Source: Actinomycetota bacterium
Lineage (GTDB): Bacteria > Actinomycetota > Actinomycetes > Propionibacteriales > Propionibacteriaceae
Assembly (NCBI GenBank): GCA_020161755.1
Contig: JAIUOS010000008.1
Span: forward strand, 62,001 to 126,000
Length of the DNA: 64,000 nt
Direction of reading: 5' to 3'
In this document: positions 1 through 64,000 of the stretch, in pieces
Layout: each line of letters starts with the position of its first letter
Position numbering within the stretch: the first letter of the stretch is position 1
The notes under the pieces: model-generated
What the model was told of the DNA's origin: nothing
Database searches by the model: none
The model's input: the letters and a program-made list of their open reading frames with translations, nothing else
Made by a program: the position numbers and the translations under genes

Positions 1-732
1 GTCGCGGGCACGGCGCTCGTGCAGCACCGCGGCGACGAACCGCTCGTGGTGGGTGCCGAAGGGCGCCGCGGGCGAGACGTAGAGCTCCAGTTGGGCGGCC
101 AGTCGCAGGCCGAGCCGGTGCCGGACGGGTGGCGGGAATTGGTTGGCCCGGGCGAGGAACTGCCGGGCGCGCAGCGCCAGTGCGTCCGGCAGCGGGCGAA
201 TGTCGGTCACCTGCACCCAGCCGGACAGCTCCACCGGCAGGTGGAGCGGCACGTTGGTCGGACGGACGCCGCGGACGCGCGCCACGTAGGTGCCGGCCAG
301 GTAGTCGCCGACCCGCTTGCCACGGTCGTTGAGCATGGAGACGAGGAACGCGAGGCCGCCGAACAGCAGCCACAACTCGAAGAAGCCGACCAGGGCACGC
401 ACCGTGGCGTGCCGCAGGCGGACGGGTCCGCCGTCGTCACGGATCACCTGCAGCCCGAACGCCAGCTTGCCCAGGGACCGTCCGCGGGTGACGGTCTCCA
501 CGGTGGCCGGGATCACCAGGAACAGCAGCGCGGCCAAGGCGTAGATGGCGGCGGTGCCCGCGGCGCTGTCGAGGCGGTCGCTGGCGAACGAGAGCAGCAG
601 GACGACGCCGGCGACCGCGGCGATGCCGGTGACCACCGCGTCGATCAGCCAGGCGCCGGCGCGCGCGATCACCGAAGCGGCGCTCACCTGGAGCGCGACG
701 CCTTCACCGGTGAGGATCTCGTCGCCGATCAC
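1..732 (-). CDS. RDD family membrane protein (C-terminus cut by window edge)
   Basis: Open frame from a GTG at 732 to the first base of the window, 244 codons with no stop. The start reads MIGDEILTGEGVAL. RDD-family hallmarks are visible: RAGAWLID at the start of the first membrane segment (about residues 20-48), a second hydrophobic stretch ending in GRSLGKLAFGLQVI (about 68-100), and a third ending in DYLAGT (about 120-150). A soluble tail follows and runs off the window. The family is of unclear function, probably membrane transport or envelope homeostasis. It is divergent from the spoIIM-like gene 34 bases away, the usual actinobacterial arrangement with DUF58, MoxR and DUF4350 genes. A frame on the opposite strand over the same bases looks like a shadow. 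Confidence 0.85.
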   Translation of the reverse strand, partial: MIGDEILTGEGVALQVSAASVIARAGAWLIDAVVTGIAAVAGVVLLLSFASDRLDSAAGTAAIYALAALLFLVIPATVETVTRGRSLGKLAFGLQVIRDDGGPVRLRHATVRALVGFFELWLLFGGLAFLVSMLNDRGKRVGDYLAGTYVARVRGVRPTNVPLHLPVELSGWVQVTDIRPLPDALALRARQFLARANQFPPPVRHRLGLRLAAQLELYVSPAAPFGTHHERFVAAVLHERRARD

Positions 733-766
733 GGGAAGAGGCTACCGGCCTCGCTAGGCTGAGCGG

Positions 767-1762
767 GTGGACGTCGACGTGTTCGCCACCGCGCACGCGG
801 CGGAATGGGCCCGACTGGACCAGCTCGCCGCGAAACGTCGCCTCACCGGCGCCGAGGCCGACCAGCTCGTCCAGCTCTACCGGCGCGGGGCCACCCACCT
901 GTCCGTCCTGCGGGCGTCGGCCCCCGACCCGGCCCTGGTGGCCAACCTGTCGGTGACCCTGGTGAAGGCGCGCGCCCGGATCGCCAGCCCGCACGACGTG
1001 ACGTGGCGACAAGCCGTCCGCTTCCTCACCCACGTGATCCCGGCCGCGCTGTACCGGGTGCGCTGGTGGTCGGTCGTGGTCACCGCTGTGTGCCTGTTGA
1101 TCGCGGTGGTCGGCGGGTACTGGACGTCGACGCACCCGGACGTGCTCGCCACCTTCGTCTCGCCCGCGGACCAGAAGCGGATCGCGGAGGAGGCGTTCGC
1201 GTCCTACTACTCGGAGTACCCGAACGCGAGCTTCGCCGCCCAGGTGTGGACCAACAACGCCTTCATCGCCGCGCTCTGCATCGCGACCGGGATCACCGGG
1301 ATCTACCCGGCGCAGATCTTGTTCGAGAACTCGCTGTACGTCGGTCTGATGGGGGCCCTGATGCACAACCAGGGCGCCGACTGGATCTTCTGGTCGCTGA
1401 TCCTGCCGCACGGGCTGCTCGAGCTGAGTTGCGTCTTCGTCGCCGGTGCCGCCGGGATGCGGCTGTGTTGGTCGTGGCTCGTCCCCGGCGATCGGACCCG
1501 TGCGCAGTCGCTGGCGGAGGAGGGGCGCACCACGATCGTCGTCGTGATCGCCCTGGTGATCGGGCTGGGCGTCAGTGGCCTCCTGGAGGGGTTCATCACC
1601 CCGTCGGAGCTCAATCCGTGGGTGAAGATCGCGATCGGCGCCGTGGTGGCCGCCGCATTCTGGGTGGTCATGTTCGTGCAGGGACGCCGCGCCGTCGAGG
1701 AGGGCACCGACCCCGGGCTCACCGAGGAGGAGGCCGCCAGCATGGTGGCCGTCGCGGGATAG
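767..1762 (+). CDS. Stage II sporulation protein M family membrane protein
   Basis: 331 residues from a GTG start (MDVDVFATAHAAEW). The N-terminal third is soluble and helical. Membrane segments follow at about residues 105-125, 163-185, 205-235, 248-272 and 282-305. The family motif LPHGLLELSC lies in the fourth hydrophobic region. In endospore formers SpoIIM takes part in engulfment; non-sporulating actinobacteria carry homologues in a conserved block with RDD, MoxR and DUF58 genes, probably concerned with envelope function. The partners are present here but displaced: the RDD gene is divergent and adjacent, while DUF58/MoxR lie 3 kb further on, after an apparent insertion. The family call is secure; the physiological role is unknown. 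Confidence 0.88.
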   Translation: MDVDVFATAHAAEWARLDQLAAKRRLTGAEADQLVQLYRRGATHLSVLRASAPDPALVANLSVTLVKARARIASPHDVTWRQAVRFLTHVIPAALYRVRWWSVVVTAVCLLIAVVGGYWTSTHPDVLATFVSPADQKRIAEEAFASYYSEYPNASFAAQVWTNNAFIAALCIATGITGIYPAQILFENSLYVGLMGALMHNQGADWIFWSLILPHGLLELSCVFVAGAAGMRLCWSWLVPGDRTRAQSLAEEGRTTIVVVIALVIGLGVSGLLEGFITPSELNPWVKIAIGAVVAAAFWVVMFVQGRRAVEEGTDPGLTEEEAASMVAVAG

Positions 1763-1783
1763 CCGGCGGTCGCGTCCGACCGG

Positions 1784-2263
1784 CTAGAAGCCGGTCAGGA
1801 TGACGGGGCTGGCCGTGTCGGCGCCGTCGAGGAGCTCCCGCAGGAGCCGCGGCATCGCGCGCGGGGCGAAGGTGGCGTCACTTGCGAAGACCTCGTAGGT
1901 GGGCCACCATCGCATTTCGTGGACGTGCTCGGCGGCGAGCTCGGCGGGGGACAGGGCCGGCTCGGGCTCGAAGTGGGGCGTCCGGACGAGGTGGACGTGG
2001 TCGACCTGGCCGTCCCACCCGGGCATCGGGAAGATCGCGGTCTTGGTCCACACCTCCGGGCCGAGGTGCTGCACCGTGGGGCCGCCCACCTCTTCGCGGA
2101 GTTCCCGCTGGAGCGCCTGCAGACGTGTCTCGCCGGCCTCGATCCCGCCTCCGGGGTTCGCCCAGAAACCGCCGTCGGGGCCGCCCGGCCACTCGAACCG
2201 CAGCAGCAGCACCGCGTCATCCTCGTCGAGGATCAGCGCTCGAACGCTCTCCCGCAGCCGCAT
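1784..2263 (-). CDS. NUDIX hydrolase
   Basis: 159 residues. The NUDIX box is intact: GGIEAGETRLQALQRELREE followed by VG at about residues 39-60, matching GX5EX7REUXEEXGU, so divalent-metal-dependent hydrolysis of a nucleoside diphosphate linked to another moiety is expected. The substrate cannot be read from the sequence. It ends 21 bases from the convergent spoIIM-like gene. The first ten bases of the gene belong to a direct repeat (2254-2440) whose second copy lies at 4552-4719. Confidence 0.9.
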   Translation of the reverse strand: MRLRESVRALILDEDDAVLLLRFEWPGGPDGGFWANPGGGIEAGETRLQALQRELREEVGGPTVQHLGPEVWTKTAIFPMPGWDGQVDHVHLVRTPHFEPEPALSPAELAAEHVHEMRWWPTYEVFASDATFAPRAMPRLLRELLDGADTASPVILTGF

Positions 2264-2440
2264 GGCTCGAACCTATGCCCTCGCTCGCTCCTCATGTGGC
2301 TTCTGGGGGTGCGGTCGAGTGCGTCATCCCGGGCTCGTCCAGCTCCCCTCCCGCCGAGCGCCACTGTTCCGGTCAAGCGCTCCTACCGGGGCGGTGGCGT
2401 TTGACTGAAACGGAGGCGTTCGGCGAAAGGGTAAGGGGTC
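2254..2440. repeat. Direct repeat R1, containing palindrome A1 (2352-2425)
   Basis: R1 starts with GCAGCCGCATGGCTCGAA, which includes the NUDIX start codon on the other strand, and ends with GAAAGGGTAAGGGGTC. Both ends recur in the same order at 4552-4719 (R2); the middles differ by about 19 bases. Inside is a long inverted repeat, family A copy 1: left arm beginning CGCCGAGCGCC, right arm ending GGAGGCGTTCGGCG, arms about 33 bases with a few mismatches. The gene-free stretch 2264-2605 holds this repeat and the low-complexity tract that follows; I see no gene in it. Confidence 0.85.
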
Positions 2441-2487
2441 TCGGCGTGCGCCCGGGATGGCGGTGTGGGGCTGGCCGGCTACGGTCC

Positions 2488-2608
2488 CGCCCGTCCGTCC
2501 GTCCGTCGGCCCGTCGGCCCGTCGGCCCGCCCGCCGGTCCGCCGGTCCGCCCGTCGGCCCGTCGGCCCGTCGGCCCGCCGGTCCGCCGGTCCGCCGGTCC
2601 GGCCGTCA
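2488..2608. repeat. Low-complexity tract of CCGTCGGC / CCGGTCCG units
   Basis: About 120 bases built from imperfect 4-8 base units (GTCC, CCGTCGGC, CCGGTCCG) in runs of three to four. It lies just beyond the stop of the HNH reading frame of the neighbouring pseudogene. The out-of-frame continuation of the N-terminal part of that gene reads through it as an Arg/Gly/Asp/Pro-rich tail. It looks like slippage-prone sequence rather than a designed feature. Confidence 0.75.
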
Positions 2609-3951
2609 GGCGGCGGTTGGGGGGCCGGTGTCGTGGGCGGTGGTGTTCTGGTGTCGGTGGTGGCGGATCGGGGTGCGGGTGGGGTCGAGGCGGGCGGGTG
2701 GGAGGTGTTCGGGGTAGCCGTCCGGGGCGATCCGGACCTGCCACTGGTCCCGGAGACTGTGCCGGGCCGGCTCCACTGTCGGGTGGTGGGGGTGGCACAA
2801 CAGGACCAGGTTCCACAGGGCGGTCGGCCCGCCCTGCTGCCAGGGCACCACGTGGTGGGCCTCACAGGCCGAGGGTGGCGCGTCGCAGCCGGGGAACACA
2901 CAGCCGCCGTCCCGCGCGCGGCCAGCGCGGCCCGCAACTCGGGGGTGACCAGCCGGGACGCCCGGCCCACGTCCAGCACCGCGGACGGGGCGCCGAGCAC
3001 GACCGGGATCACTTCGGCGTCACAGCACAACCGGCGTAACTCACCCGCGCTCAGCGGCGTCCCGTCGCCCAACACACCGGCATCGGCCGCGCCCGCGACG
3101 AGCTGGTTGTAGTCGAGCCGCACCAGCACCCGGGCCGTCGGGCCACCGCCACCGCCACCGCTGCTTGCACTCTGCTCGATCAGGGCGATCAGGGCATCAG
3201 CCCGGCGCTGCTCCGGGGTCAGGGGGGTGGCCAGCGGGTCGCGGCGTTCCAGCGCGGTCCGCCGGCTGGTCTCGGCCAGGGCGTCGAGGTGGGCGATCCA
3301 CTGCTCGGCCGCCACCTTGGGCAGCGACCCGTCGAACCGCACACTCGCGCCGTCACGGAAGAACCGCAACGCCCGCTGCCGATGCGCCACCTCCGCCTCC
3401 CGCTGCAACCGTTCCGCCAGCACCTCACCGGCCCGCTCCGGCACCACCACCGACAGCACCCGGGCGGCGCTCTTCGCCAACTGGTCAGCATCCAGCTGGC
3501 CCGCCAGCTCGACCAACACCTGCTCGGCCAGGGCCTGCTGCGCGGTGTCGAGCTGCCCGGCCAGACCGTCCAACACCGTCGTGATCGCCCTCGCCTGGCC
3601 CGGCACCACCCGACCCGCCAACGCAGCCTCACCCACCAACCGGTGCTCGGCCAACGAGCGGGCCTGCCGCAGGGCCCCGGCCGCCTCCCGCCGCGACACC
3701 GTTTCACCCATCCCCAACCACGACGCCATCGGCGTCCCCGCCGCGACCTGCGACGCCTTCGCCCGATCGGCCTCCGCCATCAGCACCCCGGTCAACGCCT
3801 CCACCCGGCCCCGCACCCGACGCGCCACCCGCACCCAGGAGAGCCGATCCACAGCGCTCACCGACGACCGGTCCGGATCCAGACGATCCAACAACGCCTC
3901 CACCCCGGCCAGCACCTCACCCGCCGGAAGAAGCCCACCCATCGTCGTCAT
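2606..3951 (-). pseudogene. DUF222/HNH endonuclease (13E12-repeat family), frameshifted
   Basis: The N-terminal DUF222 domain runs from ATG 3951 (MTTMGGLLPAGEVLAGVEAL) to about base 2905. The HNH domain is in another frame, 2606-2899, reading FPGCDAPPSACEAHH, VVPWQQGGPTALWNLVLLC and HPHH. Near 2900-2908 the strand reads GCCGCGCGCGGGACGG. Removing one CG pair would join the halves as AARDGGC-VFPGC, the normal family sequence, so a two-base expansion in a CG run is the likely lesion (or a read error). Intact, this would be a putative nuclease of about 450 residues from a family often present in several copies in actinobacteria. The N-terminal frame instead continues out of frame to 2479. A LexA-box-like site lies upstream. 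Confidence 0.8.
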
Positions 3952-3983
3952 GCCCCCATCCAAACACCCCCCACTGACACTAA

Positions 3984-3999
3984 TCGAGCACAGGTACGA
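3984..3999. promoter_or_regulatory. Possible LexA (SOS) box upstream of the DUF222/HNH gene
   Basis: TCGAGCACAGGTACGA resembles the actinobacterial LexA site TCGAAC-N4-GTTCGA with one mismatch in each half. It sits within a wider dyad TAATCG...CGATTA (3981-4002), 33 bases upstream of the ATG at 3951. The match is seen in sequence; SOS control is inference. Confidence 0.45.
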
Positions 4000-4032
4000 T
4001 TAAGGGGCTCGGAGACGAATCAGGAGAGCAAA

Positions 4033-4509
4033 TCAGACGAACCAGGCACCGCTCAGCACGGGCACCGTCCGGGACGCGTCGAGTTGCGCCGCAACCTCGA
4101 CGTCTGCGGTGAAGCCCCGCTCAGCCAGCTCGCGCCCGCTCCTGCAGGTGACCATCCATTCGCGCAGGTGGGGTCCGGCGGCCCGGAACACGGCGACCGC
4201 AGCGGACGCCGCGCGGCTCAGCGTGCCTCCGTGGCCGAGTGCGACGAGCGCCGACAGCACCGCACCGGCGCCCAGCTGGTCCTCGAGTGCCGGACGCAGC
4301 GAGCCGTCGGACGTCCAGCGTTCGCCGGCGGCCACGACGACCACGCTGCGTCCCTGCCCCAACTCGGCCGCCAGCCGCTCCGCGGCAGCAGCCGCGTTCC
4401 GAAGGCAGCCGAGCAGGACGGTGGCCCCGGAGTCCTGAAGCAGTGCCGCGATCGTCGAGCCGTTCGGGGAGGGCAGCACGAGCCGGGGAACCGGCGCGCA
4501 GGCGAGCAT
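4033..4509 (-). pseudogene. 2-phosphosulfolactate phosphatase (ComB family), N-terminally truncated
   Basis: 158 residues from the first ATG. The sequence PRLVLPSPNGSTIAALL, then GCLRNAAAAAERLA, VVAAGERW, LRPALEDQLGAGA and the end SGRELAERGF...VPVLSGAWFV match the C-terminal two thirds of ComB-like phosphatases, which are normally about 230-250 residues. The frame stays open a short way upstream without a usable start before a TGA. The N-terminal part, about 70-80 residues with acidic active-site positions, is absent. The break falls at repeat R2 (4552-4719), which carries an orphan copy of the NUDIX 5' end, so loss of the N-terminus by rearrangement at the repeat is the simplest reading. Probably non-functional. 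Confidence 0.7.
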
Positions 4510-4551
4510 GCCGCCGGTGACAGCGAGGGCGCCGAGGGGGTGCCGTCTCTG

Positions 4552-4719
4552 GCAGCCGCATGGCTCGAATCTAGGGCCTGCGCACCTGAGGGCCGTTCAC
4601 CTCATCCCGGCTCGTCCCGGGGTCTCCCCTCGCCGAACGCCACTGTTCCGGTCAAACGCTCCTGCCTGGGCGGTGGCGTTTGACCGAAACGGAGGCGTTC
4701 GGCGAAAGGGTAAGGGGTC
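4552..4719. repeat. Direct repeat R2, containing palindrome A2 (4631-4704)
   Basis: Second copy of R1 in the same orientation: identical GCAGCCGCATGGCTCGAA at the left, shared CATCCCGG...CTCGTCC in the middle, palindrome A2 (CGCCGAACGCC...GGCGTTCGGCG), and the same GAAAGGGTAAGGGGTC at the right. It abuts the 3' end of the DUF58 gene. R1 and R2 bracket the HNH pseudogene and the comB fragment. Confidence 0.85.
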
Positions 4720-4725
4720 CGACGC

Positions 4726-6039
4726 CTACAGCCGCCCGGCAGCCTTCAGCGCCAGGTAGCGGTCGCAGACCGCGGGCGCCAGCTGGTCGGGGCCGGCGCG
4801 CACGATCTCGACCCCCATCTTCTGCACCCGGTCGGCGAGGGCCAGCGTGGCCAGCTCCAGCCGTCCGGTGGCCGCCGCGTCGTAGGCGTCGCGCACGTCG
4901 GTCACCTCGAGGGTGCGCAGCTCGACGGACGGGTCGGTGACGTGCGCGATCACCACCTGGTGGTCGTGCGCCAGCGTCGGCAGGACGGTGCCCAGCCCGT
5001 CGGCGTAGATCGCCGGGTCGAGCCCGGTCACCAGCACCACCAGGCTCCGCTGGCGACACAGCTTGTCGATCTCCGCCGCGACCCCCGTCCAGTCGGTCTC
5101 GGTCAGCACCGCCTCCACCTGGCTGAGGCCGTTCGCGAACCGGCTCAGCACCGAGCTGCTCCTGGTGCTGCCCGGCAGCCGCAGCTGCACCCGGCGGTCG
5201 GCCGCCAACAGGCTCAACCGGTCACCGGACGCCGCCCCCAGAGCCGCCATCAGCAGGCAGGTTTCGATGCCGGCGTCCAGCCGGGTCTGCCCGGTGCCGC
5301 CCGCCGTGCCGCCGATCCGCCCGGCCGCCCACCGGGACGTGTCCAGCACCAGCAGGATGTGCCGGTCGCGCTCCGGACGCCACGTGCGCACCATCGTCTT
5401 CACCGCCCGCGCGGACGCTCGCCAGTCGATCGAGCGGACGTCGTCCCCGGCCGTGTACTCCCGCAGCGAATCGAACTCCGTGCCCTGCCCGCGGACGTGC
5501 ACCGACGCCTGCCCGTCCAGCTCCCGCAGCCGCGCCAACCGGTAGGGGAGGTGGCTGCGCGACCGGAACTCCGGCAGCACCCGCAGCACCCCGGGCACCT
5601 CCACGGACCGCTGCCGTGCGGCCAGCCCCAGCGGTCCGAACGAGCGGACGGTGACCGCGGCGGCGGCCGCGTCCCCGCGCCGTGTCGGCAGCAGTCGGGT
5701 CACCTGCCGCAGCGACTCCCCGCCCCGCAGCCGCAACAGCGGACGCTCCGCCGCCGCGCCCGCGCTCGGCGGCCACGCATCCCGCACCCGCAGCCGCGCG
5801 GTGCGTCCGCCCGGGTTGGTGATCGTCAGCCGGGACGCCGTCGGCTCGGTCAGCCGGACGCTGGTCGGCAGGTCGCGGACGATCCGCAGCATCTGCGGCC
5901 GCACGGCCAGCAGCAGGTCCAGAGCCACCAGCACGCAGACCAGCACCGTCCACCCCACCACCACCAGCGGCACCGGGTACGCCAGGACGGGCAGCACGCC
6001 GACCAGCAGCAGCAGCGGGACCCGTCCGGAGATCGTCAT
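4726..6039 (-). CDS. DUF58 domain-containing protein
   Basis: 437 residues. Two hydrophobic segments lie near the N-terminus (about 8-50). A beta-rich region follows, then the DUF58 signature EYTAGDDVRSIDWRASAR at about 190-207, and a von Willebrand A-like fold starting ILLVLDTSRW (about 220). The aspartate and serine of the metal-site-like DTS motif are present. DUF58 proteins are almost always encoded next to MoxR AAA ATPases, as here (start 10 bases after the MoxR stop); the pair is thought to act as a chaperone/assembly system for membrane or periplasmic proteins, but the target is unknown. The gene belongs to the leftward operon that begins at 9819. Confidence 0.9.
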   Translation of the reverse strand: MTISGRVPLLLLVGVLPVLAYPVPLVVVGWTVLVCVLVALDLLLAVRPQMLRIVRDLPTSVRLTEPTASRLTITNPGGRTARLRVRDAWPPSAGAAAERPLLRLRGGESLRQVTRLLPTRRGDAAAAAVTVRSFGPLGLAARQRSVEVPGVLRVLPEFRSRSHLPYRLARLRELDGQASVHVRGQGTEFDSLREYTAGDDVRSIDWRASARAVKTMVRTWRPERDRHILLVLDTSRWAAGRIGGTAGGTGQTRLDAGIETCLLMAALGAASGDRLSLLAADRRVQLRLPGSTRSSSVLSRFANGLSQVEAVLTETDWTGVAAEIDKLCRQRSLVVLVTGLDPAIYADGLGTVLPTLAHDHQVVIAHVTDPSVELRTLEVTDVRDAYDAAATGRLELATLALADRVQKMGVEIVRAGPDQLAPAVCDRYLALKAAGRL

Positions 6040-6049
6040 CGGAGCAGCT

Positions 6050-7030
6050 TCAGCGGGGGACCGGCAGCGTCGCCAGCACGTTGGCCAGCACGCCGGCCCC
6101 GGTGGTGCCGTCCATCTGCGCCTCGGTGCGGATCTGGATGCGGTGGTTCAGGGTCGCCGTCGCCAGCGCCTTCACGTCGTCGGGCGTCACGAAGTCGCGC
6201 CCGTTCAGCCACGCCCACGCCCGGGACGTCTTCAGCAGCGCCGTCGCACCACGCGGGGACGCCCCGAGCGACACCGACGGCGCCGTCCGGGTGGCCCGGC
6301 AGATGTCGACGATGTAGCCGACAACCGGCGGATCGATCCGCACCTGGCTCACCTGCCGGCGCGCCTCGGCGAGCTCGGCCGGCCCGGCCACCGGGTGGAC
6401 GCCCGCCCCGGCCAGGTTGCGCGGGTCGAAGCCCTGCGCGTGCCGCGCCACCACCTGCACCTCGTCCTCCCGGGACGGCAGCGGCAGCACCAGCTTCAGC
6501 AGGAACCGGTCCAGCTGCGCCTCGGGCAGCGGGTAGGTACCCTCGTACTCCACCGGGTTCTGGGTGGCGATCACCATGAACGGCTCGGGCAGCGGACGCG
6601 GCGTCCCGTCGACGGTGACCTGCCGTTCCTCCATCGCCTCCAGTAGCGCGGCCTGCGTCTTCGGCGGCGTCCGGTTGATCTCGTCGGCGAGCAGCAGGTT
6701 CGTGAACACCGGGCCCGGACGGAAGTCGAAGCTGCCGGCCCGTCCGTCGTACACCAGCGAGCCGGTGACGTCGCCGGGCATCAGGTCGGGAGTGAACTGC
6801 ACCCGCTTGGTCTCCAGGCTGAGGCTCGTCGCCAGCGTCCGCACCAGCAGCGTCTTGGCCACGCCGGGGACGCCCTCGAGCAGCACGTGCCCGTCGACCA
6901 GCAGGCCGACCAGCAGCCCGGTCACCGCCTCGCCCTGCCCGACCATGGCCTTGGCGATCTCCTGGCGCACCAGCCCCAGCGAGTGCTGGGCCGGGTTGAG
7001 CGGTGCCGGGGCGGCGTAGGGGTCACTCAT
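6050..7030 (-). CDS. MoxR family AAA+ ATPase
   Basis: 326 residues. Walker A is GVPGVAKT (about residue 50), Walker B LLLADEINRTPPKTQ (about 113), and the MoxR-specific stretch VIATQNPVEYEGTYPLPEAQ contains sensor 1 (about 155); the arginine-rich lid follows. ATP-driven chaperone-like remodelling with the DUF58 partner is expected from the family. The start overlaps the stop of the DUF4350 gene by eight bases, so translation is probably coupled. There are no anomalies. Confidence 0.93.
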   Translation of the reverse strand: MSDPYAAPAPLNPAQHSLGLVRQEIAKAMVGQGEAVTGLLVGLLVDGHVLLEGVPGVAKTLLVRTLATSLSLETKRVQFTPDLMPGDVTGSLVYDGRAGSFDFRPGPVFTNLLLADEINRTPPKTQAALLEAMEERQVTVDGTPRPLPEPFMVIATQNPVEYEGTYPLPEAQLDRFLLKLVLPLPSREDEVQVVARHAQGFDPRNLAGAGVHPVAGPAELAEARRQVSQVRIDPPVVGYIVDICRATRTAPSVSLGASPRGATALLKTSRAWAWLNGRDFVTPDDVKALATATLNHRIQIRTEAQMDGTTGAGVLANVLATLPVPR

Positions 7031-8165
7031 GGATGGTCAGCTCCCGTTCGAGGTCGGACAGTTGTGCGGTCAGGGTGAGCAGGTCGGCGTCGGTCGCCGG
7101 CGGTGGGCCGTAGCAGAGCAGGGCGAGGTCTCCGGGCGGACGTCCGGTCGCCTCGGCGAGCCGCTCGACCACCAGTTGGGCCCCGGCGGACGGGGGGACG
7201 CCCAGCTGGGCGGCGACGCGACGCAGCGTGGCGGCGCGCAGGCCCGCCGCGGCGTGTCCGCGGGCCGTCGACTGGCGGTACAGCCGGCCCAGCCCGCCCG
7301 CCGCCTCGGACGCGGGGACCGCGACCGGCAGGTGCTCGCGGACCAGGGCGCCGAAGCGGCGTCCGCGCCACAGGGCAGCGGCGACCGCGGCCACGATCAG
7401 CATGCCGATCACCGCCTTCGCCCAGCCCGGCAGCAGCGTGATCAGGTCGGGTTGGGTGTCGATGTCGCCGTACTGGCGCTCGACGTCCGCGCCGGGCAGG
7501 TACCACACCAGCTGCGCGTTGCGGCCGAGCACCCGCAGCCCGAGGGCCGCGTTGCCGTTGGCGGTGATCGTGTCGTTGCGCAGCCAGCGGTCGCCGGCGA
7601 TCGCGGTCACCCGGTGGTGCGCGGTGGTCACGTCGGCGTACAGCGAGACGCCGTCGGGGTCGGTGAAGCAGGTCGTCAGGCCGGTGTTGTACCAGCTCGT
7701 CAGTCCGGTGAAGGACGGGGTGATCGTGCCCGCCGCGGTGGCGTCGGCGTCCCCGCAGCCCGCGACCGGCGGCGTCGAGCCCCCGCTCCACCAGGTCGTC
7801 CCGGTGATGAGCTGATTGCTCATGGACCGCACGCTGGTGGCGTCGTCCCGCGCCACCAGGATCACCAGGTCGGCCGCCGATGCACCCAGCCGGGCGGCGG
7901 CCTCGTCGGAGAGCTCCTTGTCGAGGTACACCACCAGGGTGGCGCCCGCCGGCGCCGCGGCCGCCTCGTCCAGCGTGGTGACCTGGGTGGTCGCCACCCC
8001 GTTGCTCGTCAGCACCTGTCCCAATGCCCGGCTCCCGTTCGGACGGGAGTTGGTGAGCGAACCCGGGAGGCTGTTGGTCGATTCGGGAAGAATGACCGTC
8101 ACCACCGCCAGCAGCACGAACAGCACCAGCGCCGCGACGCCGCCGAACACCCAGGCGCGCTTCAC
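7023..8165 (-). CDS. DUF4350 domain-containing membrane protein
   Basis: 380 residues from a GTG (VKRAWVFGGVAALV) that overlaps the TGA of the DUF4129 gene by four bases (GTGA). One N-terminal membrane segment (about 4-27) is followed by the DUF4350 motif region SRPNGSRALGQVLTSNGV (about 42-60) and an extracytoplasmic domain with a Cys-containing segment. A second membrane segment (about 245-268, GMLIVAAVAAALW) is followed by a cytoplasmic helical tail. The frame extends much further upstream, but those codons lie inside the DUF4129 gene and lack family similarity. Function is unknown; it belongs to the MoxR/DUF58 cluster. Confidence 0.85.
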   Translation of the reverse strand: MKRAWVFGGVAALVLFVLLAVVTVILPESTNSLPGSLTNSRPNGSRALGQVLTSNGVATTQVTTLDEAAAAPAGATLVVYLDKELSDEAAARLGASAADLVILVARDDATSVRSMSNQLITGTTWWSGGSTPPVAGCGDADATAAGTITPSFTGLTSWYNTGLTTCFTDPDGVSLYADVTTAHHRVTAIAGDRWLRNDTITANGNAALGLRVLGRNAQLVWYLPGADVERQYGDIDTQPDLITLLPGWAKAVIGMLIVAAVAAALWRGRRFGALVREHLPVAVPASEAAGGLGRLYRQSTARGHAAAGLRAATLRRVAAQLGVPPSAGAQLVVERLAEATGRPPGDLALLCYGPPPATDADLLTLTAQLSDLERELTIHE

Positions 8166-8824
8166 TCGGCCACCTCCACCGCGACCGCGTCCGGGGTGCC
8201 GGCGACGTCCGTGGGCAGGGTCGGACGCAGGGCCGCGACCTCCTCGTCCAGCGCCGCCATCACCCGGTACTGCTCGGCCGATCCGCTGCGTCCGCCGTAG
8301 GCGAGGCCGTCGAAGACCCCGGCTGCGACGGTGAGGCGTTCGGCCACCGTGGGCAGCCGCAGGGCGGCGCGTCCGGCCGCCTCCAGCGCGGTGAGGCCCG
8401 GGTTGGGCTCGATGATCGCCCGCTCGTCGAGCGCGCGCACCATCGCCCGGAAGCGCTGGAGCGTCGCCGGTCCCCACCGGCCGTCGGACGCGAGCCGCGC
8501 CGAGTCCGCCCGCAGTTCGCCCGACGTCCGGGCGTCCTCGGAGGCGAACACCTCGCGGGGACGGCGTCGGCTCGCGCCGAGCGGCCCGAGGAACACCCAG
8601 ATGCCGACGCCGACCGCGACCACGAGCAGCACCACGGCCACCGTGAGCGAGGTGGCCTGCCCGTCGTTCATCGGCGTGATCCGACGGTCGCCGACCAGCC
8701 AGTCGAAGAGCCGGTTGACCAGCTCCTCCAGCCAGCCCTGGGGATTCAGGTACTCCGGCTTCGACAGCTCCTGCTCGAGCATGCGGCGGGCCTCGTCGGC
8801 CCCCGGGGTCAGTGGCGGGCTCAC
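8162..8824 (-). CDS. DUF4129 domain-containing membrane protein
   Basis: 220 residues from a GTG (VSPPLTPGADEARRMLEQEL) overlapping the upstream stop as GTGA. A short extracellular N-terminal helix (LSKPEYLNPQGWLEELVNRL) precedes one membrane segment at about 60-82. The cytoplasmic DUF4129 region (about 100-200) contains RWGPATLQRFRAMVRALDER and a transglutaminase-associated-type helical bundle. Such proteins accompany MoxR/DUF58 and sometimes transglutaminase proteins. Both start and stop overlap neighbours, indicating tight translational coupling. Confidence 0.82.
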   Translation of the reverse strand: MSPPLTPGADEARRMLEQELSKPEYLNPQGWLEELVNRLFDWLVGDRRITPMNDGQATSLTVAVVLLVVAVGVGIWVFLGPLGASRRRPREVFASEDARTSGELRADSARLASDGRWGPATLQRFRAMVRALDERAIIEPNPGLTALEAAGRAALRLPTVAERLTVAAGVFDGLAYGGRSGSAEQYRVMAALDEEVAALRPTLPTDVAGTPDAVAVEVAE

Positions 8825-9819
8825 CCGTACATCTCCTCGCTGAGGGTCAGGTCGTACCCCTCGCGCCGGATCCGGGCGTCCACGTACAGCAGGGTGATCA
8901 CCGCGGTGGACAGCGGCAGCGTGAGCACCTGCGACACCACACTGCTGGCGAGCGTGGCCACGGTGAGGCCGATGCCGGGCTGCGACAGGGCCACCAGCGT
9001 CAGCGCGAAGCTGAACACCTGGGTGACGGTGCCCGAGGCCAGCGAGATGATCATGCTCGCCAACAGGTAGGTGCCGAGGATCGGCCAGAACCGCCCGCTC
9101 GTCAGCGTCCAGCTGCGCCGGATCGCGGCGAGGGGTCCCACCGGTTCGACCGCCACCACGCAGGGCGCGAGCATCAGCTTCACGCCGATCCAGACCGCGA
9201 CCACGCCCTCGGCGAGCAGGAGCAGGACGCCCAGCGCGATCGCGCCGTCCGCCCCGTCGCCGGACGACGACGTGGCGACCATCATCAGCGCCACGACCGG
9301 AGAGACCGCCACCGCTGCCGCCAGGCCGAACAGCGCCCACACCCCGAGGGCGGGCCACAAGCGCCGGCCCATGTGCCGCAGGGTCTGGCGGAGCGTGACC
9401 CGTCGCGCCCGGGTCGACTCGGTCACCACCCACATGATGCCGATCGCGGCGACCGCGGTGGTTACCTGGCTGGCGGCGAGCGCGATCAGGGTGCTGGTGG
9501 AGAACAGCGAGATGTCGTCCAGGCCCTCCTCCGAACCGAAGGGGTTGAGCGAGAGGCCCAGCTCCTTCTCCAGGAACAGCCCGGCGACACCGCCGAGGAG
9601 GGCGGCGATGAGCGAGACGAAGAGCGTGAGCCCGAACGTGGTGAGCGGTGCGAAGCGGGCGGCCTTGAAGGTGCTGCCCAGGATGTCCCCGACGGTGAGC
9701 GGCCGCAGCGGGATCGTCCCGACGTCGGGGGACGGCAGGGTGAGTTCGGCACGGTCGGGAGTCCAGCCCAATTGGGTGGCGTAGGGCTTCGGCCCGTCCC
9801 AGCCATTGGTGAAACTCAT
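8821..9819 (-). CDS. Polytopic membrane protein, glycerophosphoryl diester phosphodiesterase membrane-domain family
   Basis: 332 residues and the first gene of the leftward operon. The N-terminus is soluble (MSFTNGWDGPKP), with the family-typical IPLRPLTVGDILGSTFKA at about 45-62. About six membrane segments follow between residues 70 and 310, with RRSWTLTSGRFWPILGTYLL near 235-255 and the C-terminal YVDARIRREGYDLTL. Homologues are annotated as the membrane domain of glycerophosphoryl diester phosphodiesterase, but no catalytic phosphodiesterase domain is present, so no enzymatic role should be assumed. GTGA overlap with the DUF4129 gene. Confidence 0.82.
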   Translation of the reverse strand: MSFTNGWDGPKPYATQLGWTPDRAELTLPSPDVGTIPLRPLTVGDILGSTFKAARFAPLTTFGLTLFVSLIAALLGGVAGLFLEKELGLSLNPFGSEEGLDDISLFSTSTLIALAASQVTTAVAAIGIMWVVTESTRARRVTLRQTLRHMGRRLWPALGVWALFGLAAAVAVSPVVALMMVATSSSGDGADGAIALGVLLLLAEGVVAVWIGVKLMLAPCVVAVEPVGPLAAIRRSWTLTSGRFWPILGTYLLASMIISLASGTVTQVFSFALTLVALSQPGIGLTVATLASSVVSQVLTLPLSTAVITLLYVDARIRREGYDLTLSEEMYG

Positions 9820-9871
9820 TCGACCCCCGCGTCCGTGGTGCGCCCGAGTCTATTGGGGAGCAGGGACACAC

Positions 9872-9900
9872 GTGGGCCCCGGGAGGTTCCCGGGGCCCAC
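9872..9900 (-). terminator. Strong GC hairpin after the sugar ABC operon
   Basis: GTGGGCCCCGGGA-GG-TTCCCGGGGCCCAC forms a near-perfect stem of about 12 pairs, 20 bases beyond the permease stop at 9920. No T-run follows on the minus strand, so it is a hairpin terminator or mRNA 3' stabiliser rather than a textbook intrinsic terminator. Confidence 0.6.
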
Positions 9901-9919
9901 GGGGGTGTACGAAGTGCGA

Positions 9920-10849
9920 CTACTTCACGCCACCGGCCGTCAGACCGGCGACGATCCGGCGCTGGAAGAACAGCACCATGATCAACAGCGGAATGGTGAG
10001 CAGCACGCCGGCGGCCATGATCGAGCCGTACGGGGTGTTGAAGCCGAGGCTTCCGGTGAACTGCGCCATGGCGACCGTTGCGGTCTTCATGTCCTTGTCC
10101 TGGTTGAACGTGTAGGCGATCAGGAACTCGTTCCACACCGCGATGAAGGTCAGGATCGCGGTGGTGAAGACGCCCGGTGCCGCGAGCGGCAGGATGATGA
10201 TCCGGAACGCCTGTCCGGGGGTGCAGCCGTCGACCATGGCGGCCTGCTCGAGCTCGACCGGCAGCTGCCGGAAGAACGCGGTCAGGTTCCACACGCACAG
10301 CGGCAGACCGAAGGACAGCGAGGGCACGATCAGTGCCTGGTAGGTGTTCATCCAGTTCGGGAACCAGTCGTAGTAACCGCTGAACATCTTCAGCAGCGGA
10401 ACCAGCAACGTGATGCCCGGGAACATCGAGCAGCCGATGATGATGCTCAGGACGAGCCCCTTCGCCCAGAACCGCAGGCGGGCCAGGGCGTAGGCGGCGA
10501 TGATGCCGAACAGCAGGGTCAGCACCGTGGTGGAGATCGACACGATCGCCGAGTTGAGCAGCGACCGGCCGAAGTTGTTCACCGGGCTGAACACCGCCTG
10601 GAAGTTCTCCAGCGAGGCCGGGTTCGGCCAGAAGTCGGTGCTCTGCCCCATCGTCGGCAGGCGGAAGGCCGAGATGACCATCCAGTAGAACGGCAGGATG
10701 CAGTAGACGACGATGAAGCCCATGCCGGCCACCGTCCCGATCTTGCCCAGCCACCACTTCCAGTCACGCGTGGGCTTGTTGAGTACGGCCAGTTCGGCGG
10801 CCGAGACGCGCGCCTGCTTCTTCGGCGCGGTAGCGGTTGCGCTCGTCAT
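9920..10849 (-). CDS. Carbohydrate ABC transporter permease, MalG type
   Basis: 309 residues with six predicted membrane segments after a basic cytoplasmic N-terminus. The EAA loop that docks with the ATPase is visible as EQAAMVDGCTPGQAFRIIIL (about residues 205-225). It is the third gene of a leftward solute-binding/permease/permease operon, and its ATG overlaps the TGA of the MalF-type gene. No ATP-binding subunit is encoded nearby, so a shared MsmK/UgpC-type ATPase from elsewhere is probably used. The sugar is unknown; LacI genes upstream suggest induction by a carbohydrate. Confidence 0.92.
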   Translation of the reverse strand: MTSATATAPKKQARVSAAELAVLNKPTRDWKWWLGKIGTVAGMGFIVVYCILPFYWMVISAFRLPTMGQSTDFWPNPASLENFQAVFSPVNNFGRSLLNSAIVSISTTVLTLLFGIIAAYALARLRFWAKGLVLSIIIGCSMFPGITLLVPLLKMFSGYYDWFPNWMNTYQALIVPSLSFGLPLCVWNLTAFFRQLPVELEQAAMVDGCTPGQAFRIIILPLAAPGVFTTAILTFIAVWNEFLIAYTFNQDKDMKTATVAMAQFTGSLGFNTPYGSIMAAGVLLTIPLLIMVLFFQRRIVAGLTAGGVK

Positions 10850-11913
10850 GTTGGCGACTCCCCACTCGTGATCGTGGTTCTGGTGGGCGTACTGGAGTGG
10901 CCGGCCGCCTTGGCCGCCGCCTTCGCACGCTTGCGCTGTGCGGACACAGCCTTGAGTTCCTCGTCACCGACGACGTCGGCGCCGAGCAGTGAGACGAAGA
11001 GGAATGCGATCAGCACCAGATAGAGGAACAGGATGATCGCGTACGCCGCCGCCGGGCCGTAGCGCAGGTTGCGCGCCTCCTGGTAGGAGAACATCGACAT
11101 GGTCTCGACCGAGTACTTGGACGGGCCGATCATGCCGAACGGCAGGTCGAACATGCGCAGGGTGTCGAGGGTGCGGAAGAGCACCGCGACCACCAGCGCC
11201 GGCTTGACCATCGGGAGGGTGATCCTGGTGAACTGCTGCCAGGCGTTCGCGCCGTCGACCTTGGCGGCCTCGTACACGTCCGACGGGATGGTCTGGAGAC
11301 CGGCCAGGGTGAGCAGACCGATGAACGGCGCCGTCTTCCACACGTCGGCGATGATCACTGCCCACTGCGACTGCGGACCGTCACCGAGCCACAGCACGGT
11401 CTGTCCGAGGATCTTGTTCATCACGCCGGCGGAGTCGAAAATCAGCTTCCACATCATGGCCGACACGATCGTGGGGATCGCCCACGGCACCAGGATGCTG
11501 GCCCGGACCAGGCCGCGTCCCTTGAAGGCACGGGCCATGATCAGCGCCATGGCCACGCCCAGGATGGTCTCGATGATCACGCAGACCACGGTGAAGAAGG
11601 TGGTGTTGAGGAACGAGTTGACGAGCCGGTTCATCGGCCCCCACACGGCGTTGACCATGTCGGTGCTGGCGAAGATGTCGGTGAAGTTGGCGAAGCCGAC
11701 AAACTGTTCCTCGGTGAACACTCGTCCGTTGGCGTCCACCCCGGACGGGATGGCGAAGAACGCCTCACGCACCGACATGATGATCGGAATACCTACCACC
11801 ACGAGGATGACCAGCATGGTGGGCGACAACAGGATGGCCGCCAATGTCCCTTGTCCGTCGCTGAGCATGTTCTTGCGACGCTTCGGGGCGGCGACCGCGG
11901 CAATCGGAGCCAC
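10846..11913 (-). CDS. Carbohydrate ABC transporter permease, MalF type
   Basis: 355 residues. A long N-terminal cytoplasmic stretch is followed by six membrane segments and the EAA loop YEAAKVDGANAWQQFTRITL (about 230-250). It ends with a charged Lys/Ala-rich tail of about 35 residues (QRKRAKAAAKAAGHSS...), longer than usual. It starts 74 bases after the solute-binding protein gene and overlaps the MalG-type gene by four bases. Confidence 0.92.
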   Translation of the reverse strand: MAPIAAVAAPKRRKNMLSDGQGTLAAILLSPTMLVILVVVGIPIIMSVREAFFAIPSGVDANGRVFTEEQFVGFANFTDIFASTDMVNAVWGPMNRLVNSFLNTTFFTVVCVIIETILGVAMALIMARAFKGRGLVRASILVPWAIPTIVSAMMWKLIFDSAGVMNKILGQTVLWLGDGPQSQWAVIIADVWKTAPFIGLLTLAGLQTIPSDVYEAAKVDGANAWQQFTRITLPMVKPALVVAVLFRTLDTLRMFDLPFGMIGPSKYSVETMSMFSYQEARNLRYGPAAAYAIILFLYLVLIAFLFVSLLGADVVGDEELKAVSAQRKRAKAAAKAAGHSSTPTRTTITSGESPT

Positions 11914-11987
11914 GATTTCCTCCTCTGTAAGACGTATGACTCCGGCGGCGAGGCTTTCACCTCGCCGCCGGAGATCGGGATACGGGC

Positions 11988-13319
11988 TCAGCCGATCAGA
12001 GTGGTGAGCTTGGTCTGCAGAGCGTCGAAAGCAGCCTTCGGGTCGGTGCCCTGGCCGGTCGCACCATAGGTGATGGCGGCGTAGGCAGCGTCCTGGATGG
12101 CGAGGGTGGCGTCACCGTACTTGACGACCTTCGGCCGCGCCTGGGCCTTCTCGATCGAGGAGTACAGGGTCGTCAGGTAGGGGAACTTCTTGGTCAGCTC
12201 GGGATCCGAGTACAGCGACACGACGGTCGGAGCATTCGAGGTCTGGATGAGGTTGGCCTTCTGGTTCTCCTCGCTGTTCCACCACTTGATGAACTCGAGC
12301 GCGGTGCCCTTGTTCTTCGAGAACTCGGAGATACCCATGTTGTGGCCACCGAGGGTGGACACGCCCGGGCCGGTCAGACCGGGGATCGGGGCGATGGCGA
12401 ACTTGCCGGCGACCTTGGAGGAACCGTCGGTCTTGCTGGCCAGCGAGTACACGTACGGCCAGTTGCGGAGGAAGACGATCTTGCCGTCCTGGAAGGCCTG
12501 ACGGCTCTGCTCCTCCTGCCAGGTGAGCTCCTCCTTCAGGATGGTCCCATCCTTGAAGTAGCCGACCAGCGCGTTGACACCGGCCATGGCGGCCTCATTG
12601 TTGACCTGCGGCTTGCCGCTGGCGTCGAGGAACTGGCCACCGGCGGAGTTGATCCACTCGGCGATGTTGCAGGTCAGGCCCTCGTACTTCTGGAACTGGC
12701 CGCCGTAGCAGCCGATGCCGGAGTTCTTCTCCTGGACGGCCTTGCAGTCCGTCACCATCTCTTCCCACGTGGTGGGCGGGTTGGTGATGCCGGCCGCGTC
12801 GAGCAGGTCCTTGCGGTAGTACAGCAGGGCGCCGTCGGAGGTGGAGGGCATCGCGTAGAGCTTGCCGAAGTAGGTGGACGCGTCAACGGCCGCCGGCAGG
12901 TAGCCGTCGAGGTTGAGCTGGTCCTTCGGGAGCTCGGCCAGCATGGAGTTGGCGGCGAACTCCGCCGTCCACACCACATCGACGCTCAGCACGTCGTAGT
13001 TCGAGCCACCCTTGGTCTGGGCGTTGTTGATCATGGACTGGCGCTGCTGGTCGGCGTTGTCGCTCAGCTCGATGAGCGTGACCTTCTGGTCGGCGTTGGC
13101 GGCGTTCCACTTGTCGATGATCTTCTGCACATAGCCCGAGGTGTCCTTGCCCTGGACGTAGTTGATCGGGCCCTTCGTGGTCCAATCGGTCGACGTGGAG
13201 GCGGAGCCGGAGGTGCTTGCTGACGGGGTCGCGCCTGAGCTACAAGCGGCCAGAGCGACCAGGGCACTCACCGAAAGTGCCGCAGCCAGCACGCGCCGCG
13301 CTGTGCGTGCATGAGACAT
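11988..13319 (-). CDS. Extracellular sugar-binding lipoprotein (ABC solute-binding family 1)
   Basis: 443 residues. The start at ATG 13319 (MSHARTARRVLAAAL) is chosen over an upstream in-frame codon because it follows a GAGGA ribosome site and begins a clean lipoprotein signal with lipobox ALAAC (Cys 26) and a Ser/Thr/Gly-rich linker. The mature part has the family 1 fold, with an N-terminal lobe beginning about YVQGKDTSGYVQKIIDKWN and the hinge region WEEMVTDCKAVQ. It delivers a carbohydrate to the MalF/MalG-type permeases encoded downstream. Confidence 0.92.
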   Translation of the reverse strand: MSHARTARRVLAAALSVSALVALAACSSGATPSASTSGSASTSTDWTTKGPINYVQGKDTSGYVQKIIDKWNAANADQKVTLIELSDNADQQRQSMINNAQTKGGSNYDVLSVDVVWTAEFAANSMLAELPKDQLNLDGYLPAAVDASTYFGKLYAMPSTSDGALLYYRKDLLDAAGITNPPTTWEEMVTDCKAVQEKNSGIGCYGGQFQKYEGLTCNIAEWINSAGGQFLDASGKPQVNNEAAMAGVNALVGYFKDGTILKEELTWQEEQSRQAFQDGKIVFLRNWPYVYSLASKTDGSSKVAGKFAIAPIPGLTGPGVSTLGGHNMGISEFSKNKGTALEFIKWWNSEENQKANLIQTSNAPTVVSLYSDPELTKKFPYLTTLYSSIEKAQARPKVVKYGDATLAIQDAAYAAITYGATGQGTDPKAAFDALQTKLTTLIG

Positions 13320-13381
13320 AGAGTCCTCACTTCTGTAACGGGCCCCCGAATGGGGCATTCTGATTGTGAACCTAGGACGGT

Positions 13382-13398
13382 GTAGCGTCGAGCGCTAC
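13382..13398. promoter_or_regulatory. Dyad in the promoter region of the sugar ABC operon
   Basis: GTAGCG-TCGAG-CGCTAC, perfect six-base arms, 63 bases upstream of the binding-protein start. A second, weaker dyad CGTT-ATCGA-AACG lies at 13412-13424. Either could be an operator for one of the adjacent LacI proteins, but neither equals the GGAAGCGCTTCC sites found at the regulator genes themselves. Confidence 0.4.
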
Positions 13399-13462
13399 CC
13401 CCTTAACCCGTCGTTATCGAAACGTCACCAACGTCTCTGGGTGGTCGGGGAAAGGGGCTTGG

Positions 13463-14491
13463 TCAGGCCGATCTTGCGGCGGCCGGCAGGTCGGGTCGCC
13501 ACGGGTCGTGCCGGTGTCGTACCCGGATCATGCGTGGCTTCACCTCCCCTGCGTGCCAGGGGCTCGCGGTGGCGAGCGCGTCGACGGCAGCCGCGGCCAG
13601 TTCGGCTGTCGAGGGGGGCAGGACAATCGTGGACGGCGTCGCCGTGGGGCTGTGCTCGGCCGATCGGGTGACCAGCACCAGTTCGTCGGGAACCGTCAGC
13701 CCGAGTCTCGACCCGGCCTCGAGGACGGCGGAGGTGCTCGAGGCCTCCAGCGCGATCACGGCGCTCGGGCGCGCTCCGGCGGGCTTGTCGAGCGCTGCGG
13801 CGACCGCGGACGGGAGGTCGTCCGGGGCTGCGACGGCGACGACCTCGACGGTGGCAGCGGGCGCCCAGGTGGCCGCCTCGGCCTGCACACCGGTGATCCA
13901 CTCGGTGGCCACCGGGTCGCCGAGGTGGTGGGAGGACACCAGCAGCAACCGCACGTGGCCCTGGCGGATCAGTCGTTCGGCCACGCCCTCGGCGAGGTGG
14001 CGGTGGTCGGGCAGGACCACCGTCCACGACCCCAGTTGCGGCACCGCGGGCCCGGGGACGCAATTGATGAATGCCGCACGCCGCGGGACGTCATGGAGGT
14101 CGACAAGGCTTTGGAAACTCTTGCTGACAAAGATCAGGGAATCCGCGCCGCGACGTCGCAATGATTTGCCTGCAAATTGTGTGGCGCCGCGCCGGTGGAC
14201 GTGGGTGGAAAGCACGGGTGGCGAACCAATCGACCGGGCTGCATTCTGAATCGCTTCAAGAAACTCGGCGCCGAGAACGACGTCGCCGTCGGTGTCGAGC
14301 AGGACGCCCAGTCCGCGCACCGGGGGCTGGGCCGGCGGGCCGGCGTAGCCGAGCGATTCGGCAGCGGCGCGTACCCGTCCGCAGGTGGTGGTGGAGATGC
14401 GTCGCTCCCGGTTGCCCGACAGGACGATCGAGACGGTGGCGATCGAAACACCGGAGGCCTCAGCGACATCCTGGAGCCGGACCCGTCCCAT
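13463..14491 (-). CDS. LacI family transcriptional regulator (sugar ABC operon)
   Basis: 342 residues. The N-terminal helix-turn-helix is clear: RLQDVAEASGVSIATVSIVLSGN (about 5-27), then RVRAAAESLGYAG as hinge. A periplasmic-binding-protein-like effector domain follows. The gene lies directly upstream of and on the same strand as the sugar importer genes, so it probably regulates them. A perfect palindrome, TCGGAAGCGCTTCCGA, 33 bases upstream of the start suggests autoregulation or regulation by the paralogue next door. Confidence 0.9.
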   Translation of the reverse strand: MGRVRLQDVAEASGVSIATVSIVLSGNRERRISTTTCGRVRAAAESLGYAGPPAQPPVRGLGVLLDTDGDVVLGAEFLEAIQNAARSIGSPPVLSTHVHRRGATQFAGKSLRRRGADSLIFVSKSFQSLVDLHDVPRRAAFINCVPGPAVPQLGSWTVVLPDHRHLAEGVAERLIRQGHVRLLLVSSHHLGDPVATEWITGVQAEAATWAPAATVEVVAVAAPDDLPSAVAAALDKPAGARPSAVIALEASSTSAVLEAGSRLGLTVPDELVLVTRSAEHSPTATPSTIVLPPSTAELAAAAVDALATASPWHAGEVKPRMIRVRHRHDPWRPDLPAAARSA

Positions 14492-14524
14492 GCAACCCCC
14501 CGCCGATGGAGTTCGCCCCCGTCG

Positions 14525-14540
14525 TCGGAAGCGCTTCCGA
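14525..14540. promoter_or_regulatory. LacI-type operator
   Basis: Perfect 16-base palindrome TCGGAAGCGCTTCCGA between the two lacI-like genes, upstream of the one starting at 14491. Its 12-base core recurs at 15658-15669. Confidence 0.75.
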
Positions 14541-14597
14541 TAGGATGCCTGCCCGCGCGTCGGGAGTCAAGGGTTTCCGCGAAGGTCAAACGATTTT

Positions 14598-15632
14598 CTA
14601 CGGGACTGCCGGCGGGGTGCCGACCGGGCCGGTGCTCTCGCGCACCACCAGCTGGGTGGGCAGCATCACCGAGGCGGCGGTGCTGCCCGGCTGCGACAAG
14701 GCGTCGAGCACCATCCGGGCGGCGATCGTGCCCTGTTCGCGCACCGGCTGGCGCACCGAGGTCAGGCCGAGCGAGTCCGCGAGCGGGCTGTCGTCGATGG
14801 CGACCACGGACAGGTCCTCGGGCACCCGGACCCCGGCCAGGGCCAGGGCGTGCATCGCGCCGAGGGCGAGTTCGTCGCTGTGCGCGTAGATCGCGGTGGG
14901 CCGGGGGTCGGACGCGAGCAGCTGGGCTGTCGCCAGCGCCGCGTTGTGGCCGCCCCACTCCATGTCGTGGACGAGGCTGGGGTCGACGGCGATGCCGTGC
15001 TCGGCGAGCGCGTCGTAGTAGGCGCGCGAGCGCAGGTTCTCCCGTGGGGCGGGAAGGGTGCGCTCGAAGCTGGCCAGCATCCCGATGCGGGTGTGGCCGA
15101 GGGCGAGCAGGTGGTCGACGGCCTGCCGCCCGGCCGCGTAGTCGTCGATCGAGACGTAGGGGTAGTCGGTGCTCCGCCCGCCGGCGGCGGTGATCGCCAC
15201 GCCCATCAACTCGAGGCGCTGGCGCTCCTCCTCGTCCACCGGGAACGCGATGGCGATGACCGCGTCCACCTTGCGGCGGGCGGGCAGCCGGCTGAAGAAC
15301 TCGCGCCGGTCCTCGGGATCGTCGACGTGGTACAGCAGGATGTCGACGCCGGCGGCGGAGAGTTCCCGCTCGATTCCGGCGACCATCTCGCCGAAGAACC
15401 AGCGGCCGAGGTGGGGCACGACCAGGGCCACCCGACGGCTCGAGCCGCGGGCCAGTCGCTCGGCGTCCGGCGAGGCGACGAAGTCGAGCTTCTCGACGAC
15501 GGCCAGCACCTTCTGCCTGGTCGCCTCGGAGACCCCGTAGGCGTTGTTGACCGCCCGGGACGCCGTTGCCAGCGAGACCCCGGCGACGCGTGCCACGTCG
15601 GCGAGGCTGGGGGTGCCGGCTTCGTTGCGCAT
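14598..15632 (-). CDS. LacI family transcriptional regulator
   Basis: 344 residues. The helix-turn-helix SLADVARVAGVSLATASRAVNN occupies about residues 9-30, followed by the hinge YGVSEATRQKVLAVVEKLDF. The effector domain contains DDYAAGRQAVDHLLALGHTRIG and a typical VAIDDSPLAD segment. It is a tandem paralogue of the LacI protein encoded at 13463-14491, with moderate similarity only. An operator-like palindrome lies 26 bases before its ATG. Its target could be itself, its neighbour, or a distant regulon. Confidence 0.9.
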   Translation of the reverse strand: MRNEAGTPSLADVARVAGVSLATASRAVNNAYGVSEATRQKVLAVVEKLDFVASPDAERLARGSSRRVALVVPHLGRWFFGEMVAGIERELSAAGVDILLYHVDDPEDRREFFSRLPARRKVDAVIAIAFPVDEEERQRLELMGVAITAAGGRSTDYPYVSIDDYAAGRQAVDHLLALGHTRIGMLASFERTLPAPRENLRSRAYYDALAEHGIAVDPSLVHDMEWGGHNAALATAQLLASDPRPTAIYAHSDELALGAMHALALAGVRVPEDLSVVAIDDSPLADSLGLTSVRQPVREQGTIAARMVLDALSQPGSTAASVMLPTQLVVRESTGPVGTPPAVP

Positions 15633-15657
15633 ACCGCGGACCCTAGCAGTCGCCTGT

Positions 15658-15669
15658 GGAAGCGCTTCC
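15658..15669. promoter_or_regulatory. LacI-type operator
   Basis: GGAAGCGCTTCC, a perfect 12-base palindrome 26 bases upstream of the lacI-like gene starting at 15632, identical to the core of the site at 14525-14540. Confidence 0.75.
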
Positions 15670-15719
15670 GGAACCCGGGCTGCACGTTTTCCCGGGCCTC
15701 GTCGGCCGGCGCCCTCTCG

Positions 15720-15793
15720 CGCCGAGCGCCACCGATCCGGTCAAACGCTCCAACCTGGGCTGTGGCGTTTGACCGGAACGGTGGCGTTCGGCG
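15720..15793. repeat. Family A palindrome, copy A3
   Basis: Left arm CGCCGAGCGCCACC...CGGTCAAACG, right arm GGCGTTTGACCGG...GGCGTTCGGCG; arms about 33 bases with few mismatches around a short GC loop. It sits between the lacI-like gene and the 3' end of the peptide ABC operon. Confidence 0.85.
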
Positions 15794-15832
15794 GGGAAGG
15801 CGGTGTCGGGAGGGGCGGTGCGGCGCGGGCGG

Positions 15833-15884
15833 GGCCAGGACGGGGGTGAGGACGGCGGTCAGGACGGCGGTCAGGACGGGTCGG
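15833..15884. repeat. Short tandem repeat of GGACGGCGGTCA units
   Basis: About three to four imperfect 12-base units (GGACGG, GGTGAGGACGGCGGTCA, GGACGGCGGTCA, GGACGGGTC). The last unit contains the stop codon of the oppF-like gene (TCA at 15871-15873 on the plus strand). Confidence 0.65.
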
Positions 15885-17175
15885 GAGGGTAGAGGACGCA
15901 GGCGACCTCGGTGGGGCCGGACGGGCGCAGGGGCACTTCGGCGGCGGGGGCGAACTCGAACACCAGGCCGTCCTCGGTGGCCGTGATCGAGGTCACGCCC
16001 TGCCACAGGGGCTCGGCGGCGTTCTCGGTGCGGATGCGGTCGAACAGGGCGTCCAGGTCGGCGACCGTCCCGCCGTGGGGCTTGACCACCGCGCGGTTCT
16101 CGCTGTGGTCGAGGTCGGCGAGGCCACCCACCAGGGCGTGCTCGCGCTCGTAGTCGGCGACCGGCACCCGCGTCCAGTGCTCCTCGACCAGTGCCTTGAG
16201 GTCGCGCGGCTCCCACCCGCAGTCGGCACGGGCGAGCGGGCAGCGCGGGTGGAACGAGCACCCCCGCGGCGGACGGGCGGCGTCCGGGATCTCGCCGCGG
16301 GGCAGGTCCCGGGGCATCGCCTTGTTCGGGTCGACGTCGGGGATCGCCTTCAGCAGCGCCTGGGTGTACGGGTGCCGCGGGTGGGCGAAGATCTCGGCGG
16401 TGGGCCCGATCTCGACCACCTTGCCCAGGTACATGATCGCCACCCGGTCGCAGAAGAACTTGGCGGTGGCCAGGTCGTGGGTGATGTACACGTAGGTCAG
16501 GCCGAGGTCGTCCTTGAGGTCGAGCATCAGCTGGAGGATCTTGGCGCGCACGCTCATGTCGAGCATCGACACCGGCTCGTCGGCGATCAGCACCTCGGGG
16601 TCGAGGATGATCGCCCGCGCGATCACCGCCCGCTGCTTCTGGCCGCCGGACAGGTCGGAGGGGTACTTCGACAGGAACTGCTCGGCGGGCACCAGCCCGA
16701 CCCGCTCCAGCGCGCTGACGACCCGGGCCCGCAGCTCGTCCCCGGACGCGCGCTTGTGGATCACCAGCGGGTGGCCGACCGCGGTCTCGATGTCCATGGA
16801 CGGGTTGAGCGCGGCGTGCGGGTCCTGGAACACCATCTGGAGCCGGGTGCGGCGCTGCCGCAGCGCCTTGCCCCTCAGGGCGGCGATGTCGGTGTCCGGC
16901 GAGCCGTCCCCGGGTCGGTGGTGGATGCTGCCGCTGGTCGCGGCGACCAGTCCGAGCATGGCGCGGCCCAGCGTGGTCTTGCCGCTGCCGGACTCCCCGA
17001 CCAGGCCGAGCACCTCCCCGCGTTCGAGGTCGAGGTTTACCCCGTCGACGGCGCGGACGGTGCCGGTGTCGCGTCCGAGCAGGCGGGCGAACCCGCTGCC
17101 GCGCAGGGCGAAGTGGATCTTGAGGTCCTCGACCTCGAGCACCGGGTCCAGGGCGAGCTCAGGCTTCGTCGGCAA
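15871..17175 (-). CDS. Peptide ABC transporter ATP-binding protein, OppF/DppF type, with C-terminal extension
   Basis: 434 residues. Walker A is GESGSGKTT (about residue 60), Q-loop MVFQDPHAALNPS, signature LSGGQKQR (about 180) and Walker B VLIADEPVSMLD. The oligopeptide-transporter C-terminal module carries cysteines in GCSFHPRCPLARADC (about 303-318). A further 110 residues follow, beyond the usual family length of about 320-350, ending in FEFAPAAEVPLRP and VLYPPDPS; I recognise no domain in this tail. The start overlaps the dppD-like gene by 17 bases. It energises the importer with the DppD-type subunit. Confidence 0.9.
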   Translation of the reverse strand: MPTKPELALDPVLEVEDLKIHFALRGSGFARLLGRDTGTVRAVDGVNLDLERGEVLGLVGESGSGKTTLGRAMLGLVAATSGSIHHRPGDGSPDTDIAALRGKALRQRRTRLQMVFQDPHAALNPSMDIETAVGHPLVIHKRASGDELRARVVSALERVGLVPAEQFLSKYPSDLSGGQKQRAVIARAIILDPEVLIADEPVSMLDMSVRAKILQLMLDLKDDLGLTYVYITHDLATAKFFCDRVAIMYLGKVVEIGPTAEIFAHPRHPYTQALLKAIPDVDPNKAMPRDLPRGEIPDAARPPRGCSFHPRCPLARADCGWEPRDLKALVEEHWTRVPVADYEREHALVGGLADLDHSENRAVVKPHGGTVADLDALFDRIRTENAAEPLWQGVTSITATEDGLVFEFAPAAEVPLRPSGPTEVACVLYPPDPS

Positions 17176-18199
17176 CGGACAACTCCTCTCGCACGAGCGG
17201 GGCCAGGTCGGCGTCCGACAGCCCGGCCGGGTTGGCCGCCCAGCAGGCCACGTCGTTGCTGCCGACGTGGACGGGGCCGCCGTCGCGGGCCAGCATCGCC
17301 GGTTCCCGCAAGGGGCAGATGGTCATCGCGTCCGGGCAGCGTGGGTGGAAGTGGCACCCCGACGGCGGCGACACCAGATCGGGCGGGGCGCCCGGGATCG
17401 AGTGCAGGCCGTCGGTGGTCAGCGTGATCGTCGAGCGCAGCAACTCGCGGGTGTAGGGGTGCTGGGGGTCGGCGAACACCGTCCGCGCGTCCCCGATCTC
17501 GACGATCTTGCCGGCGTACATCACCGCGACCCGGTCGCAGGCCTCGGCGATGATGCCCAGGTTGTGGGTGATCAGCAGCAGCGAGGTCTCGAAGTTCTCG
17601 CGCAGGTCGTGCAGGAGCTTGATGATCTGGGCCTCGACCAGCACGTCCAGCGCGGTGGTGGGTTCGTCGGCCACCACGAAGGCCGGACGCAGCACCAGCG
17701 CGAGCGCGATCATCAGCCGTTGCCGCATGCCGCCGGAGAACTCGTGCGGGTACGCGCGCCAGCGGGACGGCGGGATGCCGATCAGCCGCAGCACGTCCAG
17801 CGAGCGCGTCTCGACGTCCGCCGGCGACATCTTCGGGTGGTGCACCCGCAGGGTCTCGGTGAAGTGCTCGCTGATCCGCATCAGCGGGTTGAGCCGGGTG
17901 AGCGGTTCCTGGAAGATCATCGCCAGGTCGCGGCCGCGGTGCGCGAACCGCTCCTTCGGCGACATCGCCAGCAGGTCGTCGCCGGCGAACTTCAGCTCGC
18001 CGTCCATCTTCGCGCCCTCGGGCAGCAGGCCGAGCAGGCCGCGGCCCAGGGTGGACTTGCCGCAGCCCGATTCGCCGACCAGGCCGAGGATCTCGCCGCG
18101 TCCGACCGAGAACGAAACCCCGTCCACCGCCCGGACCGGTCCGCGCGGCGTGCCGTACCAGATGCGCAGATCGGTGGCGTCGATGACCGTCTCGCTCAT
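17159..18199 (-). CDS. Peptide ABC transporter ATP-binding protein, OppD/DppD type
   Basis: 346 residues. Walker A GESGCGKST (about 40), Q-loop MIFQEPLTRLNPL, signature FSGGMRQR (about 153), Walker B FVVADEPTTALD and H-loop LLITHNLG are all present. The C-terminal oligopeptide module has the cysteines of GCHFHPRCPDAMTIC. The ATG overlaps the TGA of the permease gene (ATGA). A Gly-rich ribosome site (AGGGGGG) lies at the edge of palindrome B1. Confidence 0.93.
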   Translation of the reverse strand: MSETVIDATDLRIWYGTPRGPVRAVDGVSFSVGRGEILGLVGESGCGKSTLGRGLLGLLPEGAKMDGELKFAGDDLLAMSPKERFAHRGRDLAMIFQEPLTRLNPLMRISEHFTETLRVHHPKMSPADVETRSLDVLRLIGIPPSRWRAYPHEFSGGMRQRLMIALALVLRPAFVVADEPTTALDVLVEAQIIKLLHDLRENFETSLLLITHNLGIIAEACDRVAVMYAGKIVEIGDARTVFADPQHPYTRELLRSTITLTTDGLHSIPGAPPDLVSPPSGCHFHPRCPDAMTICPLREPAMLARDGGPVHVGSNDVACWAANPAGLSDADLAPLVREELSVADEA

Positions 18200-19185
18200 T
18201 TCCCACCCCCCTCTGCCGAGTTGTCAGAAGCTGTGATCGCCAGAGCGTTCTGAGTTTCTGACAAGTCGGAGGGGGCCGGGCGCGGCGGCAGAGTGACGGT
18301 AGCGAACCGGCGCTTGCGCAGGGTCGGGTTGACGGTCTCGTTCAGGCCCTCGCCGACCAGGGTCAGGCCGGTCACCAGCAGCACGATCGCCATGCCGGGG
18401 AAGAACCCCGTCCACCAGATGCCGGACGCGGCGTCGTCGAGCGCGCGGCTGAGGTCGAAGCCCCACTCGGCCGCGTCCTGCGGCTGGATGCCCAGACCGA
18501 GGAAGCCGAGCGCGGCGAGCGTGGAGATGGCGTCCGCGGCGTTCAGCGTCCCGATCACGGGCACCGACTGGATGACGTTGCTGAACAGGTAGCGCCCCAT
18601 GATCACCGAGTTCGGGGCGCCGAGCGCCCGCGCGGCCTCCACGTAGGTGGCCTCGCGCGCGCTGACGGCCGTGTTGCGTACTACCCTGAAGTACTGCGGG
18701 ATGTAGATCACCGTCAGCGACAGCGCAGCCGCTACCACGCCGCTGGGCAGCACGTTCTTCAGCAGGAACGAGAACACGATCGCCAGCAGCAGGGACGGGA
18801 AGGCGTACAGCGCGTCCATGATCAGCACCAGGACCCGATCGGTCCAGCCGCCGACGTAGCCCGACAGCAGGCCGAGCGGCACGCCGATCAGGGCCGACAG
18901 CAGCACCGAGAGCAGCACCACCAGCAGCGCGGTCTGGGCGCCCCAGATCACCCGGCTGAGCACGTCGTAGAACAGGTCGTTGGTGCCGAACGGGTGCCCG
19001 GGCCCGGGCGGGTCGAGCTTGGTGAACTTCACGCCGTCGACCGAGCTCTGGGCGAAGCCGTACGGCGCGATCCAGGGAGCGAACACGGCGAGGACGACGA
19101 ACAGGGCCACCAGGACCAGGCCGGTGACCAGCAGCCAGCGGGCCAGCCCGGTGGTGGTGCGGAACGGCGCCAGGAGGGCTTTCAC
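18196..19185 (-). CDS. Peptide ABC transporter permease, OppC/DppC type
   Basis: 329 residues from a GTG (VKALLAPFRTTTGLARWLL) overlapping the upstream stop as GTGA. The N-terminal membrane segment is about residues 15-40. The core has five further segments with the EAA-like loop YVEAARALGAPNSVIMGRYL (about 205-225). The last 30 residues (APSDLSETQNALAITASDNS...) are encoded by palindrome B1 and look like a tail acquired from the repeat rather than family sequence. Confidence 0.92.
   Translation of the reverse strand: MKALLAPFRTTTGLARWLLVTGLVLVALFVVLAVFAPWIAPYGFAQSSVDGVKFTKLDPPGPGHPFGTNDLFYDVLSRVIWGAQTALLVVLLSVLLSALIGVPLGLLSGYVGGWTDRVLVLIMDALYAFPSLLLAIVFSFLLKNVLPSGVVAAALSLTVIYIPQYFRVVRNTAVSAREATYVEAARALGAPNSVIMGRYLFSNVIQSVPVIGTLNAADAISTLAALGFLGLGIQPQDAAEWGFDLSRALDDAASGIWWTGFFPGMAIVLLVTGLTLVGEGLNETVNPTLRKRRFATVTLPPRPAPSDLSETQNALAITASDNSAEGGGK
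18211..18272. repeat. Family B palindrome, copy B1 (inside the dppC-like 3' end)
   Basis: Arms CCGAGTTGTCAGAA and TTTCTGACAAGTCGGAGG around an imperfect GC-rich centre containing GATCGCCAGAGCG. It lies inside the reading frame of the permease gene and ends 12 bases before its stop codon. Confidence 0.85.
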
Positions 19186-20210
19186 GAGTACCTCACCCTC
19201 GGGTCGATCAGTGCGTTGATGATGTCCACGGCCAGGCTGATCAGCACCACGACGACGGCGAAAAACGTCACCAGGCCCTGTACGCCGATGTAGTCGCGGG
19301 CCTCGATGTAGTGGACGAGCTGGGTGCCCAGGCCGGGCCAGTTGAAGGTGTTCTCGGTGAGCACCGCGCCGCCGAGCAGCATCGCCGCCTGCAGCCCGAC
19401 CACCGTGACGACCGGCACCAGCGCGTTGCGGAAGGCGTGCTCGCGCACCACCTGTCGCTCGGGGATGCCGCGGGCCCGGGCGGCCTCCACGTAGTCGGAC
19501 TGCAGGGTCTGCAGCACGTTCACCCGGACGAGTCGGATGAAGACGCCGCAGATCAGCAGCCCGAGCGTGAGGCAGGGCAGGATGTGGTGGACGAGGATGT
19601 CGCCCAGCGCCGCCATGTTGCCCTGCAGCAGTGCGTCCACCAACAGGATGTGCGTGACCGGTCTGGACTGCACGGTGAACTGCGTCCGGGGGCCGGCGAT
19701 GCCGGAGGTCGGCAGCCCGAGCGGACGGGCGACGAACATCTGCATCAGCAGGCCGATGAAGAAGATCGGTGCGGCGTAGGTGATGATGCCGAAGAGGCGG
19801 ATCGCGACGTCGCGGATCGAGTCGCGCGCGCGTCCGGCCGCCAGGCCCAGCGGGATACCGATGCCGAGCGCGATCAGGAACGCGCCGATGGTGAGCGTCA
19901 GGGTCGCGCCGCCGTTGTCGCGGACGATCATCGTGATGGGGCGGTTGTCGGAGATCGTCTGGCCGAAGTCGAACCGGGCGACCTGCCACAGGTACTCGAA
20001 GTACTGCACGATCAGCGGACGGTTGAGGCCGAGCGCGGTCTTGCGCTCCTCGATGACGGTCGGGTCGAGTTTTCCGCCGACGGCGGCGCTCACCGGGTCA
20101 CCCGGCGCGACGCGTAGCAGCAGGAAGACGAGCGTGAGCAGGACCCACATCATCGGGATGATCAGGCCGATGCGGGCCAGGATGTAGCGGGGCAGCGATC
20201 CGCGGGACAC
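19182..20210 (-). CDS. Peptide ABC transporter permease, OppB/DppB type
   Basis: 342 residues from GTG 20210 (VSRGSLPRYILARIGLIIPM), preceded by AAGGGG seven bases upstream. The frame is open further upstream, but those codons fall in palindrome B2 and have no family similarity. The protein has a first membrane segment at about 8-30, the family motif RVAPGDP (about 38-44), five more segments, and the ATPase-docking loop YVEAARARGIPERQVVREHA (about 240-260). Confidence 0.92.
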   Translation of the reverse strand: MSRGSLPRYILARIGLIIPMMWVLLTLVFLLLRVAPGDPVSAAVGGKLDPTVIEERKTALGLNRPLIVQYFEYLWQVARFDFGQTISDNRPITMIVRDNGGATLTLTIGAFLIALGIGIPLGLAAGRARDSIRDVAIRLFGIITYAAPIFFIGLLMQMFVARPLGLPTSGIAGPRTQFTVQSRPVTHILLVDALLQGNMAALGDILVHHILPCLTLGLLICGVFIRLVRVNVLQTLQSDYVEAARARGIPERQVVREHAFRNALVPVVTVVGLQAAMLLGGAVLTENTFNWPGLGTQLVHYIEARDYIGVQGLVTFFAVVVVLISLAVDIINALIDPRVRYS

Positions 20211-20260
20211 CCGCGACCCCTTTCTTTCAGTGGGACGGCGCCCCGTCCCCCGCCCCGTCC

Positions 20261-20320
20261 CCTCCGACTTGTCAGAACCAGAGACCGCCATAGCGTCCTG
20301 AGATTCTGACAAGTCGGAGG
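20261..20320. repeat. Family B palindrome, copy B2 (between binding-protein and permease genes)
   Basis: CCTCCGACTTGTCAGAA ... TTCTGACAAGTCGGAGG, 17-base perfect outer arms and an imperfect centre. It lies in the intercistronic space of the peptide importer operon, 32 bases after the solute-binding protein stop and 51 bases before the permease start. Confidence 0.88.
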
Positions 20321-20352
20321 GTGGGGTCGGGGGACGGAGTCCGGAGCGGAGG

Positions 20353-21936
20353 TCAGCCCTTCTTGGAGATGGCCCAGAGCCGGAAGATGTAGGTCGGGTC
20401 AAGGGTGTCCTTGACGCCGCTCATCGACTTGCTCGAGACCGCCACGTTCTTGCCGTTCCACGAGGGGATCAGCGGGACGTCGGCCGCGGTGATGTCCTGG
20501 AGCTCGCCGATCCGGGCGTCACGCTTGGCCGTGTCGGTCTCGCCCTGCTCCTGCTTCACCAGCTCGTTGACCTTGCTGTTGCTGTAGCCGTTCTTGAAGA
20601 ACCCGCCGTCCACGAGGAAGGGCGTCAGGTAGTTGTCGGCGTCCAGGAAGTCGGGGTACCAGCCCAGCATGAACAGGTCGTAGGCCTTCTGCTTGTAGAG
20701 GGTCTGGTACTGCGTCCACTCCGCGCTCTCGGTCTTCGGGTCGAACAGGCCCGACGCCTTGAGCTGCTCGGACAGCAGGTTGGCCTCGTCCACGGCGTTC
20801 GGCCCGTAGTGGGTGGGCGTGTAGCCGATGGTGATCTTGACCGGCGTCTGGATGCCGGCATCGGCGAGCACCTGCTTGGCCTTCGCCGCGTCGGGCGCTG
20901 CGCCGTACGCGTCCTTGAAGGAGTCCTTCTGGCCGGCGAAGCCCGCCGGGACGATCGAGTAGGACGGGGTGACGGTGCCGTCGTAGGCGTCCTTGGCGAT
21001 GGCCTCGCGGTCGATCAGGTAGGCGGCCGCCTGGCGGATCGCCTTCTGCTTGCCGACGTCGGTGCCGAACTGCCACACCCAGTAGCGGAACGACGAGCCG
21101 TTGCCCTGGATCACGTCGAGCGCGCCCTTGCTGGTCAGGTCGGCGTAGTCGGTCGGGGTGAGGTCGCGCCACGCGACGTCCACCTCGTTGTTCTCGACCG
21201 CCTGCCGCAGCGGGCTGGAGTCCTTGTAGTACTTCACGAACACCTGCGAGGCCTGCGCCTTGCGGTCGCCGGTGTAGTTCGGGTTGGCCTTGAACACGGC
21301 CTGGTCGCCGGCGGTGTAGGACTCGAGCATGAGCGGGCCGGAGCCCACGACCTGGCTGTCGTCCAGCAGCTTGTCGGCCGGGTAGACCTCTTCGTCCACG
21401 ATGGACGCCGCCGCGGTGGTCAGCACCTTGATGAACGTCAGGTCGGCCTGCTTGAGGTGGAAGACCACCGTGGTCGCGTCCGGGGTGTCGATCGTGTCGA
21501 GGCTGCCCAGCAGCACCGACGCGCCGTTGGGGGCCGCGATCTTGAGGTTGCGCTCGAATGAGAACTTGACGTCGGAGGAGGTGAGGTCGTGGCCGTTGGA
21601 GAACTTCAGGCCGGCGTTGAGCGTGCAGGTGACCGTCTTGGCGTCGCCGTACGTGCAGGCGGACGCGGCGTCGGGCGCCTCCGTGGCGCCGTTCGCCGGA
21701 ATCACCACCAGTTGCTGGAACATCGCGTACTGGAGGTTCCAGGAACCGATGTCGTAGGCGCCGGCCGGGTCGAGCGCGGTCACCGTGTCGGTGGTGCCGA
21801 GGATGTAGTCGCCACCGGAGGAGGCGCCGGCCGAGTCTGAGTTCGAGGCGGACGGGGCGGTGCCCGAGCAGCCCGCGAGTGCCACTGCCAGGGCGACCCC
21901 GGCGGCCGCGCGTGCGGCCCGTGACGTGTTCTTCAT
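20353..21936 (-). CDS. Peptide-binding lipoprotein (ABC solute-binding family 5)
   Basis: 527 residues. The signal peptide ends in lipobox ALAGC (Cys 23), followed by a Ser/Ala/Asn linker. The mature part begins YILGTTDTVTALDPAGAYD, the family 5 start, and contains YTFRLWA-like C-terminal features (DPTYIFRLWAISKKG). It is the first gene of the leftward five-gene importer operon (binding protein, two permeases, two ATPases). A GAGGG ribosome site precedes the ATG. The substrate is an oligopeptide or related compound by family; specificity cannot be read. Confidence 0.92.
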   Translation of the reverse strand: MKNTSRAARAAAGVALAVALAGCSGTAPSASNSDSAGASSGGDYILGTTDTVTALDPAGAYDIGSWNLQYAMFQQLVVIPANGATEAPDAASACTYGDAKTVTCTLNAGLKFSNGHDLTSSDVKFSFERNLKIAAPNGASVLLGSLDTIDTPDATTVVFHLKQADLTFIKVLTTAAASIVDEEVYPADKLLDDSQVVGSGPLMLESYTAGDQAVFKANPNYTGDRKAQASQVFVKYYKDSSPLRQAVENNEVDVAWRDLTPTDYADLTSKGALDVIQGNGSSFRYWVWQFGTDVGKQKAIRQAAAYLIDREAIAKDAYDGTVTPSYSIVPAGFAGQKDSFKDAYGAAPDAAKAKQVLADAGIQTPVKITIGYTPTHYGPNAVDEANLLSEQLKASGLFDPKTESAEWTQYQTLYKQKAYDLFMLGWYPDFLDADNYLTPFLVDGGFFKNGYSNSKVNELVKQEQGETDTAKRDARIGELQDITAADVPLIPSWNGKNVAVSSKSMSGVKDTLDPTYIFRLWAISKKG

Positions 21937-22127
21937 GCGTTCCCTCTTCGATTGAGCCAGGAGCCCCGGGATGTCCCCGAGGCAGAGGATTCGGCCAATC
22001 TAGACCGGTTGGACAGAAATCGTTCCCAGCATTTGGTCACAATCTCTCAACATTTGGCCGCATGGTGAGTTCGGGAGCGTGTGGGCGTCCCTTGGTGAGC
22101 GTCCGGCGGACTTGTCGGAGCCGGCGC

Positions 22128-22565
22128 TCAGGCCTGGCGGGAGCCGGGTTCGTCGGCGGTGTCGGGGTCGGTCTCGGGTGCCGCGTCCGCGTCGGTCTCG
22201 GGCGCTGTGTCGGCACCGGACTGGCGACGAGCGAGGTAGTCGCGGTCGAAGAACCGGGGCAGGTCCTCCACCTCTTCCTCCTCGGCGGCCGCGTCCTCAG
22301 CCGCGTCCCCCTCCTCGTCCGCATCTTCGGTGGCGTCGGGGGTGTCGTCCCAGCGGGTCGGGTCGAAGGCGCGGCTGCGGTGCACCAGCGCATCCCGGTC
22401 GAGGCGCTGCTCCGGGAGCGGGACGGCGGGCGCCGAGCCGGCCGACTCCTCCGGCGGCAGGCGCCACTCGTCCTCCTCGGGCGCCGGACGCCGGCGGCGC
22501 AGCGCCCACCAGCCGATGAGCGCGGCGAGAGCGACGATCACGACCAGGGTGAAGATCGGGTCCAT
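22128..22565 (-). CDS. Small membrane-anchored acidic protein
   Basis: 145 residues from ATG 22565 (MDPIFTLVVIVALAALIGWW), preceded by a perfect AGGAGGTG ribosome site. There is one membrane segment at residues 4-22 with a positive RRRR stop-transfer, then a long cytoplasmic tail rich in Glu, Asp and Ala, including a run of glutamates near 100, ending in repeated APETD/PETD units. No family is recognised. It is divergent from the uvrA-like gene. Confidence 0.75.
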   Translation of the reverse strand: MDPIFTLVVIVALAALIGWWALRRRRPAPEEDEWRLPPEESAGSAPAVPLPEQRLDRDALVHRSRAFDPTRWDDTPDATEDADEEGDAAEDAAAEEEEVEDLPRFFDRDYLARRQSGADTAPETDADAAPETDPDTADEPGSRQA

Positions 22566-22664
22566 GGGCACCTCCTGACGTCCTGCGCCCAACCTACGCG
22601 GACGGGGCGCCGCCCGGGTACCGGGGGCTGGGCAAGTTGCGGCCGAGGTGGCACGATCCTTCGA

Positions 22665-25022
<2,358 letters not shown>

Positions 25023-25026
25023 CCCC

Positions 25027-25263
25027 GGGGACGGTTCTTCGATCCGCCAGATTCTGGCGGGTTTCGGGGACGGTTCTTCGATCCGCCGGAATCTGGCGGG
25101 TTTCGGGGACGGTTCCTCGATCCGCCAGATTCTGGCGGGCAAAGGGGACGGATCACGCGCTTAGCGCGGACGAAGATCCGTCCCCTTTCTCCGCCGAAAA
25201 GTGGCGGATTCAGGAACCGTCCCCGATACCCGCCGAAAAGTGGCGGATTCAGGAACCGTCCCC
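25027..25263. repeat. Family C array: five 39-base hairpin units around a central palindrome
   Basis: Three direct units begin GGGGACGGTTC at 25027, 25066 and 25105 (exact 39-base period), each with an internal mini-palindrome CCGCCAGATTCTGGCGG. A central inverted repeat AAAGGGGACGGATC...GATCCGTCCCCTTT spans 25141-25188 with a nested CGCGC-TTA-GCGCG. Two units in the opposite orientation follow, with CCGCCGAAAAG starting at 25191 and 25230 (again 39 apart), each ending GGAACCGTCCCC. The array fills the space between two convergent genes, and its last unit contains the stop codon of the MFS gene. Confidence 0.92.
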
Positions 25264-26853
25264 GGCGGGGAGGAGGTGGACGGTGACCGCGGGGCGGGTG
25301 ACGAAGGCGAAGGCGCGCTCCTCGATGGCCTGGTCCTCGGCGGTGAGCCGGATCTGGTGCTGGTGCAGGTGCTCGGTCCAGGAGGGGACGGTGAACACCT
25401 CCAGGTAGGTGTCGGCGCGCTCGCCCACCCGGAACAGGTCCCACCGGATCGCCCCGCTGCGCAGCCGCGAGCGACGCATCCCGTCCATCGCCTCACGCCA
25501 GGCCGCGTAGCTGTCCGACGGCACGTGGAACTCCACCTGCACCTGCACGGGTCCGGCGTCCGGCTCCGGCTCGTAGACCAGCTGCGCGTCCCCCCAGAAC
25601 GCCAGCGGCGCCCGGTCGAGGTCCGCGCTCTCGGGGAAGTGCCACGCGAAGCCGGCCAGCCCGCCGAGGGCGACCAGGGCAGCGGCGATCCAGACGGCCG
25701 CCGCGAGGCTGACGTGCTGGGCGATCAACCCCCACACCGGGGACGCGACCGCCTGCGCGCCGGTGAAGGTCATCATGTAGACCGCCACCGCCCGGGCCCG
25801 CACCCAGCTCGGCAGGAACAGCTGCAGCTCGGCGTTCAGGGTGGCCGCGGTCGCCGTCCATGCGAAGCCGAGGACGACCAGCAGCGGCAGCGCCGCCAGC
25901 AGCCCCGGCACCACCATGGTGAGGGCGAACGCCGCGCCGAACAGCAGGCCCATCAGGCTCAGCACGACGTTGGCCGAGAGATGCCGGCCGATCCGTCCGA
26001 CGGTGAACGCCGCGGTGATCGCGCCCACCCCGAGCGCGCCGAACAGGATGCCGTATCCGTCCGCACCGAGCCCGAGTTGCCGGTTGGCGATCAGCGGCAG
26101 CAGCGCCCACATCGCGGTCGCCGGGGCGACGAAGATCGCCAGCCGCAGCAGGATCAGCCGCACCACCGGTTCGTGGCGGACGTAGCGTCCGCCCGCCCGC
26201 AGCGCCGGCAGGAACCGCTCGCGCGAGGTGGTGCTCGGCGGGGCGGTCGGACGGCGCCAGCCGATCAGCGCGACGATCAGGAAGAGCGTGCAGGCGGCGT
26301 TCACCGCGAACACCGGCGGGACGCCGTATGCGGCGATCACGACACCGGCGATCGCCGGCCCGACCGCGCGGGCCACGTTGACGCTCACCATGTCGAGCCG
26401 GATCGCCTGCGCGAGGTGCTCGCGCGGCACGAGCTCGGTGATCAGCGGCTGCCACGTCGACACCATCACCGCGTTGCCCAGCCCGATCGCGAACGTGAAC
26501 GCCAGCAGCAGCAGCGGCGGGACGCGGTCGAGCGCGGTCAGCACGACGAGCAGCCCGGCGACCACCACGAAGTAGATCTGCACCCACAGCAGCAGCCGGC
26601 GCCGGTCGAAGGCGTCCGACAGCACCCCGGCGGCCAGCGAGAACAGCACCATCGGCAGGGTCGCCGCGGTCTGGATGAGCGAGACGATCGTGGCGGCGTT
26701 CGGGTCGTCGATGAACAGCCACTGGGCGCCGACGGTCTGGGCCCAGGCGCCGATGCTGCTGAACACCACACCGATCCACAGCCACAGGAACGTCCGGCTC
26801 CGGAACGGCGCCAGGACGCCGACCGGCGCGTCGGTGGTCGCCCGTTCGGTCAC
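25249..26853 (-). CDS. MFS transporter, enterobactin-exporter-like (MFS_3) with C-terminal soluble domain
   Basis: 534 residues. About twelve membrane segments lie between residues 20 and 415, with the family's GAWAQTVGAQWLFIDDP after segment 1 and the loop DAFDRRRLLL after segment 2. A C-terminal soluble domain of about 100 residues (VQVQVEFHVPSDSYAAWREAM...) resembles the antibiotic-biosynthesis-monooxygenase-like tail common in MFS_3 proteins. Drug or metabolite export by proton antiport is inferred. The final residues AGDGS and the stop lie in repeat array C. Confidence 0.87.
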   Translation of the reverse strand: MTERATTDAPVGVLAPFRSRTFLWLWIGVVFSSIGAWAQTVGAQWLFIDDPNAATIVSLIQTAATLPMVLFSLAAGVLSDAFDRRRLLLWVQIYFVVVAGLLVVLTALDRVPPLLLLAFTFAIGLGNAVMVSTWQPLITELVPREHLAQAIRLDMVSVNVARAVGPAIAGVVIAAYGVPPVFAVNAACTLFLIVALIGWRRPTAPPSTTSRERFLPALRAGGRYVRHEPVVRLILLRLAIFVAPATAMWALLPLIANRQLGLGADGYGILFGALGVGAITAAFTVGRIGRHLSANVVLSLMGLLFGAAFALTMVVPGLLAALPLLVVLGFAWTATAATLNAELQLFLPSWVRARAVAVYMMTFTGAQAVASPVWGLIAQHVSLAAAVWIAAALVALGGLAGFAWHFPESADLDRAPLAFWGDAQLVYEPEPDAGPVQVQVEFHVPSDSYAAWREAMDGMRRSRLRSGAIRWDLFRVGERADTYLEVFTVPSWTEHLHQHQIRLTAEDQAIEERAFAFVTRPAVTVHLLPAGDGS

Positions 26854-26886
26854 GGCGCCATCTTCGCGCAGTCCCGGGCGTTCGGG

Positions 26887-27297
26887 TCAGGCGTGCCGAC
26901 AGGCGGCGAGGTAGTCGGCCTCGTCGACGTGCTCCTGCCAGGTGACGGCCTCCTGGCCCTCGGCGAGCTCGACCACGCCGCTCATCGCCAGATGGCTCAT
27001 GAAGGAGTCGGGCAGCGCGCCGTGCCAGTGCCGCTGGCCGGGCGGCGTCCAGACGGTGACGCCCGGACGCAGCACGACCACCTCGTCCGCGGTGACCACG
27101 ACGCCGACGCCCTCGGTGCAGTGCAGCACCTGGCCGGCCGCGTGGGAGTGCCAGGCGTTGCGCGCGCCGGGCGTGAAGTGCACCGAGCCGACGCTGAACC
27201 GGGCGTCCGGGTGGGCGACGACCATGTCGACGAACGTGTCGCCGACGAAGCGGTCGGCAGGGCCCTTCCCGGTCGGGGTCTTCGGCAGTTCCTGCAT
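26887..27297 (-). CDS. Cupin domain protein
   Basis: 136 residues from ATG 27297. A single cupin barrel is visible: the first motif region FTPGARNAWHSHAAGQVLHC contributes metal-binding histidines and the second, PPGQRHWHGA, completes the site. A quinone/carboxymuconolactone-type small-molecule role is typical of such cupins, but the substrate is unknown. It is the last gene of an alcohol dehydrogenase/XRE regulator/cupin operon; two bases separate it from the regulator's stop. Confidence 0.88.
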   Translation of the reverse strand: MQELPKTPTGKGPADRFVGDTFVDMVVAHPDARFSVGSVHFTPGARNAWHSHAAGQVLHCTEGVGVVVTADEVVVLRPGVTVWTPPGQRHWHGALPDSFMSHLAMSGVVELAEGQEAVTWQEHVDEADYLAACRHA

Positions 27298-27299
27298 GG

Positions 27300-28160
27300 T
27301 CAGTCCTTCGCGAGGGTCGGGGACGGGGTGGACGCCCAGCTGGCGAGCAGGGCGAACGCGTCGGCGGACGGGGTGCCCGGCTCGGCGATGTAGGCGTTCA
27401 GCCGCAGCCCCGGGTCGGCGGTGAGCTCCATCGACTCGTACGGCAGCGAGAGGTCGCCGACGAGCGGGTGGTGGAACTTCTTGATGCCGGTGCGGTGCTG
27501 GCGCACGTCGTGGGTGGCCCACAGCGTGCGGAACAGCTCGCTGCGCGTCGACAGCTCCCCGACCAGCTGGGTGAGGCCGGCGTCGTACGGGTTCTCCCCG
27601 GCCAGCGTCCGCAGCAGCGCCGCGGCCTCGCCGGCCACCTTGCGCCACTCGGGGAAGAACTCCTGGGCGGCCGGGTCGAGGAAGATGAAGCGGGCGGTGT
27701 TCGGGCGTCCGGGCTGGGCGAGGACCGGGGCGTACAGCGCCGCCCCGAGCGCGTTCGTGGCGAGGATGTCGGTGCGGGCGTTGCGGACGTAGGCCGCGGT
27801 GCCGCTCATCGCGTCGAGCAACCACTGCACCGGGGGACGGACGGACGCCCGCGCGGGCCGCGTCCCCGGCGTCCGGGTGGACGCGGCGCGCGCCAGGTCG
27901 TGCAGGTGGGCGCGTTCGGCGTCGTCGAGCTGGAGCGCGTTCGCGACCGCCTCCAGCACCGACTCCGACGCCCCCGCGAGGTTGCCGCGCTCCAACCGCA
28001 CGTAGTACTCCAGGCTGACGCCGGCCAGCAGCGCCACCTCCTCGCGGCGCAGGCCGGCGACCCGGCGCTGGCCGCCCCACGCCGGCAGGCCCGCGCGCTC
28101 GGGGGTGATCCGGGCCCGCCGGGTGCGGAGGAATTCCGCCGCCTCCTGCTTGACGTCCAT
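27300..28160 (-). CDS. XRE family regulator with MmyB-like ligand-binding domain
   Basis: 286 residues from ATG 28160. The helix-turn-helix region RREEVALLAGVSLEYYVRLE (about 38-57) has the YYVRLERG signature of the MmyB-like subfamily. The C-terminal domain, about residues 105-275, begins PPVQWLLDAMSGTAAYVRN and matches the PAS-like MmyB effector domain. It probably controls the flanking dehydrogenase and cupin genes; the start is 14 bases after the dehydrogenase stop. Confidence 0.9.
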   Translation of the reverse strand: MDVKQEAAEFLRTRRARITPERAGLPAWGGQRRVAGLRREEVALLAGVSLEYYVRLERGNLAGASESVLEAVANALQLDDAERAHLHDLARAASTRTPGTRPARASVRPPVQWLLDAMSGTAAYVRNARTDILATNALGAALYAPVLAQPGRPNTARFIFLDPAAQEFFPEWRKVAGEAAALLRTLAGENPYDAGLTQLVGELSTRSELFRTLWATHDVRQHRTGIKKFHHPLVGDLSLPYESMELTADPGLRLNAYIAEPGTPSADAFALLASWASTPSPTLAKD

Positions 28161-28174
28161 CACCGGTGCCCCGT

Positions 28175-29188
28175 TCAGGGCCGCAGCAGCGACTTGATCG
28201 CGCGGCGCTCGTCCATGGCCGCGTAGGCCTCGGCGACCTGCGACAGCGGCAGCTCGAGGTCGAACACCAGGCCGGGGTTGATCGTGCGGGACAGCACCAG
28301 GTCGAGCAGGTGCGGCAGGTAGGCGCGCACGTGCGCGGGCCCGCCCTTGATGCCGACGTTGCGCCAGAACAGGTCGTTGACCGGCAGGTCGCCGTGCGGG
28401 AGGCCGACGAGCCCGATGTTGCCCCCGGCCCGGACGCAGCCCACGGCCTGGACGCGGGCGTCGTCGGTGCCCACGCACTCCAGCACGCAGTCGGCGCCGA
28501 TGCCCTCGGTGAGTTCCTTGACCCGCGCGATGCCCTCCTCGCCGCGTTCGGTGACGATGTGGGTGGCGCCGAAGGCCTTCGCGACCTCCTGCCGGTCGGC
28601 GTGCCGGCTCATCGCGATCACGGTGGACGCGCCCAGCTGCGCAGCGGCCAGGACGCCCGACAGCCCGACGGCGCCGTCCCCGACCACGACCACGCTGGAG
28701 CCCGGGCCGACGCCGGCGGAGACGGCGGCGTGCCAGCCGGTGCACATCACGTCGGACAGCGCCAGGATGCTCGGGATCAGGTCGTCGTCCGGCACGCCGG
28801 GGGTGGCGATCAGGGTGCCGTCGGCGTTGGGGACGCGGATCTTCTCGGCCTGGCAGCCCTTGTAGCCGCCGCCGTGCTCGCAATTGGCATGGGCGCCCTT
28901 GCGGCAGGTCGGGCAGGTGTTGTCGGAGTGCAGGAAGCCGCCGACCACGAAGTCGCCGGGCTTCACCGCCGTGACCGCGTCGCCGACGGTCTCGACGATC
29001 CCGCAGTACTCGTGCCCGATCGGTGTCGGCTGGGGGATGGGCTGGAGGCCGCGGTAGCGCCACAGGTCCGACCCGCACACGCAGGCCGCGACGGTGCGGA
29101 CGATCGCGTCCGTCGGTTCGAGGATGGTGGGATCGTCGCGCTCTTCGTAGCGGACGTCCCCGGGGGCATGGATCACGGCTCCGAACAT
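28175..29188 (-). CDS. Zinc-dependent alcohol dehydrogenase (MDR superfamily)
   Basis: 337 residues from ATG 29188 (MFGAVIHAPGDVRYEERDDP), preferred over an in-frame ATG eight codons upstream because it follows a GGGGG ribosome site and begins the family consensus. Catalytic zinc ligands are in VCGSD and GHEYCG. A structural-zinc-like loop has cysteines in CPTCRKGAHANCEHGGGYKGC (first and last C inclusive). The Rossmann motif is VVGDGAVGLSG (about 175), NAD(P)-dependent. The alcohol or aldehyde substrate is unknown. First gene of the operon with the XRE regulator and the cupin. Confidence 0.92.
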   Translation of the reverse strand: MFGAVIHAPGDVRYEERDDPTILEPTDAIVRTVAACVCGSDLWRYRGLQPIPQPTPIGHEYCGIVETVGDAVTAVKPGDFVVGGFLHSDNTCPTCRKGAHANCEHGGGYKGCQAEKIRVPNADGTLIATPGVPDDDLIPSILALSDVMCTGWHAAVSAGVGPGSSVVVVGDGAVGLSGVLAAAQLGASTVIAMSRHADRQEVAKAFGATHIVTERGEEGIARVKELTEGIGADCVLECVGTDDARVQAVGCVRAGGNIGLVGLPHGDLPVNDLFWRNVGIKGGPAHVRAYLPHLLDLVLSRTINPGLVFDLELPLSQVAEAYAAMDERRAIKSLLRP

Positions 29189-29240
29189 GCCCCCAGCCCA
29201 CCACATCCGCACCGCTCGTGGGAGGCCCTGCCAGTGACCC

Positions 29241-29310
29241 CCTCCGCCGACTTGTCAGAATCTCAGGTCGCCAGAGCGACCTGAGATTCTGACAAGTCGG
29301 AGGGCGGAGG
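29241..29310. repeat. Family B palindrome, copy B3
   Basis: Nearly perfect dyad over the whole 70 bases: CCTCCGCCGACTTGTCAGAA ... TTCTGACAAGTCGGAGGGCGGAGG, with matching inner TCTCAGGTCGC / GCGACCTGAGA. It lies between the alcohol dehydrogenase promoter side and the 3' end of the Nfn-like gene, 13 bases beyond that stop. Confidence 0.9.
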
Positions 29311-29322
29311 AGGGGGACGGGG

Positions 29323-32049
29323 TCAGCAGCCGTGGCGGGCGCGGCTGGCCTGTTCCTGGGCGCGGAACAGGGCGAAGCGGGGCAGGAACTTGTCCCAGTC
29401 GATGCTGTGCGCGTCGATCTCGGGGCCGTCGATGCAGGCGTGTCGGCGCACCAGCTTGCCGTCCGCGGTGACCGGCACCATGCAGGCGCCGCACATGCCG
29501 GTGGCGTCCACCATGATCGAGTTGAGGCTGGCCACGCACGGCACGGCGTAGGGCGCGGTGAGGTCGGAGACCGACCGCATCATCAGCGGCGGCCCGATCG
29601 TGACCACCTCGGCGATCGGACGCCCGGCGCCGTCCCGGGCGGCGTTCAGCAAGGCCTCGAGCGGCGTGGTCACGAAGCCCTGGACGCCGACCGAGCCGTC
29701 GTTGGTGGTGTAGACCACGTCGAGCTGCTCCCCGTACGCGGCCTGCAGGCGTCCGATGCGCTCCTCGGGGCCGTCCCAGAACATCAGGTCGGCGCTGCGG
29801 AACCCCGAGATCAGCGTGACGTGGTTCCCCAGCCGCAGGTGCTCGCGCAGGATCGGGTAGACCGGCGGCAGCCCCAGCCCACCCGCGGTGAACACGACGG
29901 TCGCGCCCTCGGGCGCCTGGTGCAGTTCGCTCGGACGGCCGAGCGGCCCGGCCACGCCGGCGAACGCGTCGCCCACCCGCATCGCGTTGATGCCGATCGT
30001 GCTGGCGCCCATGTTCTGCACCACCAGCGTGATCGTGCCGGCGTGGGCGTCCCAGTCGGCCAGCGTCAGCGGGATCAGCTCGCCGTCCGGCGTGGGCAGG
30101 ACGCGGACGAACTGCCCGGCGCGGGCGCTGCGTGCGATCACCGGGGCGCGGACGGTGAACTCCTCGATGCCCACGCTGAGGTGCTGCTTGGCCACGATCA
30201 CCGGCTGCTCGCCGGCCAGCTCGGTCCAGGCCAGCGCGCGCGCCACCCGCGCGGTGACCTCGGCCGGCTCGTAGTGCTCGAGCGTCCCGACGATCTCGCG
30301 GGCCGCGGACTGGCCGTCGCCGGCCGCGCGGATGGCTGTTGACCCGCCGCGGGCGGCATCCCCGCCGGTGTAGATGCCGTGCAGCGACGTCTCCTTGGAG
30401 TCCTCGGCCTGCTGGATCGTCCCGGCGGGCGAGGTGGCCAGCCGCGGCTCGGAGTCCTTGATGATCGGGTTGGCGGTGTTGCCCAGCGCCATGATCACCA
30501 GGTCGGCCGGCAGTTCGGCGGTGCGCCCGGTGGCGACCGGACGGCGGCGCCCGGACGCGTCCGGGTCGCCCAACCCCATCACCTCGACGACCGCGGTGGT
30601 GACGAAGCCGGTCTCGTCGCCGATGAACTCGACCGGCGAGCGCAGCACGGCGAGCTCGATGCCCTCCTCGAGGGCGTGCTCGAGCTCCTCGACGCGGGCG
30701 GGCATCTCGGCGCGGGTCCGGCGGTAGACGATCGTCACCAGCCCGCCCAGCCGGCGGGCGGTGCGCGCGGCGTCCATGGCGGTGTTGCCGCCGCCGATGA
30801 CCAGCACCTGCTTGCCCGCCGTGGCCGGCAGCGGCGTCTCGTGGTCGGGGGCGTGCGCCCGCATCAGGTTGACCCGGGTCAGGAACTCGTTGGCGCTCAT
30901 CACGTTGAGCAGGTGCTCGCCGGGCACGTTCAGGAACCGGGGGAGCCCGGCGCCGCTGCCGACGAAGACCTTGGCGAAGCCGGCGTCCCTGAGCTGCTCG
31001 AGGGTGGCCGTCCGCCCCACCACGAAGTTGGTCACGAACCGTCCGCCGAGCAGCCGGATCTTGGCCACCACGTCGTCGATCAGCGCGTTCGGCAGCCGGA
31101 ACTCCGGGATCCCGTAGCGCAGCACCCCGCCGAGCTCGTGGAACGCCTCGAACACCGTTACCGGGAAGCCCTCGGCCGCCAGCAGGTAGGCCGTGATCAG
31201 GCCGGACGGGCCGGAGCCCACGATGGCCATCGGCGGACGCAGCGCGGTCGCCCAGGGGTCGGGGATGCCGGCGAAGCGCGCCCGCGCGGCCTCGGGGTGC
31301 GCGACCTTCTCCCATTCCGGCAGGAACCACTCCAGCTGGCCGATCGACATCGACTGCTTGTGGATGCACATGCCCTGGCACTGCAGCTCCTGCGGGCAGA
31401 CCCGTCCGGTGACGTTGGGCAGGGGGTTGCACGACTCGAGCATCTCCAGCGCCTCGCGGAACCGGCCGGTGCCGATCAGTTCGAACATCTGCGGGATGTG
31501 GATCTGGACGGGGCAGCCGCCCTGCGGCTCCCGGTGGCCGGCCAGCAGGACGCCCAGTTCGCACGGCGCCTCTGCGCACTGCTTGTCGCGCAGGGCCTCC
31601 AGCCAGACGAACAGCTCGACGTCACGGCGGGTGTAGCCCAGGTCCATGTAGCCGAGGAACCCCTTGTTGACCAGCTCGAAGTCCTCGAACCGTTCCGACG
31701 GCTTGCGGATGTAGGGGCCGATCGCGTTCCCGGCCGGCCAGTTCTCGCTCAGGCCGGCGAACATCGGGTAGCGGCCCGACAGGTGCTCCGCCAGCGCCCG
31801 GATGAACATGCGCTTGCGGCCCAGCGGCAGGTTCCACAGGAACCGCATGATCAGCCGGCTGGAGTCGTCGTCGCGGCTCAGCACGTCCCACAGCTGCCGG
31901 GTGAACTTCGCGCTCAGCTCGGGCTGCCGGAACTCCCATGCCACCGCCTCCATGCCATCGGCGGTGAACAACTCGCGGAAGGCCCGCGGGTCGGCCACCA
32001 GCCGGCGCTCGAGGAGGCCGAGCTGGTTGCTGAACGACGGGCCGTTCAC
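29323..32049 (-). CDS. Fused GltD-PyrK (Nfn-like) FAD/NAD(P)/iron-sulfur oxidoreductase
   Basis: 908 residues from a GTG (VNGPSFSNQLGLLERRLV) overlapping the giant oxidoreductase stop as GTGA. Residues 1-180 are an N-terminal extension I do not recognise. Then come iron-sulfur cysteines (GGCPVQIHIPQ; CNPLPNVTGRVCPQELQC; GMCIHK), FAD site AIVGSGPSGL (about 275), NAD(P) site VLVIGGGNTAMDAA (about 418) and GGDAARGG, the GltD/NfnB architecture. From about 600 the PyrK/NfnA part follows, with a flavin-reductase fold (SARAGQFVRVLP) and a C-terminal [2Fe-2S] motif GMCGACMV...HACIDGPE. Nfn enzymes exchange electrons between ferredoxin, NADH and NADPH by flavin-based bifurcation. The order here (large part first) differs from the PyrK-GltD fusions I know. 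Bifurcation itself is inference. Confidence 0.85.
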   Translation of the reverse strand: MNGPSFSNQLGLLERRLVADPRAFRELFTADGMEAVAWEFRQPELSAKFTRQLWDVLSRDDDSSRLIMRFLWNLPLGRKRMFIRALAEHLSGRYPMFAGLSENWPAGNAIGPYIRKPSERFEDFELVNKGFLGYMDLGYTRRDVELFVWLEALRDKQCAEAPCELGVLLAGHREPQGGCPVQIHIPQMFELIGTGRFREALEMLESCNPLPNVTGRVCPQELQCQGMCIHKQSMSIGQLEWFLPEWEKVAHPEAARARFAGIPDPWATALRPPMAIVGSGPSGLITAYLLAAEGFPVTVFEAFHELGGVLRYGIPEFRLPNALIDDVVAKIRLLGGRFVTNFVVGRTATLEQLRDAGFAKVFVGSGAGLPRFLNVPGEHLLNVMSANEFLTRVNLMRAHAPDHETPLPATAGKQVLVIGGGNTAMDAARTARRLGGLVTIVYRRTRAEMPARVEELEHALEEGIELAVLRSPVEFIGDETGFVTTAVVEVMGLGDPDASGRRRPVATGRTAELPADLVIMALGNTANPIIKDSEPRLATSPAGTIQQAEDSKETSLHGIYTGGDAARGGSTAIRAAGDGQSAAREIVGTLEHYEPAEVTARVARALAWTELAGEQPVIVAKQHLSVGIEEFTVRAPVIARSARAGQFVRVLPTPDGELIPLTLADWDAHAGTITLVVQNMGASTIGINAMRVGDAFAGVAGPLGRPSELHQAPEGATVVFTAGGLGLPPVYPILREHLRLGNHVTLISGFRSADLMFWDGPEERIGRLQAAYGEQLDVVYTTNDGSVGVQGFVTTPLEALLNAARDGAGRPIAEVVTIGPPLMMRSVSDLTAPYAVPCVASLNSIMVDATGMCGACMVPVTADGKLVRRHACIDGPEIDAHSIDWDKFLPRFALFRAQEQASRARHGC

Positions 32050-35000
32050 CGGATGATCTCCGCGTCGCAGGTGGCCTTGACCCGGGTGATCCGCGCCGTC
32101 AGTTCGGTGGTCAGTTCCAGTCCGTCGAGAGCGTCCGGACGCATCCGGCCCACGGTCTGCGGATTGCCGTCCACCACGATCGTGGCCTTCTCGAACAGCT
32201 GCGGCAGCTCCTGGTAGCAGGTCGCGCAGTCGTTGCACCGGGGCAGGTCCTCGGCGTCGAGCCAGATCGGGCGCTCGTCGACCGCCACGGACGCCGGCGC
32301 CTCCTCGGCGGCCGGCGCGGCCAGCGGGGAGCCGAACAGGCCCAGGTGCAGCGGGCCGCCCGCGGGAGCGCCGCTGGCCGTGGCCAGGTCGGCCATCGCC
32401 TGGGCGATGGTGTCCAGCGCCGACTCGCGGGCCTCGATCGCTGCGCCGTAGCGGGACGTCCACTCGCCCACCTCGGCACGGTGCCGGGCCGAGAGCAGCG
32501 CCTCGGACTGGCCGGCGAGGAACTGCAGCGTCCGCCAGTTGCGGCGCCGGTCCTCGACGAGGGCGACGATGCTGTCCGAGCAGGCCATCTTCACCAGCCG
32601 GCGCTTGCGGTCGGTGGTGTGGACGAACGGCGTCCGGCCGGTGCGCTGGTGCAGCGGCAGCTCGACGTACTCGGCGATCGGCACCGCGCCGGCCTCCTCG
32701 TAGTTGGCCAGCCAGCGGAACTGGCGCGCGAACCGCACCTCGCCGATCGCGAAGTCGGCGGGGGTGAGCGGCATCGTCAGCAGTTGCAGCTGGCCGCGGT
32801 CGTCGCGGTAGGTGAGCGTGGTCTCGGTCCACAGCCCTTCGGGTTCGGGGTTGCCCTCGAGGCTGAACCGCTCCGACAGGTCGGCGCCGCGGCGCGGGTC
32901 GTGCACGAACAGCGGGAACACCCGGCTCTCCACGGCCAGCCGGGAGCGGGCGTTCGCGAGGTCCTCGGGCATGCCGTTCTCGGTGTCGCACGGCGCGTAG
33001 GCGATCATCAGCCCCGCGCCGTCGTTGTAGCCGATCAGGTCGGCGGACGCGCGCAGGAAGTGGCTGTGGAAGGCGGTCGCGGTCGCGCACACGTAGACGC
33101 CGGGATGGAACGCGGCGAGCAGGCCGAGCTCCTTGCGGCTCTCCAGCTTGCCGGCGTGGGCGCTGCCGTAGCGGGCGAGGTCGGCGTCCTGGCCGGCGAA
33201 GCTGGCCGTGGACGCCTGCCCGCCGGTGTTGGAGTAGCCGCCGGTGTCCAGCACGAGCGACTTGATCGGGGTGCCGCCGGCCAGCACCCGCGACATCGCG
33301 CCGAAGCCGATGTCGAAGGCCGCACCGTCGCCGCTGATCGTGAGCACCACCGGCACCAGCGTCCGCTCGGCCGGGGTGAAGTCCCGCCACGACAGCGTGG
33401 CCAGCGCAGCGTCGTGTAGTTCAGCGTCGTACGAATCGGTGAGTTCGAGTTCGGCGACGCGCAGCGCGCGCACCTCGGCGACCAGGCCGGAGACCAGGCC
33501 CTCGTAGATGCCCATGGCCAGCGGCTGGGCGTCCTGGAACAGGCCGTTCACCCACGGGTCGAGGTACGCCGAGTTCGGCATCGTGGACGCGTACACGCTC
33601 GAGCACCCGGTCGAGTTCGCCATCACCACGGGGGCGGGCCCGTCGCCGGTCGGCCCCGACTCGTACAGGTACAGGCGGCGCTCGAGTTCGGCGAGCGTCG
33701 CCGCCACCCGGTCGCGGCGCTCGCCCTCGGGCAGCCGGCCCTTCAGCTCGGCCAGGGCGTCCAGCGTGGTCTCCAGGTCGCGCAGGTGCGCCTCGCGGCG
33801 ATCCCGGCCGACCCGGTGGCTGAGCGAGTTCAGCAGGTGGATCGCGGTGACCTCACCGCACCCGCGGCAGGCCCCGTGGCCGCCGGTCATCGAGTAGTAG
33901 TCGTTGCGGGCGAGCAGGATGCGCTTGATGTCGCCGCCGGGTGCGGTCGCGTCCACCGTGACCCTGGCCGGGGTGTCCGGCAGCCGCGTGAGGCGTTCGA
34001 ACCGGGCCTCCAGCATGCCGAGCAGCACGTCGTCCTGGTCGGCGGTGGTGAGCGCGGCGGGGCCGCAGACGTCCACGCACTGGAGGCAGCCGGTGCACTT
34101 CCACGGGTCGACGACGGCGGAGAACAGGACGCCGGTGCCGGCGGACTGCTTCTCGGCCGCGTCGAACAGCGGACGGGTGCGCGCCACCGGGAAGGCGGCC
34201 AGCGCTCCCAGCACGTCGTCCAGGCGTCCCTCGTCGAGGTCGGGGACGGTGGCGAGCGACAGCTGGGTGGACGCCTCACGCGCCACCGCCGCCAGGTCGG
34301 TCGCCGACGAGGACGCGGCGTACCCGGCCCGGATCGCGTCCGCCCACGACGGCACCAGCCCGTACCACGGGCCGCGCTCGGCCTCGCTGAGCCCGGCGGC
34401 GTCGACCGCTGCACCGAGCAGGTCGCCGAGCTCGTGACCGGTGTTGGGGATCGCGTTGTCCGGGCAGGCCAGCGCACACTCCAGGCAGGCCGTGCAGGTG
34501 GACGCGTCGAAGACCGGGACGGTGCGCCGGAAGAGGCCCTTGTTCTTCGCCGCGCCGGTGCCGACCGGCATGAACAGGCCGGTCCCGGGCAGCACCGGGG
34601 CCTCGTCGACGGTGCCCTCCCGGAACGGGCGGGCGATCATCTCCTCGTAGTAGCCGGGGTCGAACAGGCCGCTGGTGCGCTCCCGCGTCACGCTGGGGGT
34701 CATCGCGCCCGACAGGGACGCGCGGACGCCGGTCAGCGCGGTCGCGCCCTCGGCAGCGACGAACGCCGGGTCGTCGTACTCGACGGACTGCGCCTTCATG
34801 CCGTCCCGGATCACGGCCAGGTTGGCCTCGATCACGGTCTCGCCCCGGCGTCCGAACTTCTTGGCCAGCTCGGCCCGCACCTCGGCCTCGGCGTGCCGGG
34901 TGTCGCCGCGGCTGATGCCGTCCACGTGGCCGAGGATCGCGCCGATGAACGCGATGCCCATCATCCGGGTCTCGAGTTCGGGGTTGGGGGCGTGTGCGCG

Positions 35001-37046
35001 CGCGACCGCGAAGGCGTCCAGCACCAGGAACCGGATCGACCGCTCGCGGATCACCCGGCGCGCGAAGGCCGGCAGTTCCTGCCACACCTGCAGCGGCGGC
35101 TTGTTCGACTGGAGGATCAGCGTCCCGCCGTGCACCAGCCCCTTCAGCGGGTTGGTGTGCGAGAAGACCTGGTGGTCGGGGGCGACCACGACCTCGACGT
35201 CCTCGAGCTCGGCGTTGGTGAGCAGCACCGGCTCGGGCGAGAGGGTGATGTAGTAGTTCGTCGACGCCCCGGACTTCTCCGACCCGTACTTCGGGGCCGA
35301 CTTGGAGTGCATGCCTAGCAGGGACGCGAGCACGTCGGTGAGCAGCTTGCCGGTCGCCACCGTGCCGTAGCCGCCGACCGAGTGGAACCGGATGCGCAGG
35401 GTGCCCGGTGCCAGGACCGGCGGGTTGGCGCCCGGGGTGAGCGCCATCAGCTCGGTCTCGGGGTAGGCGGCACGCAGGCGGTCCTGGATCGCGGCCACCG
35501 CCGGCGTGGGGTTGGCGGTGAAGAACTGCGAGCCCAGGTACACCAGCGGCGCGGGCGACGCCTTCGTCATGTTCTCGAAGGCCGCGACCGTGTAGCGGGG
35601 CTGGATGTCGTGCCCACCCAGTCCGAAGATCGCGGTGGTCATCCGCGGGATCGCGGGCAGGGCGGGGACGCCGGGGTACGGCGCGTCCGCCGACCCGGCC
35701 TCGGCGTTGGCCCGGGCGTGGAACAGGGCCTGGGTGACCAGACGGGTGAGAGCGGTGTCGTCCGAGCGTTCCAGGACCGTGACCGCCTTCGCGGTGCCGA
35801 GGGCCGCGACCAGCTCGGCCTCGGGGAACGGCTGGAGCAGCTTCACCGACACCACCCCGACCTTCAGGCCCTGCGCCCGCAGGTGGGGGAGCACCGCGCG
35901 GACGTCGTCGGTGATCGATCCCATCCCGACCATCACGTAGTCGGCGTCGGCGGTGTCGTAGGCGAGCACCGGTGCGTAGCTGCGTCCGGTCAGGTCGGAA
36001 TACTCGGCCATGGCCTGGCGCACCAGCTGCGGGACCGCGCCGGCGAAATGCGTCCGGTGGTCGGCGGAGCCGGCCTGGAAGTCGGGCTGGTTCTGCACCG
36101 GGCCGGTGAGACCGGGGTTGTGCGGGTCGACCAGGGCGGGGACGAGCTGACGGGTGCCGGCCGGCCAGCCGTTCAGCCACTGCCGCCGCCACTGCGACTG
36201 CCGGCCCACCGGCACATGTTGCAGCGTCTCCTCGACCAGTTCGCCGTCGTCGTCGGCCTCGATCCGGGGGCCGCGCGCCTCCAGCCAGCCGCGCAGTGCG
36301 GCCAGGTGGGCGGCGTCGAAGTCGTCGGCGTGCCGGTCCAGGTACCGCTGCAGCTGGAACACCCGTCCCTTCGCTCCGAACAGCAGGTCCTGCGCGACCG
36401 TCGGGCAGGGGATGCGTCCGGCCGGGTCGCCGAGGTAGCTGCGCAGCAGCTCGGGCTCGGGCAGCAGCACCTCGCTCATCACGTGGCTGGTCGCGAAGCC
36501 GTCCATCGCGTTGGCCACCGGGATCAGCGACAGCGCGGAGGTGCGGAAGGAGATCGCCGCGAGGTCGGCGGCCTCCTGCGGGTTCGACCCGAACAGGATG
36601 GTGTAGCCGGTCGGCAGCAGCGCGTAGACGTCGTCGTGGCCGGCCATCACGTTGAGGGAGTGCCGGGTGACGACGCGCGCCGCGACCTGCAGCACGAAGC
36701 CGCCGATCTTCTTGCCGACCGTGACGTAGTGCGACTCCAGCCCGTACAGGATGCCCTGGCTGGAGGAGGCGTTGGAGATGAAGTTGCCGCCCACCAGCGC
36801 CGCGCCCAGCGCGCCGCTCTGGGCGGAGTGCTCGCCCTCGGTCTCGACGAAGAACGGGTGCTTCCCCCACACGTTGAGCTGGCCCTCGGCACGGGCGGCC
36901 TCGAAGATCTCCGAGATCTCCGTGGACGGGGTGATCGGGTAGCCGATGACACCCCCGCAGACGTGCTTCATGACGTGGGCGACGGCACCGTTGCCGTTGA
37001 TCACGTCGGGGATGCCGGGGAACCGGACGGCGGCAGGTGCGGACAT
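32046..37046 (-). CDS. Giant 2-oxoacid (pyruvate):ferredoxin/flavodoxin oxidoreductase
   Basis: 1,666 residues against about 1,170-1,200 for normal NifJ. Domain I has YPITPST (about 36). An insertion of about 100 residues lies near 230-340 (QRYLDRHADDFD...). The gamma-type domain starts HSVGGYGTV (about 552). Ferredoxin clusters are CTACLECALACP (about 848) and CTGCLQCVDVC (about 982), 134 residues apart instead of about 55. TPP domain: GACRGCGE (about 1054), TGCSSVYAS, GDGAAFDIGFG (about 1235), YSNTGGQAS (about 1272) and the cysteine of YAPCDTENG, so all proximal-cluster ligands are present. About 300 extra C-terminal residues end in a ferredoxin-like CNDCATCYQELPQLF (about 1602) and KATCDAEII. 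CoA-dependent oxidation of a 2-oxoacid is expected; the substrate may not be pyruvate. Confidence 0.9.
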   Translation of the reverse strand: MSAPAAVRFPGIPDVINGNGAVAHVMKHVCGGVIGYPITPSTEISEIFEAARAEGQLNVWGKHPFFVETEGEHSAQSGALGAALVGGNFISNASSSQGILYGLESHYVTVGKKIGGFVLQVAARVVTRHSLNVMAGHDDVYALLPTGYTILFGSNPQEAADLAAISFRTSALSLIPVANAMDGFATSHVMSEVLLPEPELLRSYLGDPAGRIPCPTVAQDLLFGAKGRVFQLQRYLDRHADDFDAAHLAALRGWLEARGPRIEADDDGELVEETLQHVPVGRQSQWRRQWLNGWPAGTRQLVPALVDPHNPGLTGPVQNQPDFQAGSADHRTHFAGAVPQLVRQAMAEYSDLTGRSYAPVLAYDTADADYVMVGMGSITDDVRAVLPHLRAQGLKVGVVSVKLLQPFPEAELVAALGTAKAVTVLERSDDTALTRLVTQALFHARANAEAGSADAPYPGVPALPAIPRMTTAIFGLGGHDIQPRYTVAAFENMTKASPAPLVYLGSQFFTANPTPAVAAIQDRLRAAYPETELMALTPGANPPVLAPGTLRIRFHSVGGYGTVATGKLLTDVLASLLGMHSKSAPKYGSEKSGASTNYYITLSPEPVLLTNAELEDVEVVVAPDHQVFSHTNPLKGLVHGGTLILQSNKPPLQVWQELPAFARRVIRERSIRFLVLDAFAVARAHAPNPELETRMMGIAFIGAILGHVDGISRGDTRHAEAEVRAELAKKFGRRGETVIEANLAVIRDGMKAQSVEYDDPAFVAAEGATALTGVRASLSGAMTPSVTRERTSGLFDPGYYEEMIARPFREGTVDEAPVLPGTGLFMPVGTGAAKNKGLFRRTVPVFDASTCTACLECALACPDNAIPNTGHELGDLLGAAVDAAGLSEAERGPWYGLVPSWADAIRAGYAASSSATDLAAVAREASTQLSLATVPDLDEGRLDDVLGALAAFPVARTRPLFDAAEKQSAGTGVLFSAVVDPWKCTGCLQCVDVCGPAALTTADQDDVLLGMLEARFERLTRLPDTPARVTVDATAPGGDIKRILLARNDYYSMTGGHGACRGCGEVTAIHLLNSLSHRVGRDRREAHLRDLETTLDALAELKGRLPEGERRDRVAATLAELERRLYLYESGPTGDGPAPVVMANSTGCSSVYASTMPNSAYLDPWVNGLFQDAQPLAMGIYEGLVSGLVAEVRALRVAELELTDSYDAELHDAALATLSWRDFTPAERTLVPVVLTISGDGAAFDIGFGAMSRVLAGGTPIKSLVLDTGGYSNTGGQASTASFAGQDADLARYGSAHAGKLESRKELGLLAAFHPGVYVCATATAFHSHFLRASADLIGYNDGAGLMIAYAPCDTENGMPEDLANARSRLAVESRVFPLFVHDPRRGADLSERFSLEGNPEPEGLWTETTLTYRDDRGQLQLLTMPLTPADFAIGEVRFARQFRWLANYEEAGAVPIAEYVELPLHQRTGRTPFVHTTDRKRRLVKMACSDSIVALVEDRRRNWRTLQFLAGQSEALLSARHRAEVGEWTSRYGAAIEARESALDTIAQAMADLATASGAPAGGPLHLGLFGSPLAAPAAEEAPASVAVDERPIWLDAEDLPRCNDCATCYQELPQLFEKATIVVDGNPQTVGRMRPDALDGLELTTELTARITRVKATCDAEIIR

Positions 37047-37141
37047 GCGAACTCTTCTCTGAGCAGGGCACCGGTCCGGGAGCGTGCTCGTCCGCAGGCG
37101 GGCATGGGAGGCCTCCCAGGCGCGATCACTGCATTCTCTCC

Positions 37142-37164
37142 CCGCCCGGAGCCGCCCCGGGCGG
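37142..37164 (-). terminator. Hairpin after the MFS gene
   Basis: CCGCCCGG-AGCCGCC-CCGGGCGG, eight-pair GC stem starting 9 bases beyond the MFS stop at 37173. No T-run follows, so the terminator role is tentative. Confidence 0.45.
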
Positions 37165-37172
37165 AAACGGAG

Positions 37173-38423
37173 TTATTCGAAGATCGTCTCGCGCTCGTCG
37201 GTGGGGTCCTCGACCGCGGCGGCCCGCGCGACCGCCCGGCTGAGGCCGGCCGCCGACGACACCGCGATCACCGCGGCCAGGGTCGCGAAGCCGGCGGTGA
37301 CGTTGAAGCCGGACGCGTAGGACTGGGCGTCGATCACCGCGCCGACCACGCTGGAGCCGATCGCGACCCCGATGCCCAGCCCGGTGCCCATCCAGGACAG
37401 GCCCTCGGTGAGGCGCTCGCGGGGCACCAGCCGTCCGACCAGGGTGTTGCCGTTGATCAGGGTCGGCGCGACGGTGGCGCCGACGAGCAGGCCCACGCCG
37501 GCCAGCACCAGTTCGGACCGGGCGACCAGCAGCCCGGAGGCGCTGACGAACAGGGCGAGCACGCCGATCACGAACCGCCGGGTCAGCGGCGACTTCCAGG
37601 CGCGCGCCCCGTAGACGAAGCCGGCGACGGCGGAGGCGAACGAGAACACGGCCAGCACCGTGCCGGTCGCCGAGCGGACGCCCCACTCGGTGGCGGCGGC
37701 CACCACGCTGACGTCGATGCCGCCGAACACGCAGCCGATCAGGGTGTTCACCGCGACCAGCGGGGCGATGCCCGCGGTCAGCAGGATGAAGCGCCGGTGC
37801 GGACGCGGGGTCCCGTCCGCCGGACGGGGCGGAACCGGCGGCTCGGTGCTGCGCTGGGAGTAGAACAACTGCGCGCCGACCAGCGAGAACACGATCGGCG
37901 CCACCAGGCCCGCGGCGGGGTGGACGCCGATGGACAGCGCGGTCGCCAGCACCGGCCCGATCACGAACGTGAGCTCGTCGAGGGTCGACTCCAGCGAGTA
38001 GGCGGTGTGCAGCAGGTGCGGGTCGCTGGTGACGTAGCTCCAGCGGGCCCGGACGAGGGCGCCCGGGGCGCCGCCGGTCGCGCCGCTGATGATGACCGGT
38101 GCGAACAGCGTCCACGCCGGCTGCTTCAGCACGGCGAGCACCACGACGACGCCGAGCATCACGGCGGAGACGACCGCGGCCGGGTACATCACCCGGCGCT
38201 GCCCGTACCGGTCGACGAGGTTGGAGAGCACCGCGGTGCCGATGGCCCACGCGACCGCGTTGGACGCGGCGAGCGCGCCGGCCAACCCGTAGCTCTGGTA
38301 GAGCGCAGAGACCATCAGCACGATGCCGAGGCCCATCATCGCTCCGCCCGAGCGCGCCAGCAGCCCGGCCGCGCAGAACTTGAGGGCGCCCGGGATCGCG
38401 AGGATCTCCCGATAGGCGCGCAT
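37173..38423 (-). CDS. MFS transporter
   Basis: 416 residues from ATG 38423 (MRAYREILAIPGALKFCAAG). Twelve hydrophobic segments are spread evenly, with the signature loop LVDRYGQRRVMYPAA between segments 2 and 3 and NTLVGRLVPRERLTEGLSW near segment 10-11. This is the DHA1-like exporter type seen in many actinobacteria next to regulators; substrate unknown. Upstream lies a short GGACGGGCGGTGC tandem repeat and the 3' end of the crp-like gene on the same strand, 89 bases away. Confidence 0.88.
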   Translation of the reverse strand: MRAYREILAIPGALKFCAAGLLARSGGAMMGLGIVLMVSALYQSYGLAGALAASNAVAWAIGTAVLSNLVDRYGQRRVMYPAAVVSAVMLGVVVVLAVLKQPAWTLFAPVIISGATGGAPGALVRARWSYVTSDPHLLHTAYSLESTLDELTFVIGPVLATALSIGVHPAAGLVAPIVFSLVGAQLFYSQRSTEPPVPPRPADGTPRPHRRFILLTAGIAPLVAVNTLIGCVFGGIDVSVVAAATEWGVRSATGTVLAVFSFASAVAGFVYGARAWKSPLTRRFVIGVLALFVSASGLLVARSELVLAGVGLLVGATVAPTLINGNTLVGRLVPRERLTEGLSWMGTGLGIGVAIGSSVVGAVIDAQSYASGFNVTAGFATLAAVIAVSSAAGLSRAVARAAAVEDPTDERETIFE

Positions 38424-38461
38424 CCCTGAAGTCTCGCACAGCGCAGGCGTGCCGGCCGACG

Positions 38462-38513
38462 GCGGACGGGCGGTGCGGACGGGCGGTGCGGAGGGGGGTG
38501 CGGACGGGCGGGT
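38462..38513. repeat. Short tandem repeat GCGGACGGGCGGT
   Basis: Three to four imperfect 13-base units fill the space between the crp-like stop (38513) and the MFS promoter region. It is similar in composition to the tract at 15833-15884. Confidence 0.6.
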
Positions 38514-39202
38514 CAGGCCTCGGGGTCTGGCTCGGGTTCGGCCCCCACCCGCTTGGCGATACGGCTCAGCGCGACGTCGGTGACGTTGAGGTAACTGGCC
38601 AGGTCGCGGCGGCTGATCCGGGCTACCAGGTCGGGCTGGCGGTCCAGCAGCGTCCGGTAGCGCTGCTCGGGGGAGTTGCGCAGCAGGCCGGCGTCCGCCT
38701 GCAGGCTGATGCCGTACATCAGCGGCACCGCGTTGGCCATCCGCGACCAGGCGCTGTGGCGGGCGGCGAGCCGCTCGACCACCCGGTAGTCGAAGCGGTG
38801 CACCAGGCTGGCCTCGAGGGCGACCAGGGTGTGGATGGAGACCCCGTCCGCGGCGGCCCGCAGCTCGTCCACCCGCGGGTGCAGGTTGCGCGCGACGACC
38901 AGCCGGACGCCCTCCGGGGCCAGCGCCGGTAGCGAGGCGAGGATGTCGCCCTCCTCGGAGAAGAACGTGATGATCGGACGCCCGCGCGCGTTCGTCATCT
39001 GGGCCTTCAGCAGGCCCTCCTCGACGTAGTAGATGTAGGGGTGCGGCTCCCCGGCGGAGAAGAGCACGTCCCCGGTGTCGAGGTGGATGCTGTGGACGGT
39101 GCGGGCGAACGCGTCCCACTCCGGCAGCTCCGCGGCGGCGTACGCCTCCAGGAGCAGGCGGAGACTGCGCACCACGTGGCCGCTGGCCACGCCTCCTCGC
39201 AT
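38513..39202 (-). CDS. Crp/Fnr family transcriptional regulator
   Basis: 229 residues from ATG 39202, preceded by GGAGG. The cyclic-nucleotide-binding-like beta roll spans about 35-130 (LDTGDVLFSAGEPHPYIYYVEEGLL). The C-terminal winged helix contains RISRRDLASYLNVTDVALSRIAKR (about 193-216). No cysteine pattern of an Fnr-type iron-sulfur sensor is present, so the effector is unknown. It is divergent from the secreted phosphatase gene (120-base interval) and upstream of the MFS gene on the same strand. Confidence 0.87.
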   Translation of the reverse strand: MRGGVASGHVVRSLRLLLEAYAAAELPEWDAFARTVHSIHLDTGDVLFSAGEPHPYIYYVEEGLLKAQMTNARGRPIITFFSEEGDILASLPALAPEGVRLVVARNLHPRVDELRAAADGVSIHTLVALEASLVHRFDYRVVERLAARHSAWSRMANAVPLMYGISLQADAGLLRNSPEQRYRTLLDRQPDLVARISRRDLASYLNVTDVALSRIAKRVGAEPEPDPEA

Positions 39203-39322
39203 CACGGCAACCTCCAGGGTCTGCGCACAGGCTATTGCGAATCCCGGGAAAGGGGGCTCGTTCCGCACCACGGGAGTAGTGATACCCCCGCGGGTGTGCC
39301 CAGCCAACGATAGAGTGCTCAA

Positions 39323-40156
39323 GTGAAACGTGTGCTGCTTCTGGTGATCGCGCTGCTGGTGGGGCTCCTCGGCCCCGTCCCGACGGCGAGCGCCGTCCCG
39401 GCGTCCCCGCTGGGGATCACCGGTGCAGCCAACTTCCGTGACCTCGCCGGCGACGGGACGATCGCGCTGGCCGGGGGCGGCCACCTCGCCACCGGCGTGG
39501 TGTACCGCTCGGCGAAGCTGTACGACCTGACCGCCGCCGACATCAGTGCGCTCGAGGCCGCCGGCATCTCCGACGTCTACGACCTGCGGACGAAATCGGT
39601 CGCCAAGAAGCTGCCCGACCCGAAGATCACCGGCGCCGACAACCACCTGATCGACCTGTTCGCCGGCCACACCCTGAGCTCGGCCAAGGCCACCACCCCG
39701 GCGAAGGCGCGCGCCTACATGCGCGAGGAGTACCGGCGGTTCGTCACGATCTCCGACCAGCGCAAGGCACTGTCGCGGACGTTGCGCTCGATCGTGAAGG
39801 CCGAGGGTCCGGTCATCATCCACTGCACGCAGGGCAAGGACCGCACCGGCTGGGTCTCGGCCATGCTGCAGACCATCGCCGGGGTCGATTCGGCGACGAT
39901 CACCGACCAGTTCCTGCTGTCGAACACCTACCGGGCGGCCGACATCGCGGCCAAGGTCGAGGCCACCCGGGCGAAGTACGGCGACACCAGGGCGGCCGCG
40001 GTGTCGGAGAAGGAGACGCTGCGCGCGTCCTACCTCCAGGCCGGGCTCGACAAGGCGAAGAGCAAGTACGGCTCGGTGAAGAAGTACCTGCTCAAGGGTG
40101 TCGGCCTGAGCAACGCCCAGTACGCCGCGCTCCGGACACTGCTCACCGCCCCGTAG
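39323..40156 (+). CDS. Secreted tyrosine-protein phosphatase (IphP-like)
   Basis: 277 residues from a GTG. A cleavable signal peptide (MKRVLLLVIALLVGLL...TASA, about 24 residues) is followed by the family opening ITGAANFRDLAGDG. The catalytic P-loop HCTQGKDRTG at about 168-177 has the C-X5-R signature, with the Lys-Asp variation typical of IphP/lipid-phosphatase-like members of actinobacteria. Protein-tyrosine or phosphoinositide phosphatase activity outside the cell is inferred. It converges with the Gfo/Idh gene, only 12 bases apart. Confidence 0.88.
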   Translation: MKRVLLLVIALLVGLLGPVPTASAVPASPLGITGAANFRDLAGDGTIALAGGGHLATGVVYRSAKLYDLTAADISALEAAGISDVYDLRTKSVAKKLPDPKITGADNHLIDLFAGHTLSSAKATTPAKARAYMREEYRRFVTISDQRKALSRTLRSIVKAEGPVIIHCTQGKDRTGWVSAMLQTIAGVDSATITDQFLLSNTYRAADIAAKVEATRAKYGDTRAAAVSEKETLRASYLQAGLDKAKSKYGSVKKYLLKGVGLSNAQYAALRTLLTAP

Positions 40157-40168
40157 GCCTGCGGGCCG

Positions 40169-41320
40169 TCAGGCCAGCGTCGACTCCCGCGGGTCCCAGT
40201 TCGCCGGCAGCATCGGCACCGGGGAGATCGAGCTCTCCACCGCGACCATCTCGCCGGTGGTGATCGACTCCTCCATCGATACCATCACGTCCAGGATGTG
40301 GTGGCCGAGCTCGCCGGACGCGATCGGGGCGCCGCCGTGGCGGATGCAGCGGGCGAGGTCGAGCGCGCCGGCACCGCGTCCGAAGGTGGCGTCCGGCACG
40401 TCGACGTCCACCCATTCGGTGGCGTCGCGCACGTTCGCCATGGTCACCGGACGGGTCAGTCGCACCGGCCCGCTGAACAGGTTCGGGTCGGGGAGCAGCA
40501 GGGTGGCCTCGGTGCCCGTGATCTCCACGTAGCCCATCCGGGCCAGGGGCGAGTCGAAGCTCAGGACGCTCTGCGCGGTGGCGCCGCCCTCGAAGCTGGC
40601 GATCGCGCTGACGTGGCTGGGCGCGACCACGTCGAACTCGGTGCCCGCCCGCTCGCCCACCTGGATCGTGCGGGTGGCCCGGCTCTTCGAACCGACCGCG
40701 GCGACCCGGGCGTACGGGCCGAAGATGTGCGCGAGCGCGGTGAGGTAGTAGGGGCCGGTGTCGAACAGCGGGCCCGCCCCGGCGGCGAACAGGAACTCCG
40801 GACCGGGGTGGAACAGGTCGGGGCCCGGCCACTGGAACACCGTCTGCGCCGACAGGGGAGTGCCGATGTCGCCGCGCGCGATCACCCGCCGGGCGGCCTG
40901 GAGGCCGGGACCGTACACCGTGTCGGGCGCGACGCCGACCAGCAGGCCCGCGTCGGCGGCGTCGGCCAACAGGCGGGCCGAACTCTCGCGGTCGACGCTG
41001 ATCGGCTTCTCCGACCACACGTGCTTGCCCGCCGCGACGGCGGCGGCGGAGACCTCGGCGTGCACGGCCGGGATGGTCAGGTTGACCACCAACTCGACCC
41101 CGGGGTGGGCCAGGACGTCCGCGGCGGTGCCGGCGTCCGGGACGCCGTGCGCGTCCGCCTGTTCGCGGGCGCGCTGCGGGTCGAGGTCGCCGATGATGAG
41201 CACGGCCACGTCCGGGAAGCTGGTGAGGTTCTCCAGGTAGGTCTGGCTGATCATCCCGGCACCGATCAGGCCGACCCCGACCGGGCCGGTGCGCGGGCTG
41301 TGGGCTGCGGGCGTGGTCAT
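40169..41320 (-). CDS. Gfo/Idh/MocA family oxidoreductase
   Basis: 383 residues from ATG 41320. The Rossmann motif GLIGAGMISQ is near the N-terminus (about 17-26), and the family's catalytic EKP motif appears in WSEKPISVD (about 113-121). The C-terminal alpha/beta domain includes GPLFDTGPYYLTALAHIFGP, typical of sugar- or inositol-type dehydrogenases. NAD(P)-dependent oxidation of a sugar or polyol is expected. The ATG overlaps the stop of the UPF0303 gene (ATGA) in a three-gene operon led by a LacI regulator. Confidence 0.9.
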   Translation of the reverse strand: MTTPAAHSPRTGPVGVGLIGAGMISQTYLENLTSFPDVAVLIIGDLDPQRAREQADAHGVPDAGTAADVLAHPGVELVVNLTIPAVHAEVSAAAVAAGKHVWSEKPISVDRESSARLLADAADAGLLVGVAPDTVYGPGLQAARRVIARGDIGTPLSAQTVFQWPGPDLFHPGPEFLFAAGAGPLFDTGPYYLTALAHIFGPYARVAAVGSKSRATRTIQVGERAGTEFDVVAPSHVSAIASFEGGATAQSVLSFDSPLARMGYVEITGTEATLLLPDPNLFSGPVRLTRPVTMANVRDATEWVDVDVPDATFGRGAGALDLARCIRHGGAPIASGELGHHILDVMVSMEESITTGEMVAVESSISPVPMLPANWDPRESTLA

Positions 41321-41760
41321 GCGTGGCCTCCTTGGGTCGACAGGTTGGTGAGGACGGACAGGGCGAGGTCGTGGTCGGCGCCGGAGTCGAGGCCGGAGAT
41401 GGCGAGCACGCCGACCATCGCGCCGCGCACGGAGATCGGCACCGCGCCGCCGGCGGGGAAGTACCGGCCGGGGTCGAGGCCGAACGCGGCCAGGAAGCCG
41501 GCCGCGTCCCCGTCCGCGACGTAGCGTCCGGCGACCTCGGCCGAGGGGACAGCGAAGTGTTCGACGATCCGGGTCTTGCGCTCGACCCAGGCGTCGTTGT
41601 CGGCGCTGGTGCCGGGCAGGGCGGCGTGGAAGACCCGCTGCCGGCCGAGGTGGATGCAGATCGTCACCGGGAGCCCGCGCTCGCGACACTGGACGGCCAG
41701 GGCCGTCCCCAGCAGCCACGCGTCGTCGTGGTCGAAGCGGTCGAGGTCGGGAACGGCCAT
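41317..41760 (-). CDS. UPF0303 / heme-degrading-domain family protein
   Basis: 147 residues from ATG 41760, eight bases after GGAGGA. The sequence RFDHDDAWLLGTALAVQCRE, VTICIHLGRQRVFHAALPGT, WVERKTRIVEHF and the C-terminal GGAVPISVRGAMVGVLAISGL match UPF0303 proteins (PF03928 fold). Members occur next to sugar or organic-acid catabolic genes. Despite the domain name, no heme-degrading activity should be assumed. Operon partner of the Gfo/Idh oxidoreductase. Confidence 0.87.
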   Translation of the reverse strand: MAVPDLDRFDHDDAWLLGTALAVQCRERGLPVTICIHLGRQRVFHAALPGTSADNDAWVERKTRIVEHFAVPSAEVAGRYVADGDAAGFLAAFGLDPGRYFPAGGAVPISVRGAMVGVLAISGLDSGADHDLALSVLTNLSTQGGHA

Positions 41761-41779
41761 CGGTTCCTCCGTGGGCGGG

Positions 41780-42760
41780 CTAGGCACTGGCACGGACCAC
41801 CAGGGTGCTGCGCGCCAGGAACGGCTCGGGTGCGGGGGCGTCGTCGATCAGGTGCCGGGCCTGTCGCCACAGGTGGTCGACGAACGCGCGGGGCTCCAGG
41901 TGGACGGTGGTCAACGGGGGCTGGGTGAGGGGGGCGAAGATGTCGTCGTCGACGCCGATCACCGCGAGGTCGCCCGGCACGGTGAGGCCCAGCGTCGCCG
42001 CGGCGGCCAGGCAGGCGGCGGCGTGCAGGTCGTTGAAGCAGGCCACCGCGGTGACCGGCTGGGGCGCCGACCGCCACGCGGCGAGCACGGCGGCCACGGC
42101 GGCGACGTCGAACGTGGTGCCGCCGGGCACCGCCGCCATCGCCGGTTCGGGCAGGCGGGCGTCGGCGCAGGCCGTCCGGAACCCGGCGGTGCGCGGTTCG
42201 GCGAACCGCAGTAGGTCGGGCTCGGTGGTGGTCAGGTAGCCGAGGCGACGGTGGCCGGCGGCGGCGAGGTGCCCGACCTGGAGGGCGGTCGCCGAGGCTG
42301 CGCTCGGGGTACCCAGGTCGGCCTCCAGCAGCGGCACCCGGACGGCGGCCAGCAGCGTGCGCTCGCCCTCGCTGAGGGTGTCGGTGCTGATCGCCACGCA
42401 CGGTTCGAGATTGGCCAGGGTGGCGGCGAGGTCCTCGGGCGCCCGGCGTCGCCAGACCACCAGCGAGCGCCCGGTCGCGGCCACCAGGGCCGTCAGGCCG
42501 TCCTCGACCTCGGTGACGTTCGTGCTCCACGGCACGCCGGTGTTGATCAGCAGGACCAGCGGCGAGCGGCCCGCGCGCAGGGCCCGCGAGGCGGCGTGCG
42601 GCACGTAGCCCAGGTCGCGCGCGGCGGTGAGCACGCGCTGCCTGGTCGCCTCGGGGATCGACTGGTCGTCGCGGCCGTTGAGCACGTAGCTGACCGTCGC
42701 CCGGGAGACGCCCGCACGGCGCGCGACGTCGGTGCTGGTGCTCCGCTCGCCGCCGGTCAC
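41780..42760 (-). CDS. LacI family transcriptional regulator of the Gfo/Idh operon
   Basis: 326 residues from GTG 42760, preceded by AGGAGG. Helix-turn-helix: [20 protein letters not shown] (about 8-27), then [21 protein letters not shown]. The effector domain has [16 protein letters not shown] and [18 protein letters not shown]. It is the first gene of the leftward operon with UPF0303 and Gfo/Idh genes (20-base gap). An imperfect palindrome just upstream of its start is the likely autoregulatory site. Confidence 0.9.
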
Positions 42761-42777
42761 CGCTGCCTCCTGACATC

Positions 42778-42795
42778 TACTTACACGTGACAGTA
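42778..42795. promoter_or_regulatory. Probable LacI-family operator
   Basis: TACTTACACGTGACAGTA: 14 of 18 positions are symmetric (TACT..CACGTG..AGTA), 18 bases upstream of the regulator's GTG. Confidence 0.5.
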
Positions 42796-42878
42796 GCTCC
42801 GTCCTCCGAACCTGCGCAAGAGGGTGGGGTGGCACGTGTCAGCATCCGGTCGGAGGGCGAGCCGGTAGGCTGCGGACC

Positions 42879-43151
42879 ATGCAGGATCCGAAGCGGCAGG
42901 CGTGGCTCTACCTGGTGGCAGGCGTGGTGGCGATCATCGCGGCCGCCTACTTCCTGTCGGTCGACTCCGCCGGCGGTGGGGGCGATTTTTCGATCCTCGA
43001 CTGGGCGATCCTCGGCATGGGCGTGGTGGCCACCTTCCGCGGCGTCCGGATGTTCCTCGACCTGCGCAAGGACGCGGCGAAGGCCGCGAGCACGCCCAAG
43101 GTCGTGCTGCCCAAGCCCAAGGACCCCAAGCCCCCGACGACCGGCGAGTAG
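42879..43151 (+). CDS. Small two-segment membrane protein
   Basis: 90 residues (MQDPKRQAWLYLVAGVVAII). Membrane segments are at about 9-27 and 42-58, with a Gly-rich loop between; the tail is Lys/Pro-rich (VVLPKPKDPKPPTTGE). No family recognised with confidence. Convergent with the ybjQ-like gene; a family C hairpin lies between them. Confidence 0.7.
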   Translation: MQDPKRQAWLYLVAGVVAIIAAAYFLSVDSAGGGGDFSILDWAILGMGVVATFRGVRMFLDLRKDAAKAASTPKVVLPKPKDPKPPTTGE

Positions 43152-43160
43152 CCGCAGAAG

Positions 43161-43226
43161 AGGGGACGTCCCCTTTCGTTTCGGTGTCAGCGCATGGACC
43201 AAAAGGGGAATGTCCCCTTTTGGTCC
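43161..43226. repeat. Family C hairpins between convergent genes
   Basis: Two palindromes: AGGGGACGTCCCCT (43161-43174) and GGACCAAAAGGGGA-ATG-TCCCCTTTTGGTCC (43196-43226, 14-pair perfect stem). The second is flanked by identical ten-base direct repeats GTCAGCGCAT at 43186-43195 and 43231-43240. It probably also serves as a bidirectional terminator. Confidence 0.88.
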
Positions 43227-43231
43227 GCTCG

Positions 43232-43615
43232 TCAGCGCATCGGGGGCGGCGCGGTGAGCCCGGCCGACTGCTTGGTCGCTCCCGGCTGGCCGCCGGGGAT
43301 CGGCTCGACCACGACGGCGGTGCCGTAGGCGCAGATCTCGGTGAAGGTCTGGCCGATGTCGCCGGTGTCGAAGCGCATCGCGACGATCGCGTTCGCGCCG
43401 CGGGAACTGGCGTCCTGCCACATCCGCTGCATGACCTGCTGGCGGCTCTCGTAGACGAGCTTGGTGTACTCGTCCACCTCGCCGCCGCCCAGCGAACGGA
43501 AGCCCGCGATGATGTTGGCGCCGATGTTGGCGCTCCGGACGGTCATGCCCATGACCTCGCCGAGCACCGCCTCGATGCGGTAGCCGGGAACGTCATTCGA
43601 AGTGACAATCAGCAT
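43232..43615 (-). CDS. YbjQ/UPF0145 family protein
   Basis: 127 residues. Family motifs: MLIVTSNDVPGYRIEAVLGE at the N-terminus, RSANIGANIIAGFRSLGGGE, and the C-terminal GANAIVAMRFDT. It forms oligomeric rings in homologues of known structure, with suggested metal-related roles that are unproven. The C-terminal 20 residues are Pro/Gly-rich and not part of the core. The last codons (ATG CGC TGA) fall in the direct repeat bordering the family C hairpin. Confidence 0.9.
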   Translation of the reverse strand: MLIVTSNDVPGYRIEAVLGEVMGMTVRSANIGANIIAGFRSLGGGEVDEYTKLVYESRQQVMQRMWQDASSRGANAIVAMRFDTGDIGQTFTEICAYGTAVVVEPIPGGQPGATKQSAGLTAPPPMR

Positions 43616-43726
43616 GGGGCGATCCTAGGACCACGGGGGCGTCCGGATCGGGAATGGAACCGGTTCGTCTGCGGCCTCGGGAAACGGGCCGGACGTGCAT
43701 TCTTCTCCGACCGGGCGGGACGGGCC

Positions 43727-44368
43727 TCAGGTGCGCTGGTAGGCGTCCCGGAGGTTGTCCTCGGAGTTCTGCCGGTACTGGATGAAGATGCCGGCGCCCG
43801 CCAGCACGACGAAGCCGACCGTCCAGGCCGTGTGGCTGGGCAGGTCGACCTTCCAGGCCATCTGGTCGAACCAGTCGAGGCGTTGACCGAGCATCAGCTG
43901 GATGCCGTCCACCACCGAGGCGGCGCCCACGAAGGCCGTCAGGACGACGAGGAGGAGCTTCGGCAGGTTGAGCGTCCAGCCCACCATGACCAGACCCGCG
44001 GCGACCGCCATGCCCATCGCGAACGAGATCCAGCCGGGCATGGACAGAGCGCCCACCAGGATCTGGCCGAGACCGAACCCGACCGCACCCATCGAGACCA
44101 GCACCGCGACGGTGTAGAAGGCGAACGAGAGCCAGGCGACCAACAGCGCCAGCCCGATCGCGAACGCCCACCACGGGACGGTGGCGAGCGGCGGCCCTGG
44201 GAACCGCTCCAGCAGCAGGTAGTAGCCGAAACTGCCGGCGACGAAGCCGACGATCGCACCCCAGACGGCCAGAACCACTCTGGCGGCCGAGTGCCCGACG
44301 AAACAGAAAACCAGACCCAGGCCAATTTCGGCCAACCCCACCCAGACCTGGTCCATCCCCAGAACCAT
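43727..44368 (-). CDS. Polytopic membrane protein, DUF4203/TMEM198-like
   Basis: 213 residues from ATG 44368 (MVLGMDQVWVGLAEIGLGL); a second ATG four codons on is an alternative, and neither has a strong ribosome site. Seven hydrophobic segments cover almost the whole chain, the first reading LAEIGLGLVFCFVGHSAARVV, with glycine-rich packing motifs (GAIVGFVAGSFGYYLL). The C-terminal tail YRQNSEDNLRDAYQRT is polar. The family assignment is tentative; no function can be given. Confidence 0.7.
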   Translation of the reverse strand: MVLGMDQVWVGLAEIGLGLVFCFVGHSAARVVLAVWGAIVGFVAGSFGYYLLLERFPGPPLATVPWWAFAIGLALLVAWLSFAFYTVAVLVSMGAVGFGLGQILVGALSMPGWISFAMGMAVAAGLVMVGWTLNLPKLLLVVLTAFVGAASVVDGIQLMLGQRLDWFDQMAWKVDLPSHTAWTVGFVVLAGAGIFIQYRQNSEDNLRDAYQRT

Positions 44369-44485
44369 GTGGGTGAGGGTACCCGGCCGGGGCCGCAAGG
44401 TATATCGGTTGGGCAGCCTTTTTTCGTTCAACCGCCAGAATTGTTCAAGAAATGTCGTTCGGACGTGCCAATCGCGCCATTTGTG

Positions 44486-44501
44486 TCCCCCTTTCGGGGG
44501 A
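44486..44501. promoter_or_regulatory. Hairpin in the leader region of the PPi-PEPCK operon
   Basis: TCCCCC-TTTC-GGGGGA, a perfect six-pair stem with a four-base loop, 132 bases upstream of the PEPCK start in a 265-base interval otherwise lacking genes. It could belong to an attenuating leader or to a divergent promoter; no T-run follows. Confidence 0.4.
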
Positions 44502-44633
44502 TAGTTGCGTTGCCCTGCGACGCCGCTCCGGACGGCCCGAAACGCTGCACAGGGCCGGCGCATCCGTCAACTTTGGGGCACCGTCGGCGAGACCGGTCAA
44601 GAGGCACCGGTGACCAGCGCCGACAATAGGGGC

Positions 44634-47600
44634 ATGGCCCAGATCGAACATGCCGCCATCTACCTCCGCCTCGCCCAGCTCGGCCTGCCGACGCCGGCCG
44701 GGGTGCAGGACACCGCGACCGCCCGCCTGGTGGCGCCGATCCTCGCCCGGCAGCGGGAGCTCAGCCGCCGCCTGGCCGACCGGCTGTGCGCGGCGGACGG
44801 GCGCATTCAGAACTGGCTGGACGACTACCTGGCCGACACCGGCCTCACCCCGCGGCTCCCACGGCGCACCTTCGTCCTCGACGAGCCCGGCCTGGCCCGC
44901 GCCCTGTCGCTGCCGGCCGACTCCGACGCTTTCTCGTCCCCGCTGCTGAGCAGCTACCGGCTCGCCAACGGCGTCCTGCACAACCCCGCCAACGACCGCC
45001 GCACCACCGCCGGCGTCTTCCACATCGCCGAGGGCGGCCTGCCGATCCCCGACGACAAGATCGCGGTGCCGAAGGCGGTCTTCGCGCGCCTGCTCGACCT
45101 GGCGTTCCAGCCGCCCCAGGACGCCTTGGTGCTGCCCTACACCGCCAACCAGGCCGAGCCCGCGGCCTGCTTCGTGTCGCTGCAGCTGCGTCCGCTGGTC
45201 GCCCCTGAGGTTCCCGGCTGGGTGCGCGAGAAGCGCATGGAGGCCCGGTTCATCGTGCCCGGCGGCCTGGTGGCGAACCTCGACTTCGTCGAGGGCATCT
45301 TCGGCAACGGCGGCGACCCCTACCTGCCCGAGCACGACGCGTCCCTGGCCCCGGAGACGTGGACGGGGCATACCGGCGCGGTGATCCTCGCCCCGCACCT
45401 GACCGCGGTGACCAAGAAGAGCCTCGGCCTGCCCCACGTCACCGAGGCGACCGACCGGCAGCGCCGCGACGGCCAGTGCTGGGAGGCCGAGGACGAGCTC
45501 TACAACGGCGGCCAGGCGTTCAAGGTGTGCGCGCGCGACGAGCGCGGCGTGATCGTCACCGTGATCGCCGACAACTACTTCGGCTACTGCAAGAAAGAGG
45601 TCAAGACCCAGATCAGCTACTCGGCGAACCTGTTCGGCAACGCCGAGGAGGAGCACGCCGGCGGCGCCCTGGTCTACCCCAGCTACAACCTCGGCCAGGA
45701 GTACACCGTGGCCCGCGCCGGTGACGGCTACGCCCTCGCTGACGTGCTCGCCCGCGACCCGGGACGCTTCGAGCCGCAGCCCGAGGGCCACGCCCTGGAC
45801 ACCGAGCAGCCGCACATCGTGCTGGTGCCGGAGTGCCCGACGTTCTCGCTGCGCACCCTGACGGCGAGCTGGACCAACCCCGACGGGGTGGAGGGCTCGA
45901 TCCGGCTGCGCGCGGACAAGACCTACCTGACGCCGGACGGCTACCAGGTGCGGATGGTCCAGCAGGTCGCCGACCGCACCCAGTGGAGCCTCGTCGGCAC
46001 CGTCGCCATGGCGACCAGCTGCCACAAGCCGGCCACGGTGTCGGGCGGCGGCAAGTCCGAGATCTCGAAGGCGATCACCGACGCGTTCATCTTCGGGAAC
46101 GCCTACTCCCCCGACTACGACGCCGACATGGACGCGGTGGCCGCGATCCTCGCCCGGGACTTCTCCGACCGTTTCGCCGACCCGGCGCAGCGCGGCCAGG
46201 ACCAGCGCGAGCTGCTCGCCGACGACCGCTCGATCGGCAGCGTGATCAAGCTGCTGACGCCGTCCACCGCCGAGTACACGCCCGAGTACAACGACTGGCT
46301 CGACTCGATCCCGCAGCACGTCAAGGAACTCGTGTTCGTGGTCAAGCGGTTCTACCGTCCCGAGTGGGGCGGCGACTGGCGCAGCCACTTCACCGTGGGC
46401 ATCATCAACGGCCGCCGGGGCATCAACCTGCGCCTGGACGGCGAGAAGATCATGGTGAACATGCTCCGGGTCGGTTTCGACACCGACGGGTCCTGGCGGC
46501 TGTTCGGCCTGCGGCACGACTTCAACCCCGCCGTGAAGGTGCAGACCGAGGACGACATCACCGCGTCCGTCGTGGTCGGGGGCCACATGCTGGGGCTGGA
46601 CGACTCCCGCTCCTACAAGCTGGTCGAGAACTGCGAGGAACTGCTGTTCCAGCGTCCGGACGACGCGATCCACCGCGGCTACGACAAGCAGGCCGAGGCC
46701 GACATCGCGTCCCCGGGCACGTTCCTGTCGAACTTCCAGCCGCTCGACCATGCCGACGCCGTCGAGATGGTGGACGACGCGGTGGCGTTCAGCCAGTTCA
46801 CCGAGCCGATGGCCAAGCTGATCAGCGACTTCGCGGCCGCGCCCGCCGACCGGTCGCCGGCCTACTTCGTCTCCTCGGCGAACCCGCGCCTGGTGGACGG
46901 CAAGCCGAGCAAGAACCCGCGCTACCTGCAGAAGCGGCCCGACCGCACCAACGCCGCCGCGACCGCGGTGGCCGACCTGGCCTCGCACCTGGTGCGGCGG
47001 CTGCCGTCCCACGACCCGCTGGCGCTGCCGGTGGACATCGTGGCGGCCGGACGGCGCAACAACCCGGCCGACGTGGGGGTGCCGCCGCTGTGCTCCTACA
47101 ACCCGCTGCACTACATGGAGCTGCCGGAGCTGTTCGCCGAGTTCATCTCCTCGATGACCGGCAAGTCGCCGTCCACCACCGGCGCGGGCTCCGAGGGTGC
47201 GATGACCAAGGGCCCGTTCAACGCGATGCCCGCGGTGCTCGACCTGAACGCGGCGCTGCTGTCGTTCGCGCTCACCGGCTACGACGGCTGGGTGTCCTGC
47301 GCGGGCACCGTCGGGCCGCAGGTGCGCGTCGACCACGACATCTCGATGCTCGTGCCCGAGGTGTTCTCGCGGATGACCCCGAGCGAGCGAACGGCGTCCA
47401 ACCTGGTCGCCGAGGGCGCCCTGGAGCGGATCTGCGACAGCGAGCACGACGGGCAGAAGGTGCTGGCCAGCCGGCTCGGCTACCGCATGACCCAGGCGTT
47501 CGCGCGCAAGTACTTCGGCCGGATCTTCCTGCACCCGCACGCGGTGTTCACCCCGGAGATGCTGCGTCCCGAGCTGCAGGACCCGGCGGTGTTCGCCGAG

Positions 47601-48020
47601 TCGGTGGCGACGATCGTGGCCACGCACGAGCGGGTGGCGAAGGCGTACTTCGACGACGGCACCGTCTCGCTGGCGATCCCGCCGCTGCGGGCGCTGCTCG
47701 AGATCATGGCGCACGGTGCCTCCGCGGAGGGCTGGACGCTGGAGACCCCGGAGTTCCGGGCCCTGTTCGAGCGGGGATCGATCCTCGCGTCCGACTGGTA
47801 CGCCGCACGGCTGGACGCCAAGCAGCGGGCGGCGGCCAACCGGGCCGACGCCGGACTGAAGGCGCTGGAGAAGTTCATCTCCACCCCGGGCAACGAGGAG
47901 CCGTCCCAGCGCCTCGACGTCCCCGGGCGCATCGAGGCCGCCCAGGCCGAGTACGACAAGTTCAGCAGCGCCGGCTACCGCGAGGGCATCATCGGCACCG
48001 TCGGCCGCCAGCCGCTGTGA
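44634..48020 (+). CDS. Pyrophosphate-dependent phosphoenolpyruvate carboxykinase (PEP carboxytransphosphorylase)
   Basis: 1,128 residues from ATG 44634 (MAQIEHAAIYLRLAQLGLPT), chosen because upstream codons lie in the leader and AGGGG precedes it. Length and sequence fit the very large PPi-PEPCK known from Propionibacterium and Entamoeba (EC 4.1.1.38: PEP + CO2 + Pi = oxaloacetate + PPi), which is unrelated in length to ATP- or GTP-PEPCK. A glycine-rich phosphate-binding loop, SGGGKSEISKA, lies at about 470-480 and a second conserved region, TGAGSEGAMTKGPFNAM, at about 848-864. The stop overlaps the GTG of nifJ. The assignment rests on recall of the family and on metabolic context; if wrong, this is an uncharacterised large cytoplasmic protein. 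Confidence 0.75.
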   Translation: MAQIEHAAIYLRLAQLGLPTPAGVQDTATARLVAPILARQRELSRRLADRLCAADGRIQNWLDDYLADTGLTPRLPRRTFVLDEPGLARALSLPADSDAFSSPLLSSYRLANGVLHNPANDRRTTAGVFHIAEGGLPIPDDKIAVPKAVFARLLDLAFQPPQDALVLPYTANQAEPAACFVSLQLRPLVAPEVPGWVREKRMEARFIVPGGLVANLDFVEGIFGNGGDPYLPEHDASLAPETWTGHTGAVILAPHLTAVTKKSLGLPHVTEATDRQRRDGQCWEAEDELYNGGQAFKVCARDERGVIVTVIADNYFGYCKKEVKTQISYSANLFGNAEEEHAGGALVYPSYNLGQEYTVARAGDGYALADVLARDPGRFEPQPEGHALDTEQPHIVLVPECPTFSLRTLTASWTNPDGVEGSIRLRADKTYLTPDGYQVRMVQQVADRTQWSLVGTVAMATSCHKPATVSGGGKSEISKAITDAFIFGNAYSPDYDADMDAVAAILARDFSDRFADPAQRGQDQRELLADDRSIGSVIKLLTPSTAEYTPEYNDWLDSIPQHVKELVFVVKRFYRPEWGGDWRSHFTVGIINGRRGINLRLDGEKIMVNMLRVGFDTDGSWRLFGLRHDFNPAVKVQTEDDITASVVVGGHMLGLDDSRSYKLVENCEELLFQRPDDAIHRGYDKQAEADIASPGTFLSNFQPLDHADAVEMVDDAVAFSQFTEPMAKLISDFAAAPADRSPAYFVSSANPRLVDGKPSKNPRYLQKRPDRTNAAATAVADLASHLVRRLPSHDPLALPVDIVAAGRRNNPADVGVPPLCSYNPLHYMELPELFAEFISSMTGKSPSTTGAGSEGAMTKGPFNAMPAVLDLNAALLSFALTGYDGWVSCAGTVGPQVRVDHDISMLVPEVFSRMTPSERTASNLVAEGALERICDSEHDGQKVLASRLGYRMTQAFARKYFGRIFLHPHAVFTPEMLRPELQDPAVFAESVATIVATHERVAKAYFDDGTVSLAIPPLRALLEIMAHGASAEGWTLETPEFRALFERGSILASDWYAARLDAKQRAAANRADAGLKALEKFISTPGNEEPSQRLDVPGRIEAAQAEYDKFSSAGYREGIIGTVGRQPL

Positions 48021-51000
48021 CCGGGCAACCACCCACCCGCGCCACCATCGACGGGAACGAGGCGGCCGCCCGGGTGGCGCACGCGCTGAGCGAGGTGCTG
48101 GCGATCTACCCGATCACGCCGTCCTCGGCGATGGGGGAGTCGGCGGACGCCTGGTCGGCGGCCGGCCGCACGAACCTGTGGGGCGGGGTGCCGGAGGTCG
48201 TCGAGCTCCAGTCGGAGGCCGGAGCGGCCGGCGCCCTGCACGGCGCGCTCACCAAGGGGGCCCTGGGCGCCACGTTCACCGCGTCCCAGGGGCTGCTGCT
48301 GATGCTGCCCAACATGTTCAAGATCGCCGGCGAGCTCACCCCGGCGGTGATCCACGTCGCGGCGCGGACGGTGGCCACGCACGCGCTGAGCATCTTCGGC
48401 GACCACTCCGACGTGATGGCCGCCCGCACCACCGGCTGGGCGATGCTGTGCGCGTCCAGCGTGCAGGAGGCGCACGACTTCGCGCTGGTCGCGCACGCCG
48501 CGACGCTGCGCTCCCGGGTGCCGTTCGTCCATTTCTTCGACGGGTTCCGCACCAGCCACGAGGAGAACACGATCGAGCTGCTGGCCGACGCCGACCTGCG
48601 GGCGCTGGTGCGCGAGTCGGACGTGCTTGCCCACCGGGCCCGCGGCCTGACGCCGGACGCGCCGGTGATCCGCGGGGTGGCCGAGAACCCGGACACGTTC
48701 TTCCAGGCCGCCGAGGCCGCCAACCCGTTCCACTTCGCCGTGCCCGACGTGGTCGCGAAGGTGTTCGACGAGCTCGCCGGGCGCACCGGACGCCGCTACT
48801 CCCTCGTCGACTACCACGGCGCCCCGGACGCCGAACGGGTCGTGGTGGCGATGGGGTCCGCGTCCGGCTGCCTCGCCGAGACCGTGGACGAACTGGTGCG
48901 CCGCGGCGAGAAGGTCGGCATGGTCACGATCCGGCTGTTCCGCCCGTTCCCGACCGAGGCGTTCCTGGACGCGCTGCCGGCCACCGTCCGTTCGATCGCC
49001 GTCCTCGACCGCACCAAGGAGGCCGGCGCCCCCGCCGAGCCCCTGCACGCCGACGTCCTCGTCGCGCTCTCCCGGCGACCGAGCGAGGGGGTGCACCCTC
49101 GCGTGATCGGCGGACGCTACGGGCTGTCGTCCAAGGAGTTCACGCCGCAGATGGCGAAGGCGGTCCTCGACGAGCTCGCCGCGGACAAGCCCAAGCCGCG
49201 GTTCACCGTCGGCATCGTCGACGACGTCACGCACCTCTCGCTCACCCCGGACGCGACGTTCCGCGTCCCCGACGAGCACCTCTCGGCGGTGTTCTTCGGG
49301 CTGGGCTCGGACGGCACCGTCGGCGCGGCGAAGAACTCGGTGAAGATCATCGGCGAACAACCGGACGCGTTCGCGCAGGGCTACTTCGTCTACGACTCCC
49401 GCAAGTCCGGCGCGGTCACGGTGTCACACCTGCGGTTCGGCACGACGCCGATCCGGGCCACCTACCTGGTCGACGCCGCCGACTTCGTCGCCGTCCACCA
49501 GTTCGAGCTGCTCACCTCGATGAAGACCGTCGACGTGGCCCGTCCCGGCGCCACGTTGCTGCTGAACTCGCCGTACGGCGAGGACACCTGGGAGCACCTC
49601 CCGGTCGAGGTGCAGGCCGAGATCGCCGACAAGCAGTTGCGCACCTGGGTGATCGACGCCGAGGCGGTGGCGAAGGCCGCCGGCCTGGGCAAGCGCATCA
49701 ACACCGTCATGCAGCCGTGCTTCTTCTACCTGTCCGGGGTGCTGCCGGCCGACGAGGCGGTGGCGGCGATCAAGGTGGCGGTCGAGCAGACCTACGGCCG
49801 TCGCGGCCGGACGGTCGTCGAGCGCAACTTCGCCGCGATCGAGGCCGCCATCGCGGCGCTGCGTCCGCTGCCCGCCGCGCTGCGTCCGTCCAGCCGCACC
49901 CACCGGCTGCCGCCGCTGCCGGCCGAGGCCGGCGACTTCGTCCACCGTGTCACCGGGGTGATGCTGCACGGGCAGGGCGACCTGTTGCCGGTGAGCGCGC
50001 TGCCGGTGGACGGCGCGTGGCCGACCGGAACGTCGAAGTGGGAGAAGCGCGGGCTGGCGGCCGAGCTGCCGATCTGGGACGCCTCGCTGTGCATCGACTG
50101 CGGCAAGTGCGCGGTGGTCTGCCCGCACTCCGCGATCCGGATCAAGCTGGCCGATCCGGCCGACCTCGCCGGCGCCCCGGAGGGCTTCCGGCACAAGGAG
50201 TACAAGGATCGCCAGCTGCCCGGGAAGCGCCTGGTCGTGCAGGTCGCGCCGGACGACTGCACGGGCTGCGGCATCTGCTCCGACATCTGCCCGGCCCGCT
50301 CGAAGAGCGAGTACAAGCACAAGTCGCTCGACATGGAGCCGGCGCGCGAGCACCGGGACGCCGAGCGGGCGAGCTTCGACTTCTTCCTCGGCCTGCCGGA
50401 GATCGACCGGACGCTGGTGCGCCACGACCAGGTGAAGGGCGTCGCCCAGCTGCAGCCACTGTTCGAGTTCTCGCTGGCGTGCTCGGGCTGCGGCGAGACG
50501 CCCTACATCAAGACGCTCACCCAGCTGTTCGGCGACCGGATGATCATCGCGAACGCGACCGGCTGCTCGTCCATCTTCGGCGGCAACCTGCCCACCACGC
50601 CGTACACGACCAACGCGGACGGCCGCGGCCCGGCCTGGTCGAACTCGCTGTTCGAGGACAACGCCGAGTTCGGGCTGGGCACGCGGGTCGCGCAGGACCT
50701 CCAGCACGCCGAGGCGCGGCGCCTGCTCGCGTCCCTGCGCAACGAGGTCGGCCACGAGCTCGCCGACGCCCTGCTGGACGCCGACCAGTCCGGCGAGACG
50801 GGGCTCGCCGCCCAGCGCGAGCGGGTCGCCGCGCTCAAGGGGCTGCTGGCTGCGCATGTCGCACAGAACCCGCCGGCCGCGCGGCTGCTGTCGCTGGCCG
50901 ACGAGCTGGTCGACAAGGCGGTGTGGATCATCGGCGGCGACGGCTGGGCGTACGACATCGGGTACGGCGGCCTCGACCACGTCCTCAGCAGCGGGCGCAA

Positions 51001-51580
51001 CGTGAACATCCTGGTGCTCGACACCGAGGTGTACTCCAACACCGGCGGGCAGGCGTCCAAGGCCAGCCCGCGCGGCGCGACGGCGAAGTTCGCGACCGCG
51101 GGCAAGCCCACCGCCAAGAAGGACCTCGGCGTGCTCGCGCAGGCCTACGGCGACGTCTACGTCGCGCAGCTCGCGATCGGCGCCAACCAGCAGCAGACCG
51201 TCCGGGCGATGCTCGAGGCGCAGGCGTGGCCCGGCCCGTCCCTGCTGATCGCCTACTCCACCTGCATCGCCCACGGCATCGACATGGCCACCTCGATGAC
51301 CCACCAGTCCGACGCGGTGGCCAGCGGCTACTGGCCGCTGTACCGCTTCCGTCCGGGCGAGGGCGGGACGCCGCTGCACCTGGACAGCAAGCCGCCCACG
51401 ATGCCGGTGCGCGATTTCATGATGAGCGAAGCGCGTTTCGCCATGCTGGCAAGAGCAAATCCGAAACGCGCGGAGGAATTGGCACAACTCGCACAGGCGG
51501 ACACCGACGAACGCTGGCACTATTACTCGCAACTGGCCGGTATGGAACGCGGCGTACCGGCGGTCAAGGAGGAATCATGA
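48017..51580 (+). CDS. nifJ: Pyruvate:ferredoxin/flavodoxin oxidoreductase
   Basis: 1,187 residues, the normal NifJ size, from GTG 48017 overlapping the PEPCK stop. Domain I: YPITPSS (about 32) and AARTVATHALSIFGDHSDV. Gamma domain: FGLGSDGTVGAAKNS (about 418). Two [4Fe-4S] clusters: CIDCGKCAVVCP (about 692) and CTGCGICSDICP (about 748). TPP domain: ACSGCGE (about 821), TGCSSIFGG, GDGWAYDIGYGG (about 974), EVYSNTGGQASKA (about 1003) and the proximal-cluster Cys in STCIAHG. It catalyses pyruvate + CoA = acetyl-CoA + CO2 + reduced ferredoxin or flavodoxin. It is co-translated with PPi-PEPCK and a DHOD-like protein. Confidence 0.96.
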   Translation: MTGQPPTRATIDGNEAAARVAHALSEVLAIYPITPSSAMGESADAWSAAGRTNLWGGVPEVVELQSEAGAAGALHGALTKGALGATFTASQGLLLMLPNMFKIAGELTPAVIHVAARTVATHALSIFGDHSDVMAARTTGWAMLCASSVQEAHDFALVAHAATLRSRVPFVHFFDGFRTSHEENTIELLADADLRALVRESDVLAHRARGLTPDAPVIRGVAENPDTFFQAAEAANPFHFAVPDVVAKVFDELAGRTGRRYSLVDYHGAPDAERVVVAMGSASGCLAETVDELVRRGEKVGMVTIRLFRPFPTEAFLDALPATVRSIAVLDRTKEAGAPAEPLHADVLVALSRRPSEGVHPRVIGGRYGLSSKEFTPQMAKAVLDELAADKPKPRFTVGIVDDVTHLSLTPDATFRVPDEHLSAVFFGLGSDGTVGAAKNSVKIIGEQPDAFAQGYFVYDSRKSGAVTVSHLRFGTTPIRATYLVDAADFVAVHQFELLTSMKTVDVARPGATLLLNSPYGEDTWEHLPVEVQAEIADKQLRTWVIDAEAVAKAAGLGKRINTVMQPCFFYLSGVLPADEAVAAIKVAVEQTYGRRGRTVVERNFAAIEAAIAALRPLPAALRPSSRTHRLPPLPAEAGDFVHRVTGVMLHGQGDLLPVSALPVDGAWPTGTSKWEKRGLAAELPIWDASLCIDCGKCAVVCPHSAIRIKLADPADLAGAPEGFRHKEYKDRQLPGKRLVVQVAPDDCTGCGICSDICPARSKSEYKHKSLDMEPAREHRDAERASFDFFLGLPEIDRTLVRHDQVKGVAQLQPLFEFSLACSGCGETPYIKTLTQLFGDRMIIANATGCSSIFGGNLPTTPYTTNADGRGPAWSNSLFEDNAEFGLGTRVAQDLQHAEARRLLASLRNEVGHELADALLDADQSGETGLAAQRERVAALKGLLAAHVAQNPPAARLLSLADELVDKAVWIIGGDGWAYDIGYGGLDHVLSSGRNVNILVLDTEVYSNTGGQASKASPRGATAKFATAGKPTAKKDLGVLAQAYGDVYVAQLAIGANQQQTVRAMLEAQAWPGPSLLIAYSTCIAHGIDMATSMTHQSDAVASGYWPLYRFRPGEGGTPLHLDSKPPTMPVRDFMMSEARFAMLARANPKRAEELAQLAQADTDERWHYYSQLAGMERGVPAVKEES

Positions 51581-52584
51581 GGCCTGACCTGGCCACCACC
51601 TATCTCGGGCTGCCCCTGTCCGGGCCGCTGATCGCCTCGGCGTCGCCCCTGACCGGTCGGCTGGAGTCCCTGCTCGAGCTGGAAGCCGCCGGCGCCGCCG
51701 CCGTCGTGCTGCCCTCGCTGTTCGAGGAGGAGGTGCTGGCCGAGGAGAGCCGTCTCGCCGACCTGATGGACGCCGGCGAGGACTTCGCCGAGTTCTCCGG
51801 CAGCCCCCTGCCCGACGTCGACCAGCCCGACCTGGGCGCGGGCGCCCACGTCAACCTGGTGCGCCGGGCGAAGGAGCAGCTGTCGATCCCGGTGATCGCC
51901 AGCCTGAACGCCACCCGTCCCGGGTCGTGGCAGCGCTACGCCGCCGAACTGGCGGACGCCGGTGCGGACGCGCTCGAGCTGAACCTGTACACGATGGCGG
52001 CCGACCCCGCCCACGGCAGCGCCGAGATCGAGCTCGCGCACCTGGCCGCGATCGAGGCCGTCAAGATCGCCGTCGACATCCCGCTGGCCGTGAAGCTGTC
52101 GCCGTACTACTCGGCACTGTCGAAGTTCGCCGCCCTGGCCGTGGACGCCGGCGCGGACGGCCTGGTGCTGTTCAACCGGTTCTACGCCCCCGACATCGAC
52201 CTGGAGCGGCTGGCGCTGCTGGCCCGGGCCGAGCTGTCCGAGCCCGACGACGAGCGGCTCGCATTGCGCTGGCTGGGCATCCTGCGCGGGCAGCTGCCCG
52301 ACGTGAGCCTGGCCTGCACGTCCGGGGTGCACTCGGGCGCGGAGATCCTCAAGGCCCTGCTGGTCGGCGCGGACATCGCCTGCACGGCGTCCGCCGTCCT
52401 GCGCCGCGGCCCGGAGGCGATCACGGTGATGCTGGCCGAGGCCGAGCGCTGGCTGGCCGCCCACGAGTACACCGGCGTGGCCCAGTTGCGCGGGTCGATG
52501 AGCGCGGCGGCCGTCCCGGACTCCTCCGCGTACGAGCGCGCCCAGTACCAGGCCGTGCTGCACTCGGGCCGCTACTCCTCCTGA
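51577..52584 (+). CDS. Dihydroorotate dehydrogenase-like protein
   Basis: 335 residues from ATG 51577 with AAGGAGGAATC immediately upstream; the ATG overlaps the nifJ stop (ATGA). A TIM-barrel FMN-binding fold is indicated by PLIASASPLTGRLESL, VIASLNATRPGSW, DALELNLYTMA, LAVKLSPYYSAL and GADGLVLFNRFY. These proteins accompany nifJ in many anaerobes and facultative bacteria and lack clear pyrimidine context, so a role in electron transfer or maintenance around the oxidoreductase is more likely than pyrimidine synthesis. Exact reaction unknown. Confidence 0.88.
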   Translation: MRPDLATTYLGLPLSGPLIASASPLTGRLESLLELEAAGAAAVVLPSLFEEEVLAEESRLADLMDAGEDFAEFSGSPLPDVDQPDLGAGAHVNLVRRAKEQLSIPVIASLNATRPGSWQRYAAELADAGADALELNLYTMAADPAHGSAEIELAHLAAIEAVKIAVDIPLAVKLSPYYSALSKFAALAVDAGADGLVLFNRFYAPDIDLERLALLARAELSEPDDERLALRWLGILRGQLPDVSLACTSGVHSGAEILKALLVGADIACTASAVLRRGPEAITVMLAEAERWLAAHEYTGVAQLRGSMSAAAVPDSSAYERAQYQAVLHSGRYSS

Positions 52585-52594
52585 CCGCGCGACC

Positions 52595-53941
52595 GTGCCC
52601 GCCTTGGCCGCCCGCCGGCGCCGTCCCCTGATCATCGGGGCGATCGTGCTGGCGGTGCTCGCCGGCGGACTGGTCGGGGTGTACGCGTGGCAGCGTCCGC
52701 TGCTGCGCACCGGCACCGGGTACGCCGCCCACAACGCCTGCGCGGTCACCTCGGTCGCCGGGCGCGACAACCCCGACGCCGACCTGCCGCCCAACCCGCT
52801 GGTGCCCTACCTGCGCACCGAGGTCACGGACGGGTCGGCGAGCGCCACGCTGCTGGGGGCGCTCGCGCGGCAGCAGGCGTGGTACACCGACGGCTTCGGC
52901 TGCACCCTCGCCGCCACGCGCCCCGTCCTGCCGGAGCCCGCACCCGACCCGCTCGGTGCCAACGCCATCGTCGCGGCCGGGTCGCCGACCACGTCCACCG
53001 AGCTGCAGGAGATCGTCGGACGCGCGTTCGGCGACGGACTGTCCGACGCCGACCGGGACGCGCTCGGCACGCGCGGCGTGGTCGTGCTCAAGGGCGGACA
53101 GCTGATCGCCGAGCGGTACGCGTCCGGGTTCACGGCGTCCACGCCCCAGCTCGGCTGGTCGATGTCGAAGAGCGTGGCCAGCCTGGTCACCGGACGGCTG
53201 GCCGCCCAGGGCGCGGTGAGCCTGGACGACAGCCACCTGCGCCCGGAGTGGACGGACGGACGGTCGGCGATCACGATCCGCCAACTGCTGCAGATGACCA
53301 GCGGGTTGTCGTGGGACGAGACCTACGACCTCGGCACGCCGATCACCCAGATGCTCTACGCCGAGCCCGACATGGGCGCCTACGTGGCGTCGCGTCCGCT
53401 CGCGTACGAGCCGGGCACGCACCTGCAGTACTCCAGCGGCAGCAGCACGCTGCTGTGCGCGATCCTCGCCCCCGACTTCGGCGGCGCGAACCTGTCCCGG
53501 ACCCAGCTGCTGGCCCCGCTCGGCCTGGGCTCTGCGGTGATGGAGCCGGACGCGGCCGGCACCCCGGTGTGCAGCTCCTACCTGTGGGCCACGCCGCGGG
53601 AGTGGGCCTCGATCGGCCAGTTCGCGCTCGACGACGGGGTCTGGAACGGCCAGCGGCTGCTGCCGTCCGGCTGGATGACCGAGACCACCACGGCGGTCCG
53701 CGGGGTCACGGTCGAGGACGCCGGTTACGCGGCCGGGTGGTGGGCGAACACGGCGGCCGACGGCACGCTGGTGTACCCCGAGCTGCCGGCCGACACCTAC
53801 TCCGCGCAGGGCCACGACGGCCAGTGGGTCGTGGTGGTGCCTTCGGAGCAGCTGGTGGTCGCGCGGCTCGGGTTCACCCCGAGCCTGGACGACGACAAGG
53901 TGCCGGCCCTGGTCGCCGAGCTGGTCGCCGCGCTGCACTGA
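52595..53941 (+). CDS. Membrane-anchored serine hydrolase (beta-lactamase class C family)
   Basis: 448 residues from a GTG, ten bases after the DHOD-like stop. An N-terminal membrane anchor (about 11-30, LIIGAIVLAVLAGGLVGVYA) is followed by the penicilloyl-serine transferase fold: SMSK (catalytic Ser-X-X-Lys, about 189-192), YSS (about 279) and GHDGQWV (about 406, in place of KTG). Hydrolysis of a beta-lactam, D-Ala peptide or ester on the outer face is possible; the class does not predict which. Its position suggests co-transcription with the preceding metabolic genes, but no functional link is evident. Confidence 0.88.
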   Translation: MPALAARRRRPLIIGAIVLAVLAGGLVGVYAWQRPLLRTGTGYAAHNACAVTSVAGRDNPDADLPPNPLVPYLRTEVTDGSASATLLGALARQQAWYTDGFGCTLAATRPVLPEPAPDPLGANAIVAAGSPTTSTELQEIVGRAFGDGLSDADRDALGTRGVVVLKGGQLIAERYASGFTASTPQLGWSMSKSVASLVTGRLAAQGAVSLDDSHLRPEWTDGRSAITIRQLLQMTSGLSWDETYDLGTPITQMLYAEPDMGAYVASRPLAYEPGTHLQYSSGSSTLLCAILAPDFGGANLSRTQLLAPLGLGSAVMEPDAAGTPVCSSYLWATPREWASIGQFALDDGVWNGQRLLPSGWMTETTTAVRGVTVEDAGYAAGWWANTAADGTLVYPELPADTYSAQGHDGQWVVVVPSEQLVVARLGFTPSLDDDKVPALVAELVAALH

Positions 53942-53961
53942 GGGGTCGGTCCCCCGCTCGC

Positions 53962-54618
53962 TCAGCGGCGGCGGCCGCGTCCCTTCGGTTTCGGCTTGGG
54001 TGCCCTGGTCTTCGGCGGGGTCTTCGGCGTGGACGGCTGTTTCGCGGCCCGGGCGGCGGCCGTCCGGGAGCTGTTCGCGGTGCGTCCGCGGACGATGCCG
54101 ATGAACTCCTCGATCAGCGGGTTGTCGTTGTCGGCGAGCCAGGTGAGCGCGATCGTGGTCGGCTCGGCATCGGTGAGCGGACGGTAGACCACGTCCTTGC
54201 GGCTCTCCGAGCGCGCGATCGAGTGCGGCACCCGGGCCACGCCGGAGCCCCAGGCCACCCGCTCGACCGCGGAGGCGTCCGCGTCCCCGACGACGACGGT
54301 CTCGCCGTCGAGGTCGGCCAGCGCCAGCTCGTCGAGCTCGGCGAGGGCGTGGTCCTTGGGGAGTACGACGACCGGCACCTCCTCGTACAGCCGGATCGCG
54401 TGGACGCCGGCCGTGTCGATCGGCAGCCGCGCGAAGCACATGTCGACGACGCGGTCGTCGAGCGCTGCGCGCTGCGCGTCCTCGGCGACCTCGACCACGT
54501 CCAGCGGCACGCGGGGGAGTCGTTCGGCCCAGATGCGACGCCACTTGGTGAGGGTGACGCCGGGCACGAAGGCCACCGTGAGGCCGGTGCGGGGCGGGGG
54601 CGTTTCGGGGATCGTCAC
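53962..54618 (-). CDS. LysR substrate-binding-domain protein without DNA-binding domain
   Basis: 218 residues from GTG 54618. The chain begins directly with the effector fold (LTVAFVPGVTLTKWRRIWAE) and contains VVDMCFARLPID and YEEVPVVVLPKDHALA, typical of the LysR regulatory domain; no N-terminal helix-turn-helix is encoded upstream. A Lys/Arg/Pro-rich tail of about 30 residues (TPKTPPKTRAPKPKPKGRGR) could bind nucleic acid nonspecifically. Such stand-alone domains are found next to DUF5997 genes in actinobacteria, as here. Function unknown. Confidence 0.85.
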   Translation of the reverse strand: MTIPETPPPRTGLTVAFVPGVTLTKWRRIWAERLPRVPLDVVEVAEDAQRAALDDRVVDMCFARLPIDTAGVHAIRLYEEVPVVVLPKDHALAELDELALADLDGETVVVGDADASAVERVAWGSGVARVPHSIARSESRKDVVYRPLTDAEPTTIALTWLADNDNPLIEEFIGIVRGRTANSSRTAAARAAKQPSTPKTPPKTRAPKPKPKGRGRRR

Positions 54619-54624
54619 CCGGGA

Positions 54625-54634
54625 AGGTTATTCT
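54625..54634. promoter_or_regulatory. Overlapping divergent -10 elements for two apparently leaderless genes
   Basis: Only 23 bases separate the GTG starts at 54618 (minus) and 54642 (plus). TATTCT (54629-54634) ends seven bases before the plus-strand GTG. On the other strand TAACCT (54630-54625) ends six bases before the minus-strand GTG. Both fit the actinobacterial leaderless pattern TANNNT at that spacing, and the hexamers share two bases. Confidence 0.55.
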
Positions 54635-54641
54635 GCCGGGC

Positions 54642-54998
54642 GTGAGCCAGACCATGAAGCCCGCGACGGCGGCCGCCAAATTGGGGATCTACCTGCCCGC
54701 GGCACCGCGGGAGTTCCGGGACTCGCCGATCACCCGGGCCGAACTGGACGCGCTCCGCGCCGACCCGCCCGCGTGGCTGGTCGACCTGCGCCGCAACGGC
54801 CCTTTCCCGAAGGACGTGGTGGCCGCCAAGCTCGGCGTCTCCCGCTCCGGACTCGTCCGCGGCGGTGTCACCGAGGCGCTGGACGCCGTCCAGATCGGCG
54901 AGCTGATCGCGAACCCGCCCGGCTGGCTGCTGCACGAACGCGACTCCTACAAGGCCGTCCTCGCCGAGCGCGACCGCCTGAGGTCCCTCGACAGCTGA
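54642..54998 (+). CDS. DUF5997 family protein
   Basis: 118 residues from GTG 54642 (an ATG at 54654 is an alternative). Family sequence: MKPATAAAKLGIYLPAAPREF, then WLVDLRRNGPFPKDVVAAKLGVSRSGLVRGGV, a helix-turn-helix-like region, and IGELIANPPGWLLHER. A nucleic-acid-binding role is plausible but unproven. It is divergent from the LysR-domain gene with shared promoter bases. Confidence 0.87.
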   Translation: MSQTMKPATAAAKLGIYLPAAPREFRDSPITRAELDALRADPPAWLVDLRRNGPFPKDVVAAKLGVSRSGLVRGGVTEALDAVQIGELIANPPGWLLHERDSYKAVLAERDRLRSLDS

Positions 54999-55003
54999 CC
55001 CCA

Positions 55004-55066
55004 CCCCCCGAGTTGTCAGAATCTGAGATCGCTCTGGCGTCCCCAGATTCTGACAAGTCGGAGGGG
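55004..55066. repeat. Family B palindrome, copy B4
   Basis: CCCCCCGAGTTGTCAGAATC ... GATTCTGACAAGTCGGAGGGG; arms match over about 19 bases with two mismatches. It lies between the convergent DUF5997 and cardiolipin synthase genes, ending six bases before the latter's stop. Confidence 0.88.
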
Positions 55067-55072
55067 GCGGGG

Positions 55073-56590
55073 CTACTGGAGGGCGGAGGTGAGCCGGGCG
55101 AGGTTGTCGAAGAGCCTGGTCGGGAGGCGCTGGTTCAGGTGCTCGGCCAGCGTGAGCTCGCGGCTGATCGCGCGGTAGTGGTCCTCCACCGTCCGCATCT
55201 GGTCGGTGTAGCTGCGTCCGCTGACCATCATTACGACTTCGAGGTTCAGCCCGAACGAGCGCATGTCCATGTTGCTCGACCCGATGACGGCGAGGTCGTC
55301 GTCGATCGTGAAGTGCTTGGCGTGCAGGATGTAGGGCGCCGGGTACAGGTAGATGCGGACGCCGGCGCGCAACAGCTGCTCGTAGTAGGAGCGCTGTGCG
55401 TGGTAGACCAGCGCCTGGTCGCCGAGCTCGCTGACGAACAGTTCAATCTCGACGCCGCGCTCGGCGGCCGTCGTGATGGCGGCCATCAGTGACTCGTCCG
55501 GCACGAAATAGGGGCTGGTCAGGCTGATCCGGCGCTGGGCGGCGTAGATCAGCGAGTTGAACAGCTTGAGGTTGTTGTCGTTGTCGAAGCCCGGTCCGCT
55601 GGGCACGATCTGGCAGTCGAGGTCGCCGGGCCCGTCCGCGCCGCGGTTCAGCAGCCGGGCGGCGGCAGCCATGGTCTGGGACTGCTCGGCCACGATCTCG
55701 CCGGTCTCGCTGTACCAGTCTGACAGGAACACCGCGTTCAGGGCCAGCACCACCGGGCCCTCGACCCTGGTCATCAGCTCCTGCCACTTCAGGCCGCGCC
55801 GCAGGTTGCTCTTCTTGTGGTAGCTGCGGTCGATGAGGTTCTGCGAGCCGAGGAACCCCACCGTCCCGTCGACCACCAGCAGTTTGCGGTGGTTGCGCAG
55901 GTCCGGACGCTGGTACTTCCCCTTCAGCGGCATCACCGGCAGCATCGGACGCCACTGGACGCCGATCGCGTCCAGCCGGCGGGTGGTGGCGCGGTAGCCC
56001 TTGACCCGCCGCGAGCCGATGTGGTCGAACAGCACGTGGACGCTGACGCCGCGCTTCACGGCCCGCTCCAGGGCTGCGAAGAACGGCGCCGTGGTGTCGT
56101 CGACGGCCAGGATGTAGAACTCGCAGAGCACGTAGTCGCGGGCCGCGTCGACCGCGTCCGTCATGTCGGCGAGCGAGCGCGCGTAGTCCTCGATCAGGGT
56201 GCCGGCGTTGCCCCTGGTGAGGGGGAGCGAGCCTAGGTTGCGGTTGAGGCGCGCGATCGGCTCCAGCCAGTCCCGCGTGGGTTCCAGGTCGAGCTCGGGG
56301 GTGCTGGTGGTGGCCAGCGCGATCATGGTGTTCAGTTCGCGCTGCCGCGCGCGACGCGCCCGGGGAAGCTTGGGGTTGCCGATCAGCAGGAACGCGATCA
56401 CGCCGACGTAGGGGATCAGAAAGATCGCCAGCAGCCACGCCATCGCCGACGACGGACGCCGGTTGACCGGGACCACCAGGATCGCCGCAAGCCGCACCGC
56501 GAGGCCCACCAGGTCGACGCCCAGGCCGCCATGAATGAAGACGTCCACGAATTGCACGGGCCCCAAGGTATCGGTCCGGGACTCGGTCAC
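55073..56590 (-). CDS. cls: Cardiolipin synthase (phospholipase D family)
   Basis: 505 residues. Two N-terminal membrane segments (about 24-45 and 50-72) are followed by two PLD catalytic motifs: HRKLLVVDG (about 233) and HAKHFTIDDDLAVIGSSNMD (about 421). Both have the HxK(x)4D pattern. It condenses phosphatidylglycerol into cardiolipin at the membrane. The annotated GTG at 56590 directly abuts a 32-base hairpin that leaves no free ribosome site. A GTG at 56557 (VQFVDVFIHG), preceded by TTGGGGCCC, is an alternative start 11 codons in. Confidence 0.92.
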   Translation of the reverse strand: MTESRTDTLGPVQFVDVFIHGGLGVDLVGLAVRLAAILVVPVNRRPSSAMAWLLAIFLIPYVGVIAFLLIGNPKLPRARRARQRELNTMIALATTSTPELDLEPTRDWLEPIARLNRNLGSLPLTRGNAGTLIEDYARSLADMTDAVDAARDYVLCEFYILAVDDTTAPFFAALERAVKRGVSVHVLFDHIGSRRVKGYRATTRRLDAIGVQWRPMLPVMPLKGKYQRPDLRNHRKLLVVDGTVGFLGSQNLIDRSYHKKSNLRRGLKWQELMTRVEGPVVLALNAVFLSDWYSETGEIVAEQSQTMAAAARLLNRGADGPGDLDCQIVPSGPGFDNDNNLKLFNSLIYAAQRRISLTSPYFVPDESLMAAITTAAERGVEIELFVSELGDQALVYHAQRSYYEQLLRAGVRIYLYPAPYILHAKHFTIDDDLAVIGSSNMDMRSFGLNLEVVMMVSGRSYTDQMRTVEDHYRAISRELTLAEHLNQRLPTRLFDNLARLTSALQ

Positions 56591-56592
56591 GT

Positions 56593-56624
56593 GGACCGAA
56601 AAGGGGACTGTCCCCTTTCGGTCC
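56593..56624. repeat. Family C hairpin at the cls start
   Basis: GGACCGAAAAGGGGA-CT-TCCCCTTTCGGTCC type dyad, 14 to 15 paired bases with one unpaired A, nearly the same as the element at 43196-43226. It occupies most of the 43-base gap between the HerA-like stop and the cls start. Confidence 0.88.
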
Positions 56625-56633
56625 GCTCTCGGG

Positions 56634-58229
56634 TCAGGAGCGGCGGGCGGTGCCCCACATCGTGCGGACGACCTGGCCGCCCACCCGGATCACCTGGTTC
56701 CAGAACGTGGCCGAGCCGAGCACCTTCTCCACGCCCGACTTCGGTGCCGGACGGGACGACTGGCGCGGCGCCCGGGGCTGCGCGGCGGCGTCCGCCTTCG
56801 CCTGGGCGGCCTGCTCCTTCGCCTGGTCCTTGGCCTGTGCGTCCGCCTCCGCCTGGGCCTGGGCCGCCGCGGCGCCCGCCTCCAGCTTGCGGGTGAGGAT
56901 CTCGTAGGCGGAGTCGCGGTTGATGTCCTGGCCGTACTTGGCCTGCATGGCCGACGCCGCGACGCCCTTGGTCATCCAGTCGGCCGGCATCGGCCCCATC
57001 GACGCCTGCGGCGCCATCATCCGCGTCCACGCCACCGGCGTCGGGGCACCGTCCGGGTTCAGTACGGTGACGATCGCCTCGCCGATGCCGAGGGCCTGGA
57101 GCGTCTCGGCCAGGTCGTACTGGCTGGTCGGGTAGGTCTGCACCGTGGCCTTCAGCGCCTTGGCGTCGTTCGGCGTGTGCGCCCGCAGCTGGTGCTGGAC
57201 GCGCGAGCCCAGCTGGGCGAGGACGTTGTCGGGAACGTCGGTGGGCGACTGGGTGACGAAGAAGATGCCGACGCCCTTGGACCGGATCAGGCGGACGGTC
57301 TGGCCGATCGCGTCCAGGAACGCCTTGGACGCCCCGTCGAACAGCAGGTGCGCCTCGTCGAAGAAGAACACCAGCTTCGGCACGTCCACGTCGCCGATCT
57401 CGGGCAGGTCGTGGAACAGGTCGGCCAGCACCCACATCAGGAACGTCGAGAAGATCGCCGGACGGTCCTGCAGGTTCGGCAGTTCGAGCAGCGAGATCAC
57501 GCCCTTGCCGTCCGCGGCGGTGCGGATCAGGTCGCGGGTGTCGAACTCCGGCTCGCCGAAGAACTCGTCCGCGCCCTGGGTCTGGAGGGTGACCAGGCTG
57601 CGCAGGATCACGCCGACGGTCGCGGCCGACAGCCCGCCGATCTCCTTCAGCTCGGCCTTGCCGTCGTCGCCGGTCAGGTAGACCAGCAGCTCGCGCAGGT
57701 CGGCCAGGTCGAGCAGCGGCAGTCCCTGGGTGTCGGCGTAGTGGAAGACCAGGCCGAGGCTGGACTCCTGGGTCTCGTTGAGCCCGAGCACCTTGCTGAG
57801 GAGGATCGGCCCGAACGACGACACGGTGGCGCGCAGCGGGACGCCGGTGCCCTGCCCGCCGAGGGCGTAGAACTCGGTGGGGCAGCCGGCCGGCTGCCAG
57901 TCCTGGCCGATCTTCTGGGTGCGGGCCAGCAGCTTCTCACTGGCCTCGCCCGGGATCGCGATGCCCGACAGGTCACCCTTGATGTCGGCGGCGAACACCG
58001 ACACCCCCGCGCGCGAGATCGCCTCGGCGAGCAGCTGGAGGGTGCGGGTCTTGCCGGTTCCGGTGGCGCCGGCCACCAGTCCGTGCCGGTTGAGCATCGA
58101 CAGGGAGAGCCGGATCCTCACGTCGGGGTCGGGCTGGCCGTCCACCATCAGGACACCGAGGTCGATGGACGGGGTGGTGAACGTGTAACCGGTCTTGATC
58201 TTGTCGATCGCATCGGACTGCGCAGTCAT
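56634..58229 (-). CDS. HerA-like ATPase (DUF853 / helicase HerA C-terminal family)
   Basis: 531 residues from ATG 58229. Walker A GATGTGKT is at about 52-59, the typical FAADIKGDLSG motif at about 79-89, and Walker B KLVFFFDEAHLLFDG at about 285-299; VTQSPTDVPDNVLAQLGSRVQHQLRA is the conserved sensor/arginine-finger region. A charged Ala/Gln/Lys coiled coil (about 430-480, QAQAEADAQAKDQAKEQAAQ) precedes the C-terminal WNQVIRVGGQVVRTMWG. Members are FtsK/HerA-superfamily motor ATPases of unproven substrate, presumably DNA. Confidence 0.88.
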   Translation of the reverse strand: MTAQSDAIDKIKTGYTFTTPSIDLGVLMVDGQPDPDVRIRLSLSMLNRHGLVAGATGTGKTRTLQLLAEAISRAGVSVFAADIKGDLSGIAIPGEASEKLLARTQKIGQDWQPAGCPTEFYALGGQGTGVPLRATVSSFGPILLSKVLGLNETQESSLGLVFHYADTQGLPLLDLADLRELLVYLTGDDGKAELKEIGGLSAATVGVILRSLVTLQTQGADEFFGEPEFDTRDLIRTAADGKGVISLLELPNLQDRPAIFSTFLMWVLADLFHDLPEIGDVDVPKLVFFFDEAHLLFDGASKAFLDAIGQTVRLIRSKGVGIFFVTQSPTDVPDNVLAQLGSRVQHQLRAHTPNDAKALKATVQTYPTSQYDLAETLQALGIGEAIVTVLNPDGAPTPVAWTRMMAPQASMGPMPADWMTKGVAASAMQAKYGQDINRDSAYEILTRKLEAGAAAAQAQAEADAQAKDQAKEQAAQAKADAAAQPRAPRQSSRPAPKSGVEKVLGSATFWNQVIRVGGQVVRTMWGTARRS

Positions 58230-58306
58230 GCGCCCAAGATTGGCACAACCGGCCTGCGGCCGTCCGCGGGATCGCCGCTCGGAGGTCAGCGGACGGACCC
58301 CGCTCC

Positions 58307-58380
58307 CGCCGAACGCCTCCGTTCCGGTCAATCGCTCCAGCCGGTGCGGTGGCGTTTGGCCGAAACGGAGGCGTTCGACG
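58307..58380. repeat. Family A palindrome, copy A4 (inside the 3' end of the PadR-partner gene)
   Basis: CGCCGAACGCCTCCG...CGGTCAATCG left arm and GGCGTTTGGCCG...GGAGGCGTTCGACG right arm. The stop codon of the membrane protein gene (58328) falls inside the left arm. Confidence 0.87.
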
Positions 58381-58894
58381 CGGAAGGGCGGGCCGACGCG
58401 GAAGGGCGGGCCCACAGGCGCCAGACGCGGCTGCCGAGGGCGAAGAGCGGGACGGTGGCGGCGAGGAACCAGCCCAACGAGGCCCAGGTGAGCTGGAACC
58501 CCGCCGAGATCTGGTCGGTGGTGTGGGTGAAGAGCACGGGCGTGCCGAACACCACCGTCGACAGGGTGCCGCCGCCGTTGGCCTGGAGGGCGTCGTTGAC
58601 GCCGAGCGCGTAGGAGAGGGCGAGGAACGTGATCGTGTACAGCCCGGCCCCGGCCCACCAGGCGCCGCTCGACCAGCGGGGGTAGGGGCGCTCGAGGTTC
58701 GCCAGGTAGTCGGACGCGAGCCGGTGGGGGTTGCCGAACGAGGCGATGGCGGCGGACATGCCGGTCTCGGCGGCAGCGGCGGTGAGCTCGCGGCGCAGCT
58801 CGCGCTTCACGGTGACGGACTGGGGGTAGTCCTGGGCGTGCCAGCTGAAACTGTTGAGGAACAGCTCGCGGCGGAGCAGGTCGGTGAGGGTCAT
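58328..58894 (-). CDS. PadR-associated membrane protein (HAAS/DUF1700-like)
   Basis: 188 residues from ATG 58894, overlapping the PadR stop by one base (TGATG); a GTG one codon earlier is possible. The N-terminal helical domain RRELFLNSFSWHAQDYPQSV...RELRRELTAAAAETGM...FGNPHRLASDYLANLERPYP is the signalling-type domain found beside PadR regulators. Two to three membrane segments follow (about 80-165). The last 16 residues (SNASVSAKRHRTGWSD) come from palindrome A4 and are probably not ancestral. Confidence 0.8.
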   Translation of the reverse strand: MTLTDLLRRELFLNSFSWHAQDYPQSVTVKRELRRELTAAAAETGMSAAIASFGNPHRLASDYLANLERPYPRWSSGAWWAGAGLYTITFLALSYALGVNDALQANGGGTLSTVVFGTPVLFTHTTDQISAGFQLTWASLGWFLAATVPLFALGSRVWRLWARPSASARPSASNASVSAKRHRTGWSD

Positions 58895-59241
58895 CACATC
58901 TCCTGGGGTTGGGCGGCCGTGGCCAGCAGCGGTTCGACGATGGCGGTGAGGGCGTGCCAGGCGGCGGTGGCCGTCGCCAGGGTCTGCGTCCCCGATCCGG
59001 TGGGGCGGTAGTACTTGCGGGCCGGACCGGACCGGGACGGCACCAGGCGCGAGCTGATGTCCCCGTCCCGTTCGAGCCGGCTGAGCACCGGGTAGACGGT
59101 GCCGGCGCCGAGGTCGGTCAGCCCGGCGTCCTGGAGCCGGACGACCAGCTCGTAACCGTAGGACTCCTCCTCGCTGAGCGCGGCCAGCAGCAGCATCGGC
59201 AGCACTCCCTTGAGGAGCTGGGACTCGTTGTTCTCGGGCAC
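58894..59241 (-). CDS. PadR family transcriptional regulator
   Basis: 115 residues from GTG 59241 (VPENNESQLLKGVLPMLLLA), chosen over an upstream in-frame codon at 59277 because it opens the family consensus and has a TACCTT hexamer six bases upstream, fitting a leaderless start. The winged helix is clear: LAALSEEESYGYELVVRLQDAG, then GTVYPVLSRLERDGDISS and ARKYYRPTGSG. It is the probable repressor of itself and its membrane partner. Confidence 0.88.
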   Translation of the reverse strand: MPENNESQLLKGVLPMLLLAALSEEESYGYELVVRLQDAGLTDLGAGTVYPVLSRLERDGDISSRLVPSRSGPARKYYRPTGSGTQTLATATAAWHALTAIVEPLLATAAQPQEM

Positions 59242-59299
59242 AGCTACAAGGTAGAGCCCGGTATTAGGCAATGTCAACTACCGGGTGTCGCCAATATCC

Positions 59300-59346
59300 G
59301 GGGACGGTTCCTGATTCGGTCCGGGTCCGAGTTAGGAACCGTCCCC
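59300..59346. repeat. Family C palindrome, single copy
   Basis: GGGGACGGTTCCT ... AGGAACCGTCCCC, 13-base perfect arms, with an inner TTCGG-TCCGGGTCCGA centre. It lies between the divergent PadR gene and the TPP riboswitch. Confidence 0.88.
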
Positions 59347-59384
59347 ACGGGCCGGAGCGCGGGCGCTGGTAACCTTGCTGCTCG

Positions 59385-59468
59385 ACAGGGGAGCGCCGCA
59401 GGGCGCTGAGAGTGCGGGCAGGACCGCAGACCCTCGAACCTGATCCGGTTCGTACCGGCGTAGGGAGT
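59385..59468 (+). ncRNA. TPP riboswitch (THI element)
   Basis: All conserved blocks are readable in order: AGGGGAGC, GCGCTGAGAGTGCGG, GACCCTCGAACCTGATC, then CGGTTCGTACCGG and CGTAGGGAG. The CTGAGA and ACCTGATC core that contacts the pyrimidine of TPP is intact. It precedes a binding-protein, permease and ATPase operon, so TPP should switch the importer off. Confidence 0.95.
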
Positions 59469-59481
59469 CGGGATTTATCTC

Positions 59482-59518
59482 CCCGGGGTTGTTCCCGGGC
59501 CCTCCAGACAGATGGAGG
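59482..59518 (+). promoter_or_regulatory. Expression platform: hairpins before the thiB-like start, second one hiding the ribosome site
   Basis: A CCCGGG-GTTGTT-CCCGGG stem (59482-59499) is followed by CCTCCA-GACAGA-TGGAGG (59501-59518). The second stem's right arm is the ribosome-binding site GGAGG located eight to nine bases before ATG 59527. Control of translation initiation by ligand-dependent sequestration is the likely mechanism. Confidence 0.75.
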
Positions 59519-59526
59519 AGTCAGTC

Positions 59527-60576
59527 ATGTCCGTACCGAAACTGCTTGTCGCGGGGCTCGCGAGCGTCCTGCTGGCCGGGTGCGCGGGGCCCGCCGTCCC
59601 CGCGGCGTCGAGCCCTGCGTCCAGCGCGGCGCCGACCGAGAGCCACACGATCACCGTGATCACCCACGACTCGTTCGCCCTCGACAAGGCGACGATCGCG
59701 GCGTTCAAGGCCGAGTCGGGCTACGACGTGACCCTCGTCGCTCCCGGCGACGTCGGGACGGTGGTCAACCAACTGATCCTCACCAAGGACGCCCCGCTGG
59801 GCGACGTCGTCTACGGCATCGACAACACGTTCGCCGGACGGGCGGTCACCGCCGGCATCCTCAGCCCCTACACCTCGGCGTCCCTGCCGAAGGGCGCGGA
59901 CGCGTACGCGGCCGACGACGCCCACTCGCTGACCCCGATCGACTACGGGGACGTCTGCGTCAACGCCGACACCGAGTGGTTCACGGCCAAGGGCCTGGCC
60001 GTCCCGGCGACGCTGGACGACCTCACCGACCCCAGGTACAAGGACCTGCTGGTGGTGGAGAACCCGGCGTCCTCCTCCCCGGGGCTGGCGTTCCTGGCCG
60101 CGACCGTCGGCGCCAAGGGCGACCCGGGCTACCTCGACTACTGGAAGGCCCTGAAGGCCAACGGTGTGAAGGTGGCGAAGGGCTGGACGGAGGCGTACAC
60201 CGTCCACTTCTCCGGGTCTTCCGGCAAGGGTGATCGTCCGCTGGTCGTGTCGTACTCGTCCTCGCCGGCCTACGAGCACAAGACGGAGGTGCTCACCGGC
60301 ACGTGCTTCCGGCAGGTGGAGTACGCCGGCGTGCTGGCCGGCGCGCAGAACGAGGTGGGCGCGCGGAAGTTCATCGACTTCCTGCTGAGCAGCGACGTGC
60401 AGGCCCAGATCCCCGAGCAGATGTACATGAACCCCATCGACCCGGACGTGAAGCTCCCCGCCGACTGGACGACCTACGCCGCCACCGTCACCGACCCGAT
60501 CACGGTGCCCGTCGCCGACCTCGCCACCCAGCGCGAGACGTGGATCAAGGCATGGACGGCCGCGGTCATCGGGTGA
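59527..60576 (+). CDS. thiB: Thiamine-type ABC transporter substrate-binding lipoprotein
   Basis: 349 residues from ATG 59527; an ATG five codons upstream overlaps the ribosome site and is disfavoured. Lipobox LLAGC (Cys 19). The mature part follows the ThiB pattern: TITVITHDSFALDKATIAAF, DVVYGIDNTFAGRA, PIDYGDVCVN, RYKDLLVVENPASSSPGLAFL and PLVVSYSSSPAYE. It binds thiamine or a phosphate ester and delivers it to the permease. Expression is governed by the TPP riboswitch immediately upstream. Confidence 0.93.
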   Translation: MSVPKLLVAGLASVLLAGCAGPAVPAASSPASSAAPTESHTITVITHDSFALDKATIAAFKAESGYDVTLVAPGDVGTVVNQLILTKDAPLGDVVYGIDNTFAGRAVTAGILSPYTSASLPKGADAYAADDAHSLTPIDYGDVCVNADTEWFTAKGLAVPATLDDLTDPRYKDLLVVENPASSSPGLAFLAATVGAKGDPGYLDYWKALKANGVKVAKGWTEAYTVHFSGSSGKGDRPLVVSYSSSPAYEHKTEVLTGTCFRQVEYAGVLAGAQNEVGARKFIDFLLSSDVQAQIPEQMYMNPIDPDVKLPADWTTYAATVTDPITVPVADLATQRETWIKAWTAAVIG

Positions 60577-60591
60577 CGGCGCCCTCCGTCC

Positions 60592-60664
60592 CGCCGAACG
60601 CCTCCGTTTCGGTCAAACGCCACCGCCCAGGCGGTGGCAGATGACCGGAACGGTGGCGGTCGAG
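60592..60664. repeat. Family A palindrome, copy A5 (overlaps the thiP start)
   Basis: Left arm CGCCGAACGCCTCCG...CAAACGCCACCGCC is near-consensus. In the right arm, GGCGGTGGCAGATGACCGG, consensus GTTTGACC is replaced by AGATGACC, which creates the ATG used by the permease gene. Confidence 0.87.
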
Positions 60665-62329
60665 GCGGCGCGCGGTGGTTCCGTCCGCAGGGGCGGGGGG
60701 CACGCCTGGGTCTGGGCGGCGGCCGCGGCGCTCCCGGTGGTGTTCCTGGCGGTGTTCTTCGCCTGGCCGGTGGCCGCGCTGGTCGCCCGCGGGTTCGTGA
60801 TCGACGGGGCCTTCACCCTCGCCGGGGTGCAGGAGGTGCTCTCGTCCGCCCGCACCTGGCGCATCGTCGGCCAGACGCTCGCCCAGGCGGTGGTCGGGAC
60901 GGCCGTCTCGGTGCTGCTCGGCGTGCCCGGCGCGTACGTCCTCTACCGCTGCCGCTTCCCCGGACGCCGGGTGCTGCGCGCGGTGGTCAGCGTCCCGTTC
61001 GTGCTGCCCACGGTGGTGGTCGGGGTGGCCTTCCAGTCGCTGCTCACGCCGAACGAGCCGCTGGGCTTCCTCGGCCTGGAGGAGTCGTTCCCCGCGATCG
61101 TCGCCGCGCTGGTGTTCTTCAACTACTCGGTCGTGGTGCGGACGGTCGGCGCCCTCTGGTCGCGCCTCGACCCCCGCGCCGAGGACGCCGCCCGTACCCT
61201 GGGCGCCGGCCGTATCCGGGTGCTGGGGACGGTGACGCTGCCCGCGCTCGCCCCGGCGATCGCGTCCGCCGCCGCGCTGGTGTTCCTGTTCTGCGCCTCG
61301 GCGTTCGGGGTGGTGCTGGTGCTGGGCGGGGCCAGCTACGGCACCATCGAGACCGAGATCTGGTACCAGACCACCCAGCTGCTCGACCTGCCCGCCGCGG
61401 CCGCGCTGTCGATCCTCCAGCTCGTCGTCGTGACCGCGTCCCTGCTCGTCGCCGGCGCCACCCGGGCGCGTCAGGAGCGGGCGCTGCGCCTGTCCGGCAA
61501 CCCCGTGGACGCGCCGCTGCGCGTCGGTGACCTGCCGGCCGTCGCGGTCACCGCCGTGGTCGTGGGCGGCCTGCTGCTGTTCCCGATGCTCTCGCTGGCC
61601 TGGCGGTCGCTGGTCACCGCGGACGGGCTGGGCCTGGCCAACTACGCCGCCCTGTCCGGCACCACCGGCCAGTCGACGGTGAGCGTGTGGCAGGCGCTCG
61701 CGAACTCGCTGGCCACCGCGCTCGCGGCCACCCTGATCTCGGTGGGGCTCGGGCTGCTGGTGAGCTACGTGCTCTCGCGCCGGCCCGCGTCGGCGTCCGG
61801 CCGTCGCTGGCTCCGGACGCTGGACGCGGTCTTCATGCTGCCCCTCGGCGTCTCGGCCGTGACGGTCGGCTTCGGCTTCCTGATCACCCTCAACCGGCCG
61901 CCGCTGGACCTGCGCTCGAGCTGGCTGCTGATCCCGATCGCGCAGGCGATGGTGGCGCTGCCGCTGGTCGTCCGGACGCTGCTGCCGACCCTGCGCGCGA
62001 TCGACCCGCGCCTGCACGAGGCAGCCGCCACCCTCGGCGCCGGGCCGGGACGGGTGGTGGCGACCATCGACCTGCCCTTCGCCCTGCGCGGCCTGGGGCT
62101 GGCGGTGGGGTTCGCCTTCGCGACCAGTCTCGGCGAGTTCGGGGCCACCTCGTTCCTGGCCCGCCCCGACCGTCCGACCCTGCCGGTGGTGATCTTCCAG
62201 CTGATCGGACGCCCGGGGGCCGAGAACTTCGGCATGGCGCTGGCCGCGTCCGTGGTGCTGGCGGCGCTGACCGCCGTGGCGATGGGACTGGCAGAGTGGA
62301 TCGGGCCCAAGGAGGTGAACCCGTGGTGA
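60641..62329 (+). CDS. thiP: Thiamine-type ABC transporter permease
   Basis: 562 residues, a fused duplicate of two six-segment permease halves, as in ThiP/FbpB. ATPase-docking loops: EDAARTLGAGRIRVLGTVTL (about 180-200) and EAAATLGAGPGRVVATIDLP (about 460-480). PFVLPTVVVGVAFQSLL and PLGVSAVTVGFGFLI are matching segments of the two halves. The ATG at 60641 lies in the right arm of palindrome A5, with only weak ribosome-site potential, so its translation may depend on that hairpin. It ends seven bases into the ATPase gene. Confidence 0.92.
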   Translation: MTGTVAVEAARGGSVRRGGGHAWVWAAAAALPVVFLAVFFAWPVAALVARGFVIDGAFTLAGVQEVLSSARTWRIVGQTLAQAVVGTAVSVLLGVPGAYVLYRCRFPGRRVLRAVVSVPFVLPTVVVGVAFQSLLTPNEPLGFLGLEESFPAIVAALVFFNYSVVVRTVGALWSRLDPRAEDAARTLGAGRIRVLGTVTLPALAPAIASAAALVFLFCASAFGVVLVLGGASYGTIETEIWYQTTQLLDLPAAAALSILQLVVVTASLLVAGATRARQERALRLSGNPVDAPLRVGDLPAVAVTAVVVGGLLLFPMLSLAWRSLVTADGLGLANYAALSGTTGQSTVSVWQALANSLATALAATLISVGLGLLVSYVLSRRPASASGRRWLRTLDAVFMLPLGVSAVTVGFGFLITLNRPPLDLRSSWLLIPIAQAMVALPLVVRTLLPTLRAIDPRLHEAAATLGAGPGRVVATIDLPFALRGLGLAVGFAFATSLGEFGATSFLARPDRPTLPVVIFQLIGRPGAENFGMALAASVVLAALTAVAMGLAEWIGPKEVNPW

Positions 62330-63330
62330 CCGACACCGACACCGACGCCCGTCCCGCGGGCCTCCAGGTGCGCGACGCGGTCGTGCGCTACGGCCCGGTC
62401 ACGGCCGTCGACGGGGTCTCGCTCGACGTCGGGCCGGGCGAGGTGGTGGCCGTGCTCGGGGCGTCCGGGTCGGGCAAGTCCTCGCTGCTGCGCGCGGTGG
62501 CCGGCCTCGAACCGCTGGCCGGCGGCTCCGTCTGGTGGGACGGCGCGGACGTGACCGGCGTCCCCGTCCACCGGCGCCGGTTCGCGGTGATGTTCCAGGA
62601 CGGGCAGCTGTTCCCGCACCTGTCGGTGGCCGGCAACGTCGGCTACGCGCTGGCCGGTCGGCCACGTGCCGAACGTGACCGACGGGCGGCCGAACTCCTC
62701 GACCTGGTCGGGCTGGCCGGCTACGGGCCCCGCCCGGTGACCGCGCTGTCCGGTGGGCAGGCGCAGCGGGTCGCACTCGCCCGGTCGCTGGCCGCCGACC
62801 CCCGGCTGCTCCTGCTGGACGAGCCGCTCTCCGCGCTCGACCGGGGCCTGCGCGAGCACCTCGTCGGCGTGCTGGACGACACCCTGCGGGCCACCGGCAT
62901 CCCCACCCTGTACGTCACCCACGACCAGGACGAGGCGTTCGCGATCGCCGACCGGGTGGCCGTGCTCGCCGAGGGCCGGTTGCTCCAGGTGGACGAGCCG
63001 GCCCGGCTCTGGGCGCACCCGGCCGGCCGGGAGGTGGCCGCGTTCCTGGGCTATGGGCCGTTCCTGCCGCCGGCGGACGCGGTCGCGCTCGGCTGGGACG
63101 GGCCGCCCGGCCTGGTCGCGGTCGGCCCGACGGGACTGGTGCCCGACCCGGACGGCCGCGAGGTGGTGGTGCAGGAGGTGCGCTCACGCCGCGGCGGCGC
63201 GGAGGTGACCGTCACCCTGCCCGGCGGCGAGCCCGCCCGCGTCCGGACGCCGGTGATCCCGCCCCACGGGGCCACCCCGGCCACCCTCACCGTGCGGCTC
63301 GACCCCGCCGGGTGCGCGCTGCTGCCCTGA
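62323..63330 (+). CDS. thiQ: Thiamine-type ABC transporter ATP-binding protein
   Basis: 335 residues from GTG 62323 (a second GTG follows directly); AAGGAGG ends seven bases upstream. Walker A GASGSGKSS (about 46), Q-loop VMFQDGQLFPHLS, signature ALSGGQAQR (about 143), Walker B LLLLDEPLSALD and H-loop YVTHDQDEAF are intact. A C-terminal domain of about 90 residues follows the ATPase core. The start overlaps the permease stop, and the gene completes the thiamine importer. Confidence 0.93.
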   Translation: MVTDTDTDARPAGLQVRDAVVRYGPVTAVDGVSLDVGPGEVVAVLGASGSGKSSLLRAVAGLEPLAGGSVWWDGADVTGVPVHRRRFAVMFQDGQLFPHLSVAGNVGYALAGRPRAERDRRAAELLDLVGLAGYGPRPVTALSGGQAQRVALARSLAADPRLLLLDEPLSALDRGLREHLVGVLDDTLRATGIPTLYVTHDQDEAFAIADRVAVLAEGRLLQVDEPARLWAHPAGREVAAFLGYGPFLPPADAVALGWDGPPGLVAVGPTGLVPDPDGREVVVQEVRSRRGGAEVTVTLPGGEPARVRTPVIPPHGATPATLTVRLDPAGCALLP

Positions 63331-63417
63331 CCACGGCCCGAATTGCGCGCCAGATTGCGTTTCACGCCCGAAATCGCCCCGGGAACGCCATCGCCAGGGC
63401 GTTCTGCGTACCGAACG

Positions 63418-63969
63418 TCACACGCAGCGGACCGAGTCCAGCTGGTAGCGCCCCGCCGACAGCACCACCGACTGGTCGCGTCCCAGCGGCTCGGAGGCCG
63501 TGACGACCGAGCCGCCCTCGACCCGCCGGGTCTCGCCCTTGGTGAGGCGCACCGGCTGCTCGGGCACGAACGTGCCCTGGTTGTCGAACAGGTAGCTGAC
63601 CTCGAGGTCGCGGCAGGTGCTGGTGAACACGTGGGCCACGGTCATGCCGGTCGCCTCGGACTCGCCCGGCCCGTCCTGCGTGCGCACGGTGATCTCGCTG
63701 AAGCCGTCCGCGGCCGCCCCGACGGGTGTCGGCCACGAGCACGCCCGGACGTACCAGCGGCCGTCGCCCTCGTCGCGACGTTCGCTGGCCTGCGAGAGCC
63801 CGTGCGACCGGACGCAGGCCGCGACCCGTGTGCTGTCGTCCTCGACCGCCGGACGCGCGCCGGCCAGGCTGGAGTAGATGCCGATCCCGGTCGCGATCAC
63901 CCCGAGGGCACCCCCGACCAGCGCCACCACGGCCAGCGGCCGCTCCAGGAACTTCTTCTCCTCGGTCAT
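63418..63969 (-). CDS. Hypothetical membrane-anchored extracytoplasmic protein
   Basis: 183 residues from ATG 63969, preceded by GAGGGG. One N-terminal membrane segment (about 12-33, AVVALVGGALGVIATGIGIY) leads into a predicted extracytoplasmic domain with four cysteines (VAACVRSHG, RACSWP, STCRDLE, SVRCV) that could form two disulfides. No family recognised. Convergent with the thiQ-like gene. Confidence 0.75.
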   Translation of the reverse strand: MTEEKKFLERPLAVVALVGGALGVIATGIGIYSSLAGARPAVEDDSTRVAACVRSHGLSQASERRDEGDGRWYVRACSWPTPVGAAADGFSEITVRTQDGPGESEATGMTVAHVFTSTCRDLEVSYLFDNQGTFVPEQPVRLTKGETRRVEGGSVVTASEPLGRDQSVVLSAGRYQLDSVRCV

Positions 63970-64000
63970 CACCCCTCGCTCCCACCAGCGAGCCCCCCGA

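Follow-up and report, generated by a model that had tools for sequence, protein, structure and literature searches.

The window analysed here, a stretch of 64,000 nucleotides from a genome of the Propionibacteriaceae (Actinomycetota), contains a gene for a PFOR-type 2-oxoacid oxidoreductase that, with a probability of roughly two in three, comes with a ferredoxin of its own and is wired to a ferredoxin:NAD(P) oxidoreductase encoded beside it. The products of PFOR usually depend on a free ferredoxin that is common to many enzymes. The location of the gene beside that of Nfn or, in some relatives, of Rnf (different kinds of ferredoxin:NAD(P) oxidoreductase), together with the possession of its own carrier, suggests a hard-wired electron path rather than a free carrier protein. 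If this is true, low-potential electrons would be led by the own ferredoxin and the products of the adjoining Nfn or Rnf genes to one destination, which could let facultative bacteria make pyruvate at the expense of NADPH or an ion gradient. No published description of a ferredoxin-tailed PFOR was found in the literature searched.

Domain architecture and conserved residues

The initial annotation had described a 1,666-residue 2-oxoacid:ferredoxin oxidoreductase, and the gene is indeed an intact ORF of the PFOR/NifJ type (ATG start, zero internal stops) with the domain order of NifJ, i.e., POR_N, PFOR_II, POR, two Fer4 clusters and the TPP domain (Table 1). Fer4-type Pfam matches lie near residues 843-865 and 970-1004, and in phmmer comparisons with 6cin and 7plm the TPP domain reaches residue ~1395-1405; TPP_enzyme_C gives no Pfam match at E 0.1. 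Foldseek searches with both whole models as queries returned PFORs and related enzymes. The catalytic signatures, proximal-cluster cysteines and two ferredoxin clusters of NifJ, all of which had been claimed for this protein, are aligned in the window protein, its relatives and NifJ: T39, E72, R124, D1240, G1241, N1273 and G1275 and the 12 cluster cysteines, whose roles are presumably those of PFOR catalytic and cluster residues, are present in 8/8 Nfn-clade, 9/9 Rnf-clade and 6/6 NifJ rows. Conservation was also counted in 84 distinct full-length proteins (matches that begin no later than query residue 12 and extend at least to 1660; 91 loci minus seven duplicates, with the window protein once), a filter that left out the tail-deleted relative L024 and all truncated loci. 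The eight Fer4 and four proximal-cluster cysteines are invariant in this set (84/84), and the noted Cys-Gly ending of the second cluster recurs as Gly995 in 82 of the 84 proteins.

Because it scores 367.1 bits against TIGR02176, its best NCBIfam match, for which the cutoff is 911.35, the enzyme is PFOR-like and outside the TIGR02176 equivalog. Current annotation masks the system: among the 25 best of the 54 NCBIfam matches of the enzyme none passes its own cutoff, on which basis the match to a well-described PFOR subclass raised in advance as a possible refutation was rejected, and the NCBIfam family of the partner is named glutamate synthase beta subunit/polyprenylphenol hydroxylase.

Table 1. 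Positions of the ferredoxin-tailed enzyme, its domains and ligands, and the partner gene in the window.
Feature	Coordinates	Strand	Basis
Ferredoxin-tailed PFOR/NifJ-type 2-oxoacid oxidoreductase (P0001), 1,666 aa	32046..37046	minus	Pfam, NCBIfam, phmmer
Domain I (POR_N), residues 31-201, T39/E72/R124 conserved	36444..36956	minus	Pfam, alignment
Helical insert after domain I, residues ~227-298	36153..36368	minus	model, alignment
PFOR_II, residues 367-428	35763..35948	minus	Pfam
Gamma-type POR domain, residues 557-749	34800..35378	minus	Pfam
Ferredoxin-type cluster A, C851/C854/C857/C861	34464..34496	minus	Pfam, conservation
Helical insertion between clusters A and B, residues ~870-970	34137..34439	minus	model, alignment
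Ferredoxin-type cluster B, C984/C987/C990/C994, then Gly995	34065..34097	minus	Pfam, conservation
Proximal-cluster ligands C1060, C1063	33858..33869	minus	conservation, alignment
Helical hairpin inside TPP domain, residues ~1064-1130	33657..33857	minus	model, alignment
Remaining proximal-cluster ligand C1148	33603-33605	minus	
TPP-binding domain core, residues ~1231-1395; GDG 1239-1241, SNTGGQ 1272-1277	32862..33356	minus	phmmer
Remaining proximal-cluster ligand C1353	32988-32990	minus	
Ala/Pro-rich linker, residues ~1556-1592, predicted disordered	32271..32381	minus	model
C-terminal single-cluster ferredoxin-like domain, residues 1600-1666, C1604/C1607/C1610/C1660	32049..32249	minus	conservation, model, profiles
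NfnL-NfnS fusion partner, 908 aa, GTG start	29323..32049	minus	NCBIfam, structure-database matches

Regions added to the NifJ core

The window enzyme is ~470 residues longer than ordinary NifJ and has four added regions, measured here against NifJ proteins from its own genome (P0004, L141) and from one Pseudomonadota genome (L143). The domain I insert comprises 96 residues (12 in ordinary NifJ), the distance from cluster A to cluster B 124 (47-48), the loop between C1063 and C1148 86 (26) and the stretch from C1353 to the C-terminus 314 (105-108). The lengths of ~100 and ~80 residues given by the initial annotation for the first two regions hold (+84 and +77), whereas its ~300 residues for the C-terminal addition were too many (~+209), and the ~60-residue helical hairpin in the TPP domain (model helices 1064-1104 and 1109-1129) had been overlooked. 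The insert after domain I is modelled as helices at 228-291 (block pLDDT ~95 for 231-290) and is found in the Nfn-linked clade, while the compared Rnf-linked and NifJ rows are without it; residues 866-975 alone have no Pfam match. A frameshift or an assembly fusion was rejected as the origin of the architecture, which is the same in 84 distinct proteins (the window protein included; 1,643-1,704 aa) and in a sister clade.

The normal NifJ said to lie in the same window was located at ~48008-51367; its ORF is read on the plus strand and runs to 51580. Two other candidates for it were rejected: the ORF at 44445-48032 on the minus strand has no family match (Pfam, NCBIfam) and the translation of 44505-48020 on the plus strand is unlike NifJ. 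One ordinary NifJ of the source genome also has a GltD-like neighbour.

The C-terminal tail

Sequence and model give the last ~65 residues the appearance of a single-cluster ferredoxin, joined to the enzyme through a linker predicted to be disordered. The four tail cysteines (C1604, C1607, C1610 and C1660) are invariant in the 84 distinct full-length proteins, a set that leans to similar tails since one of the six peptide patterns by which relatives were found (CNDCATCY) derives from the tail; all 14 counted rows found independently of this pattern, as were two further locus sets (one of ten genomes), also have them. The C-x2-C-x2-C-xn-C motif occurs in 84/84 full-length rows and in 10/10 sister-clade tails. 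A profile of 29 tails matches the putative ferredoxin 7m1o (E 1.6e-4, positions 2-65 of 68), and one of the 10 sister-clade tails matches Desulfovibrio africanus ferredoxin I (1dax, E 3.4e-11). Among single sequences, the window tail stays below the Pfam cutoffs of Fer4_15 (18.5 vs 22.4 bits) and Fer4_13 (15.3 vs 24.5), the Gemmatirosa tail (L108) exceeds that of Fer4_13 (39.2 vs 24.5 bits) and the sister tail L109 falls just short of its Pfam cutoff (24.4 vs 24.5 bits). The lack of a cluster-binding geometry at the C-terminus, a concern raised in advance, was addressed in part, through fold confidence: the tail is confidently modelled by AlphaFold2 (blocks with pLDDT 85-91), with pLDDT 39-44 in the linker blocks (residues 1560-1589). 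These invariant cysteines, ferredoxin profile matches and confident model, together with retention of the tail beside both Nfn and Rnf genes, support the earlier suggestion of a tethered ferredoxin or a docking module for the coupled partner. Profile-profile comparison of Nfn-clade and sister-clade tails links just their first half, at a probability of no more than 57% and E 1e-4, and in a joint alignment their fourth tail cysteines do not share a column.

The partner gene and gene neighbourhoods

The adjoining gene, proposed earlier to encode the coupled partner, specifies an NfnL-NfnS fusion according to NCBIfam (1586.1 bits against NF009415, above the curated cutoff of 1519) and to its best solved relative, NfnI (5jca; E 3.8e-103 for L and 1.2e-63 for S). 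Its GTG start overlaps the stop codon of the PFOR gene, and ~147 extra N-terminal residues lie outside the 5jca match. Residues D848, C853, C856 and C872 and C218, E221, C224 and C228, which we take to be cluster ligands, are kept in 68/68 partner rows. Because one of the four NfnL N-terminal cysteines is without counterpart (C158-x4-C163-x15-C179 vs the canonical C-x2-C-x6-C-x3-C), the outer cluster of the partner may be unusual and bifurcation by it is not assured.

Relatives of the window enzyme, taken from the best 80 of 365 confirmed places, occur in Actinomycetota and Pseudomonadota and, by record title, include Cellulomonas, Rhodopseudomonas, Micropruina and Accumulibacter. The NfnL-NfnS fusion lies directly downstream in 96 of 97 testable loci by script and in the 97th by inspection, a count that includes the locus of the window (L001) and near-identical pairs (seven duplicates), with three contig-end loci skipped; in the ten-genome set neighbours were looked at in G442 (as L086), G593, G577, G470 and G714 only. 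The family is patchy in distribution, as 346 Actinomycetota genomes gave nothing beyond the own gene at E 1e-60. An all-against-all comparison of flanking ORFs (at least 180 aa, 80 loci, L028-L107, families in at least five loci) led to rejection of a wider conserved operon around the PFOR-Nfn pair, as two ABC ATPase families alone recur (in 13 and 5 loci).

In the sister clade (Persicobacter, Gemmatirosa and eight Pseudomonadota genomes), in which the tail is kept, rnfC is directly downstream of the enzyme gene in 10/10 loci and rnfB directly upstream in 9/10. The NCBIfam cutoffs are passed by rnfC, rnfD, rnfE and rnfA of L109 and by rnfB of L120, rnfG of L109 being just short (86.4 vs 102 bits); Rnf genes of other sister-clade loci were assigned by tblastn with the L109 and L120 proteins. 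A further arrangement occurs in the gene runs L139 and L140, where NfnL-like, KorA and KorB genes accompany that of a ~740-aa protein that has the tail and is without most catalytic and cluster residues. No split ferredoxin-tail protein was found in 299 Pseudomonadota genomes at E 1e-80, a result of little weight given the lack of a demonstrated positive in this set.

Proposed mechanism and alternatives

In the proposed pathway, a 2-oxoacid (in all likelihood pyruvate) would be cleaved with CoA at the TPP core, and electrons would pass from TPP via the proximal cluster and the two predicted ferredoxin-type clusters to the tail ferredoxin, which on its flexible C-terminal linker would hand them to Nfn or Rnf, probably with no need for free ferredoxin. 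With Nfn, as in the window, the overall reaction would be pyruvate + CoA + NADH + 2 NADP+ -> acetyl-CoA + CO2 + NAD+ + 2 NADPH, and in the reverse direction the system would catalyze NADPH-driven pyruvate synthesis. With Rnf as the partner in the sister clade, the output would be NADH and an ion gradient. The sequence itself shows the enzyme core with its catalytic residues, the cysteines of the clusters, the tail, what the partner is and how the genes are linked, whereas the type of cluster, the route of the electrons, the substrate, the direction and the independence from free ferredoxin are inferred. Gene adjacency alone is no proof of a complex between PFOR and partner.

The same wiring might serve some 2-oxoacid other than pyruvate, such as 2-oxoglutarate or 2-oxobutyrate; this is compatible with the main explanation and seems unlikely. 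The source genome has three ordinary NifJ copies besides the ferredoxin-tailed gene, which would be retained because the substrate of the tailed enzyme differs, and the loop after R124 reads LLPTG instead of the ARQTG or ARTTG of NifJ. However, T39, E72, R124 and N1273 match NifJ, the KorAB pair upstream of the ferredoxin-tailed enzyme in Gemmatirosa leaves pyruvate as a natural complement, and a second NifJ-like protein was not found in Rhodopseudomonas palustris JSC-3b at the thresholds used.

In a second alternative, which appears quite unlikely, the tail would bind a cluster as a fixed docking or relay element of a permanent complex, free ferredoxin still being the physiological or a parallel acceptor. 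Conservation of the tail together with the partner genes fits such a role, and the insert confined to the Nfn clade and the N-terminal extension of the partner make an extra docking surface plausible, whereas the low-confidence linker of ~30 residues before the tail suits a mobile domain better and the tail-bearing ~740-aa protein beside KorAB suggests a transferable carrier.

Oxygen protection is the function of domain VII in D. africanus PFOR. That the C-terminal extension is likewise structural (e.g., for oxygen protection) in an otherwise ordinary ferredoxin-dependent PFOR is highly improbable. In its favour, ferredoxin likeness is missing from ~140 of the ~209 residues added at the C-terminus, and in relative L024 an in-frame gap removes the linker and the CxxCxxC part and leaves the final Cys, so that L024 may manage without the tail, or its copy may be defective or misassembled. 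Against it stand the four invariant cysteines with ferredoxin spacing and, in both clades, the tail profiles that match solved ferredoxins and the adjoining ferredoxin:NAD(P) oxidoreductase genes.

The preferred reading, a PFOR-type enzyme wired through its own ferredoxin, can be extended tentatively, at slightly under even odds, to a family of self-contained 2-oxoacid:NAD(P) oxidoreductases that spans phyla and in which a fused ferredoxin replaces the free carrier. The output module would have been swapped in evolution between soluble bifurcating Nfn and ion-pumping Rnf, with the PFOR gene between rnfB and rnfC, and a third, split form would have its related ferredoxin borne by a TPP-domain scaffold that is catalytically dead, in the company of KorAB and an NfnL-like protein. 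In reverse, these enzymes would act as NADPH- or ion-gradient-driven pyruvate synthases, many of whose hosts are not strict anaerobes.

Comparison with known systems

The window enzyme shares with NifJ/PFOR (TIGR02176; 6cin, 1b0p, 7plm) the domain order, TPP/substrate residues, proximal cysteines and two clusters, and differs from it in the greater length, the added regions that include a third ferredoxin-type domain, and the linkage to Nfn or Rnf genes. Its partner covers both NfnL and NfnS of the NADH-dependent ferredoxin:NADP+ oxidoreductase NfnAB/NfnSL (5jca, 4ylf), from which it differs by the union of L and S in one chain, the N-terminal addition and the cysteine without counterpart in the L part. 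Genes of the Rnf complex (rnfBCDGEA) flank the sister-clade enzyme, whereas none was recognised next to the gene of the window enzyme; the placement of a PFOR gene between rnfB and rnfC is not described in the portions of the literature covered by our search.

Other 2-oxoacid oxidoreductases reach NAD(P) by different means. The pyruvate:NADP+ oxidoreductase of Euglena and Cryptosporidium is a PFOR with a fused flavodoxin/P450-reductase module as exit to NADP+; the built-in exit toward NADP+ is a likeness and the module is its own, and a fusion of this kind was rejected for the window protein, which has no flavodoxin/P450-reductase Pfam match. Phenylglyoxylate:NAD+ oxidoreductase PadEFGHI is a 2-oxoacid oxidoreductase that makes NAD(P)H directly through a GltD-like protein. 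The NCBIfam models of PadG, PadI and PadE match below cutoff, PadEFGHI differs from the window system by its separate small subunits and is not known to have a ferredoxin tail. In Propionibacterium, the nifJ1 PFOR gene is flanked by separate NfnB-like and dihydroorotate-dehydrogenase-like genes, and an electron scheme with quinols was proposed, in an account whose relevant sections do not mention protein length or a tail (PMC7650540). The idea of a PFOR coupled to an Nfn-like protein is the same in these related bacteria, but there it is realised with separate genes and quinols (PMC7650540).

Domain architecture and added regions

The product of the tailed PFOR gene (P0001) matches solved PFOR structures from Moorella (6cin, E 1.1e-80) and Desulfovibrio africanus (1b0p/7plm, E 5.5e-71) in phmmer searches, in which its TPP domain is matched up to residue ~1395-1405. 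Alignment reveals that the residues at the NifJ catalytic and cluster positions are retained, and we take them to have the corresponding catalytic and cluster roles. Because its score against TIGR02176, the NifJ equivalog of NCBIfam, lies far under the cutoff (367 versus 911 bits), P0001 would count by the NCBIfam standard as PFOR-like and not as a NifJ equivalog. The window's genome contains three ordinary NifJ genes besides this long form, namely one in the window at ~48008-51367 (+) and those of loci L141 and L142; a GltD/NfnL-like gene adjoins the L141 copy, as described for propionibacteria.

Lengths were compared anchor to anchor with ordinary NifJ proteins from the same genome (P0004, L141) and from a Pseudomonadota genome (L143). 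The initial annotation had placed about 100 additional residues after domain I and about 80 between the ferredoxin clusters, which is about right (96 versus 12 and 124 versus 47-48 residues, respectively), while its estimate of about 300 extra C-terminal residues is too high (314 versus 105-108 from C1353 to the end). It had also overlooked a further added region, an insertion in the TPP domain, where the C1063-C1148 loop has 86 residues versus 26 in ordinary NifJ. In AlphaFold2 models, which drew on 67- and 53-sequence alignments, helices at 228-291 make up the domain I insert with high confidence (block pLDDT about 95, in a cut-out model whose residues 29-137 fall below 50). The inter-cluster insertion is likewise modelled as helical, and the TPP-domain insertion forms a helical hairpin (1064-1104/1109-1129). 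A linker predicted to be disordered (1560-1589, block pLDDT 39-44) precedes a tail predicted to be folded (1590-1666, block pLDDT 85-91), modelled as two short helices, a beta hairpin and a C-terminal helix. Foldseek ranked PFORs first for both models.

Coordinates of the tailed PFOR, its partner and related genes
Feature	Position	Strand	Remarks
Tailed PFOR gene (P0001)	32046-37046	minus	intact ORF, ATG start, 1,666 residues
POR_N in P0001	residues 31-201	minus	Pfam
PFOR_II in P0001	residues 367-428	minus	Pfam
POR (gamma) in P0001	residues 557-749	minus	Pfam
Ferredoxin-type clusters in P0001	near residues 843-865 and 970-1004	minus	Pfam
Partner gene (NfnL-NfnS type)	29323-32049	minus	next gene; GTG start overlaps TGA stop of PFOR gene
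Tailed PFOR between rnfB and rnfC	L120:6331-12165; L134:6559-12425; L108:4376-10398		gene order
~740-aa tail-bearing protein	L139:6306-8507	minus	genome of Propionivibrio soli (L073)
~740-aa tail-bearing protein	L140:5801-8038	minus	Xanthobacteraceae genome of L099

The C-terminal tail

The suggestion of a tethered ferredoxin is supported by the cysteines and profile matches of the tail, by which it resembles a ferredoxin domain. C1604, C1607, C1610 and C1660 are invariant in 84/84 distinct full-length proteins (the window's counted once), and the same holds for the eight Fer4 and four proximal-cluster cysteines and for C30; all four tail cysteines are also kept in the 14/14 rows of this set that were found without a tail-derived pattern. 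A profile of 29 tails matches the putative ferredoxins 7m1o (E 1.6e-4, positions 2-65 of 68) and 7m1n (E 2.5e-4, positions 2-64 of 68). The P0001 tail alone stays under the Pfam cutoffs (Fer4_15, 18.5 versus 22.4 bits), and that of a distant relative in Gemmatirosa exceeds the one for Fer4_13 (39.2 versus 24.5). A profile of ten tails from the sister clade, whose genes lie beside rnf genes, matches D. africanus ferredoxin I (1dax, E 3.4e-11).

Three observations count against this reading. The tail profiles of the Nfn-linked and sister clades match each other with 57% probability and over the first half only, and their fourth tail cysteines fall in different columns of the joint alignment. In addition, locus L024 (genome G021), which the length filter placed outside the 84-protein count, lacks both the linker and the CxxCxxC part owing to an in-frame gap (region L024:5900-6260), so that only the last helix and last cysteine of the tail are left; this may be a natural variant or an assembly error.

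The Nfn-type partner and distribution of the family

The partner, of 908 residues, passes the NF009415 cutoff (1586 versus 1519 bits) and matches both subunits of the NADH-dependent ferredoxin:NADP oxidoreductase NfnI (5jca; L, E 3.8e-103; S, E 1.2e-63); ~147 N-terminal residues lie outside the match. Across 68 partner rows, C158, C163, C179, C218, E221, C224, C228, D848, C853, C856 and C872 are invariant. The NfnL part has six of the seven canonical cluster cysteines and a longer, variable loop near the first cluster. Since the first cysteine group of the 5jca L chain (residues 42-56, by alignment) contains an additional cysteine, the outer cluster of the partner may differ from that of NfnI.

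The partner lies directly downstream on the same strand in 96/97 testable loci, the window's own included, at gaps of -7 to 230 bases; three further loci were left out of this count as their contigs end there. In the 97th, L024, the partner is present and the tail deletion upset the scripted gap estimate. Second Nfn-like matches occur near the pair at L094:18551-19372 and L090:18756-19880.

Of 378 pattern matches in a scan of the genome_contigs collection, 365 were confirmed as relatives. According to record titles, the best 80 of the 365, which are those described here, include Actinomycetota (Propionicimonas, Cellulomonas, Demequina, Kineosporia and others) and Pseudomonadota (Rhodopseudomonas, Rhodovulum, Rhodoferax, Accumulibacter and others). 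The distribution of the family is wide but patchy: within the window's own family 26/97 genomes (8/29 genera) are positive at E 1e-100, 346 Actinomycetota genomes contain no relative at E 1e-60 besides the window's own gene, and ten of 299 Pseudomonadota genomes match at E 1e-200, nine over full length.

Relatives beside rnf genes and a split form

Large replicons of Gemmatirosa kalamazoonensis and Persicobacter psychrovividus carry distant relatives (32-38% identity) with the tail and without the domain I insert; in both, rnfC, D, G, E and A come next. This sister-clade form also occurs in G714, one of the ten matching Pseudomonadota genomes, and in seven more among 150 genomes of its order (8/150). 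rnfC directly follows the tailed PFOR in 10/10 sister-clade loci, rnfC-D-G-E-A is found in nine (L136 ends after rnfC at a contig edge), and rnfB lies directly upstream in all except L109. In L109, rnfC, D, E and A score above their NCBIfam cutoffs and rnfG scores below (86 versus 102 bits); rnfB of L120 is also above its cutoff. In a tree of 37 proteins, unrooted, made by a quick method and with the columns of shared extra regions included, each of three groups, comprising 16 Nfn-linked, nine of the ten Rnf-linked and 12 NifJ proteins, is set apart by a branch with support of 99-100.

Two Pseudomonadota genomes carry a gene run encoding an NfnL-like protein, KorA-type alpha and KorB-type beta subunits, and a protein of ~740 aa whose relatedness is to the C-terminal part of tailed PFORs. 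This protein has lost the aligned catalytic positions and most of the cluster positions and has kept the tail. Fer4_13 is the sole Pfam match of both copies and stays below its cutoff (23.9 and 20.9 versus 24.5 bits); among solved structures the L139 copy matches D. africanus ferredoxin I alone (E 7.9e-5). The protein resembles an independent adaptor that would bring a ferredoxin to a 2-oxoglutarate-type oxidoreductase.

Proposed function and comparison with known systems

Nfn and Rnf are two different kinds of enzyme with ferredoxin as common substrate. The main argument that the tail would act as the ferredoxin is that the same carrier-like tail is present next to either type of ferredoxin:NAD(P) oxidoreductase, Nfn in one clade and Rnf in the other. 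The insert after domain I, found only in the Nfn clade, and the extra N-terminal region of the partner are candidates for a docking surface. The stoichiometry and direction proposed for the PFOR-partner reaction rest on the known chemistry of Nfn and Rnf. Pyruvate is the likeliest substrate on two grounds: the enzyme retains the NifJ residues, and in Gemmatirosa it is paired with KorAB, the KorA and KorB genes there preceding both rnfB and the tailed PFOR gene. A loop near R124 that differs between P0001 and NifJ leaves this predicted preference less certain.

In the open-licence PMC literature, most subscription papers being outside this scope, we found neither a PFOR with a ferredoxin tail described nor a PFOR gene reported to lie between rnfB and rnfC. 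The rnf gene orders in the accessible part of one study have no PFOR among them (PMC3534657), and the available passages on acetate-grown Rhodopseudomonas report a pyruvate:ferredoxin oxidoreductase route and do not describe the tailed protein (PMC8307300). The nearest precedent, as far as the accessible text extends, is Propionibacterium nifJ1, which lies between NfnB-like and dihydroorotate-dehydrogenase-like genes; a complex was proposed, and knockout crippled growth (PMC7650540).
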